Origin: a virus
DNA: 54,403 nt
Reading direction: 5' to 3' (one strand)
IMG/VR virus record: IMGVR_UViG_3300040801_001443
Span: 1 to 54,403 of that record
Below are positions 1 through 54,403 of the stretch, piece after piece (within the stretch, counting starts at the first letter, position 1; the number at the start of each line of letters is the position of its first letter). The notes under the pieces are model-generated. The model saw only the letters and a list, made by a program, of their open reading frames with translations. It ran no database searches and was not told the DNA's origin. The translations under genes were made by a program, and so were the position numbers.

Positions 1-1
1 C

Positions 2-430
2 GAGAACCAAGTAATCGTCATTGAAGATTTGAATGTAAGTGGTATGCTTAAAAACCATAAACTATCTGCTGCTATTCAAGCAGCAAGTTTTTATAGATTT
101 CAGGAAATTTTAAAATATAAAGCAGAATGGAATGGAAGAATAGTCATTAAAGTTGATAGATGGTTTGCTTCGAGTAAAAAATGTTCTAACTGTAAGTACA
201 AGAAAAAAGATTTAAAACTTAGTGACAGAGAATGGACTTGTCCTGAGTGTGGTATACATCATGATAGAGATTTAAATGCAGCCATAAATATTGTATATGA
301 AGGTTATAGAATATTACTTGAAGACAAAGACGGTTTATATAAAGAAATTAAAGAAAAAATAGGGATGAGTTTGCCCGAATTTAAGCCTTTGGAGATATGC
401 TCTGTGGACGACCCAGTAAAATCTGTTTAA
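2..430 (+). CDS. tnpB: TnpB-family RNA-guided nuclease, C-terminal part (cut by window edge)
   Basis: The reading frame is open from base 2, so the gene begins outside the window; the ATG at 29 is internal. The RuvC-II segment (IEDLNVSGM), a four-cysteine zinc ribbon (CSNC...CPEC) and the RuvC-III segment (DRDLNAAINI) appear in the order found in TnpB of IS200/IS605 and IS607 elements. TnpB proteins are RNA-guided DNA nucleases encoded by transposons. The expected glutamate and final aspartate are present, so this end looks intact. It stops at TAA 428-430, and the same frame stays open for many codons beyond. No TnpA is visible here. The guide RNA of such elements normally overlaps the 3' end of the gene and its flank, but I cannot delimit it. 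Confidence 0.88.
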   Translation, partial: ENQVIVIEDLNVSGMLKNHKLSAAIQAASFYRFQEILKYKAEWNGRIVIKVDRWFASSKKCSNCKYKKKDLKLSDREWTCPECGIHHDRDLNAAINIVYEGYRILLEDKDGLYKEIKEKIGMSLPEFKPLEICSVDDPVKSV

Positions 431-490
431 GATTTATTTGCTAAGAAGCATCATATCATTGAATTAGGAAAAAACAGTAAGATCATTTTA

Positions 491-540
491 ATACATTTAA
501 TACATTTTGTATTATTTTGTATTATTTTGTATGATTTTAT
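491..540. repeat. Tandem decamer repeat downstream of tnpB
   Basis: Five imperfect copies of a 10-base unit (tacattttgt / attattttgt) lie head to tail. The stretch 431-638 has no credible gene. It may contain the end of the TnpB element and its guide RNA, but no target-site boundary could be fixed. Confidence 0.6.
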
Positions 541-638
541 TTAACTATCATCCTTCTCTTTTGCAAATATAATAAAATTAAATAAATTTTCTTTTAGAGA
601 GATAGAAATATGTTGAAACAGTAATTCTCTATACAGTA

Positions 639-674
639 AAAAAGTCGTTATGAATAAACCCATAACGACTTTTT
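639..674 (+). terminator. Strong hairpin terminator after the tnpB region
   Basis: A perfect 14-base stem (639-652 with 661-674) with an 8-base loop and a T run on the + strand. The matching A run upstream lets it act on the minus strand too. It insulates the tnpB side from the small-gene operon starting at 720. Confidence 0.85.
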
Positions 675-719
675 TTTGGATATATGAATAAAAATATATA
701 AAAGAAAACTATAATTATA

Positions 720-950
720 ATGGAAAATGAAATATTTATTACCTTAGATGAAAATAAGATAAACGAATCTATTAATAAATTAAATAAAGAAGAAATGAAT
801 GATTTAATGAAATATTTGAGTTCCAATTTTCAAAAATTGACTAAGGAAATTAAAAAGAATAGAGAAGAAATAAAAATAAATAGAGAAGAAATTCAAAAAA
901 TTAAAAGTGATATAAATAATATTGTTTCTAAGAATAATTTAAAAAGATAA
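720..950 (+). CDS. Small coiled-coil protein, unknown function
   Basis: 76 residues, rich in Lys, Glu, Asn and Ile. From about residue 40 the heptad-like repeat 'NREEIKINREEIQKIK' predicts a coiled coil. The start follows an A-rich leader containing an 'aaaatatataaaa' box. It lies 5 bases upstream of the next gene and is probably co-transcribed with it. No family is recognised. It could be an adaptor or an immunity-like partner of the next gene, which is only a guess from position. Confidence 0.6.
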   Translation: MENEIFITLDENKINESINKLNKEEMNDLMKYLSSNFQKLTKEIKKNREEIKINREEIQKIKSDINNIVSKNNLKR

Positions 951-955
951 AATTA

Positions 956-1669
956 ATGAACAACACCTTCAGATTTATATTAGAATATAGTGATTATATT
1001 GAAGATATAGAAAATTCGGATAAGGATGATTATATTTATAATGAAATATTGAAAAGAAGTAAATATGGAAATCTTGCTATTGCTGAAGGTTTAATATTCA
1101 CACATCCGATTGATAAATCTGTTAATATTCTTAAAAAAAGATTTCCAGAATTAAATATTGAAATAGAAAATGATGGTGAAATTTATATTGAAAATCAACC
1201 TCCACAAAAAATAGAAAAATATCTTCCAATAATAACCAATCTAGGCTATTTCATATCTTTAGCTACTTTTGATGGAAATAATTGGACAAAAGAATATGAT
1301 AATGAATCAAGTCCAATTGCTTTTTATTTGGAGCCAAAATATGATTTAAAAGTTAATGTTCCTGAAACCTTATATCACACATCACCTATAAAATTTAAAG
1401 ATAAAATTTCCAAAATAGGTTTTATTCCAAAAACTGGTAATAAAAAATCAAATCATCCAGATAGGATATATTTAACAGATAGTTTAAATATTGCTATTAG
1501 TTTCGGAGAAAATATTAAAAATGAAACTAAAAGTGGTTATTGCATTTATAAAATAGATGGTAAATATATAGATAATCTATATAGTGATATAAATTTAAGA
1601 GAAAGTGGATTTTATACACTACAAAATATAAGTCCAAGTTTTTTTGAATTAATAAAAGAAGTTGAATAA
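956..1669 (+). CDS. Possible ADP-ribosyltransferase-fold protein
   Basis: 237 residues. The C-terminal half (from about residue 138) has 'LYHTSP', then 'KIGFIP', then 'RIYLTDSLNIAISFGE'. This layout (Tyr-His start, Gly-x-x-P turn, Tyr-Leu-Thr strand) is reminiscent of ADP-ribosyltransferase-like folds such as KptA or DarT. I base this on pattern only. The N-terminus 'FILEYSDYIEDIE' resembles the capsid-targeting peptides on T4 internal head proteins, and T4 packages its Alt ADP-ribosyltransferase that way, so an injected host-modifying enzyme is conceivable. It sits in the accessory block before the attC-like element. Alternative: unrelated hypothetical protein. Confidence 0.5.
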   Translation: MNNTFRFILEYSDYIEDIENSDKDDYIYNEILKRSKYGNLAIAEGLIFTHPIDKSVNILKKRFPELNIEIENDGEIYIENQPPQKIEKYLPIITNLGYFISLATFDGNNWTKEYDNESSPIAFYLEPKYDLKVNVPETLYHTSPIKFKDKISKIGFIPKTGNKKSNHPDRIYLTDSLNIAISFGENIKNETKSGYCIYKIDGKYIDNLYSDINLRESGFYTLQNISPSFFELIKEVE

Positions 1670-1686
1670 AAAAATGAATTAAAATT

Positions 1687-2217
1687 ATGAAAAATAAATT
1701 ACAAAAAATTATAAAACACATTAAAACGATGTTTTATAATATATCGTTGTGTGTAAGTTTAAAGAAAGATTCTACCAATGTTGAAAAGAATGAAAAAATT
1801 AGTAAATTTGGAAAATTAATAGAAAAAATTAGAAATATGAAATTTTTAAGAACACTAGGATTTAAAGATTTTTTAAAGTATGATGAAATAGTAAATTTCA
1901 TAAAAGAAGATGATTCTAATCAAAATTTCTCTAAAAATCAACATTTAATTTTCATAAAAAATGAACGGGATAGATTGTGGATGATTGGAAGCGATACTCA
2001 TATATTTTTTATTTTTGATGATGGTATAAAAATTGAAATTTTAGAAAAAAGACCAAAGATTAAAAACATATCTAATGAATCATTTACAATTGAAGAAGGT
2101 TTAAAATACGCAAAAATAAAATTTAATGATACTAAAACTGAGATACCCTATAATTTATCATATACTGGTGGAACAAATTATGTAATATCAACTTTCAAAA
2201 AATTTAATAATGAATAG
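1687..2217 (+). CDS. Hypothetical protein
   Basis: 176 residues with a strongly basic N-terminus (Lys-rich for about 60 residues) and a more acidic C-terminal domain with several beta-like segments. No family is recognised. The end overlaps the next start by 8 bases, so the two are translationally linked. It may belong to a host-derived cassette with its neighbours, given the attC-like element downstream. Confidence 0.6.
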   Translation: MKNKLQKIIKHIKTMFYNISLCVSLKKDSTNVEKNEKISKFGKLIEKIRNMKFLRTLGFKDFLKYDEIVNFIKEDDSNQNFSKNQHLIFIKNERDRLWMIGSDTHIFFIFDDGIKIEILEKRPKIKNISNESFTIEEGLKYAKIKFNDTKTEIPYNLSYTGGTNYVISTFKKFNNE

Positions 2218-2599
2218 TTATTTTTCAACATTAAATCAGGATTTTGTTAATTTATTTAATTTCAATAATAATTATGAATATATTAATGATTATTCTGTAA
2301 TAATTTTAACTACTTTGATGATGTCGTTTATCTGGTTGATATTATCAATTGGAATATACTTAAAAAGCAGTAAAAAACTTAATTTATATTCAAATTTCAC
2401 TTTTCAGAACATATTAATAGAAATTACATTACCAATATTTAGTAATATTGTATTATATTGGTTTTCTATGTTGACAATAAGCATAACTTCTATATTTATA
2501 TTTACTATATTTTGGAGTAAATTTTTTCTCAAATTTATTGGTGAATATGATGAAACAATAAAAGATAAAATAACAACATATTTGAATTCGGTTAAATAA
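2210..2599 (+). CDS. Small integral membrane protein
   Basis: 129 residues with two to three predicted transmembrane segments: about residues 28-48 (VIILTTLMMSFIWLILSIGI) and a long hydrophobic stretch about 66-105. The end 'DKITTYLNSVK' is charged. It overlaps the preceding gene. Family and role are unknown. Roles of small phage membrane proteins include superinfection exclusion and lysis control, but nothing here decides between them. Confidence 0.6.
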   Translation: MNSYFSTLNQDFVNLFNFNNNYEYINDYSVIILTTLMMSFIWLILSIGIYLKSSKKLNLYSNFTFQNILIEITLPIFSNIVLYWFSMLTISITSIFIFTIFWSKFFLKFIGEYDETIKDKITTYLNSVK

Positions 2600-2613
2600 G
2601 AAAATATTAAAAC

Positions 2614-2746
2614 CTACACACAACAAAGTGTATAAGTAATATTGGAGTTAATTGTGATTTTAACTTAATCAATTATATTAAAGTTTTTGTTAATTTAAAA
2701 GTTTATCCTAAAAATCCAATACTACTCATACACCAAAACGTTGTAA
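2614..2746. repeat. attC-like imperfect palindrome (integron-cassette-type site)
   Basis: Left arm 2620-2646 and right arm 2715-2744 are imperfect inverted repeats sharing 'gtgta.(a/g)agta.tattgga' with unpaired bases on one side. The outer ends are ACAAC and GTTGT, and AACGTT lies at the right end. This is the architecture of integron attC sites: RYYYAAC and GTTRRRY boxes, long imperfect stem, extrahelical bases, and a position just downstream of cassette ORFs. The box match is degenerate. The element fills most of the gap 2600-2821, which has no gene. Confidence 0.45.
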
Positions 2747-2821
2747 TATATATATTTATTTCCTAAGAATTATTTTTTTTAAATGATAAAATTTTACAAT
2801 TGTTATCAAACAAATCCTACA

Positions 2822-2998
2822 CTAACTTATGATGTTAATAATATTTTCCACATTTTCATTTTTTTCCATATATTCCTCTATAAGAGATTCTATTAATTTT
2901 GATTTATTTAAAGAGTTTGCTTCTATGTGATTTAAAAATTTTTCATAGAGTTTAGCATCAATTGTATAAAAATCTCTACTTTTCTGTTCTTTTTTCAT
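2822..2998 (-). CDS. Ribbon-helix-helix (CopG/Arc-like) DNA-binding protein
   Basis: 58 residues read from CAT at 2996-2998 to TAG. The pattern is a short polar strand (SRDFYTIDAKLYEKF), helix 1, a 'NSLNKSKLI' turn and helix 2 'ESLIEEYMEK', typical of RHH repressors, which bind DNA as dimers through the strand. It is transcribed away from the methyltransferase gene at 3128 and shares that intergenic space. An autoregulator or controller of the methyltransferase is therefore plausible. The leader 'aaaaaataaataaaaagact' is A-rich like other starts here. Confidence 0.7.
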   Translation of the reverse strand: MKKEQKSRDFYTIDAKLYEKFLNHIEANSLNKSKLIESLIEEYMEKNENVENIINIIS

Positions 2999-3096
2999 AG
3001 TCTTTTTATTTATTTTTTAATATATCTTTATATATTAAAAATGAATGTGTTTTTTGTGAAAAATGTGAAAAATGTGAAAAAACTAAATTTATATTT

Positions 3097-3107
3097 TTTA
3101 TATATAA
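3097..3107 (+). promoter_or_regulatory. TTTATATATAA box ahead of the methyltransferase gene
   Basis: An exact 11-base match to the motif that recurs 15-30 bases upstream of many starts in this window; here it ends 20 bases before the ATG. It is reminiscent of the TATAAATA late promoter of T4. Function is inferred. Confidence 0.5.
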
Positions 3108-3127
3108 GATAAAATATAAATAAAAAT

Positions 3128-4297
3128 ATGGTTTTTGAAAATAAATATACAGAAGAAGAAAAGAAAATAAATGGTGTTTTTTATACTCCACATGATATAT
3201 CAGAATTGATGTCAAAAAAAACAAAAATTTTTGATGATGGTAAAGGTATTTGGTTGGATCCATGTTGTGGTTTGGGTGTGTTGTCAATTAATTTAGCTTC
3301 TATACAAAAAGATCCTATCGATTTTATAAAAAATCGATTAATTATAAATGATAAGGATAATTATCAATTACAGATAGCTTTAAATAATTTTAAAGAAAAA
3401 TTTGGAGTTGTACCAAAAAGTTTTAATGAAGATTTTTTAGAATTTGAATTTGAATGTGATTATATAATTATGAATCCACCATATTTTAAATATAAAGAGA
3501 GTGACATATATGGCTATTTTTTAAATAAAGCTTCTGAAATATCTAATGGATTTATAAGTATAAATCCTATATCTTTTACAAATGGTTCAAAATTTAAAAA
3601 AACAAGAGAGAATATACTCAATTTCAATTCTATATCTTTATATCATTTTGATAATATACCTGGACATATATTTGAAGATGCTGATGTTAGAGTGTCAATA
3701 ATAATAGCACATAATATATTTAATGAAAGGATGACAACTGGTCAGATTAGATGGAAAAGTAAGAAAAGAAAAGAAATGTTAGAAAATTTAGATAGTAATT
3801 TGGGAGATGGTGTTTTCACACCAGAAATTTTCTATAAGACTATACCAGAAACAAAACATTTGATACATGATGATAAATTATCAAACTATGTAGTGAAAAA
3901 ATCCAACTATCCTATTTATATAACAAATTCACCAAGATATTTTATAACAGCTTCATCAAAAAAATTAGATAGATCTGGACAAATAGAAATTTTTATGAAA
4001 GATGAAGACTCTTATAATAAAGCTTTTATAATGTTGAATAGTTCATATTTGTATTGGTGGTGGAGAACTTGTGATAGTTCTTTATCATTAACAAAAAGAA
4101 CTTTATTGTCATTACCTTGGATTAATTTTGAATATAATTATGAAATTATTGAAAAAATAAAAATAAGTGAGTTAAATAATAAAGTGTACAAGAAAAATGC
4201 TGGTAAATTACAAGAAAACATAAAACATCCAAAAGAATTAGTAATGTCTCTAAATTCACTATTTATTTCAGAAAATTTAATAAAATTGCATGATTAA
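3128..4297 (+). CDS. N6-adenine DNA methyltransferase
   Basis: 389 residues. SAM-binding motif I is 'LDPCCGLGVLSINLA' (about 43-57) and the catalytic motif IV is 'IIMNPPYFKY' (about 113-122), diagnostic of N6-adenine methyltransferases. The early 'GVFYTPHDISELM' is the segment seen before motif I in type I/IIG and Eco57I-like enzymes. The target sequence is unknown. The gene converges with a putative nuclease gene whose stop is 8 bases away, the arrangement of a type II restriction-modification pair. A lone protective phage methylase is the alternative. Confidence 0.88.
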   Translation: MVFENKYTEEEKKINGVFYTPHDISELMSKKTKIFDDGKGIWLDPCCGLGVLSINLASIQKDPIDFIKNRLIINDKDNYQLQIALNNFKEKFGVVPKSFNEDFLEFEFECDYIIMNPPYFKYKESDIYGYFLNKASEISNGFISINPISFTNGSKFKKTRENILNFNSISLYHFDNIPGHIFEDADVRVSIIIAHNIFNERMTTGQIRWKSKKRKEMLENLDSNLGDGVFTPEIFYKTIPETKHLIHDDKLSNYVVKKSNYPIYITNSPRYFITASSKKLDRSGQIEIFMKDEDSYNKAFIMLNSSYLYWWWRTCDSSLSLTKRTLLSLPWINFEYNYEIIEKIKISELNNKVYKKNAGKLQENIKHPKELVMSLNSLFISENLIKLHD

Positions 4298-4314
4298 AGA
4301 TATTATTAATCATG
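4289..4314. terminator. Bidirectional hairpin between methyltransferase and nuclease genes
   Basis: A perfect 9-base stem (4289-4297 with 4306-4314) and 8-base loop, followed by 'tttcttttt' on the + strand. The stem contains the stop codons of both convergent genes. Confidence 0.75.
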
Positions 4315-5241
4315 TTTCTTTTTAAAATGTTGTATTGAAACCTCGCCAACATGTTGTTTGACTTTATTAATATGTATATATAATTGATCATCTTTCTCTT
4401 TAACATATTTCTTTTTAAAAGAAAAAGATGTATTATTTTTTAAATATTTATATCTTGATGATGTTTTACCTCCTCTTTGTTTAATGTTATGTAAATCTTC
4501 CTTTTTCAATATAACTAAATCACCATTTAAATCTAATTTATTTTTCGTAAAAACTTTTCGATTATTTCTACCACAACTGCGAATTTCGATTTTAAAATCA
4601 AATTTTTCTTTATATTGTTCAAATGTCATTATATCTAAGATTCCATCTACATCATAACTTATGATATAATCAAAATTGTTTGTTATAATATGATCTATTT
4701 CAAATATTTTATTGTGTCCTATATTGTCCAATATATTATAATTTTCTAAAATTGAACCATTTTCAAATAATGATTTAACATATTCCTTATATTTAATATT
4801 TTTTGATGTAAAAGTCAATGGTTTTCCATTATCGTCATATGTAAATCCACATGATTTACCATAAGATATTGGTTCTTTTATTTCAATAATATATTTAGTT
4901 TTATTTATTTTATCTATTATGGATAAATCTGTTTTACCTGAACCACCATCTTGCTTTAGAATGCAATTATTATTTTCATAAATACCATTACTTTTATATT
5001 CACAATTAAGAAAATCTGATATAGTTTGAATAATAACTGTTTCTACTATTCTACCTGGTTGAAATAAACTTCCTTTTTTAATTCTTTTATAAATATCGTC
5101 TTTTAGAAATGGAAATAATTCTAAAATATCTGAATATTCATTGATTTTTTCAAAATTATTTTTGACCATATTTTTCAATTTATTTATGATACTTATATCT
5201 ATTTTTATTTTATTTGATTTTAATGAATCAATTACACTCAT
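4306..5241 (-). CDS. Putative PD-(D/E)XK restriction endonuclease
   Basis: 311 residues. The sequence 'KTDLSIID' (Asp105) followed by 'YIIEIKEP' (Glu120, Lys122) matches the PD-(D/E)XK metal site, and 'GRIVETVI' (Glu67) supplies a possible upstream acidic residue. Lys-rich ends suit DNA binding. Convergence with the methyltransferase gene supports a restriction partner. If so, phage DNA should be protected at its recognition site. Alternatives are a stand-alone nuclease attacking host or rival DNA. The name rests on the motif and gene order. Confidence 0.62.
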   Translation of the reverse strand: MSVIDSLKSNKIKIDISIINKLKNMVKNNFEKINEYSDILELFPFLKDDIYKRIKKGSLFQPGRIVETVIIQTISDFLNCEYKSNGIYENNNCILKQDGGSGKTDLSIIDKINKTKYIIEIKEPISYGKSCGFTYDDNGKPLTFTSKNIKYKEYVKSLFENGSILENYNILDNIGHNKIFEIDHIITNNFDYIISYDVDGILDIMTFEQYKEKFDFKIEIRSCGRNNRKVFTKNKLDLNGDLVILKKEDLHNIKQRGGKTSSRYKYLKNNTSFSFKKKYVKEKDDQLYIHINKVKQHVGEVSIQHFKKKHD

Positions 5242-5309
5242 TATTATCTAATTATTTTTTGACTTTTATTTATAGTTGTGAATTTATTAAATGTTTGAGT
5301 AATGATAAT

Positions 5310-5320
5310 TTTATATATAA
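5310..5320 (+). promoter_or_regulatory. TTTATATATAA box ahead of the 1579-residue gene
   Basis: Exact match to the recurrent box, 27 bases before the ATG at 5348. The motif is nearly palindromic, so it might also serve the divergent nuclease gene starting at 5241. Confidence 0.5.
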
Positions 5321-5347
5321 ATTCATAAAAATATTTGAATATTAATA

Positions 5348-8300
5348 ATGATAAATGATAAAAGTTTCCAATTGTTAAGAACAAATCCAGCATTAACTGG
5401 TAATGTTAAGGTTGTTGTTGATAGTGATTATGATTTGTATTTAGAATCATATAATTCAATTCCAATGTTAAATAGGTCTGAATATAAGCATAAAATGATG
5501 ACTGAAGATGATATGTATGATCTTGCAGTGTCTAATTTTTTCTATAAATTATCACCAGATATAGTATTTTCTAAGAGAGAAAAGATGAATTTAGATTCAG
5601 ATTCTATAAATAATAGATATTATTATCAATATGATCCAATTTATTTTTCAGGTGGAAAAAATATTGAAGATCAATGGTATAATGAAGAATTTGAATATAA
5701 TGCACCATTATATATTAGACCAAATAATTTACCAGAATCCTTTGTTATTTTAAGAGTAGATGACCCTGCAATTTTCAATAAAGAAACTGGATATGATATT
5801 GATGGATTAAATAAAGATAATTTCAGAAGTGAAATAATAGATAAATGGAAAGCTGTAAAATCATTTGATTTAACAAATGACACTAAATTGGGAAGTTGGG
5901 TTGATAAAAACTTTAGAAATAATAAAAGATATCCAAATAAAAGTTTTGAATTTAGTGCTGATATAGTGACTAATTCAACTTGGTATGGTGTAGATTATAG
6001 AAAAGGATGTTATTCATCAAAAAAATCTTTTACATATGATTTTTTATCAGTTAGTCAACCTCATTATAAACTGGAAAATTATGTGACTAATGGATTTAAA
6101 AATAATGGAATAATATATCCACATATTGTTAATTTTAAATTTTTATTTGATGATACACCAGCAGATCCATTTAAGTTAAAGAAATATTCATTAAATAGAT
6201 ATTATGGATTTTATATCGAACAAATCGACACTATTAAGCATTTAACGAGTTATGATCCACCAAATATAGTTTCTGGTATAACTATTGTAAATAATATTTT
6301 TGTGGATGAAAATGATGTTAAAAATCCATTATATCCATTTGAAGAAGAATATGATGAAAACTTAGAATATTATATTTATGCTAAGACTGATTTATATAAA
6401 GTTATAAGAGTTTTGGAAAATGATAAATATGTATATAAGATATTATCTGATGTAGCTTTAAGTGTTGATGATATTAATAAGGATGGTATTATTGATATTG
6501 AATATTCACAGAATGAAAGAATATCATATGATGTTAAATTAAAAGGTAGATATTCTAATTTAGATATAGATTCTTATATTAATAGAAATGATGAAAAAGA
6601 AGGTCTATATGGTGATTTATATCTATTAGAAGTAGATGGTAAAGATCATGTTTTAAAATATGATGATAATTATATTGTGGGTGAAAATAATACAGGAGGA
6701 ACTATTTTATCTGGAGATACACCTATAAATGATATGGTTGGTGATTTAAAATATTTATATGTAGCTGATAATAGTGGATTGACTGTATATAATTGGGAAG
6801 GTGAAATTATGTGGCAAGGAAATACATCAAATTCAGATTTACCTTCAAATAAAGTAAATACATTATATTTAGATAATAATATTCTATATGCAGGTACAGA
6901 AAATGGTATTTGGATAAAAGATTTCAATACATTAAATTATTTTGGTAATGTTAAATATAATACATCAAATACTAATTTACCTTCAAATAATATAACTAAA
7001 ATATATTTTAAAGATAATATTGTTGTAGCCACATCTGGATCAACTATTGATTGGTGGATAAATTATCCTAATTTAACATCTGGATATACTAAGACTGTTA
7101 GTGATGCAAATATAAATTCATTTTCAATAGATGATGGAGATTTATTTATTGCAGAAGGAAAAAGGATAAGAAAATATTTATTTTTTAATCCAGAACAATA
7201 TTTAGATTTTAGTTATGAATCTAATATATTTTTACCAAATGCTGAAATAAATGATATTTTAATAAAAGATGATATTTTTTATGTTGGTACTGATGATGGT
7301 TTTTGGTTAAAAAATGGACCATTTGAAAAAGTTTATAATAGTACTACTGGATTTGATATTGGTTCAAATCAAGTTAAAAAAATTCAAACAAACATAGAAG
7401 ATGGTATAATATACTTAACCCTAAGTGGTGGAACTGATGGTGGTATATATTACTTAAATTATTTTGATAATATAATATCACAACAATATACTACAACAGG
7501 AAATTCACTCCAAGAAAATTTATTCACATCAGTTATTAAACCAGGTGATAGTGAAATTGCAGTTGGTGGATATGCTGGATTTCAAATATTTAATACACCT
7601 ATAAATTCAAATTCTACTGGTTTTAATGCATTTGATTATTATTTAAATACGGATTATGCAATAAATTCAAATTCAGATATTTTAGAATATTGGATACAAG
7701 ATAGAGATAGTGAACATTATGTTTCAAAATCTACATCAGAAGGTCCAATTAAATTTGCAGTAAAAAGATTAAAATTTTGTGATATCAAAGACTTTGATTT
7801 TGATAGAATAGATACAAAATATTCAGAGTTTGATTATAGACAAAATAATATTTATACACAGTCAGATGAACATAAATTATATACAGAGGATTTAAAAGAC
7901 AAAAATGTACCTAAAGATTGGAGAACATATAAAAGTGGTATTAACCAATATAAAATCATGAATATATCTTCTGAATATATTGCAAACAATGAACTTTGGG
8001 AACTTAATGATGCAGGTACACCAACAACTATTTGGTCTAAAAATCCAACATCTTGTAAATGGGGATTCCAAAATTCAATAAGTCATTCAGATAATTCATA
8101 TAAATTGAATGTATCATATCAAATAGGATCAAAATATAATAGAACTACTGGATTATTTGAAACAATACCAGATTCAACTAAAAAGAATTTGGATTATTTT
8201 TATCGTGTTGGTGAATTAACCAGAAGTGGAAATACAAGCGATATTGAAAAATATCATTTTTATAACCAAGCCACAAATATAGAAACAAGTTTATTTAATG

Positions 8301-10087
8301 AAGATTCCAGAAAATTTAATTTAGAATTATATTTATCTAATGATTTTGACTATTTCAATTATTTCTTTGATAATTATATGAATCAAAGAATTGATAATAA
8401 TGATGAAAATATTAAATCTACAACTAAATTTTCATTATTTAATAATGGTGGTCAATTTACCAATTCTTCAACACTATTCAATGGTATTAAATATGAAATA
8501 TTAAATGTTGAAGATATTGTATATGATGAAAAAGCAACAAATACATATTCTATAAAAGATATACTAACAGACAATACAACCAATTTTAATGGATATAAAT
8601 TTTCTGTTATTTTTAATCCTGCATATTATTATCAAGATAGTAATGGGGATCAAATAGATAATATAATAATAACGCCATACAGATGGTATAATCCATTATA
8701 TTTAGAAGGATATGATTTCCAAGGGAATAAATTAAATCCTTTTATAAGAGGTTATAATAAAGCATCTAATGATGGAATTGTAATGGAAGATAGTAATTAT
8801 TCTGGTTTAACATATTATCAAGAACCAAGTATAAGAGTTAGTCTAATATTTTCTAATGAAAAGAAAGAAGATGAAATATTATATTTGAAAAAATCAGGAA
8901 AACTATTTTACAAAAGTTCTTTATTAACTGGAACCACAACTAATCCAATATCCACTGATTATAGTAATGGATTTTCAAATACAGATACCTTAAATGAATA
9001 TGTATTCTTTTCTGGATCAAGTTATTATGATGAAAATAGAGATGAAATTTCACAATTTTATGAATTAAGTGCTGGTACTAGTGAAACCTTTATTAATCTA
9101 ATTGATTGGGATGAAGATGATTTTATATCCAATTGGAAATCTTGGAAAAATAATAGTTTACTATATATGCAAGATGGTGAATTATTTAATGGTAGTATAT
9201 ATGATTGGGATGAAGTGATAGATAATAGTAAAGTATCTATAAATGTATTTTTAAATGAAGAATATAAAAATTGTTTAGTTATAGTCAATTCACCGGTATT
9301 GATAAAATCAGAATTAAAGAATTTAAACAATACTGATAGTTTTGGATTTAATCATGGACTATATTATGGAAATACTATTGAAGATCAAAGTATGTATGTA
9401 TCTGGTTTTAGTGAACAATATGTTTACAATCCATCAAGATTAGTAGCTATTAATTATGCAAAAACATTAAATGATATTGTTGAAAAAATTGGTTTTGATA
9501 GTTTAAATTATTATTATGTTAATTCTAATGGATACACAAAATATGAAATGAGTGGAACTACTGTATCACCATTTATATTAAAAGTAAAAAATCCAGAAAA
9601 AATAAATTTATATAAGAATCCATATAATATAATTCCTTTAAAAGGACCATCATATGATGTATATAATGTAGAAGGTAATGTGATAGATTATCCTTTATCA
9701 GTAGTTAGAAAAGAAAAAGATGATAAAACATTAAAAGCAGATATTTATAGATATGGTGGTGAATATGAACCAATTTTCAAGAAAATACAAACATTTAATA
9801 AAGTAGATTATAAATGTGATTGTTCAGTAAATTCAAGAACGGTATATCAAGAAAATTATAGATTTGATGATACTTATACTAATTTTGGTACAATTGATGA
9901 AATAGTATATTCTAAAATAAATGAAAATGGTTCAGTATTAAAATTAGCAGATAAAGATAATTCAAAAAGTTATTACCCAATGATAGATGAATATGGATAT
10001 AGTGTATCTTCTAAATTTATATTTAAATCATCATGGGATAATGATTTCTTCATTAGAACAACAAATAACATAAAATTTAATTATTAA
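5348..10087 (+). CDS. Very large virion structural protein with beta-propeller insert
   Basis: 1579 residues, rich in Asn, Tyr, Asp and Ser, with no signal peptide and a beta-rich look. Residues about 450-750 hold about six propeller-blade repeats of the type 'LPSNKVNTLYLDNNILYAGT', each with a 'YAGTENGIW' or 'YVGTDDGFW' turn. Flanking parts are not recognised. Size, composition and the following structural-looking gene suggest a tail, baseplate or host-contact protein. The propeller may bind a surface glycan or protein, which is inference. A box at 5310 and an A-rich leader support the start. Confidence 0.72.
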   Translation: MINDKSFQLLRTNPALTGNVKVVVDSDYDLYLESYNSIPMLNRSEYKHKMMTEDDMYDLAVSNFFYKLSPDIVFSKREKMNLDSDSINNRYYYQYDPIYFSGGKNIEDQWYNEEFEYNAPLYIRPNNLPESFVILRVDDPAIFNKETGYDIDGLNKDNFRSEIIDKWKAVKSFDLTNDTKLGSWVDKNFRNNKRYPNKSFEFSADIVTNSTWYGVDYRKGCYSSKKSFTYDFLSVSQPHYKLENYVTNGFKNNGIIYPHIVNFKFLFDDTPADPFKLKKYSLNRYYGFYIEQIDTIKHLTSYDPPNIVSGITIVNNIFVDENDVKNPLYPFEEEYDENLEYYIYAKTDLYKVIRVLENDKYVYKILSDVALSVDDINKDGIIDIEYSQNERISYDVKLKGRYSNLDIDSYINRNDEKEGLYGDLYLLEVDGKDHVLKYDDNYIVGENNTGGTILSGDTPINDMVGDLKYLYVADNSGLTVYNWEGEIMWQGNTSNSDLPSNKVNTLYLDNNILYAGTENGIWIKDFNTLNYFGNVKYNTSNTNLPSNNITKIYFKDNIVVATSGSTIDWWINYPNLTSGYTKTVSDANINSFSIDDGDLFIAEGKRIRKYLFFNPEQYLDFSYESNIFLPNAEINDILIKDDIFYVGTDDGFWLKNGPFEKVYNSTTGFDIGSNQVKKIQTNIEDGIIYLTLSGGTDGGIYYLNYFDNIISQQYTTTGNSLQENLFTSVIKPGDSEIAVGGYAGFQIFNTPINSNSTGFNAFDYYLNTDYAINSNSDILEYWIQDRDSEHYVSKSTSEGPIKFAVKRLKFCDIKDFDFDRIDTKYSEFDYRQNNIYTQSDEHKLYTEDLKDKNVPKDWRTYKSGINQYKIMNISSEYIANNELWELNDAGTPTTIWSKNPTSCKWGFQNSISHSDNSYKLNVSYQIGSKYNRTTGLFETIPDSTKKNLDYFYRVGELTRSGNTSDIEKYHFYNQATNIETSLFNEDSRKFNLELYLSNDFDYFNYFFDNYMNQRIDNNDENIKSTTKFSLFNNGGQFTNSSTLFNGIKYEILNVEDIVYDEKATNTYSIKDILTDNTTNFNGYKFSVIFNPAYYYQDSNGDQIDNIIITPYRWYNPLYLEGYDFQGNKLNPFIRGYNKASNDGIVMEDSNYSGLTYYQEPSIRVSLIFSNEKKEDEILYLKKSGKLFYKSSLLTGTTTNPISTDYSNGFSNTDTLNEYVFFSGSSYYDENRDEISQFYELSAGTSETFINLIDWDEDDFISNWKSWKNNSLLYMQDGELFNGSIYDWDEVIDNSKVSINVFLNEEYKNCLVIVNSPVLIKSELKNLNNTDSFGFNHGLYYGNTIEDQSMYVSGFSEQYVYNPSRLVAINYAKTLNDIVEKIGFDSLNYYYVNSNGYTKYEMSGTTVSPFILKVKNPEKINLYKNPYNIIPLKGPSYDVYNVEGNVIDYPLSVVRKEKDDKTLKADIYRYGGEYEPIFKKIQTFNKVDYKCDCSVNSRTVYQENYRFDDTYTNFGTIDEIVYSKINENGSVLKLADKDNSKSYYPMIDEYGYSVSSKFIFKSSWDNDFFIRTTNNIKFNY

Positions 10088-10089
10088 GA

Positions 10090-10800
10090 ATGAAAGAGAA
10101 TTTAATATTAAGACAATATGAAACCCAAAGTGTTAATGGAACATTTGAAATGAAAGAATTTAGATGGTTTTTTGGTTCAAAAATGATGGAAATTGAAGAT
10201 ATGATAATTATTGATGATACAACAATCCAATATAGTGAAATGAGTAATGGTTTTCAGTATTATGAAAGCGAATCACAAGTAAGAGAAAGTTATTCTACAC
10301 CAAATTTAAATCAATTGAAAATAGATAACCATAGAATATATATGCCACCACAATCAAATATACAAAAACAAAAAAATACATTGTGGAATCTTGATATAGA
10401 TATGAGAACTATTATAAGGAATTATCTTTTTTATAAAATAAAAGAAATAAGAACTTTTAAAGGAATATCACAAGAAAATATATTAAATAAAAATATAAAC
10501 CAATCTATAAAGAATTATATTGATGAAAATATTTTAGATAGATATAGATATAAAAATATTGACTTATATGTAAAATATAATAATATTGAAGAAAGTCAAA
10601 ATGTTAGATCAAGCAATAAACTACAGTTTGATGTTAATTTTAATACATTGGTTAAAAAATCATCCAATTTAATAGTAAATTATACCACTGAACAAGATTC
10701 ACAAAATATTAACAATCTTAAAATAAAATATAATCAAGTAAAACCATCTGAAACAAATAACTTCGATTATTATTTTGATTTATTTTTTGAAAAAATTTAA
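10090..10800 (+). CDS. Hypothetical virion-associated protein
   Basis: 236 residues. It starts 2 bases after the stop of the large structural gene and is surely co-transcribed with it. It has aromatic-rich beta segments in the first half (EFRWFFGSKMMEIEDMIIID) and a helical, Asn/Lys-rich second half. No family is recognised. A small partner or chaperone of the large protein is the best contextual guess. Confidence 0.6.
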   Translation: MKENLILRQYETQSVNGTFEMKEFRWFFGSKMMEIEDMIIIDDTTIQYSEMSNGFQYYESESQVRESYSTPNLNQLKIDNHRIYMPPQSNIQKQKNTLWNLDIDMRTIIRNYLFYKIKEIRTFKGISQENILNKNINQSIKNYIDENILDRYRYKNIDLYVKYNNIEESQNVRSSNKLQFDVNFNTLVKKSSNLIVNYTTEQDSQNINNLKIKYNQVKPSETNNFDYYFDLFFEKI

Positions 10801-10825
10801 TAAATATATAAAAATAAAAAACATT

Positions 10826-11650
10826 ATGGAAAATCTTAAATCATATAATGATTTTATAAATGAAGGAATTAAAGAAAATATAATAGGTGCTGCTTTATTT
10901 TTATCTACATTAACTGCATCAGGAAAAGAAACCAAACAACAAATAATTAAAAGAAGCACTTATAATAAAGAAAAAGCAGAAACTATGATAAAAAATGGTT
11001 GGAAATTAACATCCATAGAAGTTGATACAATATTTAATAAAGTTGCAGAAGAAAAGCCAAATTCTGAAATAAAAGTAATAAATTTAGATATAGATTCTGA
11101 TAAATCTTTCACACCAGGTGGTTTTAAAATAGATGAAAATCTGAAAAATGATATTGATTTAATTTTAGACACTATAAGTGAAATGGGTCTGATTCCATTA
11201 AAAATAGAAATCCAAAGTTCAACAGATAAACAACCTTTGAAACAATCATTTAAAGATGAAATTTCAAGACTTGGATATGAACCAAATAATAGAGGTTTAT
11301 CTGAATTAAGATCTGATGTGGTTAAAAATTATTTAATATCAAAAGGGATAAATTCAGATTTAATTCTAAAAGATGTTTTATATGAACAAGGTGATGAAAA
11401 TAGTCCAGAAGATAGATATGTTAAATTGGATTTCTATGCTATGGATATAAAGCAAGATGTGTACTATCCAGAAGAAAAAGATGATGATTTTGAAATAAAA
11501 ACCAAATATAATTTGGAATTAATCAATGATTATACCATAAAGAAAAGATTAAAAAGAACATCCAATAAAACAGACATGACTAATATTGGAAAATCTGAAG
11601 ATTATAAAGATTTGAATGTTAAAAATTTAAAGTGTCCTAAAAATCAATAA
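10826..11650 (+). CDS. OmpA-like domain protein with capsid-targeting-type N-terminus
   Basis: The start at 10826 is preferred over an upstream ATG at 10775 because it follows an A-rich leader and gives the N-terminus 'MENLKSYNDFINE|G'. That resembles the T4 capsid-targeting peptide MKTYQEFIAE, cleaved after Glu by the prohead protease. A hydrophobic stretch follows (IIGAALFLSTLTASG). Residues about 130-215 match the OmpA-like peptidoglycan-binding fold: 'IEIQSSTD', then 'RGLSELRSDVVKNYLISKGI', then 'EDRYVKLDF'. An internal head protein or peptidoglycan-binding virion component is possible. 274 residues in this reading. Confidence 0.6.
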   Translation: MENLKSYNDFINEGIKENIIGAALFLSTLTASGKETKQQIIKRSTYNKEKAETMIKNGWKLTSIEVDTIFNKVAEEKPNSEIKVINLDIDSDKSFTPGGFKIDENLKNDIDLILDTISEMGLIPLKIEIQSSTDKQPLKQSFKDEISRLGYEPNNRGLSELRSDVVKNYLISKGINSDLILKDVLYEQGDENSPEDRYVKLDFYAMDIKQDVYYPEEKDDDFEIKTKYNLELINDYTIKKRLKRTSNKTDMTNIGKSEDYKDLNVKNLKCPKNQ

Positions 11651-12141
11651 CAATTAAATGTTGAATATATATGAAAATATTGACCCATATATTTATCTTT
11701 TTTATCAAAATAATCAACGGTATCAATTGAAATAGACGCAGAACCATATTTAACATTATCTTTTAATAAAATTTTATTGTGTCCTTTAGGAGAATTAATC
11801 CAACCATTAACAATAGTGTTACAAACATTATTAATATTTAAACTATCTCTTTTATCTGCATATGTGTTAATACGTGAAATATATGCTACACATTCTCCTT
11901 TAGATAATCCACCAGTTAAGCTATCTCTATATTCAGAATTAAAATGACTAACATTTCTATTTTCCTTCATATAATTAGAATTATGTTGTGAAGAAATATA
12001 TATTTTGTCAGACCAATTAAGAGAATCTAAATTTTTAGATATTCTATATTGATTTATCTTATTCAACAATAATGAATCAATCTTTGATTGTCCATTTACT
12101 GATATTGTAAATATAAATAATATGTAAAATATTCCTTTCAT
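11644..12141 (-). CDS. Secreted CAP (SCP/PR-1-like) domain protein
   Basis: Translation from the inner Met (12141) begins with a signal peptide, 'MKGIFYILFIFTISVNGQ'. A CAP-superfamily pattern follows: 'LLNKINQYRISKNLDSLNW', then 'SHFN', then 'GECVAY', then 'IVNGWINSPKGHNKILL' and 'YGSASI'. CAP proteins are extracytoplasmic, and some bind lipids or act on cell envelopes. Two histidines (SHFN and GHN) and a Glu (GE) occupy the usual CAP cavity positions. The 3' end overlaps the convergent OmpA-like gene by 7 bases. A secreted CAP protein is unusual for a phage and may be host-derived. Confidence 0.75.
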   Translation of the reverse strand: MKGIFYILFIFTISVNGQSKIDSLLLNKINQYRISKNLDSLNWSDKIYISSQHNSNYMKENRNVSHFNSEYRDSLTGGLSKGECVAYISRINTYADKRDSLNINNVCNTIVNGWINSPKGHNKILLKDNVKYGSASISIDTVDYFDKKDKYMGQYFHIYSTFNCY

Positions 12142-12192
12142 AACACAAATATACAAAAAAAATCAATATGAATCAAACATTTATAGTATTTT

Positions 12193-12203
12193 TTTATATA
12201 TAA
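12193..12203 (+). promoter_or_regulatory. TTTATATATAA box ahead of the uvsY-like gene
   Basis: Exact copy of the recurrent box, 16 bases before ATG 12220. Function inferred from recurrence. Confidence 0.5.
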
Positions 12204-12219
12204 AAACAAAAAAAATTAT

Positions 12220-12690
12220 ATGTCTGAGGAAAAAAAAGAAACTAAGGATGAAAGATTACAAAAAATAGAGGATGAATTAAGAGAAGAAAGATCAAACTGG
12301 AATAGGGATATAAGTAGAATGGCTAATGATATAAAAGGAGAATTAACTAAAGCCATGTATTTACAAGCAGAATCGACTTCCAAAAGACAAGAAATTAATG
12401 AATTAATTGCAAATTATTCATATGATATAAATAAATTACTTATTAGCATAAAAAAAACAAAAAAGAAAGTTTGGGAATATTATGTAACCAAATATCAAGT
12501 TGGTGGAAAAACATCAAGTACAGAAAAAAAGATGTTAATGGAATCTGATATGTGTTATGCTGAAGCTCAACTTGAACTTTATAAGAATCAAATAGATTTT
12601 TTTACAGAGTCAAGAAAAACAGTGGATCATATTATTTGGTCTGTTAAAAATAAAATTCAATTATATAATATAACTGAAATGATGGGTTAA
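12220..12690 (+). CDS. uvsY: UvsY-like recombination mediator
   Basis: 156 residues, highly charged and helical. The central part 'KTKKKVWEYYVTKYQVGGKTS' followed by 'MESDMCYAEAQLELYKNQIDFF' and a helix ending in 'NKIQLYNI' follows the layout of T4 UvsY: stem helix, YY, short loop, Asp, long helix. T4 UvsY loads UvsX recombinase onto gp32-coated single strands. In T4, uvsY and uvsW are near neighbours, and uvsW lies 1.7 kb away here, separated only by a homing endonuclease. The identity rests on pattern and synteny, not strong similarity. Confidence 0.55.
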   Translation: MSEEKKETKDERLQKIEDELREERSNWNRDISRMANDIKGELTKAMYLQAESTSKRQEINELIANYSYDINKLLISIKKTKKKVWEYYVTKYQVGGKTSSTEKKMLMESDMCYAEAQLELYKNQIDFFTESRKTVDHIIWSVKNKIQLYNITEMMG

Positions 12691-14342
12691 AATTTTAATA
12701 ATAATAAACCAGAGTTATATGTTTTGTGTATATTTTTTTCTGATAAATCTATAGAATTTATCCTAATATTTTTATCAACATAACTACAAATAGGATCAGT
12801 TATATCAATCTTTTTAAATCCTAAATTATTCCAGTCATTACCATTACTATATGTTCTATCTACATAAATGGTAATACTATTATAAGGATAATTATCCAAA
12901 AAATATCTAAATAATTTATCTATTGATTTTGAAATATTATATCCAATTTTATTGCAAAATCTAACAACTTCTATTTCATTATCATTTTCAGTAAATGACA
13001 TTAATGAAACCATTTCACTGCCACTATATAAAGCAATATTTATATCTGAATTTATAAATCCTTGAATATGATTTTCATTTAAAAAATCCTCAACTATTTC
13101 TATATCATTAATTTCTTTAATTGTGCAGTTATCTATGTCAATTTCATTTGAATATATATTTAATTTATCTAATATTATAGATTTGATAATTTCTTGTTTA
13201 TATAACCAATCATCTTCCCAAATATGAATTAATTGAATTCCTTTTTCTTCACACAAATCACTTTTCATCTTATGATAATTTATATCCTTATGTAATTCAT
13301 TATGCCAATAAACACCATTAAATTCAAATGCTAAGTTTAAATCAGGTAAATAACTATCCAATTCATAAGGATTAATTATCTTTCTACTATTTTCTATTAT
13401 TTTTCCATCGTAATTTTTTCTGATGAAATTTAGTAATTGTAGTTCTACACCAGACTTATTTCTACTATTTATTGGATGACAGATTGTACACAATATTGTA
13501 TTGGTATACCTTCTATTTTGTAATAGTAAGAATGGAATTTTATATATTTTTCCACATTTACTACATTTTATATAATAGTTCTTTGAAGAAAAATCAATAT
13601 CAATAATAGTTATGTTAATTTTTTCATAGAATAAAATCAATTTATCTTTCATTATTTCTCGATATTTTATTTCTTTTTTCTTTTTTATCATTTCAGATGA
13701 ATTTGGATTAACATGACCATATTTAATTAAATTGGTCTTTTTTGTTTTTTCTTTTATATCATTATTTAATAGTGGTGTTATATATCCATATTTTTTTAAG
13801 TTAGTATTTTCAATTTTATCTCTTATAATCTTGGATTTATTTGGATTATCTACACCATAGTTTTTTAATAAAGTATTTTTTATTTTTTTATTTACATTAT
13901 CATTTAATAATGATGTCTTAAATCCATATTTTTCTAAACTAGTTTTTTCAATTTTATTTCTTATAATATCAGATTTATTGGGATTATCTACACCATAGTT
14001 TCTTTTCCAAGTTTGCAATCTTTTTTCATTAACTTCATTATTATTTAAACTACATTCACATCCATATTTTTTAATATTAGTTTCTTTCATTTTATTTATA
14101 CCACATTTGGTAGAACATGCATAATATCCACCATTGTCTATATTTTTAAGATATTTATAATATGGAATTTTTTTCTCAAAACCACAAACATCACATTTAA
14201 CATGTATTTTGATTGCAGATGATTTGGGTAAATCTTTATAATCAATTTCAAATGTTCCATCTTTACTTTGATAACCTAATTTTTCATAGTGTCCTTTAGT
14301 TCTATTTGTTACATTTATTTTAATTTGTTTTGAAATTATCAT
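12687..14342 (-). CDS. Homing endonuclease, EDxHD (Vsr-like PD-(D/E)XK) type, copy 1
   Basis: 551 residues. The N-terminal zinc-binding segment has CDVC...CSTKC. Several repeats of the form 'KNYGVDNPNKSKIIRDKI' follow (about residues 95-225) and may bind DNA. A second CSKC...CTIC cluster precedes a nuclease core: 'YLPDLNLAFEFNGVYWHNE' then 'IQLIHIWEDDW'. This core matches the EDxHD homing endonuclease family related to Vsr. It sits antisense between the uvsY-like and uvsW genes, overlapping the uvsY-like stop by 4 bases. A close relative lies on the other side of uvsW. Confidence 0.78.
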   Translation of the reverse strand: MIISKQIKINVTNRTKGHYEKLGYQSKDGTFEIDYKDLPKSSAIKIHVKCDVCGFEKKIPYYKYLKNIDNGGYYACSTKCGINKMKETNIKKYGCECSLNNNEVNEKRLQTWKRNYGVDNPNKSDIIRNKIEKTSLEKYGFKTSLLNDNVNKKIKNTLLKNYGVDNPNKSKIIRDKIENTNLKKYGYITPLLNNDIKEKTKKTNLIKYGHVNPNSSEMIKKKKEIKYREIMKDKLILFYEKINITIIDIDFSSKNYYIKCSKCGKIYKIPFLLLQNRRYTNTILCTICHPINSRNKSGVELQLLNFIRKNYDGKIIENSRKIINPYELDSYLPDLNLAFEFNGVYWHNELHKDINYHKMKSDLCEEKGIQLIHIWEDDWLYKQEIIKSIILDKLNIYSNEIDIDNCTIKEINDIEIVEDFLNENHIQGFINSDINIALYSGSEMVSLMSFTENDNEIEVVRFCNKIGYNISKSIDKLFRYFLDNYPYNSITIYVDRTYSNGNDWNNLGFKKIDITDPICSYVDKNIRINSIDLSEKNIHKTYNSGLLLLKF

Positions 14343-14406
14343 AACTTATAATTGTTATAAACTTTTTATTTATTAAATATATATATAATTAAAAATAAAG
14401 TTTTAA

Positions 14407-16023
14407 GTGAAATTAAGAATATCAGATGATAGAACAAAAATAGTATTAACTGATTCAACATCAGAAGAATATAATCAGTTAAAAAATATATTTACACCTT
14501 ATGTTAAAAATTATCGCTTTATGCCTCGATTCAAAATGGGAATTTGGAACGGAAAAATGGATTATTTCAAGAACGGTATAATGAATATTGGTCTATGGAA
14601 ATCTATATATGATGTTTGTGAAGAATATGGATATAAATTTAAAATAGAAAACAAGGATTTATTTCCAAAAAATCATGAATTAAAAAAGGATGATGTAGTT
14701 AAATTTTGTGAAGAATTTTATAAGAATCATAGACTTGCTGATAAAAAAGATAAAGATGGAAATGTAATAGAAAAAGGTGGTAAATTTATGCCTTATGATC
14801 ACCAAATTGATGCCATTTATAGGTTACTTAAATATAAGTTAGGACTGGTTGAAATAGCAACTGCTGGTGGTAAGTCTTTGGTTTTGGCTACAATGGTTTT
14901 CTATATTTTGAAAAATATAAATCCTGAAGCTAAATTTTTGTTTGTCGTTCCTAATATATCGCTTGTAACTCAACTGTATGATGATTTTTTAGACTACAAT
15001 ATTGGATATAATAAAGAAAATAAAAACCCATTAAATATTCAGTTACTTGAAATTATGTCTGATAAACCTAGAAAACTTAGAGATGATGAAGAACCAAATA
15101 TATTTATCGGTACTTATCAGTCATTGGAAAAATTGCCTACCAAATTTTTTCATCAATTCCAGTTTGTTGCAACTGATGAGGCACATCGGGCAAAAAGTGC
15201 TTCTATCAACACTATTCTAAATAAGATGATGAAAACAACAACATATAGAATTGGTGTTTCTGGTACATTCCCAGAAAAGTTCAGTAATGAAAGATTAACT
15301 ATTGAATCATTAATGGGTCCAAATTTATTTACGATAGGTGCAAAAAAATTACAAGACAAAGGAATAATTAGTCAAGTTAATATTACTTCATTGTTATTAA
15401 ATTATGATGATCATGAATTTGCAAAAAATATATATGCTTTAAAGAAAAGAGGTGGTGGTAAAAGAGGATTTGAATTAGAAAAAGAATATATTCATAATTC
15501 TGAAAAGAGAAAATATTTTATTAAAAAATTAATAGAAAATAAATTTAAGAGTAATTCTTTAGTATTATTTCATTCTGTTGAATATGGTAAAGCTTTATAT
15601 GATTTTTGTAGGGATAATATTGCAGATGTTGATTTTTATTATGTTGATGGTGGAGTTAAAAGTGAAAAAAGAGAATTCATTAAAAAAGAATTAGAAAAAA
15701 CTGGTGGAAAAGTGAAAGTTGGTATTACTAGTTTTGGTACTTTTTCAACAGGTATTAACGTAAAAGCAATTTCCAATATAGTTTTTGTTGACTCCTTTAA
15801 ATCTGATCAAATCATAAGACAGTCAATAGGTAGAGGATTAAGATTACATAAAGAAAAATTAATACTTAATGTATATGATATTGTGGACATATTCCATAAA
15901 AAATATACAAATACATTATATCAACACTATAAATATAGAAGGGATAAGATTTATAAACCTCAACAATTTCCAGTAGATGAAGTTAAAATATCTTTGAAAA
16001 TAGGAAATAATAAGAAGAAATGA
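14407..16023 (+). CDS. uvsW: UvsW-type DNA/RNA helicase
   Basis: 538 residues, SF2 helicase. The N-terminal domain 'YRFMPRFKMGIWNGKMDYF' (about 36-54) is the T4 UvsW hallmark. Motif I is 'ATAGGKSLV' (151-159), motif II 'TDEAHRA' (about 256-262) and motif VI 'RQSIGRGLRL' (about 471). T4 UvsW unwinds branched DNA and R-loops, ending origin-dependent replication and processing recombination forks. The start is GTG at 14407, chosen from alignment of the N-terminal domain. The last codons overlap the next gene by 4 bases. Length is close to T4 UvsW. Confidence 0.93.
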   Translation: MKLRISDDRTKIVLTDSTSEEYNQLKNIFTPYVKNYRFMPRFKMGIWNGKMDYFKNGIMNIGLWKSIYDVCEEYGYKFKIENKDLFPKNHELKKDDVVKFCEEFYKNHRLADKKDKDGNVIEKGGKFMPYDHQIDAIYRLLKYKLGLVEIATAGGKSLVLATMVFYILKNINPEAKFLFVVPNISLVTQLYDDFLDYNIGYNKENKNPLNIQLLEIMSDKPRKLRDDEEPNIFIGTYQSLEKLPTKFFHQFQFVATDEAHRAKSASINTILNKMMKTTTYRIGVSGTFPEKFSNERLTIESLMGPNLFTIGAKKLQDKGIISQVNITSLLLNYDDHEFAKNIYALKKRGGGKRGFELEKEYIHNSEKRKYFIKKLIENKFKSNSLVLFHSVEYGKALYDFCRDNIADVDFYYVDGGVKSEKREFIKKELEKTGGKVKVGITSFGTFSTGINVKAISNIVFVDSFKSDQIIRQSIGRGLRLHKEKLILNVYDIVDIFHKKYTNTLYQHYKYRRDKIYKPQQFPVDEVKISLKIGNNKKK

Positions 16024-17435
16024 TATTAGATGATTATGTTAAAATAAAGATAAATAAACATAATTATTTTAGATATGAAAAATTAGGATATAACACTAAT
16101 AACATCGATGAAATAAAATTAAAAATAAGTGATTTATCTAAATCAAGTAAGGTTAAGATTAAAGTAAAATGTGATGTGTGTGGAAAAGAAAAAGAAATTA
16201 AATATTATTTATATTTAGAAAACACAAATAATTTCACTGAAGAATATTGCTGTTCTAAAAAATGTGCTAATGATAAATGTAAAAGAAGATTGAATGAAAA
16301 ATATGGAGTCGATAATATATTTCAATTAGAATCGATTAAATCCAAGAGTAAGCAAACAAAAATAGAAAAATATAGTGATCCAAATTATATTAATTTAGAA
16401 AAAAGAAAATTAACAAATATCAATAAATATGGTGTAGATGAACATTTAAAATCTCCATTAATAAGGAATAAAATAAAATCTACTTGTATTGAAAGATATG
16501 GTGTTGATTGTATAACTAAGGTAAAAGAAATAAAAGATGAACAACATAAAAAATCTTTATTAACTAAATTTAATAAATCTAAAGATTATTATAATAAATA
16601 TAACATTAAAATTTTAAGAAATAAAAAAGATAGTTATGTAATTGAGTGTAGTAAAAATCACATTTTTGATATTACTAAAGATTTACTTAAAACAAGGATT
16701 CAACATAATGTAACAATTTGTACAATATGTAATCCAATTGGAAATTTTTTTATATCTGATGGTGAGATACAGTTAATGGAATATTTAAAAGAATTATCTA
16801 ATAAAAATATCATAAAGACAGAAAAGAAATTAATTTATCCATACCATATTGATATTCTTTTAGACGAATATAAAGTAGGCTTTGAATATAATGGTGTTTA
16901 TTGGCATAGTTTAAGAGAAAAAAATTATCATTATAATAAATCTAAAATGTGCATGGATAAAGGATATAAATTATTTCACATATGGGAAGATGATTGGAAA
17001 TATAGATCGAACATAGTAAAGTTTAAAATAAGTTCATATTTATCTAAAAAAGAGATTATAGAAGATTATGATATTTTAAAAATAGATGATAAAGATTTTA
17101 TAAATAGATTTATTGATGATAATTCATTAGAATTGGATTTTAAATTAAATAATAAAAAATCATTTGGTATTAAATATAATGATGATATTATATCATTATT
17201 ATTAGAGAATGATGATTTTTGTTTAATTGAAAATAAAATTGGATATAATATTGATTCTGTAAAAATGTTTAAAGATTTAATTAATAGACCATTATTTATA
17301 AACAATGATTATGATTCTATTGATAAATATAGTTATAAAAATTATGAATTTAATATCAAAAGATATTGTAGAATATATAATAATAAAAAACACTACTATT
17401 ATAATAGTGGAATTTATAAATTAAAAATAGAATGA
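16020..17435 (+). CDS. Homing endonuclease, EDxHD type, copy 2
   Basis: 471 residues, clearly related to the protein at 12687: same N-terminal CDVC...CSKKC segment, the 'EKYGVDN' style repeats, CTIC, and the nuclease core 'YKVGFEYNGVYWHS' with 'YKLFHIWEDDW'. It starts within the last codons of uvsW and its stop overlaps the next gene, so it has slotted into the operon without disrupting translation. The C-terminal domain after about residue 330 differs more and likely sets target specificity. Confidence 0.78.
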   Translation: MILDDYVKIKINKHNYFRYEKLGYNTNNIDEIKLKISDLSKSSKVKIKVKCDVCGKEKEIKYYLYLENTNNFTEEYCCSKKCANDKCKRRLNEKYGVDNIFQLESIKSKSKQTKIEKYSDPNYINLEKRKLTNINKYGVDEHLKSPLIRNKIKSTCIERYGVDCITKVKEIKDEQHKKSLLTKFNKSKDYYNKYNIKILRNKKDSYVIECSKNHIFDITKDLLKTRIQHNVTICTICNPIGNFFISDGEIQLMEYLKELSNKNIIKTEKKLIYPYHIDILLDEYKVGFEYNGVYWHSLREKNYHYNKSKMCMDKGYKLFHIWEDDWKYRSNIVKFKISSYLSKKEIIEDYDILKIDDKDFINRFIDDNSLELDFKLNNKKSFGIKYNDDIISLLLENDDFCLIENKIGYNIDSVKMFKDLINRPLFINNDYDSIDKYSYKNYEFNIKRYCRIYNNKKHYYYNSGIYKLKIE

Positions 17436-17824
17436 AAATAAAAAGCATTAAAGTTGATGGTGGTTGGACAAAACCAATAAAATGTAATATAACAAGAGAA
17501 CAAGTTTCAGATTTTGAAACCCACATTAATGGTGATATTGTTCATATGTTAGAAACAGAATTATTAAAAACATTAACAGATGATGCTTTAGATTGTGAAG
17601 AATACCATTGCATTAAAAAAGATAAAGATTTAAAAGTAGGAGAAACATATTTTGTATTTTCAACTACAATTTCTGATAAAGATGTAAAGATTGTTTTTAA
17701 AAATGAAAATAAAAAGCATGAACTTATAACATTTTTTCAAGATATGGAAGAATTCGATAAGTATTTAATATCTATCATTGAATCAAGGAAAAGGAAAATA
17801 GAAAAAATTAAAAATGGTAAATGA
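17432..17824 (+). CDS. Hypothetical protein with basic 'RKRKI' tail
   Basis: 130 residues, mixed alpha/beta, acidic overall, with a basic C-terminal tail 'ESRKRKIEKIKNGK'. The same tail style recurs in the next two genes and at 19428. It overlaps both neighbours (4 bases upstream, 11 downstream), so it is translationally coupled. Family unknown. Confidence 0.6.
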   Translation: MKIKSIKVDGGWTKPIKCNITREQVSDFETHINGDIVHMLETELLKTLTDDALDCEEYHCIKKDKDLKVGETYFVFSTTISDKDVKIVFKNENKKHELITFFQDMEEFDKYLISIIESRKRKIEKIKNGK

Positions 17825-17987
17825 ATTAATAGAAAAGATAATGTCTGCTTCTAAATATATTGCAGAACAATCAAGAAAGGGTAATGGAAATTTTATGACA
17901 ACAAATATTGAATTTGATGATTTATTAAAAGACATTAAAGAAGAACAGAAACAAAAAGAATTGATTGAATCAAGAAAAAGGAAAATA
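17777..17987 (+). repeat. Direct repeat encoding the shared basic tail (24 bases, two copies)
   Basis: Copies at 17777-17800 and 17964-17987 are identical except for one base (attgaatcaagraaaaggaaaata). Both encode 'IESRKRKI', both lie just before the start codon of the next gene, and both could act as purine-rich translation-initiation enhancers. Confidence 0.7.
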
Positions 17988-18017
17988 AATATTTTAAAAA
18001 GATGGAAGAAGAAATAG
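17814..18017 (+). CDS. Small hypothetical protein with basic tail
   Basis: 67 residues. The N-terminal helix 'NELIEKIMSASKYIAEQS' and a coiled-coil-like middle are followed by the tail 'ESRKRKINILKRWKKK', nearly the same as in the preceding gene. It starts inside the previous gene and ends inside the next. No family recognised. Confidence 0.55.
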   Translation: MVNELIEKIMSASKYIAEQSRKGNGNFMTTNIEFDDLLKDIKEEQKQKELIESRKRKINILKRWKKK

Positions 18018-18379
18018 TAAACATAGAAACTTTATATGAAAATAAAGATTTTATAATCGAAAATTTAGGTGATGAATTTACTTATATGCAATTGATTCAG
18101 TTCATTTTAACTAATGAATTTGAAAAATTTATAGGTAATGTAAATAATACTGAAACCATGTCGAAGATTAAATATAGATGTGATGAAACTTTAAATAATT
18201 ATTTTAATGTTCCTATTTCAATAAATATAAACTGTGAAAATACAGTCAATTTTGAATTAGATTCTGAACATATTTATTCATTAAACCAATCTTTTAGTTT
18301 TACATTATATGATAGGAAAAGAAAAATTAATAAAATAAAAAGAAATTCTTCATATGGTTGGTTATGTAAAAATATATAA
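18002..18379 (+). CDS. Hypothetical protein with basic tail
   Basis: 125 residues, acidic, with the variant tail 'YDRKRKINKIKRN' followed by ten more residues. It starts inside the previous gene. No family recognised. The shared tail suggests membership in the same small-gene group. Confidence 0.55.
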   Translation: MEEEIVNIETLYENKDFIIENLGDEFTYMQLIQFILTNEFEKFIGNVNNTETMSKIKYRCDETLNNYFNVPISININCENTVNFELDSEHIYSLNQSFSFTLYDRKRKINKIKRNSSYGWLCKNI

Positions 18380-18393
18380 AAATAAAAACAATT

Positions 18394-18576
18394 ATGGAAG
18401 AAGAAAGATTAATTACAACAAAAATAGAGAAATACTATATTCCAAAACAATATGATAGTCAAAAAATCATGGAAATGAAAAATGTTTTAATTTCAAATGG
18501 TTTTGAAATGGATTATATAGATCAATTACCATTTCACCAATTTGAAGAATTATATAAAAATAGAATAAAAAAATAG
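18394..18576 (+). CDS. Small hypothetical protein
   Basis: 60 residues, ending 'LYKNRIKK'. It starts after a typical 'aaaataaaaacaatt' leader and stops 1 base before the epimerase gene start. No family recognised. Confidence 0.5.
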   Translation: MEEERLITTKIEKYYIPKQYDSQKIMEMKNVLISNGFEMDYIDQLPFHQFEELYKNRIKK

Positions 18577-18577
18577 A

Positions 18578-19438
18578 ATGAATATATTAGTTACTGGTGG
18601 ATTAGGTTTTGTAGGAAGCAATTTAGTAGATTATTTAATAGATAATAAAATAGGTAATGTTTATGTTGTGGATAATTTATCTTCCAATTCATCATCTATA
18701 GAATATAAGAATATTAAAGTTAAAGAATATTATTATGAAGATTTTTCAAAATTTTTATTAAATACAGAATTAAAATTTGATTGGATATTTCATTTAGGTG
18801 CATTTGCAAGAATCCAACCTTCATTTGAAAATCCATTAGAAACAATAAAAAATAATTTATATGGAACATCAGTAGTATGTGAATATTGTAGAAAAAATAA
18901 ATCTAAATTGATTTATGCTGGTACGAGTTCTGCTTATAATGGACATCATCAAACACCATATACTTTCGCAAAATGGGGTGGTGAAGAATCCATTAAAATG
19001 TATATAAAATGTTATAACATAGATGCAGCGGTATGTAGATTTTTTAATGTATATGGACCAAGAGAACCAAAAGAAGGAGAATATGCTACAGTTATAGGAA
19101 AATTTATAAGACAATATAACAACAATGAACATATTACTATTGTAGGAGATGGAAACCAAAGTAGAGATTTTACACATGTATATGATATTGTATCTGGTTT
19201 GGTGAAAAGTGTTCAAAATTCTAAGATGAATGGTGAAATAATTCAATTAGGTAAAGGTAATCCAATAACAATAAATGAGTTATCCTCTTTTTTTAATTAT
19301 GATAAAATTAAACATATACCTATTAGAAAAGGAGAAGCACATAAAACTGTAGCTAATACATTATTAACTGAAACTATGATAAATTGGAAGGCTGAAAAAA
19401 ATTTAGAAGATTATATAAAAGAAAACATTAATATTTAA
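18578..19438 (+). CDS. NAD-dependent epimerase/dehydratase (extended SDR, GalE-like)
   Basis: 286 residues. The Rossmann motif 'TGGLGFVGSNLVDYL' (6-20), 'SSAY' (117-120) and the catalytic Tyr128 and Lys132 (YTFAK) are all present, followed by 'RFFNVYGP', the standard extended-SDR nucleotide-sugar substrate loop. It likely converts a nucleotide sugar (UDP-glucose 4-epimerase or similar dehydratase). With the glycosyltransferases at 50941 and 53968 it may supply sugar for modifying virion proteins, phage DNA or the host envelope. It is about 40 residues shorter than typical GalE. Confidence 0.88.
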   Translation: MNILVTGGLGFVGSNLVDYLIDNKIGNVYVVDNLSSNSSSIEYKNIKVKEYYYEDFSKFLLNTELKFDWIFHLGAFARIQPSFENPLETIKNNLYGTSVVCEYCRKNKSKLIYAGTSSAYNGHHQTPYTFAKWGGEESIKMYIKCYNIDAAVCRFFNVYGPREPKEGEYATVIGKFIRQYNNNEHITIVGDGNQSRDFTHVYDIVSGLVKSVQNSKMNGEIIQLGKGNPITINELSSFFNYDKIKHIPIRKGEAHKTVANTLLTETMINWKAEKNLEDYIKENINI

Positions 19439-19655
19439 TTTTCTTTATCTTTCTTTGTCTCCTATAAATCAATATAACATTATCAATCAAATCATTTGGA
19501 TATTTTTTTAATGGTTGTCTTATAATGCTTACTGATTTATTTTTATCTATTAAAACATAGTCATATTCATTTAATTCTTCCAATTTTTTAGGATTATTGA
19601 TTATATCTAAAATAGTTAGAATAAGAAACGATAAGTTATTATATTTTATTTCCAT
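19428..19655 (-). CDS. Small hypothetical protein with 'RKIKKIKY' tail
   Basis: 75 residues, convergent with the epimerase gene and overlapping it by 11 bases. The C-terminus 'YRRQRKIKKIKY' resembles the basic tails of the genes at 17432-18379, although this gene is on the other strand. Family unknown. Confidence 0.55.
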   Translation of the reverse strand: MEIKYNNLSFLILTILDIINNPKKLEELNEYDYVLIDKNKSVSIIRQPLKKYPNDLIDNVILIYRRQRKIKKIKY

Positions 19656-19699
19656 TTATTTTTATTTTTTATATATACCTATAAATATAATTAAAAAAA

Positions 19700-19918
19700 A
19701 TGAAATTAAAAAAATTTGAAGATTATAAGTTTGAAGATAAACATGACAAGGATTACATGGCACAAGGTAACATAACTTCTATTAAACAATCTGCACAATA
19801 TTTAGATGAAATCATAAATAGAGAAACTGATGCATTACCTGACTGGATTGAAGATAAATTATCAAGATGTTCACAAGATATGCAAGATATTCATAATTAT
19901 TTTAAATCTTTAAAATAA
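19700..19918 (+). CDS. Small conserved-type phage protein with targeting-like N-terminus
   Basis: 72 residues. The N-terminus 'MKLKKFEDYKFE' fits the capsid-targeting-like pattern seen on other proteins here. The C-terminal half, 'DALPDWIEDKLSRCSQDMQD' and a final 'HNYFKSLK', resembles a short helical module that I associate with large T4-like phages (LPxWxxxKI...). Function unknown. A structural or head-internal role is inferred. Confidence 0.6.
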   Translation: MKLKKFEDYKFEDKHDKDYMAQGNITSIKQSAQYLDEIINRETDALPDWIEDKLSRCSQDMQDIHNYFKSLK

Positions 19919-19987
19919 AAAATAAACAAATCATAAATTATTATCTAAAATAGTTGAGTTTTTAGCTCTAAAAAATAAAAAAAAGAA

Positions 19988-20473
19988 ATGCAAAAAACAT
20001 ATACTATTTCAGAAGAAGAATATAATAAAATGTTTACTATAAGAGATGATTATAGAAAAGAAAATGTTTTATTGACTAAAAGGATAAATGAATTAGAAAA
20101 TAAACTCGCTTTTATAGAATCTAGTGCTGAAGATGTTTTGGTTATAGTTAAAGATAAAGATAAAGAGGATAGATATGAATTTAAAAGTAAGGAAAAAGAT
20201 ATTATAAGAGATTTAATCAAAGTTAATAGTGAACTTAGAGAAAAAAATGAAGAACTAGTTAATACTATAAAAATTTTAAATCAAAATATAGAAAATAAAT
20301 ATTTAGAAAATAAAAATTTAGAAGAAATAGTAGAAAAACAAGTTAATATTAATGATTCATTAGTTGATGAAAATAAAAGAAAGAAAAATGAATATAACCT
20401 ATTAAAAAATAGGTGTTTTATAGAAAGAGTATTTAATTTTGATTTTATAGAAAGAAAACAAAAATATAAATAA
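19988..20473 (+). CDS. Coiled-coil protein
   Basis: 161 residues, almost wholly helical with heptad-like Leu/Ile/Asn spacing from residue 15 to 135 (for example 'NSELREKNEELVNTIKILNQ'). No family recognised. The gap 19919-19987 holds only an A-rich leader. Confidence 0.6.
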   Translation: MQKTYTISEEEYNKMFTIRDDYRKENVLLTKRINELENKLAFIESSAEDVLVIVKDKDKEDRYEFKSKEKDIIRDLIKVNSELREKNEELVNTIKILNQNIENKYLENKNLEEIVEKQVNINDSLVDENKRKKNEYNLLKNRCFIERVFNFDFIERKQKYK

Positions 20474-20522
20474 AGTAAACCAGAGTAAATAAATATATAA
20501 GATTAAAATTAAAATTAATTTA

Positions 20523-20831
20523 ATGTCTTATATTTATTTACTTGAAAGTGTAACTGATGAAAATAAATTAATTTATAAAATAGGATATACTAAAAATATT
20601 GAACAGCGTTCAAAAGCACACAAAACATCCAATCCAGATGCGATATTAGTGTATCAATTTAAGACTAAACATAAAAGAAAAGTTGAAACACATCTTCATA
20701 ATAAATTTAAAAGTAAACACTATTATGGTGAATGGTTCTTCTTAGATGAAGAAGAAGTAAAGAATTTTATTTTATTGTGTGAAAATATAGAAAATAAATT
20801 TGATTCATTATCAGACAATCCATTTTTTTAA
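20523..20831 (+). CDS. T5orf172/MUG113-type GIY-YIG-like protein
   Basis: 102 residues covering the whole domain: 'YIYLLES', 'YKIGYTKNIEQRSKAHKTSN', 'VETHLHNKFKSKHYYGEWF', 'FLDEEEV'. This is the compact T5orf172 variant of the GIY-YIG nuclease superfamily, common in phages, with the Arg in 'EQR' and Glu in 'VETHLH' at catalytic-like places. The biological role of these proteins is poorly known. Confidence 0.8.
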   Translation: MSYIYLLESVTDENKLIYKIGYTKNIEQRSKAHKTSNPDAILVYQFKTKHKRKVETHLHNKFKSKHYYGEWFFLDEEEVKNFILLCENIENKFDSLSDNPFF

Positions 20832-20845
20832 TAAATTAAATCATT

Positions 20846-20959
20846 ATGAATAAAAAAATATTTACAAATATTACTAAATTTTTAAATGAACATGCATTAT
20901 CTAAGAATGATTATTCAAGATATGATAATTATTTTGGTGAAATTGAAAAAAGACGTTAG
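20846..20959 (+). CDS. 37-residue protein with targeting-like N-terminus
   Basis: Reads from ATG 20846 to TAG 20959. 'FTNITKFLNEHALSKNDYS' contains an 'ITKFLNE' segment like the capsid-targeting peptides on other proteins of this window. It starts 14 bases after the previous stop. Too short for family assignment. Confidence 0.45.
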   Translation: MNKKIFTNITKFLNEHALSKNDYSRYDNYFGEIEKRR

Positions 20960-20966
20960 AAAATTT

Positions 20967-20984
20967 TATATATATATATATATA
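20967..20984. repeat. TA microsatellite upstream of gene 20998
   Basis: Nine TA units inside 'TTT(TA)nAA', which looks like a slippage-expanded version of the TTTATATATAA box; the next ATG is 13 bases on. Confidence 0.7.
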
Positions 20985-20997
20985 AATAATATAAAAC

Positions 20998-21552
20998 ATG
21001 AAAATTTTAAAAACTTTTGAAAACTTTAATAATAATAATGAAATTGAAATTGATTTTATTTTAGATAAAATAAACAAAAATGGTATTGAAAATTTATCAA
21101 AAACTGATAAAGAAATTCTAACAGGTATTTATAAAGATGATCACATACCAGTATATTATATAGAAAACACAATATTTAATATTATAAATAATGAATATAG
21201 AGATAATGGTAATATTGATTATTTTAATGATGAAGAAAATATTAATGATACTTTAGATGAAATTGAAGAAGAAATTGATGTTAATTCATATTATTTAATT
21301 CCTATTTTTAAAAATTGTTTAAATATTTATAAAAAAGTCGATTTATTTTTTAAATCATTAGATGATGATATTGATATATGTCATTTTTTTGATGGTTTTG
21401 TTGGTTATAATATAAGTGGTGCTTGGTTTAATGGTGAAAAAAGTGCCATTACAAAATCATTTAAAGAAGCAACGGAAACATATGATGTATTTTATGATGA
21501 TGATGATGAATTTGATTCAATAATTAATAAATTAGTAGAAATATTTAATTAA
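20998..21552 (+). CDS. Acidic protein with targeting-like N-terminus
   Basis: 184 residues, strongly acidic (Asp-rich tail 'YDDDDEFDS'). The N-terminus 'MKILKTFENFNNNNE' matches the capsid-targeting-like pattern (Lys, Leu, aromatic, Phe, Asn, Glu). An acidic head-core or internal head protein is a reasonable inference. No fold recognised. Confidence 0.55.
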   Translation: MKILKTFENFNNNNEIEIDFILDKINKNGIENLSKTDKEILTGIYKDDHIPVYYIENTIFNIINNEYRDNGNIDYFNDEENINDTLDEIEEEIDVNSYYLIPIFKNCLNIYKKVDLFFKSLDDDIDICHFFDGFVGYNISGAWFNGEKSAITKSFKEATETYDVFYDDDDEFDSIINKLVEIFN

Positions 21553-21641
21553 AAATGTTATTTTTAAATAATTAATATAATTAGTAAAATTTAAACTTTT
21601 TATTATTATAAAATATAAAAATAAAAATAATATAGATAATT

Positions 21642-22166
21642 ATGATATTAACTTTAACACCAGAAGATATAATAAAGAGATGTCTTTGGAATAATTATAA
21701 AAGATTTATTTTAAATGATAAATCAAATGAAGAAATTGTTAAAATTGTTGAAAATAATGAACCATTTTCATTAAGCGAAAATGATGCATATGTAATAGGA
21801 CTATTAAAAGTAGTTGAAACTGATAATTTAATTCATAGATTTAAAGAAATTATAAATGAAGTAATTCAGATTAAATCGACCATTCAAAAAGTTGATGAAT
21901 CTAAACATGTATTAATAAATAAATCAACTATATTAAAAGAATGTATTTCATTTAAAAATAATTTCCCAGAAAATTATACCCAAGATGATGCTTTTAAATC
22001 TGCAATAAATGATGTTACACAATATATAAATAAGAAAGTTAAAGAAGTAGATAAATTGGAGACAATTGAAATAATGAAAAATATTTCAGGAAATCAAAAG
22101 AAAATAACTTATATACAATCAAGTAAAATTCATAAATTATTTAAGGTAAATTCAATAGATGATTAA
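21642..22166 (+). CDS. Hypothetical protein
   Basis: 174 residues, helical. The N-terminus 'MILTLTPEDIIKRCLWNNYK' is distinctive but I cannot name the family. It converges with the 858-residue structural gene, whose stop lies 3 bases beyond this one. Leader is 'aaaaataaaaataatatagataatt'. Confidence 0.6.
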   Translation: MILTLTPEDIIKRCLWNNYKRFILNDKSNEEIVKIVENNEPFSLSENDAYVIGLLKVVETDNLIHRFKEIINEVIQIKSTIQKVDESKHVLINKSTILKECISFKNNFPENYTQDDAFKSAINDVTQYINKKVKEVDKLETIEIMKNISGNQKKITYIQSSKIHKLFKVNSIDD

Positions 22167-22169
22167 GGA

Positions 22170-24746
22170 TTAATCAAATCTTCTATGATAATGCTTAATT
22201 GCTTTGATTTCTCTATTACAATTATCAGCCATTATAAGATGTTGTTCTTCACCAAATATATATTGAGAAAGAATATTACTTTCTTTATTTTCTGGTACAA
22301 TATCGCTTAATATTCTAATATTTGTAATTTTGATAGGTGAACCTTCAATTTTAATATGTTCATTGTGTTCAAATTCTGTTGGTTCTATATCAATAGATAA
22401 TGTAGCAATTTCTGATAATTTATCTTTACTTGAATCCAATTTACCATATAAATTAGTTTCATAATTTTTAACTGCTAAGAATCCATCTGATAATGCATCA
22501 ATATATGTATATCCTGTATTATCTGGATCATATGCTTCATCAATATCAGTATATGTTATAAGTTCTTTCTTTTCATATGTTTCATTATTAAACATTATAA
22601 CACCTATGTCTGTATTTCTTTTGTACAATTTAAATTCTAATTTTTCTTGTCTTTGGTTTAAATTTATAAGTAGTCCATACCATATATCTGTATTCAAATC
22701 CACTGGAAATTCATATGTTTTATCATTTAATTGTAAGAATACAAATCCTTTTTCAGCAAAAATTCTATAACCTAAATTATTATCTTCATCAAAATTATTT
22801 AATAATAAATATGATCTCGAATCATCTATTTGATATCCTTTAAATGTATCTTTAGATAAACGCTTATTTTCATCATATGATGATTTAAAATTGAACCATT
22901 CTATGAAAGATCTATTTTCTCCTTTAGTTAATTTTAAATCAACTGAATTATAATCTATTGCTGGTTTCTTATCTACTTTACTTAAATCATAATGGTTTTT
23001 GGATATTAATATAGAATCATTATATATTGTTTCATTAATAATATCTACATTTTTATATATTTTTTGTCTTAGTGTATCATATGCAAGAGAAAAAGTTTGT
23101 TCTTTATTTGCAACCTTTTTTTCTTCTTGTCTTTTTTCAACACCCAACAAATCTTCTAAATCTGTGTTTTTTTGTAAACTATCTAAAATATTTTTTGATT
23201 CTTCATCTCTAACATTAATATCTGCTCTTTTCTCATATTTTTCTAATATGATTTTATAATGTATAGATGTATTCATAATATCTTTATATGCTTGTGTGTG
23301 TTTTATATAATATAATTTATTTGTAACACAAATGTGAATAATATCATCTTGTGATGGTCTTTTTTCTATACCAAATGCTCTTTTAAATTCATCTTTTAGG
23401 ATATTTATTTCAAATGTATCAAATAAATCCAAGTTAAAATAGTTAAGTGCAATAGTTTCATCTGGAAAATTATTTTTAGGTACAATAATTTTAATTGGTG
23501 CAACCTTTTCAACATGTTTTAATTGATATTCATGCATATATCTATCTACACCATTACCATCAGGATCAGTTATAAAGTAATTAACTTTCCATCCAAAAAT
23601 ACCATTCATTTGTGTAGCCAACATATTATAAAATCCTGTAATATCTTTTATTTTATATGGATTCCAATAATCTGCTGTGTCACAACTACCTACACCAATT
23701 AATCCAGAAGAATCACCACCATATCCACCAACACCCCACATTTCACCAACACCTTGTCCATCTTGATTATAAGTTAAATCATTGATTGCATTATAACAAG
23801 ATAAACCTTGTGTCTCTACACCATAAAGATTTAATCCTGTATAATCATTATCATCATAAGCCATACTTGAATCTGAATTTGTCCAACCATCACCATTTCC
23901 ACCATTCCCACTTGGTCCAATGCTAACACACGCACCATTATTCAATAAATAACTTATACATTCTTCTTTAATTCCATATCTATTTGTTTTAATATAATTT
24001 GCTGTAATATTTTGGAAATCACCCAATAACATAATATCATATATCATTAATGCACCTCCGCTACTTTTAAATTGGATAAGATATTCTACTTCCGCAAATC
24101 TCATTTCATCTAACTTTAAGGTTTTAATATTATCTTCTGTTAGTGGTTCAAATGGTGTGTATGTTCTTCCACCATTTTGGGTAAATCTGTAAAATATTTT
24201 ATAATCTACATTTCCAGTATCTTGTTTAGTGATTTCAAAACCATCTAATCTAAAAACTTTATATATATCTTTTGGTTTAAGAATTACTTCGGTATTATTT
24301 GCATCAAGTAATGCTTCTGCATCAACAACACTTAAACTATATTCACCATTAACTAATATACTATTTATAAAAATATTACTCAATGAATATTTAGTAGGAT
24401 CAACATTATAAGCATAGTAATATATTATTTCCAATTCAAATTCCAATCTATAATCAACTTCAACTGTAGATATTTCTTCAATTGGTTTTTGTGAAGTCCA
24501 AGAATTTCCACTTTTATATCTAAAAAATCTTTTTAAAAATTGTTGATTATTTTCACCATCAACACTATCAGAAAAATCTGTTATTTTAGATATTCCTTTT
24601 AATACTCCTGTGGTATATCTTCTAACATTATTTGGTTGAATTGATGATAATTTATCTGGTGTATTAGCAAACCATTTCATTGTAAAGGTTTGATCATATC
24701 TTTTATTTAAAATAAATTTTAAATTGTTTCTTGGACATTCTGACAT
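22170..24746 (-). CDS. Large virion structural protein
   Basis: 858 residues. The first 250 are beta-rich with aromatic motifs. Residues about 270-350 form a Gly/Ser/Asn-rich linker (for example 'GPSGNGGNGDGW'). The C-terminal 200 look like a lectin-type beta-sandwich ('LLINLNQRQEKLEFKLYKR'), a reading by eye only. No hallmark family. Composition and size suggest a tail fibre, neck or baseplate-associated protein. It is divergent from another structural gene at 24853, and each has its own upstream box. Confidence 0.62.
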   Translation of the reverse strand: MSECPRNNLKFILNKRYDQTFTMKWFANTPDKLSSIQPNNVRRYTTGVLKGISKITDFSDSVDGENNQQFLKRFFRYKSGNSWTSQKPIEEISTVEVDYRLEFELEIIYYYAYNVDPTKYSLSNIFINSILVNGEYSLSVVDAEALLDANNTEVILKPKDIYKVFRLDGFEITKQDTGNVDYKIFYRFTQNGGRTYTPFEPLTEDNIKTLKLDEMRFAEVEYLIQFKSSGGALMIYDIMLLGDFQNITANYIKTNRYGIKEECISYLLNNGACVSIGPSGNGGNGDGWTNSDSSMAYDDNDYTGLNLYGVETQGLSCYNAINDLTYNQDGQGVGEMWGVGGYGGDSSGLIGVGSCDTADYWNPYKIKDITGFYNMLATQMNGIFGWKVNYFITDPDGNGVDRYMHEYQLKHVEKVAPIKIIVPKNNFPDETIALNYFNLDLFDTFEINILKDEFKRAFGIEKRPSQDDIIHICVTNKLYYIKHTQAYKDIMNTSIHYKIILEKYEKRADINVRDEESKNILDSLQKNTDLEDLLGVEKRQEEKKVANKEQTFSLAYDTLRQKIYKNVDIINETIYNDSILISKNHYDLSKVDKKPAIDYNSVDLKLTKGENRSFIEWFNFKSSYDENKRLSKDTFKGYQIDDSRSYLLLNNFDEDNNLGYRIFAEKGFVFLQLNDKTYEFPVDLNTDIWYGLLINLNQRQEKLEFKLYKRNTDIGVIMFNNETYEKKELITYTDIDEAYDPDNTGYTYIDALSDGFLAVKNYETNLYGKLDSSKDKLSEIATLSIDIEPTEFEHNEHIKIEGSPIKITNIRILSDIVPENKESNILSQYIFGEEQHLIMADNCNREIKAIKHYHRRFD

Positions 24747-24765
24747 AAAAAATCTTTATTTTTAT

Positions 24766-24776
24766 TTATATATAAA
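24766..24776 (-). promoter_or_regulatory. TTTATATATAA box for the 858-residue gene
   Basis: Exact motif on the minus strand, 19 bases before the start at 24746. Confidence 0.5.
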
Positions 24777-24821
24777 TAAATCCAATTTGAAAAATATATT
24801 TTAGATTATTGGAAAATAATT

Positions 24822-24832
24822 TTTATATATAA
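24822..24832 (+). promoter_or_regulatory. TTTATATATAA box for gene 24853
   Basis: Exact motif on the plus strand, 20 bases before ATG 24853. With the minus-strand copy it makes a divergent pair in a 106-base gap. Confidence 0.5.
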
Positions 24833-24852
24833 TTGAAAGTTAATTAATAAAG

Positions 24853-26865
24853 ATGAGTGAAATAAAACCTAATGATTTATTGAAACCTGTAAAAAAGGTT
24901 ATAAAACCATATGAATGTAGTTTAATTGCAGTAGATGGTCCAAGATTAGTTGGAAGATGGCATTTAGAAGGTTTACAAATCCCATATGATTCACAATTTA
25001 CAAGTGTGATGGAATTGAGACCAGGTGAAAATGCTTTACCAATAATGTATGGACATTTGGGAACAAATGTAACTTTCATAGCAATTAGAGTAGTTTATGG
25101 TTCAAAATTGCAAGTTTCTGCTTCAAGAGAAGTTATCCCTGATAAATATATCGAATTTTATTATGAGGACGATACTGATACTAAAAGAACATTTACTGAT
25201 TTATTAGTATTAACTGGAAATGATGCACATAGAATACCGCAGTTATATGTTTATAATCCTGGTGAATATATTGCAGAATTGCATATCTTAGTTGCAAATG
25301 TTAAAGAAAATATGATTAGTTCTAAACTTGTACCAACATTAAATAAATTTAATGGTCTATATTATTCTTCTGTATTATCTGATCAAATTAATTTTTCTCC
25401 ATCTTCAACAGGATCAACACAAATTGAAATATACAATGATCAAAATGATTTAATAATATCTTTACCATATTCATCTATAAGTAATATTGGTGTAGATTGT
25501 GAAACATTAACAATCGATACAAGCAATGATGAAAATATTATATTAGAATTTGTTAGTGAATTTCATGCACAACAAGCACACAGTAGAATAATGTGGGTAA
25601 CTGAAGATAGTATGAACAGATATTTAACATCAGACTATCCAAGTATAGACAATGAAGCTCCGATAATAACATTTTATTCAAGTCCTATATCAGTATTTTC
25701 TGGTACAACAGTTACCAAAACTGAATTACAAGAGTATTTTATTAAAGAGATTAATGATAATAGAGATGGTGAAATAAGCATTTATGATACAGAAGTCACT
25801 ATTAAAAAACAAGGATCAATAAGAATATTTGAACAAATTGAAGATTTTGGAAATTATGATGTGACATTCACTATATCAGATATAGCAAATAATCAAACAA
25901 CAGAAACAAAGGTTGTTAGTATGTATTCTTCACCACCTGTGATAACTTATTTACCAACATCTATTAATAATACAATGTATATAAATGATCCATTTTATTA
26001 TAAAGACACATATAATCAAAATATAATTGATGAAAATGATATTAGAAACTACTATATTGATTGTGTGGAAGATTATGTTGATGATATTGCAAAGAGTGCG
26101 GTAACTGTAAGTATTCAACAATTATCTGGTTCTAGTAGTGGATTAACTGATTCTGGTATTACATTAGTTGGAGATTATGAAATTACATTTAATATTTGTA
26201 ATAGTGCATCATTATGTTTTACAGATACTAAAAATTTAAAAGTATATACAAATACATACATATTACCAGAACTATTATTTAATTTACCATACACAGGAAA
26301 TACATTCATGATTCCACCAACATATAATGAATTGACTTTAATTGATGAAACTATTTCTGGTATAACCAATACAGATTATGATACAACAGTAAGTTTAGAT
26401 AATGTTGAAATTGATGGTATGTCTCCAAGTGATTATAATACAGAAGGAACATACACAGTTCAATATAAAGTTCAAAATTATTCTGGATTTTATAATAATA
26501 TTTTATATACTAAAAATATTATTGTGGATGATTCATATGCCGAAATTAATTTTAATACATATACAGGTTCAACAACAGTAAGTGGAACAAGTGTATTAAC
26601 AGATATATATTTAATTGATTATTTAGTTTCAAGTGTAACAGATACAATTGATGGTATAATTGATGTATCTGCTGTAACATTAAATATTATTTCTGGATCT
26701 ACCACAGGTTTGACTGGTATAACTGAAGATGGTTTATATGAATTAGAATTTAGTGTGGATAATTCAAGACATAATACAACAATAGAAACCAAAGATTTAA
26801 TTGTTGATTATCTTGATTATCCAAGTAGTGGATTTACGATATATCCTGGAACAACCTTTCCATAA
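24853..26865 (+). CDS. Virion protein with tandem Ig-like/cadherin-like domains
   Basis: 670 residues. A virion-type N-terminal domain (1 to about 270, with 'VDGPRLVGRWHLEGLQIPYD') is followed by about four beta-sandwich repeats of the DUF5011/HYR style, visible as 'NEAPIITFYSSPISVFSGTT', 'DGEISIYD' and 'YDVTFTISDIANN', and later 'YELEFSVDNS'. Such repeats on phage proteins usually decorate the virion and can bind carbohydrate. A hairpin terminator follows the stop. Attachment site (head or tail) cannot be told from sequence. Confidence 0.7.
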   Translation: MSEIKPNDLLKPVKKVIKPYECSLIAVDGPRLVGRWHLEGLQIPYDSQFTSVMELRPGENALPIMYGHLGTNVTFIAIRVVYGSKLQVSASREVIPDKYIEFYYEDDTDTKRTFTDLLVLTGNDAHRIPQLYVYNPGEYIAELHILVANVKENMISSKLVPTLNKFNGLYYSSVLSDQINFSPSSTGSTQIEIYNDQNDLIISLPYSSISNIGVDCETLTIDTSNDENIILEFVSEFHAQQAHSRIMWVTEDSMNRYLTSDYPSIDNEAPIITFYSSPISVFSGTTVTKTELQEYFIKEINDNRDGEISIYDTEVTIKKQGSIRIFEQIEDFGNYDVTFTISDIANNQTTETKVVSMYSSPPVITYLPTSINNTMYINDPFYYKDTYNQNIIDENDIRNYYIDCVEDYVDDIAKSAVTVSIQQLSGSSSGLTDSGITLVGDYEITFNICNSASLCFTDTKNLKVYTNTYILPELLFNLPYTGNTFMIPPTYNELTLIDETISGITNTDYDTTVSLDNVEIDGMSPSDYNTEGTYTVQYKVQNYSGFYNNILYTKNIIVDDSYAEINFNTYTGSTTVSGTSVLTDIYLIDYLVSSVTDTIDGIIDVSAVTLNIISGSTTGLTGITEDGLYELEFSVDNSRHNTTIETKDLIVDYLDYPSSGFTIYPGTTFP

Positions 26866-27093
26866 TGAAATAAGTTTGTTTTTTAGTTTTAGCCAGATAT
26901 TTTTAAAATTTCTGGCTATTTTTTTATCATTATGTTTATAATCAATATATGTTAAATTTATTTTAGGTGATTCCATTGGAGTAACTTGAATTAAATCTAA
27001 TCCAATAGTTCTTGATGCAATCTTAGTTGCAAATGGTAAAAATCCTTCTGGTTCTTCTAGGATATCTAAATAAATAGATTTTCTATTTTCCAT
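26797..27093 (-). CDS. Short ORF resembling an N-terminal piece of a T4-type capsid protein
   Basis: 98 residues. 'FLPFATKIASRTIGLDLIQV' followed by 'TPMESPKINLTYIDY' resembles the stretch in T4-like major capsid proteins with the pattern '(I/V)QPMxxPxGLxFYLD'. After that the sequence turns basic and unrelated, and the last third overlaps the terminator and 3' end of the convergent gene. It could be a truncated capsid-gene duplicate or a small protein with a coincidental match. The start follows a plausible leader. Confidence 0.4.
   Translation of the reverse strand: MENRKSIYLDILEEPEGFLPFATKIASRTIGLDLIQVTPMESPKINLTYIDYKHNDKKIARNFKNIWLKLKNKLISLWKGCSRIYRKSTTWIIKIINN
26890..26926 (+). terminator. 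Terminator after the Ig-like protein gene
   Basis: 8-base stem 'tagccaga'/'tctggcta' (26890-26897 with 26911-26918) followed by seven T. It lies inside the C-terminal codons of the antisense ORF at 26797-27093. Confidence 0.8.
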
Positions 27094-27125
27094 GTTTTAT
27101 CTTACATATTTTTCTTTATATAACA

Positions 27126-28127
27126 TCAAAAGGATATTGATTTTTGGAGATATTTTTTTAAATCAATAGATAATTGACTGCTATCCAATTCAAGTAATTT
27201 ATAATTTTGTTTAATATTTTCTTTTATTACATCTTTTATATCTTCTCTTTTACTTACTTTTTTATAGAAAGCTGCAATATCTGACGCTTGGTTTACAAAT
27301 TCTTCACTTTTAAAATCTATTTTATCATCATTATAAGTGTCTTTATAGAGTTCATAACATTTTTCAGCTCCCGCTTTTCCAATACCTATACCACTATCAT
27401 TTATTTCTTTATCTTTTAATTTAATAACAGAAAAGATATTATCTTTTTTATCCCCTTGTAGTATTTTTTTAAATAATTCTTCTTCGTGGTAAGATTCAGT
27501 TATTTTACATCTATCTATTAATTTTTCAACAAAGGATAAAAATTCAGAATCATAGTTCATATCAAATATACTTGCTTCTGATATTGAATTATTTAGATGT
27601 TTTATAAACATTTTATAACTACGAGGAAGATAAATTCTTTCATCATTATATTTATAATTCCACATCAAATTGATATAATTTTTTTCAGTATTAAATTTTA
27701 GAAGTTGTTTTAAATCTGAATCTGATGAAATTATAATATTAGAAAATCCTTTTTTATTTGATTCGGTGGTTATATAACCAATTATATCATCCCCTTCTAG
27801 TGAATTGTATTGAATCATTTTGACTTTATTATCTAATGCAATTTCTTGTTTAAATTCTTCATAATCAGCGTAAACTTGATTCCAATCAATTGAATTATCT
27901 TTAACTCTATTTCCTTTATATTCAGGATATTCTTTTTTTCTCCAACTTGCACCCAAATCAGATACAAAAAAGATATTATCAAAAGAATAAGATTTTGATA
28001 TTTTTTCAAAATCTCTTCTCATTAACACTGGTAAATCTTGTCCAATAGTTCTTGTTTTTTTTAAGATAAAAACATCTTTACTCATTATATAGTTTCCATC
28101 TATAATTAAATTGGTTTTAATTGACAT
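27126..28127 (-). CDS. rnh: T4-type RNase H (5'-3' FEN-like exonuclease)
   Basis: 333 residues. It carries the metal ligands of the T4 RNase H/FEN family: 'LIIDGN' (Asp10), 'LEGDDIIGY' (111-118), 'ISSDSDLKQL' (Asp136, Asp138) and 'GDKKDNI' (Asp226, Asp229). The last matches T4 RNase H (ILKGDKKDN) almost exactly. T4 RNase H removes RNA primers and some adjacent DNA during Okazaki fragment processing. It is in a minus-strand operon with the clamp loader and IF-3. Slightly longer than the 305-residue T4 protein. Confidence 0.93.
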   Translation of the reverse strand: MSIKTNLIIDGNYIMSKDVFILKKTRTIGQDLPVLMRRDFEKISKSYSFDNIFFVSDLGASWRKKEYPEYKGNRVKDNSIDWNQVYADYEEFKQEIALDNKVKMIQYNSLEGDDIIGYITTESNKKGFSNIIISSDSDLKQLLKFNTEKNYINLMWNYKYNDERIYLPRSYKMFIKHLNNSISEASIFDMNYDSEFLSFVEKLIDRCKITESYHEEELFKKILQGDKKDNIFSVIKLKDKEINDSGIGIGKAGAEKCYELYKDTYNDDKIDFKSEEFVNQASDIAAFYKKVSKREDIKDVIKENIKQNYKLLELDSSQLSIDLKKYLQKSISF

Positions 28128-28143
28128 CTATTTATATTAATTT

Positions 28144-28437
28144 TTAATCGACCAAGAAAACAACTTCACCAGGTAAAATCATATTCATATTTTGATCTTG
28201 ATATGTATAAACTATACTTATACTTTCTAATTTTTTAATATGTTTTTTTGTTCCTTCAACTTCATTAATTATGGTATCACCTTTATAATTAAATCTAACT
28301 GCTGGTTCTTCACCCAATAAATTTCTTAATCCCATTTTAATTTGAGTTACATTAATATCTTCAGGATTATCAAAATTTAAATTATTTGAAACAAATTCAT
28401 TTATTTGTTTTTCTTTAAATTGTTTAATATCATTCAT
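28144..28437 (-). CDS. Hypothetical protein in the replication operon
   Basis: 97 residues with a helical N-terminus ('KQFKEKQINEFVSNN') and beta segments at the end ('ISIVYTYQD', 'ILPGEVVFLVD'). It sits between the IF-3 and RNase H genes with gaps of 9 and 16 bases. No family recognised. Confidence 0.6.
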   Translation of the reverse strand: MNDIKQFKEKQINEFVSNNLNFDNPEDINVTQIKMGLRNLLGEEPAVRFNYKGDTIINEVEGTKKHIKKLESISIVYTYQDQNMNMILPGEVVFLVD

Positions 28438-28446
28438 TTTTATTTA

Positions 28447-28989
28447 TTATTTTTTAGGTGATAGATATGTAATCATTCTATTTCCTTCCATTTTTGGTAA
28501 TGATTCTACCTTTGAAATATCTCGTAAATCTTGTATTAAATTCAGTAATAATATTTCACCTTTTTCTTTATATGCCATTTCCCTACCTTTAAAAAAGACA
28601 TAAGCTTTTATTTTATCTCCATTTTTAAGGAATTTTTCAGCATGTCTTTTTTTAAAATCAAAATCATGTGAATCCGTATTTGGACCAAATCTCAATTCTT
28701 TAATATCTTGTTGATTTTTTTTATTGTTTTTTTCAATCTCTTTTTTCTTTTTCTTTTTATCAAAAATAAATTTTTGATAATCCAATATCTTACAAGTTGG
28801 AGGAATTGACTTAGGATTTATTTCAACTAAATCTAATTCTTCTTTTTCAGCTAATTTCAACGCATCTTCAAGTGAATATATATCATTATATTTTTCACCC
28901 ACTATTCTTACCTCATTGACCTTACCAAACTGAGAGATTTTTATTCCTACTCTAAAATTAAACTCGTCTTTTTTATTTTGTTTTGCCAT
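28447..28989 (-). CDS. infC: Translation initiation factor IF-3
   Basis: 180 residues, the full length of a bacterial IF-3. The N-domain has 'VNEVRIVGEKYNDIYSLEDA' and the signature 'LDLVEINPKSIPPTCKILDY' (53-71). A Lys-rich linker covers about 76-95. The C-domain has 'KELRFGPNTDSHDFDFK' (97-113), 'FLKNGDKIKAYVFFKGREM' and ends 'KMEGNRMITYLSPKK'. IF-3 binds the 30S subunit, prevents premature 50S joining and proofreads the start codon and initiator tRNA. A phage copy could bias initiation towards leaderless or A-rich phage messages. It is 12 bases from the clamp loader gene. Confidence 0.95.
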   Translation of the reverse strand: MAKQNKKDEFNFRVGIKISQFGKVNEVRIVGEKYNDIYSLEDALKLAEKEELDLVEINPKSIPPTCKILDYQKFIFDKKKKKKEIEKNNKKNQQDIKELRFGPNTDSHDFDFKKRHAEKFLKNGDKIKAYVFFKGREMAYKEKGEILLLNLIQDLRDISKVESLPKMEGNRMITYLSPKK

Positions 28990-29001
28990 ATAAATTATTT
29001 T

Positions 29002-29973
29002 TTATTTTAATATTTCTTTTAATTCTGTTATATAATGATATAAATGTATTTCTGGATCCATTGTTGAAAGATATTCTGCATTATGTGTTTTTGATGATTT
29101 TATTAAATGTTTTGCACTATTTTCAAATTTTTTTGGATGTCTTTCGATTAAAAATTTAATAAATGGACGACTTAAAATATTTAACAATTCTTGTGTATTA
29201 TCTTTATAATTATCCATTACTAAATAATAATTTTCAATATAATTATTTTTCCCATCTAACATATAATTATATAATTCTTCATTATTTGATGTTAATTTTG
29301 TTTCCCAATCTGAAACATCACCACTTATTTTCAATTCTTGTAATTGTTGTACAGACTTTCTAAAATCTGGAAAATTGTGATTTATGATTTTTTTTATTAT
29401 ATCATCATTTGCAATATCAATTTTTTCTAAATTTGATAAACTTTTTAAAAACTTTATTTGAGAATTTTTTAAAAATTCTCTTTCTTTATCATCTATTGGA
29501 TCAAATTTTACTAATGAAAATCTTGATAATACTGCATGGTCTTTTTCATTGTTAAAATTAGCTATTGAATTGGCAGTTGCAATAAATTTAACACTATCAT
29601 ATAATTCAATCATAGGTCTTAATGCTTCTCTCATTTGCCAAGATGAACCATCAAATTCTTCCAACCAAACTACTTTTTGCTTATTTTCACCAGAAAATAT
29701 TCCATAGTGTTTACAATGTTCTTCAACAGAATCTCTAACTTTTTCTAAAGAATCCAATCTACAGTTTATTTTCAAACAATCTGTATCTTCTGTTAATATT
29801 TTTGAAATAGTTGTTTTACCTTGTCCAGGAGAGCCATAGAATAAAAAATTTAATAAGTAGTCTTTTTCAACTAATTTTTTTATTCTAGGTAGTAAAATCA
29901 TTTTTATTTTACCTTTTTCATTGTTTATTGTATTAGGTCGAAATTTATGCCAATATAATTTATCTTCTAACAT
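29002..29973 (-). CDS. 44: Sliding clamp loader ATPase (gp44/RFC-small-subunit type)
   Basis: 323 residues, AAA+ ATPase. Walker A is 'GSPGQGKTT' (47-55), Walker B 'VVWLEEFD' (101-108), sensor 1 'FIATAN' (130-135) and the arginine finger 'SRF' (150-152). The opening 'WHKFRP' is typical of clamp loader small subunits. It loads the sliding clamp on primer-template DNA. It is the third gene of a minus-strand run that continues into IF-3 and RNase H. The gp62 partner is not recognised here. Confidence 0.92.
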   Translation of the reverse strand: MLEDKLYWHKFRPNTINNEKGKIKMILLPRIKKLVEKDYLLNFLFYGSPGQGKTTISKILTEDTDCLKINCRLDSLEKVRDSVEEHCKHYGIFSGENKQKVVWLEEFDGSSWQMREALRPMIELYDSVKFIATANSIANFNNEKDHAVLSRFSLVKFDPIDDKEREFLKNSQIKFLKSLSNLEKIDIANDDIIKKIINHNFPDFRKSVQQLQELKISGDVSDWETKLTSNNEELYNYMLDGKNNYIENYYLVMDNYKDNTQELLNILSRPFIKFLIERHPKKFENSAKHLIKSSKTHNAEYLSTMDPEIHLYHYITELKEILK

Positions 29974-30037
29974 TTAATTTATTTTTTATTTTTATAAATA
30001 AAAATTTTTAAAATGTTTAAATAATAATTATATTTTT

Positions 30038-30334
30038 TCAAATTTTAGATTTTAAATTAACTAATATTTCATCTATTTCGATAGTATTTAATACATTGCG
30101 ATATTTAGAATAATTGAAATTTTCTACTGTTTTAGTTAATTCATCGTCAAATATTTTTGATAATTCTTCAATAACCTTATCTTTTCCTTGTAAGGAATAA
30201 TTTTCATTTAGTTTAGGTTCATGATTAATACTTACTGTAATAGACTCAGTTATCATTTTATCTATTTTAGAATCTAATGTTTCTACTATTACTCCATTTT
30301 TCTCTTTTTCTGTATATTCTGTAAATTTTTGCAT
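30038..30334 (-). CDS. Small hypothetical protein with targeting-like N-terminus
   Basis: 98 residues, helical and acidic. 'MQKFTEYTEKE|KNG' fits the capsid-targeting-like pattern. It lies 5 bases downstream of the gene at 30340, and 64 bases separate it from the clamp loader start. No family recognised. Confidence 0.55.
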   Translation of the reverse strand: MQKFTEYTEKEKNGVIVETLDSKIDKMITESITVSINHEPKLNENYSLQGKDKVIEELSKIFDDELTKTVENFNYSKYRNVLNTIEIDEILVNLKSKI

Positions 30335-30339
30335 AATTT

Positions 30340-30756
30340 TTATTTTATTTTATTTAAGAAATTAGATATTTCATTTTCATTTAATTCTTTGATATCATGT
30401 TTTGGTATTGTATAACATACACTTTCTTCAATTTTTTCAGTACTAAAGTCATCAGTTTTAGGTTCAATTGATGTATCTTCACTTTTTAATTGTTCAATGT
30501 CTTGTGATATATCACTTGGTTCTAAAGCATTATCTTCAATATATTTTCCATTTTTAATATCTTCATATATCTTTATTAAAATTTTTCTTTTTTCATATTC
30601 AATAACATTATTAAAATTTTCTACCATTTCCTTAATACCTTCTATTTCACCATAATTAGAAGTTATATTATTAACAATAGCTTTATATATTTTACTTTTA
30701 GTTGAACCCTCTGCATAAGGATTATGATTAACTTTATTAGTAGTAAATTTTTCCAT
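30340..30756 (-). CDS. Hypothetical acidic protein
   Basis: 138 residues. The N-terminal half is helical; a Ser/Glu/Asp-rich linker (about 82-115) leads to 'ISNFLNKIK'. It is the first gene of the minus-strand operon, with a TTTATATATAA box at 30790-30800. No family recognised. Confidence 0.58.
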   Translation of the reverse strand: MEKFTTNKVNHNPYAEGSTKSKIYKAIVNNITSNYGEIEGIKEMVENFNNVIEYEKRKILIKIYEDIKNGKYIEDNALEPSDISQDIEQLKSEDTSIEPKTDDFSTEKIEESVCYTIPKHDIKELNENEISNFLNKIK

Positions 30757-30789
30757 AATTTTTTTATTTCATTTTTTTAAGTATTTTTA

Positions 30790-30800
30790 TTATATATAAA
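30790..30800 (-). promoter_or_regulatory. TTTATATATAA box for the replication/IF-3 operon
   Basis: Exact motif on the minus strand, 33 bases before the start at 30756. It faces away from the tmRNA gene. Confidence 0.45.
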
Positions 30801-30872
30801 ATTGAAAAGTTGAAAAAAGTTAAAACTTTCAAATAATATATAACTATATATAAATATATTTTATGATAATAT

Positions 30873-31240
30873 GGGGCTGTATTTGGCACTTGAAATATCA
30901 TAAGAGTATGAGTAAGCAAGTACTGTCATGTATAAATACAGTTAAAAAATGTATACAAACAATTTTAAACGGAAACGTTAATTTAAATACCGAGGATATG
31001 ATGAGTATCCCTACATCTTTAGTAATGACTCCTGAAGTTATTGAAGAAGTAGCTTAATAAAGTAGGTATAAGCAAAAACAGGAAACTCACCCAAAAGGTG
31101 TTAAAAGATTTTTTATTCTTTTGAATTTTGTTCTTAACAAAAAATAAAGATAGGTTGTTAATTTCTGATAAAATTAACTAAACTTGTAGAAAATGATTAT
31201 AATTATGATATTCACCGGAGTTCGACTCTCCGCAGCTCCA
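30873..31240 (+). ncRNA. ssrA: tmRNA (transfer-messenger RNA)
   Basis: About 368 bases. The 5' GGGGCTG pairs with 3' CAGCTCC (31233-31239) to form a tRNA-like acceptor stem, identical in pairing sequence to E. coli tmRNA, with discriminator A31240. The T arm is CGGAG-TTCGACT-CTCCG. A long P2 stem forms between 30895-30903 and 31203-31211 (perfect 9 bases). An internal reading frame ends in tandem stops TAATAA at 31055-31060, about 100 bases from the 5' end, as expected for the tag. tmRNA rescues stalled ribosomes by trans-translation. CCA is not fully encoded. A terminator follows directly. Confidence 0.9.
30971..31057 (+). other. tmRNA tag-peptide reading frame (28 residues, ends EEVA)
   Basis: The likely resume codon is GGA at 30971, preceded by 'ttttaaac', about 99 bases from the RNA 5' end. 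The frame runs to TAA 31055-31057 with a second TAA following. The tag would start 'GNVNLNTEDMM' and end 'TPEVIEEVA'. Bacterial tags usually have about 8-15 residues (some are longer) and end in LAA or similar, the ClpXP signal. The resume codon is inferred by position; the frame and stop are direct. Confidence 0.65.
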
Positions 31241-31241
31241 C

Positions 31242-31285
31242 AAAAAACCAAAAAATATTCTAACTAAGATATTTTTTGGTTTTTT
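31242..31285. terminator. Bidirectional terminator after tmRNA
   Basis: Perfect 17-base stem (31242-31258 with 31269-31285), 10-base loop, A and T runs on both sides. It ends tmRNA transcription and also overlaps the last codons of the minus-strand gene at 31260. Confidence 0.88.
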
Positions 31286-31508
31286 CTTTTAATTCAATAA
31301 TTTCATCACAAAATTCATAATATTCTTCTTCAATAGCAAATTCCTCTAGTAAATCAATATATGTTAGTATATTGGATTTATTTAAATACATATCTATTAA
31401 CATATCATCAGAATTATTGTGTTCTTTCCAACCAATATGTATTTTATCAGATTTTTCATCTATAAATCTGTTTAATTCTTTAGCAAAAAAAATTATATAA
31501 TCTTTCAT
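31260..31508 (-). CDS. Small hypothetical protein
   Basis: 82 residues, helical and acidic ('YIDLLEEFAIEEEYYEFCDE'). It overlaps the upstream gene by 4 bases and its 3' end forms part of the terminator hairpin. No family recognised. Confidence 0.55.
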   Translation of the reverse strand: MKDYIIFFAKELNRFIDEKSDKIHIGWKEHNNSDDMLIDMYLNKSNILTYIDLLEEFAIEEEYYEFCDEIIELKEKTKKYLS

Positions 31509-31894
31509 TCTGGTAAATATGGAATTATTTGTTCTTTAATATCATCAACAGTTAGTTCTGGATATCTTTCATTTATGGAAACATATAATGAATCTGATTC
31601 TTTTTGTAGTTCTTCAATTCGTATTTGATATGGTTTAATATCATTTTCCACTCTCTTTATTGTTTCTACAATATTATCTACCAATGCTTCATATTTTTCT
31701 TTATATTCTATACTATCTTTATTTTCTATATCAGATAAAGATTCATCTCCATTATCTATAATTTCTTGTAATTTAATAGTACAGTTTTTTAATTCATCAT
31801 TATCTATATTTATATTTCTTATACATTTTAGATATTCTTTTCTAATATCTATTGCTTTATCTATAAATACTTTATCTATTTTTGATTTACTCAT
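31505..31894 (-). CDS. Coiled-coil hypothetical protein
   Basis: 129 residues, mostly helical with heptad-like spacing around residues 60-105. It overlaps its upstream neighbour by 8 bases and downstream by 4, forming a three-gene operon. No family recognised. Confidence 0.55.
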   Translation of the reverse strand: MSKSKIDKVFIDKAIDIRKEYLKCIRNINIDNDELKNCTIKLQEIIDNGDESLSDIENKDSIEYKEKYEALVDNIVETIKRVENDIKPYQIRIEELQKESDSLYVSINERYPELTVDDIKEQIIPYLPE

Positions 31895-32987
31895 TTTTTA
31901 AATCTTCTTTTGTTGCTGGTTTATAACCTTTTTTTTCTGCTGATGTAGGTAAATAATCTTTTATTTCACCTTTTTCATTAATATATTTATATGTAATTTT
32001 TCCAGATTTTGTGGGTTTTCCTTCAATATGAAATATACCATTTATTTCTTTTCCTTTTAAATCATCAGTTATTTCATTTTTAGATTCTATTTCCATAACT
32101 TCTGAAGAAGAATCTAATTCTTTATTTGTTTCTTCTTCTTCTGATTCTTCTTTAGGAAATTCATTATATATTTCAAAATATAGTTTATTATATATTGTTT
32201 TCCTAATCTGTTCTGGATCATATAATAATTTATCCATTATTTTAGAAGTATACCAATCAATTATATCACCATTTACATTATTAGCAACTAATTTAAAGAA
32301 ATCTGGTTGCATAATTTTTTCATTTAATTCAATTTCTAATTTCACATCATAATTTGATTTGAAAGATGACATAAAATTATCAAGGAATGTGTTTTGATGT
32401 GATTGATTATTAACTATTTGAGTAGTTTGTTGTATTGGATCAATAGATTTTTTGGGAGTTACTCCTAATAGTTTTTCATCTTCTATTCTTTGTCTTTCCT
32501 CTTCTGTCAACCCATTATCTACTACTTTAGATCCATTTCCATATTTATTTATCAATTCAGCATTTCTTTGTCTTACTTCTTGTATTCTTTCATCAACTGA
32601 TTTTTCTTGCATTACAATTGCACTATTTTCATAAACTTGTGTTTGTTGATTGTTTTCATCGTTATTAATTTTAGATGTATCAGCATTATTAAGTTTATTT
32701 ACTAAACTATCATACTGATTAGGATTATTAAAAAAAGAATCTACATCCATGACTTCATTGTTTTGGTTAGAACTTACATTATTATTTTGTGTATTATTCA
32801 TGACACCATCAACCATTTGTTTGGTTGAATCCATTTGTGTTTTTGTTGGAACTAAAGGTATATAATTTTTTATAAAATCATTTTGTAGGACTTTTTTACC
32901 ATTTGATAAAGTATAATCACCATGACCCATTTCAGTTATTTTAACTTCTTCTCCAGTTAATTTACTTTTATATATAATATCACTCAT
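31887..32987 (-). CDS. Gln/Asn-rich protein, possible scaffold or structural
   Basis: Start taken at 32987 (MSDIIYKSKLTGEEVKI...), which has an A/T-rich leader; an in-frame ATG at 33044 would add 19 unlikely residues. 366 residues. A small N-terminal domain precedes a disordered Asn/Gln-rich middle (about 60-230) and an acidic stretch 'EESEEEETNKELDSSSE'. A C-terminal beta-rich module follows, with 'GIFHIEGKPTKSGKITYKYI'. No family recognised. Disorder and acidity would suit a head-core or assembly protein, which is inference. Confidence 0.55.
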   Translation of the reverse strand: MSDIIYKSKLTGEEVKITEMGHGDYTLSNGKKVLQNDFIKNYIPLVPTKTQMDSTKQMVDGVMNNTQNNNVSSNQNNEVMDVDSFFNNPNQYDSLVNKLNNADTSKINNDENNQQTQVYENSAIVMQEKSVDERIQEVRQRNAELINKYGNGSKVVDNGLTEEERQRIEDEKLLGVTPKKSIDPIQQTTQIVNNQSHQNTFLDNFMSSFKSNYDVKLEIELNEKIMQPDFFKLVANNVNGDIIDWYTSKIMDKLLYDPEQIRKTIYNKLYFEIYNEFPKEESEEEETNKELDSSSEVMEIESKNEITDDLKGKEINGIFHIEGKPTKSGKITYKYINEKGEIKDYLPTSAEKKGYKPATKEDLKNE

Positions 32988-33017
32988 TTTATTTATTTTA
33001 TTTTTTAATCTTATATT

Positions 33018-33028
33018 TTTATATATAA
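33018..33028 (+). promoter_or_regulatory. TTTATATATAA box between divergent genes
   Basis: Exact motif, 30 bases before ATG 33059. The reverse reading (10 of 11 matches) would serve the divergent gene starting at 32987. Confidence 0.5.
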
Positions 33029-33058
33029 TGATAAATTGGTCCAAATTATAATAAATTT

Positions 33059-33817
33059 ATGAAAAGATATATTGAATTAAAAATTGATAATAATATTTAT
33101 ACCGATAAAATTGAAATTGAAGAAAAATTAATTGAGTATAAATTTAATTGGGTTATTGATGCAGAGATTGCAAATGCAAGAATGGAAATATCTAAAAATA
33201 CTTTTATATGGAATGCTGGTATATGGTACAATGGTGATTGGCAATATGGAGTTTTTAGAAATGGTGAATGGAAATCTGGTAAATTTATAAATGGTGTATG
33301 GTATAATGGACTATTTAAAAATGGTGTAATTGAATATGCTTTAATTTTTAATGGTAGATTTATAGATGGTTATATCAAACAAGGAGAAATTAGAGGTGGT
33401 AAATTTTATTCAATAAAAATATTTGATTTAGTTAAAAGAACTGATTTAGAAATAGTAGAATATTCAGAAGAAATACCTGAAGATATTCAACCTTTAAAAA
33501 AACAATTAGAAAATATGGTTTATAGTTTTGAAGATTTTATAATGATGGAAAATATAGGTTCTGGTAATGCAGGTAGAAAAAAATTTTCACACGCAGGTAA
33601 AGCAGATTTAACATCATCTACAACAAAAAATTTATTTCAATATTATATTGAAGATACTGATGGAAGAAGTTATAAAATATCATCAGATGCTCTTAAATAT
33701 CTTATTAGTAAACATAAAAAACTAATAGAAAAGCATGATGAAGATAAATATAAATTTACTGGAAAAAAAGGATTATTACAGTTAATATTAAATAAAAATG
33801 GTTATAAGCTAACCTAA
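33059..33817 (+). CDS. Protein with W/G-rich MORN-like repeats
   Basis: 252 residues. Residues about 50-115 form tandem repeats of the type 'WNAGIWYNGDWQYGVF' and 'NGEWKSGKFINGVWYNGLF', a regular Gly-x-(Trp/Phe) beta-hairpin pattern reminiscent of MORN repeats. A C-terminal segment has 'GNAGRKKFSHAGKADL' then a helical tail. Related 'W-x-x-G' proteins occur in large phages, but the role is unknown to me. The stop overlaps the convergent gene by 4 bases. Confidence 0.6.
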   Translation: MKRYIELKIDNNIYTDKIEIEEKLIEYKFNWVIDAEIANARMEISKNTFIWNAGIWYNGDWQYGVFRNGEWKSGKFINGVWYNGLFKNGVIEYALIFNGRFIDGYIKQGEIRGGKFYSIKIFDLVKRTDLEIVEYSEEIPEDIQPLKKQLENMVYSFEDFIMMENIGSGNAGRKKFSHAGKADLTSSTTKNLFQYYIEDTDGRSYKISSDALKYLISKHKKLIEKHDEDKYKFTGKKGLLQLILNKNGYKLT

Positions 33818-34671
33818 TATTCTTCATATTCTAATAAGTATTCTGATTCTGTTGTAATTCCATTTTTTGTATACGTAATAGGAATAAATTTCCAAATATC
33901 ACAACGATATTGTTTATTATTATTATTATCTAACTTCCACATAACTATTTGACCATCAAAGTTTTTATCTCTAACCAATTCCATTCTTTCTTTAAAAGAA
34001 GAACCACCTATATCCAATGGATCTTGTTTAATTGGATATAATTTTTCCAAAGGATATTTTATCTTAAAATATGAATATCCTTTTCCAAAATAGTGTTCTT
34101 TATCTTTTAAATTAATATAAAACATTGTCACATTAAATGCTAATTGTGCAATATCATCTCTAGTGGCTTGATCACTACCAAAATATTTAGGATCCAATCC
34201 AGTAGTTATATTAAAGTTAGATATATCCAAACTATTTTGAAAATCACTATAATATGAATAACCCAAAAATTGAGAAATTGCATTAAGTGTAGAATCATTA
34301 GGTGTATACCTTTTCGAGTAAGTTAAAAATTTAAATATTTCTAATCTATCAATATCTTTAAAATATTCTTCATTTACTTTATTATAAAATTCTTCAATTT
34401 CTTCATCATTTGGTTTTTCATTCCAATTCATTTTAGTGTATATTAACTTTTCTAATTCTGTTAAATAATCTATTTGTGGGTGGTAAGCTAATTTACTTCC
34501 AAAATGATGTAAAATAACATATTCTTTTCCATTTTCATTTATTATTTCTAAATTAGAATACATTTCTTTTAAAGTTTCATCTTTATTTAGGTAGTAATCT
34601 GACCATTGATAGTTTAGTTGTGTATTTTCAAATAATTGAAAATTTTTAATGATATTATTATTCATTAACAT
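33814..34671 (-). CDS. Hypothetical protein with targeting-like N-terminus
   Basis: 285 residues. The N-terminus 'NNIIKNFQLFEN' fits the capsid-targeting-like pattern. The rest is Tyr-rich alpha/beta ending in 'GITTESEYLLEYEEY'. No known catalytic motif. An alternative start at the third codon (34665) is equally plausible. An internal head protein is inferred only from the N-terminus. Confidence 0.55.
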   Translation of the reverse strand: MLMNNNIIKNFQLFENTQLNYQWSDYYLNKDETLKEMYSNLEIINENGKEYVILHHFGSKLAYHPQIDYLTELEKLIYTKMNWNEKPNDEEIEEFYNKVNEEYFKDIDRLEIFKFLTYSKRYTPNDSTLNAISQFLGYSYYSDFQNSLDISNFNITTGLDPKYFGSDQATRDDIAQLAFNVTMFYINLKDKEHYFGKGYSYFKIKYPLEKLYPIKQDPLDIGGSSFKERMELVRDKNFDGQIVMWKLDNNNNKQYRCDIWKFIPITYTKNGITTESEYLLEYEEY

Positions 34672-34731
34672 AAATTTAACATAAAATTGTTTTTTTCATA
34701 ACATAAAAATCAATAGATTTTATTATTATTG

Positions 34732-34742
34732 TTATATATAAA
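34732..34742 (+). promoter_or_regulatory. TTATATATAAA box ahead of gene 34770
   Basis: One-base-shifted copy of the recurrent box, 27 bases before ATG 34770. Confidence 0.45.
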
Positions 34743-34769
34743 TTATAAAAATTAAAATAATCAATAAAA

Positions 34770-34997
34770 ATGAAAAAATTACTATTTTTAATCGTATTTG
34801 GAATGTTCACATTAATAATGTTTGCACCTTCATCTAAAAATCACATATCATCTAATTATAAAGATGTTGAAAACTTTCCTACTTCTTTCGAAGAAGCTGA
34901 AAATTTCATGGATACTACATTTACTAATATTGATGAAAATATAAAAAAAGAAAAAACATATTCAACTTATTTAGCTTATAAAAAAGATTCAATTTAA
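34770..34997 (+). CDS. Small exported protein
   Basis: 75 residues. It opens with 'MKKLLFLIVFGMFTLIMFAP', a clear signal peptide or N-terminal anchor, followed by a polar acidic helical domain. It is exported or membrane-anchored; function unknown. Stop overlaps the convergent gene at 34994. Confidence 0.65.
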   Translation: MKKLLFLIVFGMFTLIMFAPSSKNHISSNYKDVENFPTSFEEAENFMDTTFTNIDENIKKEKTYSTYLAYKKDSI

Positions 34998-35356
34998 TCT
35001 TTTCTACCAGAAATATATCTTTTTTCTGAAGGAGCATTTAAATTGGAAAATTGGATTTCTGTGTTATCATTATTTAATGATATATCATAAGAAACAATTT
35101 TTCCATTTTTAATATAGTCTATTAATTCTTCTTTAGTTATATCTTTTATATAATTATTTATAATATATGATATAGGAAATGATTTTTTTTCAATTTCATC
35201 AAGTCCATTTTCTATATTAGATTCTTCTTCATATTTTAATTTCATAAACTGTATAAATTCATGAATTCTTTCATGGATGCGAGAATATTTTTCTATATTT
35301 TCACTTCTATTTTCTTCTTTTAAAATAAATTCTTTATATTTAAGTATTTTTCCCAT
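34994..35356 (-). CDS. Hypothetical protein with targeting-like N-terminus
   Basis: 120 residues from Met at 35356; the longer frame starting at 35380 would run through the terminator hairpin and is not credible. 'MGKILKYKEFILKE|EN' is a good capsid-targeting-like peptide. The rest is helical and acidic then beta. No family recognised. Confidence 0.55.
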   Translation of the reverse strand: MGKILKYKEFILKEENRSENIEKYSRIHERIHEFIQFMKLKYEEESNIENGLDEIEKKSFPISYIINNYIKDITKEELIDYIKNGKIVSYDISLNNDNTEIQFSNLNAPSEKRYISGRKD

Positions 35357-35370
35357 ATTACTATATATAA

Positions 35371-35399
35371 AAAAACCCAATATAAAATATTGGGTTTTT
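35371..35399 (-). terminator. Terminator after the BIG_2 protein gene
   Basis: Perfect 13-base stem (35371-35383 with 35387-35399), loop AAA, T run on the minus strand. It lies just upstream of the start at 35356. Confidence 0.85.
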
Positions 35400-35420
35400 A
35401 TAACTATTTAAAATAAAAAA

Positions 35421-36386
35421 TTATGAGACTATTATTGTTATATCATCTGATATTGAATTTTCTGCTAATGGTCCATCATAAGTTGCAGTGATTATTACTG
35501 TACCATCAGTTAAGGTTGTAACTAAACCATCACTATCAACAGTAGCTACTGCTTCATCACTTGACACATAAGTCATATTTGAATCGGTTGTAAGAACAAC
35601 TTCACTTGCATCACTATATGTACCAGTACCACTTAATTGAATAGTGTCACCAGATGCTGCTGTTGTTGAACCAGATAATTCAAGTGTTTCAATACCTATT
35701 ATTGTAATTGAATATGTATCAGTTAATTGTGTAGATGTAATTGGGTCATTATATGTACCAGTTATTACAACACTTCCAGCAGAAACAGGTTCAACTAAAC
35801 CAGTTAAAGATACTGTTGCAACTGATGAATTACTAGATGAAAAACTTAAATCATCAATAACATTTGTTGTGCTTGCATCACTATATGTACCAGTACCACT
35901 TAATTGTATGTTTGTTGTTAGATTTGCAGTAGTTTCACCACTTAATGTAATACTTTGAAGTAATATTGATGTTTCACCACTTCCACCAAGTGTTAATATT
36001 CTGAAAAATAATCCATTACTATCACCCAAATAAGTATAATAATCATTATTTTCAGCATCAAATGTTTCACCTTCTACAATTGTATTTCCACTTATAAAAA
36101 CACCATTTACAGTTTTTTCAATTAAGAAACCGTTAACTGTTGCACTTTCAATTCCTTGCAATTTAAAATAGGTTTCTCCACTTGCACTTGTTGAAACAGT
36201 TGTAGTAGAACCTGTTACTAATGTTAAATCATCCGCTTGATTTCCATCAGCAGAACCAATCTTTGCAGTATTTCCAGATGTCCAAGCAACTATATATTCA
36301 GGTACACCACCTAAGATATCAATATAAGTATAATCAGTTATACCATTATTATAAAGTATGCCTTTTACGTTCTTTTGTTTTTTCAT
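35421..36386 (-). CDS. Decoration-type protein with two BIG_2 Ig-like domains
   Basis: 321 residues. Two tandem BIG_2 bacterial Ig-like repeats occupy about 140-320, each with 'LSGTGTYSDAS', then 'VATV(S/D)xxGLV' and '(V/I)ITxTY(N/D)'. The first 140 residues form a separate beta domain rich in Thr and Gly. Such Ig domains commonly sit on the capsid or tail surface. It is less AT-rich than its neighbours and rich in Thr/Ser. A terminator follows. Confidence 0.8.
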   Translation of the reverse strand: MKKQKNVKGILYNNGITDYTYIDILGGVPEYIVAWTSGNTAKIGSADGNQADDLTLVTGSTTTVSTSASGETYFKLQGIESATVNGFLIEKTVNGVFISGNTIVEGETFDAENNDYYTYLGDSNGLFFRILTLGGSGETSILLQSITLSGETTANLTTNIQLSGTGTYSDASTTNVIDDLSFSSSNSSVATVSLTGLVEPVSAGSVVITGTYNDPITSTQLTDTYSITIIGIETLELSGSTTAASGDTIQLSGTGTYSDASEVVLTTDSNMTYVSSDEAVATVDSDGLVTTLTDGTVIITATYDGPLAENSISDDITIIVS

Positions 36387-36442
36387 ATTTAAAATTTTTT
36401 TATTTTTATATATTAAAGAAAAAATATGATTTTTTGTGTTTT

Positions 36443-37108
36443 TTAAATTTTTGTTGGAGGAATAGTACCTTTTAACTGTGGTTGCTCCACTCCTTTATGA
36501 AAAACATTTCCTTCTGAATCGACAAATTCTGCCATTAGATGCCACCCTCTTGGTTTTCCTTCTACTGATTTTTTTGCTGGTTTTTTAGCAGGTTTCTTTT
36601 TTAGTTTCTTTTCTAATTCTTCTTCTTGTTTCTTCTTTAGTTCTTCAAATTCTTTCTTTAATCTTTCTTGCTCTACTTCAATATCTATATCATATGATTC
36701 ATTTGGAATGGTATCTTTATTGGATACTGTTTCAACATCATTAAAATTATAATCTTCAATTCCATCAAAAATATTTTCATTTTTTAATTTATCTTCTTTT
36801 TCTTGATGGTGATTGTTTTTAGTTATTGATGATAAAATTTCATGGGGATCTAAATTTTTATACATTAAATTTTCTTTAACTTCTTTGTTCTTTTTTTCAA
36901 CTTTACTTATAGGTTTATCTGTGGATTCTTCCATAGATACAGTTTCAACTTCAATTGAACCATCTATTTTCATTTTCAAATATTTTCCATTTTTTGAATT
37001 TTTAACATACATTGTCCCATCTTTAGTCATTCTTACTGGTGTATAATCTTGATAATTATTTATACCATTACTAACTAATATATATGCAAATTTTCTTAAA
37101 TCATTCAT
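36443..37108 (-). CDS. Protein with KKPAKK linker and C-terminal phage-type module
   Basis: 221 residues. A small N-terminal domain (1-50) is followed by a charged disordered region, a coiled coil (about 150-172, 'LKKEFEELKKKQEEELEKK') and a 'KKPAKKPAKK' linker. The compact end is 'GWHLMAEFVDSEGNVFHKG' followed by 'VEQPQLKGTIPPT'. That end reads like a folded module that may anchor to another virion component. Function unknown; structural role inferred. Confidence 0.58.
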   Translation of the reverse strand: MNDLRKFAYILVSNGINNYQDYTPVRMTKDGTMYVKNSKNGKYLKMKIDGSIEVETVSMEESTDKPISKVEKKNKEVKENLMYKNLDPHEILSSITKNNHHQEKEDKLKNENIFDGIEDYNFNDVETVSNKDTIPNESYDIDIEVEQERLKKEFEELKKKQEEELEKKLKKKPAKKPAKKSVEGKPRGWHLMAEFVDSEGNVFHKGVEQPQLKGTIPPTKI

Positions 37109-37169
37109 TTTTTTATTTATTTTTATTTTATATATTTAGTTATATGAATCTAAAAAATAAAAAAATAAA

Positions 37170-37328
37170 ATGAAAGAAGAAGCATTTATTTTTGGAGTTT
37201 GTTCGAGAATTGCAAATAAATATAATATTAATATAATTTTTTTGAGATGTGGATTTATTATTTCATCGATAATCTTTCCAATGTTTACAGTATTGTTTTA
37301 TATTTTTTTAGCATTTTTTATAAATTAA
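37170..37328 (+). CDS. PspC-like small membrane protein
   Basis: 52 residues from ATG 37170 to TAA 37328. 'IFGVCSRIANKYNINIIFLR' matches the PspC domain core (GVCaGlAey...vRl), followed by a hydrophobic membrane segment. PspC proteins belong to the phage-shock envelope-stress response. A phage copy might dampen that response or mark the membrane. Leader is 'aaaaaataaaaaaataaa'. Confidence 0.62.
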   Translation: MKEEAFIFGVCSRIANKYNINIIFLRCGFIISSIIFPMFTVLFYIFLAFFIN

Positions 37329-37373
37329 TTGAAAAAACATACAAAAAAATTTTTTTTTTTGAAAAAAAAATGC

Positions 37374-37381
37374 TATTTTTG
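37374..37381 (+). promoter_or_regulatory. TAnnTTTG element (Bacteroidota-type -7 box)
   Basis: 'TATTTTTG' matches the Bacteroidota vegetative consensus. The matching -33 TTG is not at the usual distance, so the call is weak. It lies about 56 bases upstream of the small ORF at 37437 in an otherwise gene-free 108-base gap. Confidence 0.3.
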
Positions 37382-37436
37382 TAAAAACAAACTAAAAATT
37401 TAAATATATAAAGATAACAAATTAATAAAAAATAAA

Positions 37437-37538
37437 ATGAATACATTTTTTAAACATATCAGTTTTTCGTTTAGTCATAAGTGGTCGAAGTATCATTCTA
37501 ATGATTCGGAATTGTTATGCTTAAAAATAAGAATATAA
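37437..37538 (+). CDS. 33-residue ORF or small RNA with own terminator
   Basis: Reads 'MNTFFKHISFSFSHKWSKYH' and on to TAA. Preceded by a possible promoter and followed by a strong terminator, so a short transcript is likely. Whether it works as peptide, leader or RNA is undecided. Confidence 0.35.
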   Translation: MNTFFKHISFSFSHKWSKYHSNDSELLCLKIRI

Positions 37539-37567
37539 AGATATATTTTTAAATATAATAAGATATT

Positions 37568-37602
37568 AAAAATCCGAATCTCATTTAGAGTTTCGGATTT
37601 TT
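37568..37602 (+). terminator. Terminator upstream of the tRNA array
   Basis: 11-base stem 'aaaaatccgaa'/'ttcggattttt' with an inner tctc/agag pairing, followed by T7. It separates the small transcript from the tRNA genes. Confidence 0.85.
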
Positions 37603-37646
37603 TTGTTTATATACGTTATTTGATATATTGGAAAAGGAATAAATAT

Positions 37647-37732
37647 TCCCCTGTGGCCGAGTTGGAATTAGGCACTACACTTTTAATGTAGGATTATTAA
37701 GATGTACGTGGGTTCGAGTCCCACTGGGGGAA
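37647..37732 (+). tRNA. Non-canonical tRNA: class II body with UUU anticodon
   Basis: Acceptor TCCCCTG/TGGGGGA, D stem GCC/GGC, anticodon stem CTACA/TGTAG with loop CTTTTAA (anticodon TTT at 37682-37684), a 16-base variable region, T arm GTGGG-TTCGAGT-CCCAC, discriminator A. The anticodon reads Lys, but the long variable arm and 'TGGCCGAGTTGG' D arm are those of Leu/Ser tRNAs. Identity is uncertain. Confidence 0.8.
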
Positions 37733-37738
37733 CTATAT

Positions 37739-37813
37739 GGTGATTGTAGCTCAATCGGGAGAGCACTCGGCTGTGAACTGAGAGGTAGTGGGATCGAAAC
37801 CCATCATTCACCC
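37739..37813 (+). tRNA. tRNA-His (GUG), copy 1
   Basis: Anticodon arm CTCGG-CTGTGAA-CTGAG gives GTG. G-1 at 37739 faces C73, the His identity pair. One T-T mismatch in the acceptor stem; T loop is ATCGAAA, with T54 replaced. Confidence 0.85.
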
Positions 37814-37838
37814 TAAGTTAAGACAAGTACTTAACTTA
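37814..37838. other. Hairpin between tRNA genes
   Basis: Perfect 9-base stem taagttaag/cttaactta with a 7-base loop between the two His tRNA genes. No T run follows, so it is more likely a processing structure than a terminator. Confidence 0.5.
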
Positions 37839-37842
37839 ATAT

Positions 37843-37916
37843 GGCTCTGTTAGTGTAGTGATAGCACAAAAGATTGTGGTTCTTTTAGCATCGGTTCGAA
37901 TCCGATACAGTAGCCC
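37843..37916 (+). tRNA. tRNA-His (GUG), copy 2, divergent
   Basis: Anticodon arm AAAGA-TTGTGGT-TCTTT gives GTG, with G-1 and C73 again present. The acceptor stem pairs GCT/AGC and CTGT/ACAG around one bulged T. The D loop AGTGATA lacks GG. The body differs widely from copy 1. Confidence 0.75.
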
Positions 37917-37920
37917 AAAT

Positions 37921-37993
37921 GGAACGGTAGCTCAGTTGGTAGAGCACTGGACTGAAAATCCAGGTGTCGGCAGTTCAAGTCTGCCTCGTTCCA
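37921..37993 (+). tRNA. tRNA-Phe (GAA), copy 1
   Basis: Acceptor GGAACGG/TCGTTCC, anticodon arm CTGGA-CTGAAAA-TCCAG, T loop TTCAAGT, discriminator A. Fully canonical. Confidence 0.93.
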
Positions 37994-37999
37994 CAATTT

Positions 38000-38075
38000 G
38001 GAACGGTAGCTCAGATAGAGTAGAGCGGTAGGGTGAAGTCCTACGTCGTCGGGGGTTCGAATCCCTCTCGTTCCA
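38000..38075 (+). tRNA. tRNA-Phe-like (GAA), copy 2, altered D and anticodon loops
   Basis: Same acceptor and first 15 bases as copy 1, so a tandem duplicate. The anticodon arm is GTAGG-GTGAAGT-CCTAC (GAA). The D loop AGATAGAGTA has no GG pair, and the loop base after the anticodon is G instead of A. Confidence 0.8.
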
Positions 38076-38080
38076 CAAAT

Positions 38081-38153
38081 GACCTCTTAGCTCAGTTGGT
38101 AGAGCACCTGGCTTTTAACCAGGGAGTCCAGGGTTCGAGTCCCTGAGGGGTCA
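38081..38153 (+). tRNA. tRNA-Lys (UUU)
   Basis: Acceptor GACCTCT/AGGGGTC, anticodon arm CCTGG-CTTTTAA-CCAGG, T arm CAGGG-TTCGAGT-CCCTG, discriminator A. Canonical class I. Its anticodon loop is identical to that of the class II tRNA at 37647. Confidence 0.95.
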
Positions 38154-38159
38154 CTAAAT

Positions 38160-38180
38160 CTAATAGTTTAAAACTATTAG
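38160..38180. other. Hairpin between tRNA genes
   Basis: Near-perfect palindrome ctaatagttt/aaactattag with a single-base loop, between Lys and Ser tRNA genes; probable processing signal. Confidence 0.45.
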
Positions 38181-38198
38181 ACATAATAAACTAAAAAT

Positions 38199-38289
38199 GG
38201 TAGGTAACTGGCTGAATGAAGAGCTTGTCTTGAAAACAAGTATGTTGGGTTAAGAGCCTGGCTTGTGGGTTCGAGTCCCACACCTACCT
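38199..38289 (+). tRNA. tRNA-Ser (UGA), copy 1
   Basis: Acceptor GGTAGGT/ACCTACC, anticodon arm CTTGT-CTTGAAA-ACAAG (TGA), long variable arm, T arm GTGGG-TTCGAGT-CCCAC. The base after the acceptor is T, not the usual Ser G73. Confidence 0.88.
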
Positions 38290-38295
38290 CAAATT

Positions 38296-38377
38296 GGAGA
38301 GTGCCGGCAAGGTGTCAAACAGGGCTTGAACCCCTGGGGTGCGTTTTTCGCACGGGTTTCGATTACTCCACTCTCCG
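38296..38377 (+). tRNA. tRNA-Ser (UGA), copy 2, unusual D arm
   Basis: Acceptor GGAGAGT/ACTCTCC, discriminator G, anticodon arm CAGGG-CTTGAAC-CCCTG (TGA), variable arm hairpin GTGCG-TTTTT-CGCAC. The D arm GGC-AAGGT-GTC has only a 5-base loop, and the T stem has a mismatch. Confidence 0.78.
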
Positions 38378-38383
38378 CACAAT

Positions 38384-38447
38384 CCTCACTTCTGGATGAT
38401 TTTTCTTCCAAAGTTATTTTTCTTTGTGAAGTTTATATGGAGTGAGG
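38384..38447 (+). ncRNA. Structured 64-base element, tRNA-like remnant
   Basis: Ends pair perfectly over 7 bases (CCTCACT with AGTGAGG). Inside are hairpins CAAAG-TTATTTTT-CTTTG and TGGA/TCCA. There is no T arm. It occupies a tRNA-gene slot between two Ser tRNA genes. Confidence 0.4.
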
Positions 38448-38452
38448 TTTAT

Positions 38453-38537
38453 GGAAGGTAAAGTGGCAAGGTGCCACCCTCGCCTGCTAAGCGAAGGGGT
38501 CATTGATTTGACTGGGTTTCGAGTACCCTGCCTTCCT
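38453..38537 (+). tRNA. tRNA-Ser (GCU), unusual D arm
   Basis: Acceptor GGAAGGT/GCCTTCC, D arm GTGGC-AAGGT-GCCAC with a 5-base loop, anticodon loop CTGCTAA (GCT), variable arm GTCA/TGAC, T arm GGGT-TTCGAGT-ACCC. The top anticodon pair is C-A. Confidence 0.8.
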
Positions 38538-38547
38538 CGATAGATAT

Positions 38548-38619
38548 ACGCCTATGGTGTAATGGTTAACATCAGGGATTCCAACCCCCTGGCTCTCTGT
38601 TCGATTCGGAGTAGGCGTG
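38548..38619 (+). tRNA. tRNA, probably Trp (CCA)
   Basis: Perfect acceptor ACGCCTA/TAGGCGT, D arm GTGT/ACAT, T arm CTCTG-TTCGATT-CGGAG, discriminator G. Standard numbering puts loop TTCCAAC and anticodon CCA, with an A-C mismatch closing the loop. A shifted reading gives Gly (TCC). Confidence 0.75.
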
Positions 38620-38658
38620 CAAGTGGTTCTTTGAAATGTTAATTTGATGTTCGATTTT

Positions 38659-38669
38659 TTTATATATAA
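38659..38669 (+). promoter_or_regulatory. TTTATATATAA box ahead of the HNH gene
   Basis: Exact motif, 16 bases before ATG 38686. It gives the endonuclease its own promoter inside the tRNA array. Confidence 0.5.
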
Positions 38670-38685
38670 AATAAAAATTTAGAAT

Positions 38686-39402
38686 ATGTCAAAAAACAAA
38701 TTTACAAAATTAGATGATAATACATTTAATGAATTAATATCTAATTCTAAATCAATTAGAGAAATACTAATTAAAGTTAATTATTGTTCTAATGGTAGTG
38801 GTGGATATGAAATATTTAGAAGAGAATGTAATAAAAGAGGAATTCCCATACCTAAATATGAATATTATGGAAATTTTATAGGTACTTTTAGTAAAGAGAA
38901 TCGATTATCAGATGAAGATGTTTTCGTAACAGGTTCAACTTATGCTAGACAATCTTTAAAAAGAAGAATTCTTAATGATAAATTAATTGAATATAAATGT
39001 TCAAAATGTGGAAATGATGGTGAATGGAAATATGAAAAATTAACATTACAATTAGAACATAAAAATGGTGTGAATAATGATAATAGATTGGAAAATCTTT
39101 GTTTTTTATGTCCTAATTGTCATTCACAAACAAAAACTTTTGCAGGAAAATCTAAAAATAAAAAAATATCTAAAAATAATAGATTTATTAAAGTTAATTA
39201 TTGTGAGTGTGGAAAAGAAATTAGAAAAGAAAGTAAAACTTGTTTAGAATGTTATTCTCTAAGTCAGAGAAAAGTAAAAAGACCTGAATACGAACAATTA
39301 ATAAAAGATATTGAAGAATTAGGTTATAGAGGAACAGGTAATAAATATGGTGTTTCAGATAACGCTATAAGAAAATGGAAAAAGAAATATGAAAATATTT
39401 AA
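38686..39402 (+). CDS. HNH homing endonuclease inside the tRNA array
   Basis: 238 residues. The HNH core 'LQLEHKNGVNNDNRLENLCF' (about 122-141) is framed by zinc cysteines CSKC (before) and CPNC (after), and a second CECG...CLEC pair follows. The N-terminal helix and the C-terminal helix-turn-helix-like 'GTGNKYGVSDNAIRKWKKKY' probably bind DNA. Free-standing HNH genes spread by homing, and tRNA genes are conserved targets. It separates ten tRNA genes from two others. Confidence 0.9.
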   Translation: MSKNKFTKLDDNTFNELISNSKSIREILIKVNYCSNGSGGYEIFRRECNKRGIPIPKYEYYGNFIGTFSKENRLSDEDVFVTGSTYARQSLKRRILNDKLIEYKCSKCGNDGEWKYEKLTLQLEHKNGVNNDNRLENLCFLCPNCHSQTKTFAGKSKNKKISKNNRFIKVNYCECGKEIRKESKTCLECYSLSQRKVKRPEYEQLIKDIEELGYRGTGNKYGVSDNAIRKWKKKYENI

Positions 39403-39446
39403 AAAGAATTATAAAAAATATTAATAAGAGAATTAATAATAAAATT

Positions 39447-39533
39447 AGTGGGATGATAGAGTGGTTGATTGAACATGATTGGAAATTATGTGTGTGAGCA
39501 ATTGTACAGAGGGTTAGAATCCCTCTCCCACTA
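39447..39533 (+). tRNA. tRNA-Ser (GGA), T loop TTAGAAT
   Basis: Acceptor AGTGGGA/TCCCACT, anticodon arm CATGA-TTGGAAA-TTATG (GGA), long variable arm, T arm GAGGG-TTAGAAT-CCCTC. The near-invariant C56 is A. Discriminator A. Confidence 0.82.
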
Positions 39534-39565
39534 CTATTTTTTTTATTTAAAAATAATAATTATAT

Positions 39566-39638
39566 TCCTCTATAGCTTAGTTGGTAGAGTATCTGATTCT
39601 TACTCAGAGGGTCGAGGGTTAGAATCCCTCTAGGGGAA
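39566..39638 (+). tRNA. tRNA-Lys (CUU), T loop TTAGAAT
   Basis: Acceptor TCCTCTA/TAGGGGA, anticodon arm TCTGA-TTCTTAC-TCAGA (CTT), T arm GAGGG-TTAGAAT-CCCTC, discriminator A. It shares the altered T loop with the Ser tRNA before it. Confidence 0.82.
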
Positions 39639-39676
39639 CTAAAAATAAAAATTTGTATCACTACTAGACTTATTTT

Positions 39677-39687
39677 TTTATATATAA
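39677..39687 (+). promoter_or_regulatory. TTTATATATAA box ahead of the lipoprotein gene
   Basis: Exact motif, 15 bases before ATG 39703. Confidence 0.5.
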
Positions 39688-39702
39688 AGAAAAAAAGAAT
39701 AA

Positions 39703-39897
39703 ATGAAAAGAATTTTTTTAACATTATCTATTATAATTTTATGTACATCATGTATGACATCTAGATATCCAGATTTCAATAGAACATATTCTAAAGAAAC
39801 AAAAAAGATAATCAAAGAGAATAAAAAGAAACAAAAAGAGATAAAAAAAGCAGTTAATGGTGGACCAACAAAAGGTACATTTAATTGGATAAAATAA
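39703..39897 (+). CDS. Small lipoprotein
   Basis: 64 residues. 'MKRIFLTLSIIILCTSCMTS' is a type II signal peptide with the lipidation Cys at residue 17 (lipobox slightly atypical). The mature part is Lys-rich and helical, ending 'GTFNWIK'. Some phages make small lipoproteins that block superinfection at the outer membrane, such as T5 Llp. That role is inference. Confidence 0.7.
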   Translation: MKRIFLTLSIIILCTSCMTSRYPDFNRTYSKETKKIIKENKKKQKEIKKAVNGGPTKGTFNWIK

Positions 39898-39955
39898 TTT
39901 AAACTATAATTATTTTTTAAACTATAAAGTACAAACAAAAAATAATTAAAAAATT

Positions 39956-40225
39956 ATGCCAAAAAGTAAAAACAGACGTAAACATAAACAAAAAGCTAAC
40001 GCTAGAAGAATTAGAAATCATGCAAGAGATAGACAACAACAAAAAATTTTGAAAGAAATGCAAAGAATTGGTCAAGAACAATATCTAAAACAAATGCAGG
40101 AACAATCAGAAAGAGAAGCAGAAAATGTTGAAGGAATAGATGAATTAGAAATTCAAGATGAAATTCAAGAAGATATTGATATTGATATTGATGTTGTTGA
40201 TGAAGAAAATAAAAGTTCTGAATAA
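39956..40225 (+). CDS. Bipolar charged protein
   Basis: 89 residues: the first 30 are strongly basic ('KSKNRRKHKQKANARRIRNH'), the middle a Gln-rich helix, the last 35 strongly acidic with an 'IDIDIDVVDEE' run. It could bind nucleic acid or RNA polymerase, but nothing identifies it. The stop codon lies in the loop of the following terminator. Confidence 0.6.
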   Translation: MPKSKNRRKHKQKANARRIRNHARDRQQQKILKEMQRIGQEQYLKQMQEQSEREAENVEGIDELEIQDEIQEDIDIDIDVVDEENKSSE

Positions 40226-40237
40226 TTCAGAACTTTT
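40211..40237. terminator. Bidirectional terminator between convergent genes
   Basis: 12-base stem aaaagttctgaa/ttcagaactttt with a 3-base loop and T run; serves genes 39956 (+) and 40242 (-). Confidence 0.88.
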
Positions 40238-40241
40238 TTAT

Positions 40242-40709
40242 TTAGATAGTTATAGTAAATTGTGTTGATATTTCGCCTTTACCATTCTTCCCAATTAATT
40301 TTACCGTATATGTTCCGCTTCCAAAAGTATCTCTAAATATAATTTTATTATCTGGATTTATTTTGATTCTTGTATTGTTCCATGGTAATACTGCTTTATT
40401 GGTAGTATCTAAAACAGTAACATAATATTTAGTAACTCCTGACACATATAACCATTCTGCATATAATGTATTAAGTTCTCCATTTTCTGTAACTCCGCTT
40501 GATGTTAGTGTTGGAGCAACAGATGGTGCAGAAAAATATCCACTTCTATCATTCCAAATTTTATCTTGTGCTGTATCATTATCTGCCCAATCTCTTATTG
40601 TAGTTTCATCATCATATACAATACACCATTCAGGTAAACTTGTATCTGTTCCAGGTTTAGCAAAACCTTTATAATTTCCATCTTTTCTTATCCAATTATT
40701 TAAATCCAT
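40242..40709 (-). CDS. Fibronectin-III-like virion protein
   Basis: 155 residues. Residues about 62-155 form one FN3/Ig-like sandwich: 'APSVAPTLTSSGVTENGELN', 'LYAEWLYVSGVTKYYVTVLD' and the end 'GTYTVKLIGKNGKGEISTQF'. The N-terminal 60 residues (Trp-rich, 'DLNNWIRKDGNYKGFAKPG') may anchor it to the virion. Probable head decoration or tail-tip protein. Confidence 0.6.
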   Translation of the reverse strand: MDLNNWIRKDGNYKGFAKPGTDTSLPEWCIVYDDETTIRDWADNDTAQDKIWNDRSGYFSAPSVAPTLTSSGVTENGELNTLYAEWLYVSGVTKYYVTVLDTTNKAVLPWNNTRIKINPDNKIIFRDTFGSGTYTVKLIGKNGKGEISTQFTITI

Positions 40710-40725
40710 TTTATTTATTTATTTT

Positions 40726-42084
40726 TTATTCTAATTCTTCTTTTTCTATTTCAAATCCACCTTTTTCATATGGTTTTTTAAAAATTTCTTTTTTCTTTTT
40801 CTTTCCTTTTTTATCCCCAGATTCTATTTCATCATATAAATCATAGACATCAGGATATATATTTCCTTCTATGTCCGTATTATATTTTAAATCCCAAAAA
40901 TCTTTAAAATTTTTAACATCTGATTTTTGATATTTATATTCTCTATTTATATTTAATTGATTATTTAAAAAATTATCTATATCAGATACTTTTTTATTAA
41001 ATAATTCTAATGTTTGATTATTAAATATTCCAATAGGTTTCTTTTTCTTTTTAGAAAAACTACCTAATATACATTTAAACATATATTCAAAACGAGAATC
41101 AGATGTTATTATACTTTTTGTTTCATTATTATCTATAAAATTGATATTTATTTTAAATTTATCATCTTGGAAAAATGGTGGAATATCAATTATCCAATCA
41201 TCAACAATATCTTCTTTAATATTATCTATATATTCATTAAACATTTTACATATTAGTTCAACATATAATTCATCTTTAATCAAAGATTTTAATTTAAAAT
41301 TTGTAATGGTTTTTATTTGTGTGAATTCTAAAAAATTAAGTAATATTAATGAATAATTATCTACATAATCTGTGGTATTGTTATGTTCCAATTTTTGATA
41401 TGTTGGGTTTAATAATTCAAATGAATAATCATTGTCTCCTTTTATCTTTATGATTAATTTTTGTATGTTTTTATTAAATTCATTATTCATTAAATATGAA
41501 TTTTCTGAATTAGGATTTAATAAATTATAAAACCATTGAGCAAAATTATTTTCACCAAAAACAAAATCTAAATCTTCTTCAGATGTGTTTAAAAATAATT
41601 GTATTTTTTCTAACTGTTCATTTGTTAATTTACCATTAAAAATAATAGGTAATGAATCTACATTAAATAAATTGGAATATTCTTCTAATTCATCTACATT
41701 ATATGTATATATGCTTCCTTTTACTATACATTTTAATATTAAATTATTTTTAGGAATTTTATCATATTCTACATTTGCTGGTTGATTGTCTGGAAAATAT
41801 TCAAAACAAAACCACCAATTTTTATTTAATAATTCAGTAATATAGTCAGATAATGAATATAAATATACATATGCACTATTATAAAATTTTTGTGTTGCTA
41901 AGTCTATAAAATTTAATGGTTGATTCCTCAATGATTTAGGAATTATGATAAATTTATCTCCCACCCATTTTACATATAACGTACTTGCTTGTACTTCTTC
42001 ATATACAATCAAATCTTTACCCTTAAAGGTATTTAATATATCTATTTTATCATTGATAAAATTTAGTGTTTTAATATATGTCAT
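40726..42084 (-). CDS. Unknown, distant nucleotidyltransferase/ligase-like features
   Basis: 452 residues. 'DLIVYEEVQASTLYVKWVGD' followed by 'WWFCFEYFPDNQPANVEYDK' and 'PKNNLILKCI' has the spacing of motifs I, III and IIIa of the RNA/DNA ligase fold, but the catalytic Lys-x-Asp-Gly is missing. The Lys-rich C-terminal region has 'KKGKKKKKEIFKKPYEKGGF'. It may be an inactive ligase-like scaffold or an unrelated protein. Its start is divergent from primase. Confidence 0.5.
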   Translation of the reverse strand: MTYIKTLNFINDKIDILNTFKGKDLIVYEEVQASTLYVKWVGDKFIIIPKSLRNQPLNFIDLATQKFYNSAYVYLYSLSDYITELLNKNWWFCFEYFPDNQPANVEYDKIPKNNLILKCIVKGSIYTYNVDELEEYSNLFNVDSLPIIFNGKLTNEQLEKIQLFLNTSEEDLDFVFGENNFAQWFYNLLNPNSENSYLMNNEFNKNIQKLIIKIKGDNDYSFELLNPTYQKLEHNNTTDYVDNYSLILLNFLEFTQIKTITNFKLKSLIKDELYVELICKMFNEYIDNIKEDIVDDWIIDIPPFFQDDKFKININFIDNNETKSIITSDSRFEYMFKCILGSFSKKKKKPIGIFNNQTLELFNKKVSDIDNFLNNQLNINREYKYQKSDVKNFKDFWDLKYNTDIEGNIYPDVYDLYDEIESGDKKGKKKKKEIFKKPYEKGGFEIEKEELE

Positions 42085-42173
42085 TTATATAATTATTATT
42101 TTAACTATATATTAAATTTTAAAGTCTTAAACATTTTTTATTTTTCTTTCTATAAAAAGAAAAAAATAATAGA

Positions 42174-43367
42174 ATGACTTTAGAATTAGAAGGTGGTGAA
42201 AATTTATCGGTTGATTTTTTTTCAACTAAAATTCAGAATATAGTTAATAACAATCATAAAATAGACACTAAAAAGAAACTTAGGTATTATCCAACATATA
42301 AACCAAAAAGAATAAATTTTGCTTGTCCATATTGTGGTGATAGTCAAAAGGTAAACACTAAATATAGGGGAAATGTATGGTTAAATTCTATGATGTATAC
42401 TTGTTTTAATTGTGGTACAAAAAAATCCTTTCCAAGTTTTTGTAGTGATTTTAATGAAAATATTGATTTAGAAGATAAAATAAAAATATATAATTATTTA
42501 GATGATATTTCTTATTCTAATGATGATTTTTCTGTAAAGTCAATGGATAAACTTATTGATTTAAAAGAATGGTTAGATTTTATGAATAATCATAAAAAAA
42601 GTTGGTTATCTGATATATCACCAATACAAAAAAATTCAAGAGCTTATCAATATTTGACATTAGACAGAAACTTATATAATCATAAATTTATATATCAAGG
42701 AATATATAGGAAATGGAAGGGTGATAAATGTTATTGGCAAAGTCCAGTGATTATAAATTTAAACGTTTCAAATGATAAATTATTAGGAATTCAATTGAGA
42801 AACTTAGAAAAAGATCGAAATAAACGTTTTTATAAAATTATTGAATTTGATGAAATATATAACTTTATTCATCCACAAAATCCAATTGATGATATAGAAT
42901 CTATAACATATAATAAATTATCACACTTTTATAATATTCTTAATGTTGACTTTGATGATTATGTTACAATTTTTGAAGGATTTTTAGATAGTTTATTTTA
43001 TCCAAATAGCATCGGAATGGTCGGTGCAAACAATGACGAGGATTTATTAAAATTTTTAATAAGTGCTGATGAAGATTTAAAATTAAGATTTTTTTATGAT
43101 AATGATCAAGATGGAAATAGAAAAGCAAATAAAATGTTAGATAGAGGATATTCCGTATTTTTGTGGAAAAAACTTTTTAATGATATTATAGATAAATCAA
43201 CCAATAAATACTTAATGGAAAAAAAGTTAGAAAAAATAATAGATTTAAATGATTTAGTTTTATTTTATAATGATAATAAAATTTATGATAAATTAAATCT
43301 AAAAGAATATTTTTCTATAGATTTATTTGATAAGATGTATTTAGATAGTGTGAAAAAAATATTTTAA
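42174..43367 (+). CDS. 61: DnaG/gp61-type DNA primase
   Basis: 397 residues. The zinc ribbon 'FACPYCGDSQ' with 'YTCFNCGTKK' (about 48-80) is followed by a core and a TOPRIM domain: 'TIFEGFLDSLF' (about 265-275, catalytic Glu) and 'YDNDQDGNRKA' (about 308-318). It makes RNA primers for lagging-strand synthesis, with the replicative helicase as usual partner. T4 gp61 has 342 residues. The 3' end overlaps the convergent gene by 4 bases. Confidence 0.88.
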   Translation: MTLELEGGENLSVDFFSTKIQNIVNNNHKIDTKKKLRYYPTYKPKRINFACPYCGDSQKVNTKYRGNVWLNSMMYTCFNCGTKKSFPSFCSDFNENIDLEDKIKIYNYLDDISYSNDDFSVKSMDKLIDLKEWLDFMNNHKKSWLSDISPIQKNSRAYQYLTLDRNLYNHKFIYQGIYRKWKGDKCYWQSPVIINLNVSNDKLLGIQLRNLEKDRNKRFYKIIEFDEIYNFIHPQNPIDDIESITYNKLSHFYNILNVDFDDYVTIFEGFLDSLFYPNSIGMVGANNDEDLLKFLISADEDLKLRFFYDNDQDGNRKANKMLDRGYSVFLWKKLFNDIIDKSTNKYLMEKKLEKIIDLNDLVLFYNDNKIYDKLNLKEYFSIDLFDKMYLDSVKKIF

Positions 43368-43684
43368 TGAATTGCCCATTTATGTACAATATCATTGGAT
43401 ATTTTTTTCATATCTCCTTTTATAAATTCGTTTGGACCTCTATCAGTATTTATTGGAGATACTGGATCACTTGTTAAGTGTAGTGGATTTATTATATCAC
43501 TATCTGTGATTTTTAAATCCATCATACCTTGTTCAGTATAAAACGAAGCGATATATCCTTTATTTCCCAAATCTTTTGTTATTTTTGCTGGAATTTGATT
43601 ACCTCTATATTCAATAATAACTTCATCAAATAATTTATATAATTTATTTTCATATAATTGATTATATGTTTTTAGATACTTCAT
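43364..43684 (-). CDS. Small protein with targeting-like N-terminus
   Basis: 106 residues. 'MKYLKTYNQLYE|N' is one of the clearest capsid-targeting-like peptides. The following 60 residues look like a small beta-barrel ('VIIEYRGNQIPAKITKDLGN'). It overlaps the upstream gene by 4 bases, and that gene has the same kind of N-terminus. Confidence 0.58.
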   Translation of the reverse strand: MKYLKTYNQLYENKLYKLFDEVIIEYRGNQIPAKITKDLGNKGYIASFYTEQGMMDLKITDSDIINPLHLTSDPVSPINTDRGPNEFIKGDMKKISNDIVHKWAIH

Positions 43685-43992
43685 GATGTTTTTATTAAAA
43701 TTAAATTTTTGTCTGCTATATCATACATTTTATCCCAGGTTGATAAAGATGTTTCTTTATCTAAATTCTGTTTTAATTTTTCACACACTTCTGAAAAATC
43801 GTTAGATTTATTCTCTAATATAATTGACAATTCTTTATTATATGAATTTAAATCCAAACTACCTTTTTGATATTGACTCCATATTTCAGAAACATCTATT
43901 GTATCTTTCCAATCTATATCATCACCAAAATTATCATCTGTTTCAATGTATAATTTATTTTCAAAAATTTTAAATGTATCTAAATGTATCAT
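43681..43992 (-). CDS. Small protein with targeting-like N-terminus
   Basis: 103 residues. It opens 'MIHLDTFKIFE|NKLYIETDD'. The rest is helical and acidic. It is the first gene of a two-gene minus-strand unit; both products may be internal head proteins. No family recognised. Confidence 0.58.
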   Translation of the reverse strand: MIHLDTFKIFENKLYIETDDNFGDDIDWKDTIDVSEIWSQYQKGSLDLNSYNKELSIILENKSNDFSEVCEKLKQNLDKETSLSTWDKMYDIADKNLILIKTS

Positions 43993-44048
43993 AAATTAAA
44001 ATATTTTTATAGTTCTATATATTTAATTTTTATTTCAAACATATATAT

Positions 44049-44059
44049 TTTATATATAA
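44049..44059 (+). promoter_or_regulatory. TTTATATATAA box ahead of the baseplate operon
   Basis: Exact motif, 21 bases before ATG 44081; the surrounding TTTATATATAAA is palindromic and may also serve the divergent gene at 43992. Confidence 0.55.
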
Positions 44060-44080
44060 AATAAAAATAAACAATATTAT

Positions 44081-46780
44081 ATGGCTACACCATTATATAC
44101 ATTTATGAAAGACAGAGGAACAACAATTTATGTTATGCCTTCTGCTTCAAGAGATATATCATTAGGAATGCAAAATCCTAACATTTCAATAAATTTTAAT
44201 AAGTTCGTATTACTTAATTTTCCTAAACAAGAGCAAAATGTTAATGGTCAAGACTATGGAAAAATGAATTTTTCAAATTATCAAGGAGATAAATATTATA
44301 GTTTTAAACCTGGTTCAAATGGATCATTTCCAGGTGATATTCCAGATTTATTTTCAGAACAATTAGTAGAATCATTAAGAAATTATGTTGCAAATCAAGA
44401 CGAAGTGATAAGAACCAGTAGAATAAATAGTAAAGATGATTTTTATTCATTAGGTGATAAACAAACAAATTCTGAAAAAATATTTTGGAAATGGTGTAGA
44501 AAAATGAATCTATTGGATTTAGAACCAGCAAAACATAAAATTGATTGGGATAAAAATTTAACTGATTTTAATAATGTTAATAAACCTAATGAATCAACTT
44601 TAGATTTTTTTCAAGAATATTTGTGGAAAGAAAGAGATATTAATGTATATTCAGTTGAACAATTGAGAGCTATAAATGCAACAACTGCAGAAATAACAGT
44701 TAATCAAATTATGAAAATTAGAGTTGGAGATAATTTCATATTTGAAGGAACAATCAATTTATCTGGAAGTGAAACATCTATATCAACTGGAATTAGTTAT
44801 GAAATAGTAGATGTTCAAACATTTGAAGGTGCAAATAAAACAATATTTAGGGTAAATGATACAAATTTAACAACAAAAATATTTGATATTGAAAATTTAA
44901 CTTGTTATTTAGATTATGAAAGATTTATACAGTATGTGGGTGAAGTGAGTTCACAAAGTAAAATAGAAACATCTAAAAACACATATACTGAAATAACTGC
45001 ACATATTCCACATCATGTAGGTAGAACACCATATGTGTTATTTGAAATAAATGATAATAATAATTATTATCCTGATTTAACACTTCCATTATTACCAGAA
45101 GAAATACAAGAAGAAATTGTAGGTGCAGAGAATTTACAATCACCTATTAGACAAAATCCAGAAAATTATCCTGGTTCTTTCTATGGTTTGTTTGATACAG
45201 AAGATAAAACATATAAAGCTTCTAATGGCGATAGATGGAGAAAGTCTGGTGAATATTATGGAGTTTTAAGAACTAATAATGTAGGTTTAGATGATGAATT
45301 GTATATAGAAACATTAGAAGAATTTAATTCAGATAATATTGATGGATTGGGAATAGATTTTGACACTTCCCATTATTATAAAATGAATTTACCTACATTA
45401 GAAAACACAATAACTAATTTTGATGAGTTTAATTCTTATAAATTTAATAATGAAGCTCCATCTGATTTTGAATTTAATGCTATTTTATGGTATTATGAAA
45501 TAAATGATGGAACTAATTCATATTCTAATTTATATGGTATTGAATTTTTAAATAATCCTAATGATGATTTTGATGATATTGATCCTGATGGTCAAAAAAT
45601 TAGACCATTTCAGAAATTGGTTAGTAATGGTGAACAAGATGGGATAAGTTATATTTATAATCTTAATATTTCATATCGTTCAGATAATGATGTATCACCA
45701 CTAGCATATTCACCAACAACACAATATAATGATTTTGGATTTGATTTATATCAAAATATTTTACAAACTAACTATAATTTACAAGAAAATTTAGTTGAAA
45801 TGGTAAGTGGTTTTACTGTTATGCAAGATGAATTACAAAAAGTTAAAAGTTTGGTATACACTCAACAACAATATGATGTGATACAAGAAAGATTAAATAA
45901 TTTAGATGAATTAGTAAAATTATATAAAACTATGAAATTAGTTGATTCTAATTCAGTTAAAGTGGAAACTAATTACGGTACAACATATCCCACAACAAAA
46001 CTTAATGTGGTTAATAGTGAATATGCTAATATTAATAATTTGAATGTTAGTGATATAAGATCTCAAAATATATTTTTAACAAATGATGATGGAATAGGAT
46101 CATTGAGTGTTGTGGTACCAGAATATAATAAATTGTTAGTAAATATTTATAATGATGTGAATGAAATTTTTGAAGAACCTATAAGAATAACATTATCAAA
46201 AGATTTAAAACCAACACAAATGGTAGAATTAATAATTTCACCTGAAAATAGTTCTGTGATAAATAGTTTAGAAGTTAATATAAATTGGAATAATGGTTCA
46301 GGTACCTATTTAGAAAATCTATTTACTATAGATATGCCAACAGATTTATTGTCTTTTGATAGTAGTGGTGAAAATGAATCAGTTCCTGCTAGTAATAATT
46401 ATTTAAATGATATAGTATATGAATATTCTAAAACCATAGACACCACTAAATTTCAAGGAAAAACTTTGATTTATTTTAATAAAACAGATGCATTTTTTTC
46501 CATTGATGATGTGATATATATAGATAATTTTTATTTAAATGATCCAAATGGTAATGTAAATGGTGGAGATTTTTCAGGTGCTTATAAAATTGAAGATGTT
46601 CAAATAGAAGAAGATAGAATATATTATAAAATTGATTTATCTGCAGGTGAATTGACTGAATTAAAAGGAATATTGAAAATATCTAATTATAATGGAATGA
46701 AAATACAAATTCTAAGAGTTACAGAAAATCAAACAGATAACGTATCAAATAGATATAAAATAACAAAAGAATTATTATAA
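44081..46780 (+). CDS. Large baseplate/virion structural protein
   Basis: 899 residues. First gene of a tight four-gene run that includes the gp6-type wedge protein. It starts 'ATPLYTFMKDRGTTIYVMPS', has Asn-rich beta segments, a helical region at about 560-640 (LQENLVEMVSGFTVMQDELQ) and a beta-rich C-terminus with 'NISYRSDND' and 'DIVYEYSKTIDTTKFQGKTL'. No family is recognised. Position makes a baseplate wedge or hub-associated protein likely. Confidence 0.68.
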   Translation: MATPLYTFMKDRGTTIYVMPSASRDISLGMQNPNISINFNKFVLLNFPKQEQNVNGQDYGKMNFSNYQGDKYYSFKPGSNGSFPGDIPDLFSEQLVESLRNYVANQDEVIRTSRINSKDDFYSLGDKQTNSEKIFWKWCRKMNLLDLEPAKHKIDWDKNLTDFNNVNKPNESTLDFFQEYLWKERDINVYSVEQLRAINATTAEITVNQIMKIRVGDNFIFEGTINLSGSETSISTGISYEIVDVQTFEGANKTIFRVNDTNLTTKIFDIENLTCYLDYERFIQYVGEVSSQSKIETSKNTYTEITAHIPHHVGRTPYVLFEINDNNNYYPDLTLPLLPEEIQEEIVGAENLQSPIRQNPENYPGSFYGLFDTEDKTYKASNGDRWRKSGEYYGVLRTNNVGLDDELYIETLEEFNSDNIDGLGIDFDTSHYYKMNLPTLENTITNFDEFNSYKFNNEAPSDFEFNAILWYYEINDGTNSYSNLYGIEFLNNPNDDFDDIDPDGQKIRPFQKLVSNGEQDGISYIYNLNISYRSDNDVSPLAYSPTTQYNDFGFDLYQNILQTNYNLQENLVEMVSGFTVMQDELQKVKSLVYTQQQYDVIQERLNNLDELVKLYKTMKLVDSNSVKVETNYGTTYPTTKLNVVNSEYANINNLNVSDIRSQNIFLTNDDGIGSLSVVVPEYNKLLVNIYNDVNEIFEEPIRITLSKDLKPTQMVELIISPENSSVINSLEVNINWNNGSGTYLENLFTIDMPTDLLSFDSSGENESVPASNNYLNDIVYEYSKTIDTTKFQGKTLIYFNKTDAFFSIDDVIYIDNFYLNDPNGNVNGGDFSGAYKIEDVQIEEDRIYYKIDLSAGELTELKGILKISNYNGMKIQILRVTENQTDNVSNRYKITKELL

Positions 46781-46781
46781 T

Positions 46782-47453
46782 ATGACAGTTAAAGAAATAG
46801 ATGATATTATACAAAAAGTATTTGATAAAGATAAAGTTCTTGTAGTAGATAATGTATATGAAAAAGATGGTGATGGATATAAATTGGTTATTGTTATCCA
46901 TAAATATATGAATGACGATGATGCAATAATTTATACTAAACTAATTTTTCCAGTAGATATAGAAAAAATTAAATTATTAAAAGATAGTTTTTTATATCTA
47001 TATGATATAAATTGTAATTACAGAAATGTAGAATTTAATGATGTTTATGATTTAGAAATAAAGTTAAAAGATATATTTAATAATATTAAATTTGGTAAAG
47101 ATTTAAAATTTTTAACTGACATAATAATACCTGGTAAGTATGAGGATGAAGAAGGTACACCTTTATCAAGAATAAAAATATGGTGTGAAAAAAATGATAT
47201 TAGTGATCCTATTAAGACTATAGATTATACTCCATATAACACAATAGTATCGTGTGAAAATTTATCATTTGACTATACAATAAAAACAGTAGAAAATCAG
47301 GAAATAAAAATAAAAATTTCTAAATTAAATGATAATGAGTATAGATATGATTTTATTTATCCTAATGATAGTGATATTCAGTATAGACAGGATTTATCAG
47401 ATATAGAAAGAACAATTGTATTATCATTAGAAAATAAATTAAAAAATAAATAA
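46782..47453 (+). CDS. Hypothetical protein in the baseplate operon
   Basis: 223 residues, alpha/beta, 1 base after the preceding stop and 7 before the gp6-type gene. 'KVLVVDNVYEKDGDGYKLVI' begins a beta-rich N-terminus. No family recognised; a gp25- or gp53-like wedge role is possible from position only. Confidence 0.6.
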   Translation: MTVKEIDDIIQKVFDKDKVLVVDNVYEKDGDGYKLVIVIHKYMNDDDAIIYTKLIFPVDIEKIKLLKDSFLYLYDINCNYRNVEFNDVYDLEIKLKDIFNNIKFGKDLKFLTDIIIPGKYEDEEGTPLSRIKIWCEKNDISDPIKTIDYTPYNTIVSCENLSFDYTIKTVENQEIKIKISKLNDNEYRYDFIYPNDSDIQYRQDLSDIERTIVLSLENKLKNK

Positions 47454-47460
47454 TAATTAA

Positions 47461-49287
47461 ATGTCTTCAAAAAATAGATTTTTCGAGTTTATTGAACTTC
47501 AATATACTTCACTTAACAATCAAATAAATAGTTGGTTAGAAAATATTTATAATAAATCAAACATTCAATTTAATTCTGCAAGTCCATATGGTCAAATATT
47601 AAATGTTCAGAAAGAATTATTTTCACATAATATAATATATTTAAAACAATCTTTAGAAAATATAAATATTCAATTTAGTGAAGATGAAAGAACAATTAGA
47701 TATATCGCAAGAATTGCTGGACATAACCCATCAAGATCTATTGCTGCAAGTGGAGTTTTAAAATTTAAAGTTAAAGCTGGTGTTAATATTGCTGAGGAAT
47801 TAGGTACATCAGATACAAGTGTGATTATACAAAATAATACAAAAATTAAAAATAATACTAATACTTTAACATATTCCATAGACTTGGGTAATACAGATAA
47901 TGTTAAATACACATTAAGTAATTTGAGTGAATTTTATTTAAATATTGTTCAAGGTAGTTGGGAAGAAGAAACTTTTACTGGTGATGGAAGCGAAGGTCAA
48001 AGTTTTTCAGTTAATATAAATAACAATGCTAAAATAGATAATTTTAATTATAATGTATATTATAATGGACAAATCTTAAAAAAAGTAACTCATCAATGGG
48101 ATATGCTTCCAAATGAAATGTCATGTGTTACAAAAACTGGTTTTAATGGTGGAATAGACATATATTTTGGTAATGGTGATTATGGTTTTATACCTGAACC
48201 AACTTCAATAATAACAGTTAAATATTTATTAAACAATGGTGTAGCAGGAGAAATTTTGAATCCATTATTAAATGATTGGAAATTTGAAGATGATGTTAAA
48301 TCTGGACAAGGTGAAACTATAAAAATGGAAGATTTGTTTGATATAAGTATTTATTATAATGTCGGTTTTGCATCAAATGGTGAAACTGTAGAAAATACAA
48401 AAAAATTAATTCCAATAGTTTCAAGAAATTTTGTTTTATCTACACCAGATCAATTTAAATATCATTTATCTAAATTAAATATATTTAGTCAAGTAGATGC
48501 ATATAATAAATTAGCTGATAATGATTATTCGTCCACAGTTACTAATAATTCTCTCCAAAATAAATTAAATAAATTAAAGACAAATATAAATAATAATAAG
48601 ACTAAAACAGAATTAATTAATCAAATAAATAGTATAATTGATGATTATGGTAAATTGGTTAATAATACTAATGATAATGTTATTTATTTATTTTTAATAC
48701 CTAAAATAAGAAAGTATTTGAATAATTCAATAAACTATTTTAATTTACCTTTGGATGTGTTTTATTTAGATGATTATGAAAAAACAAAAATTAAAAATTA
48801 TTTAACTTCACAAGCTATCATGAGTATCACAAGTGAAGTTAAGATAGAACAGCCAATAATTACTAAATATATTTGTAATGTATTTGTTAATAGATTTGAA
48901 GATACTAATGAAGATAACATAAGAAGCCAAATAGTATCTTTATTGTCTGATTATTTTTTAGACAATCAAAGAACAGATAGAATTCCAAGATCAGAAATAA
49001 TTTCATTATTAAAAAGTATTGATGGTATAGATTCTATTGATGTGGATTTTTTAAGTCAAAAAAATGAAGATTATCATAAAACAGGATCACTTCAAAATAA
49101 TTATGATGAAAATTTAGTGTTAGGCATTGATACAACATATGGTGATATTATTATGGGTAAAAATGAATATGCATTGATAAGGGGTGGATGGAGAGATAGA
49201 GATAATAATTATTATGATGATAATATTAAAACCAATGGATTATCTTCTATAAATATTACGTTTGGACAAAAATTAATAAAAAGATAA
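47461..49287 (+). CDS. 6: Baseplate wedge protein, gp6/Baseplate_J type
   Basis: 608 residues. An N-terminal helical part ('FIELQYTSLNNQINSWLENI') precedes the Baseplate_J signature: 'GIDIYFGNGDYGFIPEPTSI' (about 234-253) then 'ITVKYLLNNGVAGEI'. Later come 'NFVLSTPDQFKYHLSKL' (about 325-341) and the C-terminal 'ITKYICNVFVNRFED' segment. T4 gp6 forms the inner ring of the baseplate that expands during sheath contraction. The stop overlaps the next start by 1 base. Confidence 0.85.
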   Translation: MSSKNRFFEFIELQYTSLNNQINSWLENIYNKSNIQFNSASPYGQILNVQKELFSHNIIYLKQSLENINIQFSEDERTIRYIARIAGHNPSRSIAASGVLKFKVKAGVNIAEELGTSDTSVIIQNNTKIKNNTNTLTYSIDLGNTDNVKYTLSNLSEFYLNIVQGSWEEETFTGDGSEGQSFSVNINNNAKIDNFNYNVYYNGQILKKVTHQWDMLPNEMSCVTKTGFNGGIDIYFGNGDYGFIPEPTSIITVKYLLNNGVAGEILNPLLNDWKFEDDVKSGQGETIKMEDLFDISIYYNVGFASNGETVENTKKLIPIVSRNFVLSTPDQFKYHLSKLNIFSQVDAYNKLADNDYSSTVTNNSLQNKLNKLKTNINNNKTKTELINQINSIIDDYGKLVNNTNDNVIYLFLIPKIRKYLNNSINYFNLPLDVFYLDDYEKTKIKNYLTSQAIMSITSEVKIEQPIITKYICNVFVNRFEDTNEDNIRSQIVSLLSDYFLDNQRTDRIPRSEIISLLKSIDGIDSIDVDFLSQKNEDYHKTGSLQNNYDENLVLGIDTTYGDIIMGKNEYALIRGGWRDRDNNYYDDNIKTNGLSSINITFGQKLIKR

Positions 49288-49547
49288 TGTCAATAGAAAA
49301 AAATACTGAAATATCAGAATTATATACTTTTAGAAGATTTCATGATAAAAGCACAAAATCTTCTGCTGATTATGAAAATGAATTATTAAATAATATGTTA
49401 TCTAGAAATATGTTTAAAAATAACATTACTAATGAATTTTTAAATCAATTACAGAAGAATATTATATGGATGTTAGAATCTACATTGGTCGTAAGAAATT
49501 TTTGGAATTATACAGTAAACAAATACTATAATAAATATATTGATTAA
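49287..49547 (+). CDS. Small protein in the baseplate operon
   Basis: 86 residues, last gene of the baseplate run, starting on the final A of the gp6-type stop codon. 'SELYTFRRFHDKSTKSSADY' then helical. Its stop overlaps the convergent transglycosylase-like gene. No family recognised. Confidence 0.58.
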   Translation: MSIEKNTEISELYTFRRFHDKSTKSSADYENELLNNMLSRNMFKNNITNEFLNQLQKNIIWMLESTLVVRNFWNYTVNKYYNKYID

Positions 49548-50494
49548 TTTTTCTTTAATGTAGGAATATTAAATTTAATTGAGTCTTTCTTATCATCAAT
49601 GGAATCTATTATTTCATATTTATCATCCATTGAAATTTCTTCTATAATAACATCTTTTATGTTTTTATTATTTACTATATTTTGAACAAATTTGTTTAAC
49701 TCATTTTCTAATAATTTTCCTTTATCATCTAAAAATCTGTCTAATCTTAAATTATATCTACCTAATTGTTGAAGATAATCTACACCTTTTTTATAATTTC
49801 CATCCATTATTCTATATGTATAAAAAATATCATACCTACCACTTTTTAACCAATTTTTTACAGTAGTTGGTCCAACTAAATGAGACATTCCAATAAGCCC
49901 ACTTTCAGTTATATAAAAAGTACCAAAAAATTTATCACTATATAACATTATTTCTTTATTTAAAATTTTCTTTAAATAAAGAAACCAACAAATTGTAGAT
50001 TTATGTTGATAAAATTCAGAATTCCAAAATTCTTCAGTAGATATTTCATTCAAAGATGGACAAATTTCTGATGCGGATTTTCTAGCAGCATATCCTAATT
50101 GGTAATAGCCTATATACTGTGAATAAGCAGTGACAGTATCTGGACCATGACTAGTTTTAATTATTGTGTAATTTGTTCTTCTAGCCAAATGGTTATTAGC
50201 AGACTCAATCTGTCTTAATTGAAATAAAAATTCTTCTAATGTGTTTGTAGTATCTGCAAATATAACTTCTTTTGTGTGTGTTGATTTATCAACAATTTGT
50301 ATTTTATTTCTTAATGAAAAAAAAGTTAATAGTGATAAAGAAATTATAACTAAATATTTTATTGTTATTTTTTTCTTTTTAAACTTCCAAGATAATTTAA
50401 ATTTTCTTTTTGAAAGCTTAAAATTAATCATTAAATATCTATATAATCTTTTTAATTTAAAAATTATTAATCTTTTAATTGCTTTTATCTTCAT
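49544..50494 (-). CDS. Membrane-anchored lytic-transglycosylase-like protein
   Basis: 316 residues. A very basic N-terminus (1-45) leads into one membrane segment (about 46-61, 'TIKYLVIISLSLLTFFS'). The periplasmic domain has 'LRQIESANN' (Glu97) and 'YIGYYQLG' (127-134), the ES...GxxQ pattern of SLT-type transglycosylases, which cleave peptidoglycan. The long insert between the two motifs and the C-terminal acidic tail are atypical. It could act in lysis or as an inner-membrane partner during DNA entry. Confidence 0.6.
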   Translation of the reverse strand: MKIKAIKRLIIFKLKRLYRYLMINFKLSKRKFKLSWKFKKKKITIKYLVIISLSLLTFFSLRNKIQIVDKSTHTKEVIFADTTNTLEEFLFQLRQIESANNHLARRTNYTIIKTSHGPDTVTAYSQYIGYYQLGYAARKSASEICPSLNEISTEEFWNSEFYQHKSTICWFLYLKKILNKEIMLYSDKFFGTFYITESGLIGMSHLVGPTTVKNWLKSGRYDIFYTYRIMDGNYKKGVDYLQQLGRYNLRLDRFLDDKGKLLENELNKFVQNIVNNKNIKDVIIEEISMDDKYEIIDSIDDKKDSIKFNIPTLKKN

Positions 50495-50499
50495 AATTA

Positions 50500-50895
50500 T
50501 TATTTTAATAGTTTGATTAGATCTTGTGTTATAATAGATATAACTTTTTTCCCATTTATTTCTACATCTGGAATATTTGTAATTGTTGAAAATTCACTTT
50601 TTCCGCTTATTTTTAATTTTTCTATTATTGGTCTTAATTCATCATCTTTTTTATAGTATTCTTTAAGTGCATTCACAAAGTCAACACAATTAACACCTTG
50701 TTTATTATTATATTTAATCAATTGTAATTCTTTTAATCCATCCTCTGTTTCTACAATATCCTTCTCTATTATAAAATACCACAACTTTTTTTTACATATT
50801 TTAACATTTTCTAAAAAATTATATGCTTTAGATGCTTCAGTGTTTTTTGGAAATTGTGATATTTTACCATATAAATCTATATTTTTATTCTCCAT
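50500..50895 (-). CDS. Hypothetical protein
   Basis: 131 residues from the second Met (50895; the first at 50898 is equally possible). Helical with a Cys pair (KICKKK, GVNCVDF). A TTTATATATAA box lies 15 bases or so upstream (50914-50924). The stop is 5 bases before the transglycosylase-like start. No family recognised. Confidence 0.55.
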   Translation of the reverse strand: MENKNIDLYGKISQFPKNTEASKAYNFLENVKICKKKLWYFIIEKDIVETEDGLKELQLIKYNNKQGVNCVDFVNALKEYYKKDDELRPIIEKLKISGKSEFSTITNIPDVEINGKKVISIITQDLIKLLK

Positions 50896-50913
50896 CAATT
50901 AAATTCTTTTTTA

Positions 50914-50924
50914 TTATATATAAA
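50914..50924 (-). promoter_or_regulatory. TTTATATATAA box for gene 50500-50895
   Basis: Exact motif on the minus strand upstream of the start at 50895/50898. Confidence 0.45.
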
Positions 50925-50940
50925 ACATATAATGTTTGTT

Positions 50941-51582
50941 TTAGAAATCTCCACCACCTTTATTTACATCACCCCAATGACAAACTAAATATGCAGGAGT
51001 TTCTTCTAACTTTTTGAAATTTAATCCTTTACATGCTAAATTAAGTACAGCCAACCAATCGTGTCCATAACCATCTGAAAATATTCCATTTTCAAGAATA
51101 TCTAAATTTCTATGTGCTATGGAACTTGTTCCAATAGAACCAAATCTTGGTTCAACTATCCTTTTGTGTAATTTTTTAAAATCATTAGATAATACTAAAT
51201 AATCATCATAATAAACCCAATCGACATCATCTGTAAATTGTTTTTCAATTGTTTCTAAATGTTTTTTACCCCAAGCATCATCATTATCTAAATAGCAAAC
51301 AATATCACCTGTTATATGTTTTAATCCTTCAGTCCTTACTTCACCAGAATAAGTAACTTGTTTAGGTAACATAATACATTCAACATTATCCAAATCTTTC
51401 CAATTTTCTTCATAAATTTCATATGTTTTGGTACAACCATCAGAAACTATGATTAATTCTTTATTTTCATATGTTTGTTTTAAAAAAGTATTTACAGCTC
51501 TTTTAAATTTTTTATCTCTTTGTTTCGCAGCATTTGGATATTCACCAAGAAATGATGCCATTATAACAGATATTTTTTTCAT
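50941..51582 (-). CDS. Family 2 (GT-A) glycosyltransferase
   Basis: 213 residues. 'KKISVIMASFLGEYPNAAKQ' opens a GT-A fold, 'KELIIVSDGC' (41-50) is the nucleotide-binding strand with Asp48, and 'GDIVCYLDNDDAW' (92-104) carries the DxD metal site. It moves a sugar from a nucleotide donor; the acceptor may be a virion protein, phage DNA or the cell envelope. It is linked by overlap to the upstream gene at 51579. The epimerase at 18578 could supply the donor. Confidence 0.88.
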   Translation of the reverse strand: MKKISVIMASFLGEYPNAAKQRDKKFKRAVNTFLKQTYENKELIIVSDGCTKTYEIYEENWKDLDNVECIMLPKQVTYSGEVRTEGLKHITGDIVCYLDNDDAWGKKHLETIEKQFTDDVDWVYYDDYLVLSNDFKKLHKRIVEPRFGSIGTSSIAHRNLDILENGIFSDGYGHDWLAVLNLACKGLNFKKLEETPAYLVCHWGDVNKGGGDF

Positions 51583-52151
51583 AAATGTAAATTATTTTTT
51601 ATTTTATAGATTAAATATCTTTTTTGTTTTTTAGATAAATTTTTTATTTCTTGATATGTTAATCCAAATGATTTTTTAAGTAATAAATAATCATCAATAG
51701 CTTTAATTTGATGATCATTATCAATATTATCAAAATCAAATTTTGTTGGAGATAAATCAAATGTAATATGAACATTGTCTTGATTTATTTGAATTTTTTT
51801 TATTATAGAATATATTTTTACTTTTTCACAATCTTCAAATAAATTATCTAAAAATAAAGTTATCTTATTTTTTATATCAGATATAAATGTATTACTGTTG
51901 ATTGTTTCGCTTGGAAAATCGACATCAATTTCATTCACACTTTCTTCCGAAAACTCAATTATCATATCTTCAAATACATCTGATTCAGAAATCAATTCTG
52001 ATAGTTTTTTTATCTCATTTATAGGAACATTTGAATCTTCTTCATTTAATTTAATTTTATTATTATGATTTTCATATAATCCAACAAAACTATTTGATTT
52101 TTTTTCAAATATCATTGCCAATTTTTCTAAATTTTCAAATTTTTTATCCAT
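51579..52151 (-). CDS. Hypothetical acidic protein
   Basis: 190 residues, acidic, helical ends and a beta middle ('DNVHITFDLSPTKFDFDNID'). The C-terminus 'LTYQEIKNLSKKQKRYLIYK' looks like a small helix-turn-helix. It overlaps both neighbours. No family recognised. Confidence 0.55.
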   Translation of the reverse strand: MDKKFENLEKLAMIFEKKSNSFVGLYENHNNKIKLNEEDSNVPINEIKKLSELISESDVFEDMIIEFSEESVNEIDVDFPSETINSNTFISDIKNKITLFLDNLFEDCEKVKIYSIIKKIQINQDNVHITFDLSPTKFDFDNIDNDHQIKAIDDYLLLKKSFGLTYQEIKNLSKKQKRYLIYKIKNNLHL

Positions 52152-52866
52152 TATTTATTTTATTTTTTAAACTATAACTATAATTATTAAAATTTTTACT
52201 TTTTACCCTATATGCAATTGTAGTCTTATGTAAGTTTAATTTATTACTTGCATCAGACAATGAAAAGTATTCTATATTATCTATTATAATTTTTTTATTT
52301 TGTTTTCCAAAATATTTACCTTTTTTATTAATTGACATTTTATTCTTTGTTTCTTGTGTATGATTTTTTCCATAAAATGGATTTTTATCACCAACTTTTA
52401 GCTTTGCATTTTGACTCAATATATCTCTTATTTCTTGTGTATGTGTTTTTCCAAACATTCCATTTTTAATTCCACAATTACCATATATTATTTTTCTATC
52501 ATCAATAGACAAATTATTATAATGATTAATTAATGTATTCTTTATTTTCATAATTATCTCTTCTTTTCTTGGATTAGAAGTTAAATTATCTCCACCTGAA
52601 ACATTTCCAATATTATATAAATTCTTATTATTTTTTAAATATTTATTTTCATTTATGAAAAGAAAATTTATATCACATAATTCAATTACATTAAATTGAA
52701 AATTATCGATACCATAAATATTAAAACTTCTTTGAAGATAAATATTATGGTGTTTATTATTATTTAAATCTCTTATATGTCTTTTCCATCTAGTTTCAAT
52801 ATCTTTAGATGACCCAATGTAAGATTTATTCGATATTATGTTCATTATTTCATAAATTCCAATCAA
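52144..52866 (-). CDS. GIY-YIG homing endonuclease with NUMOD repeats
   Basis: 240 residues. The GIY-YIG core is 'GIYEIMNIISNKSYIGSS' (3-20), with 'RWKRH' Arg and a conserved Glu in 'LFINENKYL'. NUMOD3 repeats 'NGMFGKTHTQEIRD' and 'NPFYGKNHTQETKN' and a C-terminal NUMOD1/IENR-like helix-turn-helix ('SLSDASNKLNLHKTTIAYRV') bind DNA. It lies 16 bases downstream of thymidylate synthase. In T4 the td gene intron encodes the GIY-YIG enzyme I-TevI, so this is a free-standing counterpart at the same locus. Confidence 0.92.
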   Translation of the reverse strand: MIGIYEIMNIISNKSYIGSSKDIETRWKRHIRDLNNNKHHNIYLQRSFNIYGIDNFQFNVIELCDINFLFINENKYLKNNKNLYNIGNVSGGDNLTSNPRKEEIIMKIKNTLINHYNNLSIDDRKIIYGNCGIKNGMFGKTHTQEIRDILSQNAKLKVGDKNPFYGKNHTQETKNKMSINKKGKYFGKQNKKIIIDNIEYFSLSDASNKLNLHKTTIAYRVKSKNFNNYSYSLKNKINNG

Positions 52867-52882
52867 TATATTATTTTATTTT

Positions 52883-53956
52883 TTAAACTGCAACTTCCAT
52901 TTTAATATTTGGATGTGGATCATAATTCTTTATTTTAATATCATCCCATCTAAAATCTCTTATATCTTTAATATTTGGATTTATTTCTAAAGATGGATTA
53001 GATTTACTATCTCTTGATATTACTTCATTTAATTGTTTAGTATGATTGGAATAAATGTGTGCATCTCCAATAGTATGTACAAATTCATGTGGTATCATAT
53101 CAGTGACTTGTGCAACCATATAAAGTAAGATTGAATAACTAGCTATATTATATGGAATTCCTAATCCTATATCCGCTGAACGCTGATATAGTTGTAGACT
53201 TAATCTTCTCTTTTCCTCATTTGGTCTTTTAAATGAATAGAATTGATACATCAAATGGCATGGTGGAAGCAACATATCATCTATATCTGAAACATTCCAT
53301 GAATTAACTAAAATCCGTCTTGAATCAGGATTATCTTTTAAATCCTCTATAGCATTTTTTATTTGATTTATACCATCTATTTTAACATCTTGCCATCCAA
53401 CATGATCAACAATTTTAGATTTAGATTTGGTATGATTAAATTCATTTTTTATTTCAACTTTTTCAGTATAGCTACCCCAATTTTTCCATTGTTTGCCGTA
53501 GACAGGACCGAGATCACCCCACATTAATGCAAATTCATCATCTGTTTTAATTTTATTTTCAAAATCTTTTTGTGATAATATTTTTAATTTTTTAACTGTT
53601 TTACCATCTTTTTTAACATCATTTTCCAGATATTTTTCTAAAGTTTTTTGTTTATAATATTCATATGGCCATTCAGTCCAAAAAGTAACACCATTATCTA
53701 ATAAGTATTTGATATTAGTATTTCCAAATTTATCATATTCTTTATCATAAGATTCTAAAAACCATAATAATTCATGAATTAATGATTTTAGATGTATTTT
53801 TCTAGTGGTTTGTAATGGAAATCCATTTTCCATATTAAATTTCATTTGATAACCAAAAATAGATTTAGTACCAGTACCAGTTCTATCTTCTTTTATTTCA
53901 CCATTTTCTAAAACATATTCTACTAATTCTTTATATTTTTTATCTATTTCATTCAT
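52883..53956 (-). CDS. td: Thymidylate synthase
   Basis: 357 residues, ThyA type. Conserved blocks: 'EDRTGTGTKSIFGYQMKFNM', 'FPLQTTRKIHLKSLIHELLW', catalytic Cys about 233 in 'PPCHLMYQF', 'RSADIGLGIPYNIASY' and 'HIYSNHTKQLNEV'. It methylates dUMP to dTMP with methylenetetrahydrofolate. The central region (about 100-210) has extra residues compared with the 264-residue E. coli enzyme. No intron interrupts it. An AT-rich genome creates high dTTP demand. Confidence 0.95.
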   Translation of the reverse strand: MNEIDKKYKELVEYVLENGEIKEDRTGTGTKSIFGYQMKFNMENGFPLQTTRKIHLKSLIHELLWFLESYDKEYDKFGNTNIKYLLDNGVTFWTEWPYEYYKQKTLEKYLENDVKKDGKTVKKLKILSQKDFENKIKTDDEFALMWGDLGPVYGKQWKNWGSYTEKVEIKNEFNHTKSKSKIVDHVGWQDVKIDGINQIKNAIEDLKDNPDSRRILVNSWNVSDIDDMLLPPCHLMYQFYSFKRPNEEKRRLSLQLYQRSADIGLGIPYNIASYSILLYMVAQVTDMIPHEFVHTIGDAHIYSNHTKQLNEVISRDSKSNPSLEINPNIKDIRDFRWDDIKIKNYDPHPNIKMEVAV

Positions 53957-53967
53957 AATTCTTTATT

Positions 53968-54402
53968 TTATTTTAAAATTTCTTTATATATTTCTGCTCT
54001 CTTTTTAGTTAAAACTTCCAAAGAATAGTTATTTTTTACATAATCATATAAATTTTCACCATGTTCTTTAATTGCATTTGGATTATCAACATACCATTTC
54101 ATTTTTTCATACCATTGACCTTTGGATGGTTCATTTATTAACCAACCTTTTTGTTTTTTATCATTTTTACCTTCGATATCATCAATAGTATATGGTCCAT
54201 AATTAGATGCAATTAATGGCATATGGTGTGCACCAGCTTCAATAACTTTTAATTGAGATTTCATCATATTAAATTGATGACCTTCACCTTTAAGTGGTGC
54301 TAATCCAATATCTGCTTCATTATACATTGTACCATATAGTAATATTGGTTTAGTAATTCTTCTTTGATACCAATTATCTTTAAATTTATCATTTACACCA
54401 TA
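53968..54402 (-). CDS. Glycosyltransferase (GT-B, family 4-like), C-terminal part
   Basis: The frame stays open to the window edge, so the ATG at 54327 is internal and the 5' part is missing. 'MYNEADIGLAPLKGEGHQFN' then 'KVIEAGAHHMPLIASNYGPY' is the donor-binding half of GT-B glycosyltransferases (E...G.P.IAS), followed by 'HGENLYDYVKNNYS'. It lies 11 bases upstream of thymidylate synthase on the same strand. Confidence 0.85.
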   Translation of the reverse strand, partial: YGVNDKFKDNWYQRRITKPILLYGTMYNEADIGLAPLKGEGHQFNMMKSQLKVIEAGAHHMPLIASNYGPYTIDDIEGKNDKKQKGWLINEPSKGQWYEKMKWYVDNPNAIKEHGENLYDYVKNNYSLEVLTKKRAEIYKEILK

Positions 54403-54403
54403 A

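Follow-up and report, generated by a model that had tools for sequence, protein, structure and literature searches.

A phage tmRNA with a long tag from a phage tag family that shares a conserved peptide core

The tmRNA gene and its surroundings

The window analysed here, the whole stretch of DNA under study, is a linear IMG/VR virus record of 54,403 bases. The preliminary description of this DNA proposed a phage-encoded tmRNA, and ARAGORN indeed calls one such gene in the window, at 30873–31241 on the plus strand, with the tag exactly as first reported. A covariance-model search, which that description had recommended, gives an alignment to Rfam RF00023 that spans the full model (1–374) with E = 2.9e-17 and a score of 46.6 bits, against a gathering score of 47. 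Because this score lies 0.4 bits under the gathering score, a default Rfam search is silent on the gene. The shortfall is probably a consequence of low G+C content, as the tmRNA is A+T-rich (30% G+C); with the same covariance-model search, 5 of 14 well-known control genomes also fall below the cut-off. The gene stands alone on the plus strand and is flanked by opposing genes. The gene, its tRNA-like elements and the adjoining repeat are as follows.

30873–31241, plus strand: one-piece tmRNA gene (ARAGORN; Rfam RF00023, E = 2.9e-17)
30873–30879, plus strand: 5′ acceptor strand GGGGCTG, pairing with 31233–31239
31216–31232, plus strand: T arm CGGAG-TTCGACT-CTCCG, with compensatory changes in three of five pairs
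31233–31239, plus strand: 3′ acceptor strand CAGCTCC (sequence, and covariation among relatives)
31242–31285, no strand assigned: A+T-rich perfect inverted repeat directly 3′ of the tmRNA (sequence; its stem is visible in the RF00023 search)

The acceptor stem GGGGCTG/CAGCTCC is intact, including the G3-U70 pair that is the mark of alanine acceptors, and the T arm is perfectly paired. Covariation is seen in both stems across 14 relatives; G3-U70 is invariant in all of them, and the remaining acceptor pairs covary. CCA is not encoded, and the discriminator is the A at position 31240. Overall, the RNA folds 4.8 standard deviations more stably than shuffled sequence. The inverted repeat that follows the gene is probably a (bidirectional) terminator; it has no match in a consensus terminator scan, for which it is too poor in G+C.

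A resume signal, a tag frame and a stop codon, the further features of RF00023 members, are also present, and the window encodes a genuine tmRNA. We considered and rejected a pseudogene reading, in which a non-functional tmRNA copied from a host has decayed. A score 0.4 bits under the Rfam cut-off is what such decay might produce, but the acceptor stem and T arm are intact with covariation, G3-U70 is in place, the resume signal, the open frame and the terminator-like repeat are all retained, and the tag core is common to other phages. Taken together, these features make decay very improbable.

A large structural protein of the window (5348–10087) has its best matches among the 'Mahaphage' giants. 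The match to LR756501 (735 kb) covers 70% of the protein at 40% identity, LR756502, LR745206 and LR756504 come next, and Lak phages are weaker. Judged by these matches, the window falls among the 'Mahaphage' giant phages and is closest to LR756501. Bacteroidetes are the predicted hosts of these giant phages (PMC7162821).

Several other loci of the window deserve mention. The minus strand at 28447–28989 carries a phage-encoded initiation factor IF-3 with both Pfam domains, and an eleven-tRNA array with duplicated anticodons, including His gtg, Phe gaa and Lys ttt, occupies 37647–39639. Inspection by eye places the last part of a zinc-ribbon TnpB/OrfB-like protein (CSNCKYKKKDLKLSDREWTCPECG) at 29–430. 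A common leader, for example MKYLKTYNQLYENK or MENLKSYNDFINEG, starts many unrelated-looking proteins, among them those at window positions 10826, 20998, 43684 (minus) and 43992 (minus), as well as proteins on two other contigs (L023 and L146). We take this leader to resemble the capsid-targeting leaders of T4-like phages.

The tmRNA of LR756501 (L006:2459–3074) has a group I intron in its T loop, at about 2830–3058 (96 bits), and ARAGORN misses the gene because the intron interrupts this loop. When its exons are spliced, the acceptor stem (GGGCTCG/CGGGTCC) and the T arm are both intact. Intron-interrupted tmRNAs of the group I kind are already known (PMC11915505), and the LR756501 gene is like them except that it is phage-borne; the window copy is uninterrupted.

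The tag and its family

The tag and the sequences around it comprise the following elements.

30966–30970, plus strand: TAAAC signal upstream of the resume codon (nearly all relatives have TAAAY ahead of the resume G)
30971–31060, plus strand: tag reading frame, 28 codons followed by TAATAA (ARAGORN; relatives)
30992–31018, plus strand: conserved tag core EDMMSIPTS, common to LR756501 and about 20 IMG/VR tmRNAs
30994–31010, plus strand: possible RNA hairpin GGAUA-UGAUGAG-UAUCC inside the core (MFE and consensus fold; broken in the relative L033)
31040–31054, plus strand: IEEVA, the C-terminal part of the tag, replacing the usual (L)AA (ARAGORN; relatives)

The 28-residue tag predicted earlier, GNVNLNTEDMMSIPTSLVMTPEVIEEVA, lies in the correct frame, and about 20 phage relatives have the same resume site and frame. 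Its end had been described as not of the LAA type, which holds: the tag ends IEEVA, and the canonical C-terminal (A)LAA read by ClpXP is absent. A standard ALAA tag in another frame, an alternative raised beforehand, was rejected, as no other frame of the window tmRNA yields ALAA. The tandem stops that had been reported are present as TAATAA, but the second TAA need not be functional, since relatives carry a single stop. The tag had also been thought unusual. It is certainly long, the most frequent length being 10 residues in a database of 97,179 tmRNA sequences (PMC11915505), but it is not a one-off and belongs to a phage family with an EDMMSIPTS core. The window tmRNA is like one-piece bacterial tmRNA (ssrA, RF00023) in its tRNA-like domain with G3-U70, its T arm, its resume signal and its stop-ended tag frame, whereas its tag is longer, at 28 rather than about 10 residues, holds a conserved core within it and lacks an AA end.

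The window tag carries the sequence that defines this family, ED[MI]MSI[PQ]TS in frame, 6–8 codons after the resume codon. Family tags are 28–33 residues long and consist of a resume segment ([AGD]N-x-YN in most), the core, and then mostly ITR...EEAELLLAA. The resume codon is preceded by TAAA[CT] next to its G in nearly all members, the exceptions being L025 (TAAGT) and L031 (CAAAC).

Members were sought with a degenerate peptide-level pattern, EDMM-x-IPT, in which x stands for serine plus some near codons. This pattern matched 15 of 2.9 million viral contigs, each time inside a tmRNA (13 assigned by ARAGORN, and L019 and L032 by family sequence and frame). Applied to 257 Gb of bacterial and archaeal sequence from 84,980 species genomes, the same pattern gave three matches, all of them outside tmRNAs. 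These three (L050–L052) and another candidate, L164, were rejected as not being tmRNAs, and seven further contigs with the core nucleotides proved to be chance matches except for L146, which is discussed below.

To avoid circularity, a conserved 3′ element of the RNA was also searched with the tag left unused. Many phage tmRNAs were recovered in this way, including additional family members with EDIM in place of EDMM (L076, L103, L104 and L126), and the family members found without the tag carry the core as EDMM or EDIM. The resulting set holds 44 distinct tags, 39 with at least 20 residues and 41 with an AA end, counts that apply to the tmRNA subset selected by the 3′ element rather than to phages in general. 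The set also holds other long phage tag families, AVELSTMTFEDAMAFVGADYAVAA, GKTNVWEAINSFGAPVSQVEFAVAA and GESFVNADGKVFYMDTTAVSYDEPVLMAA. Long tags of these kinds, ...TFEDAMAFVGADYAVAA, GKTNVWEAINSFGAPVSQVEFAVAA and GESFVNADGKVFYMDTTAVSYDEPVLMAA, are seen in L066, L078, L063 and others, and the relative LR756504 has a long tag that lacks the EDMMSIPTS core.

A distant blastn search with the window tmRNA region matched only LR756501, whose tag is GDYKMNAEDMMSIPTSLTGKVATESFVEDLVLA, and LR756503, an equal-length record matched at the same place. Neither a clamp-loader protein search nor a search for the exact tmRNA 3′ sequence found close relatives in IMG/VR. A tblastn search with a 30-residue tag gave no match, and it missed even LR756501, which should match, revealing that this method is blind to such short queries. 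In LR756502 and LR745206, a 3′-element search for a hidden tmRNA returned only a chance match inside a gene; a tmRNA may be missed in these two phages, as both encode SmpB.

The window tag is a member of a phage tmRNA tag family with a conserved core, for which the bacterial and archaeal search found no bacterial counterpart. It is already known that phages can carry tmRNA, that huge phages can encode SmpB and that group I introns occur in tmRNA (PMC4131195, PMC7162821, PMC9004378, PMC11915505). The known phage tmRNAs, from phage G, mycobacteriophages, Melnitz and huge phages, are like the window gene in being phage-encoded, and those of huge phages also occur with SmpB; the excerpts of these papers (PMC4131195, PMC9004378, PMC7162821) describe no conserved long tag families. 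A search of open-access literature found no mention of the tag core or of long phage tag families.

Comparison of 18 distinct members gives 12 distinct codon variants over the nine core positions, 9 of them synonymous, whereas only 17% of single-base changes in the core are expected to be so. In L033 the core departs from the consensus at five bases, among them those that turn the Ser codon AGT into TCT of the other codon class, and all nine residues are kept. The probability that five random changes leave the core residues unchanged is 5e-5, a value that overstates the case for L033 and several others because they were found by the peptide-level pattern. Conservation in six family members is partly search-selected in the same way, since the pattern requires the core peptide. 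Members found by the 3′ element or by blastn, which are free of this bias, show no residue changes other than M to I and P to Q. From these codon patterns we conclude that the core peptide is under selection.

An additional RNA role of the core is possible. The core could even be conserved as RNA, with the GGAUA-UGAUGAG-UAUCC hairpin shaping a long open stretch or binding a phage protein. This hairpin appears in both the MFE and the consensus fold, and the E, D, S and I codons barely change at their third position (17–18 of 18 members), a near-invariance that peptide constraint does not account for by itself. However, the hairpin is without any covariation, two of its pairs are broken in L033 by purely synonymous changes, and the third bases of the terminal P, T and S codons vary freely while the residues stay. 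Conservation as RNA is therefore unlikely to be the main explanation.

Tag ends, SmpB and proteases

Most family relatives keep the normal -AA end. On an RNA tree, the window (EEVA), LR756501 (LVLA) and L025 (LEVA) are grouped with modest support (0.69–0.76). Because L028 (ELV) and L103 (AVAV) lie elsewhere, outside this group, the AA end was lost more than once with the core kept. The EEVA end derives locally from a tag family whose members mostly end in -AA.

SmpB is encoded in six of the seven giant-phage records tested (LR756501, LR756502, LR745206, LR756504, Lak-A1 and Lak-C1), and the lysine-rich tail at the C-terminus is retained in the three SmpB proteins whose full sequence was read. 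The 54-kb window, a fragment, does not contain SmpB; complete relatives do.

The canonical ALAA tag end is read by ClpX or ClpA (PMC3985003). A ClpX-like protein and ClpP are encoded by LR756504, with the tag DNVNSFEQSILNELFAPVEMAVAA (end MAVAA), and by Lak-A1/C1, with the tag DDEIDFRMAA (end RMAA), and the serine and histidine motifs are present in ClpP of LR756504 and the Lak phages. These phages (L175, L176, L166 and L168) bring together SmpB, tmRNA, a ClpX-like protein and ClpP, a set that apparently amounts to a complete tagging and degradation pathway. The ClpX match in Lak consists of two stretches of one long frame, perhaps reflecting an intein or insertion. In LR756501, the closest complete relative of the window, which has the LVLA end and encodes SmpB, neither ClpP nor ClpX was found. 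Set against the relatives with -AA tags, which have both, this lends indirect support to a change of protease, one of the outcomes raised in the preliminary description. Lon was found in none of the phages tested.

This distribution, seen in four genomes from two or three lineages, agrees with co-evolution of the tag end with the protease, as in Mycoplasma. In that genus, the loss of ClpXP is accompanied by a lengthened tag that Lon reads (Gur and Sauer 2008; Ge and Karzai 2009, as cited in PMC3985003 and PMC11986505). The two tags are alike in being long and in having an end that departs from ALAA (AFA in Mycoplasma; EEVA on the 28-residue window tag). In contrast, the Mycoplasma case involves a bacterial gene and Lon in organisms that lack ClpXP, whereas here the genes are in phages, the core is another one and the phages tested have no Lon.

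Possible fates of tagged products

In the mechanism we propose, the phage tmRNA would be charged with alanine, would be partnered with SmpB (phage-encoded in the complete relatives) and would free stalled ribosomes during infection. Alanine and the 28-residue tag would be added to the unfinished protein, and tagged products of the window tmRNA would end (N)TEDMMSIPTSLVMTPEVIEEVA. In this reading the tag has three modules, beginning with the resume segment GN(V), followed by the conserved core N-x-EDMMSIPTS as the putative docking element, and closing with an acidic or hydrophobic end that varies. The core would most likely be bound by a protease or its adaptor in a manner independent of the C-terminal LAA rule. 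Because the window clade has lost the ClpX-type -AA end, turnover of its tagged products would probably be core-dependent, and the protease that reads the tag there is probably not ClpXP. We assign a probability of roughly 0.5 to this reading, a working phage trans-translation module whose tag core docks onto a protease or adaptor, and the doubt concerns almost entirely the partner of the core.

Two other fates of tagged products have to be weighed. If ribosome rescue is what the phage needs, the tag might be no degron in the window clade, such that products are stable and the tag end drifts without selection by ClpXP. Loss of the AA end at least twice (in the window/LR756501/L025 clade and in L028), its change in L103, and the finding that LR756501 is without its own ClpX and ClpP are consistent with such drift. 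Yet the core is intact in exactly these members, which argues against drift of the whole tag peptide, and the ends are still hydrophobic (EVA, VLA, ELV). Stable products therefore seem a rather poor prospect in comparison with core-dependent docking.

A considerably less probable fate is that the tag serves as a phage address label, directing products to a component of the virion or prohead, or to some phage partner, rather than to a protease. A hint in this direction comes from a phage protein outside tmRNA (L146:648–1034), which begins MKRLKKFEEINSQDMMSIPTSINKAEK and carries the tag-core sequence NSQDMMSIPTSI at its N-terminus, behind the capsid-targeting-like leader MKRLKKFEE. The search detected this protein through six core residues, with five more in the flanks also matching, and one serine comes from a different codon class. 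Searches for relatives of the protein found none, and this possible mimic is therefore a lead only. An address label is further disfavoured in that the protein is a single case and a ClpX-type AA still ends most tags.

Docking of the core to a protease or adaptor remains our preferred reading. It is doubtful that giant phages operate a private trans-translation system in which the EDMMSIPTS address peptide is read by a phage-encoded partner and not by host ClpXP. If they do, unfinished proteins would be routed to a phage-chosen fate. Phage tmRNAs were mostly noted before as present or absent; the tags described here fall into phage-specific families with conserved sequence, and in the few genomes tested the tag ends go with the presence or absence of phage ClpXP. 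The reason for a phage-borne tmRNA would thus become testable, and the tags may provide new orthogonal degradation tags.
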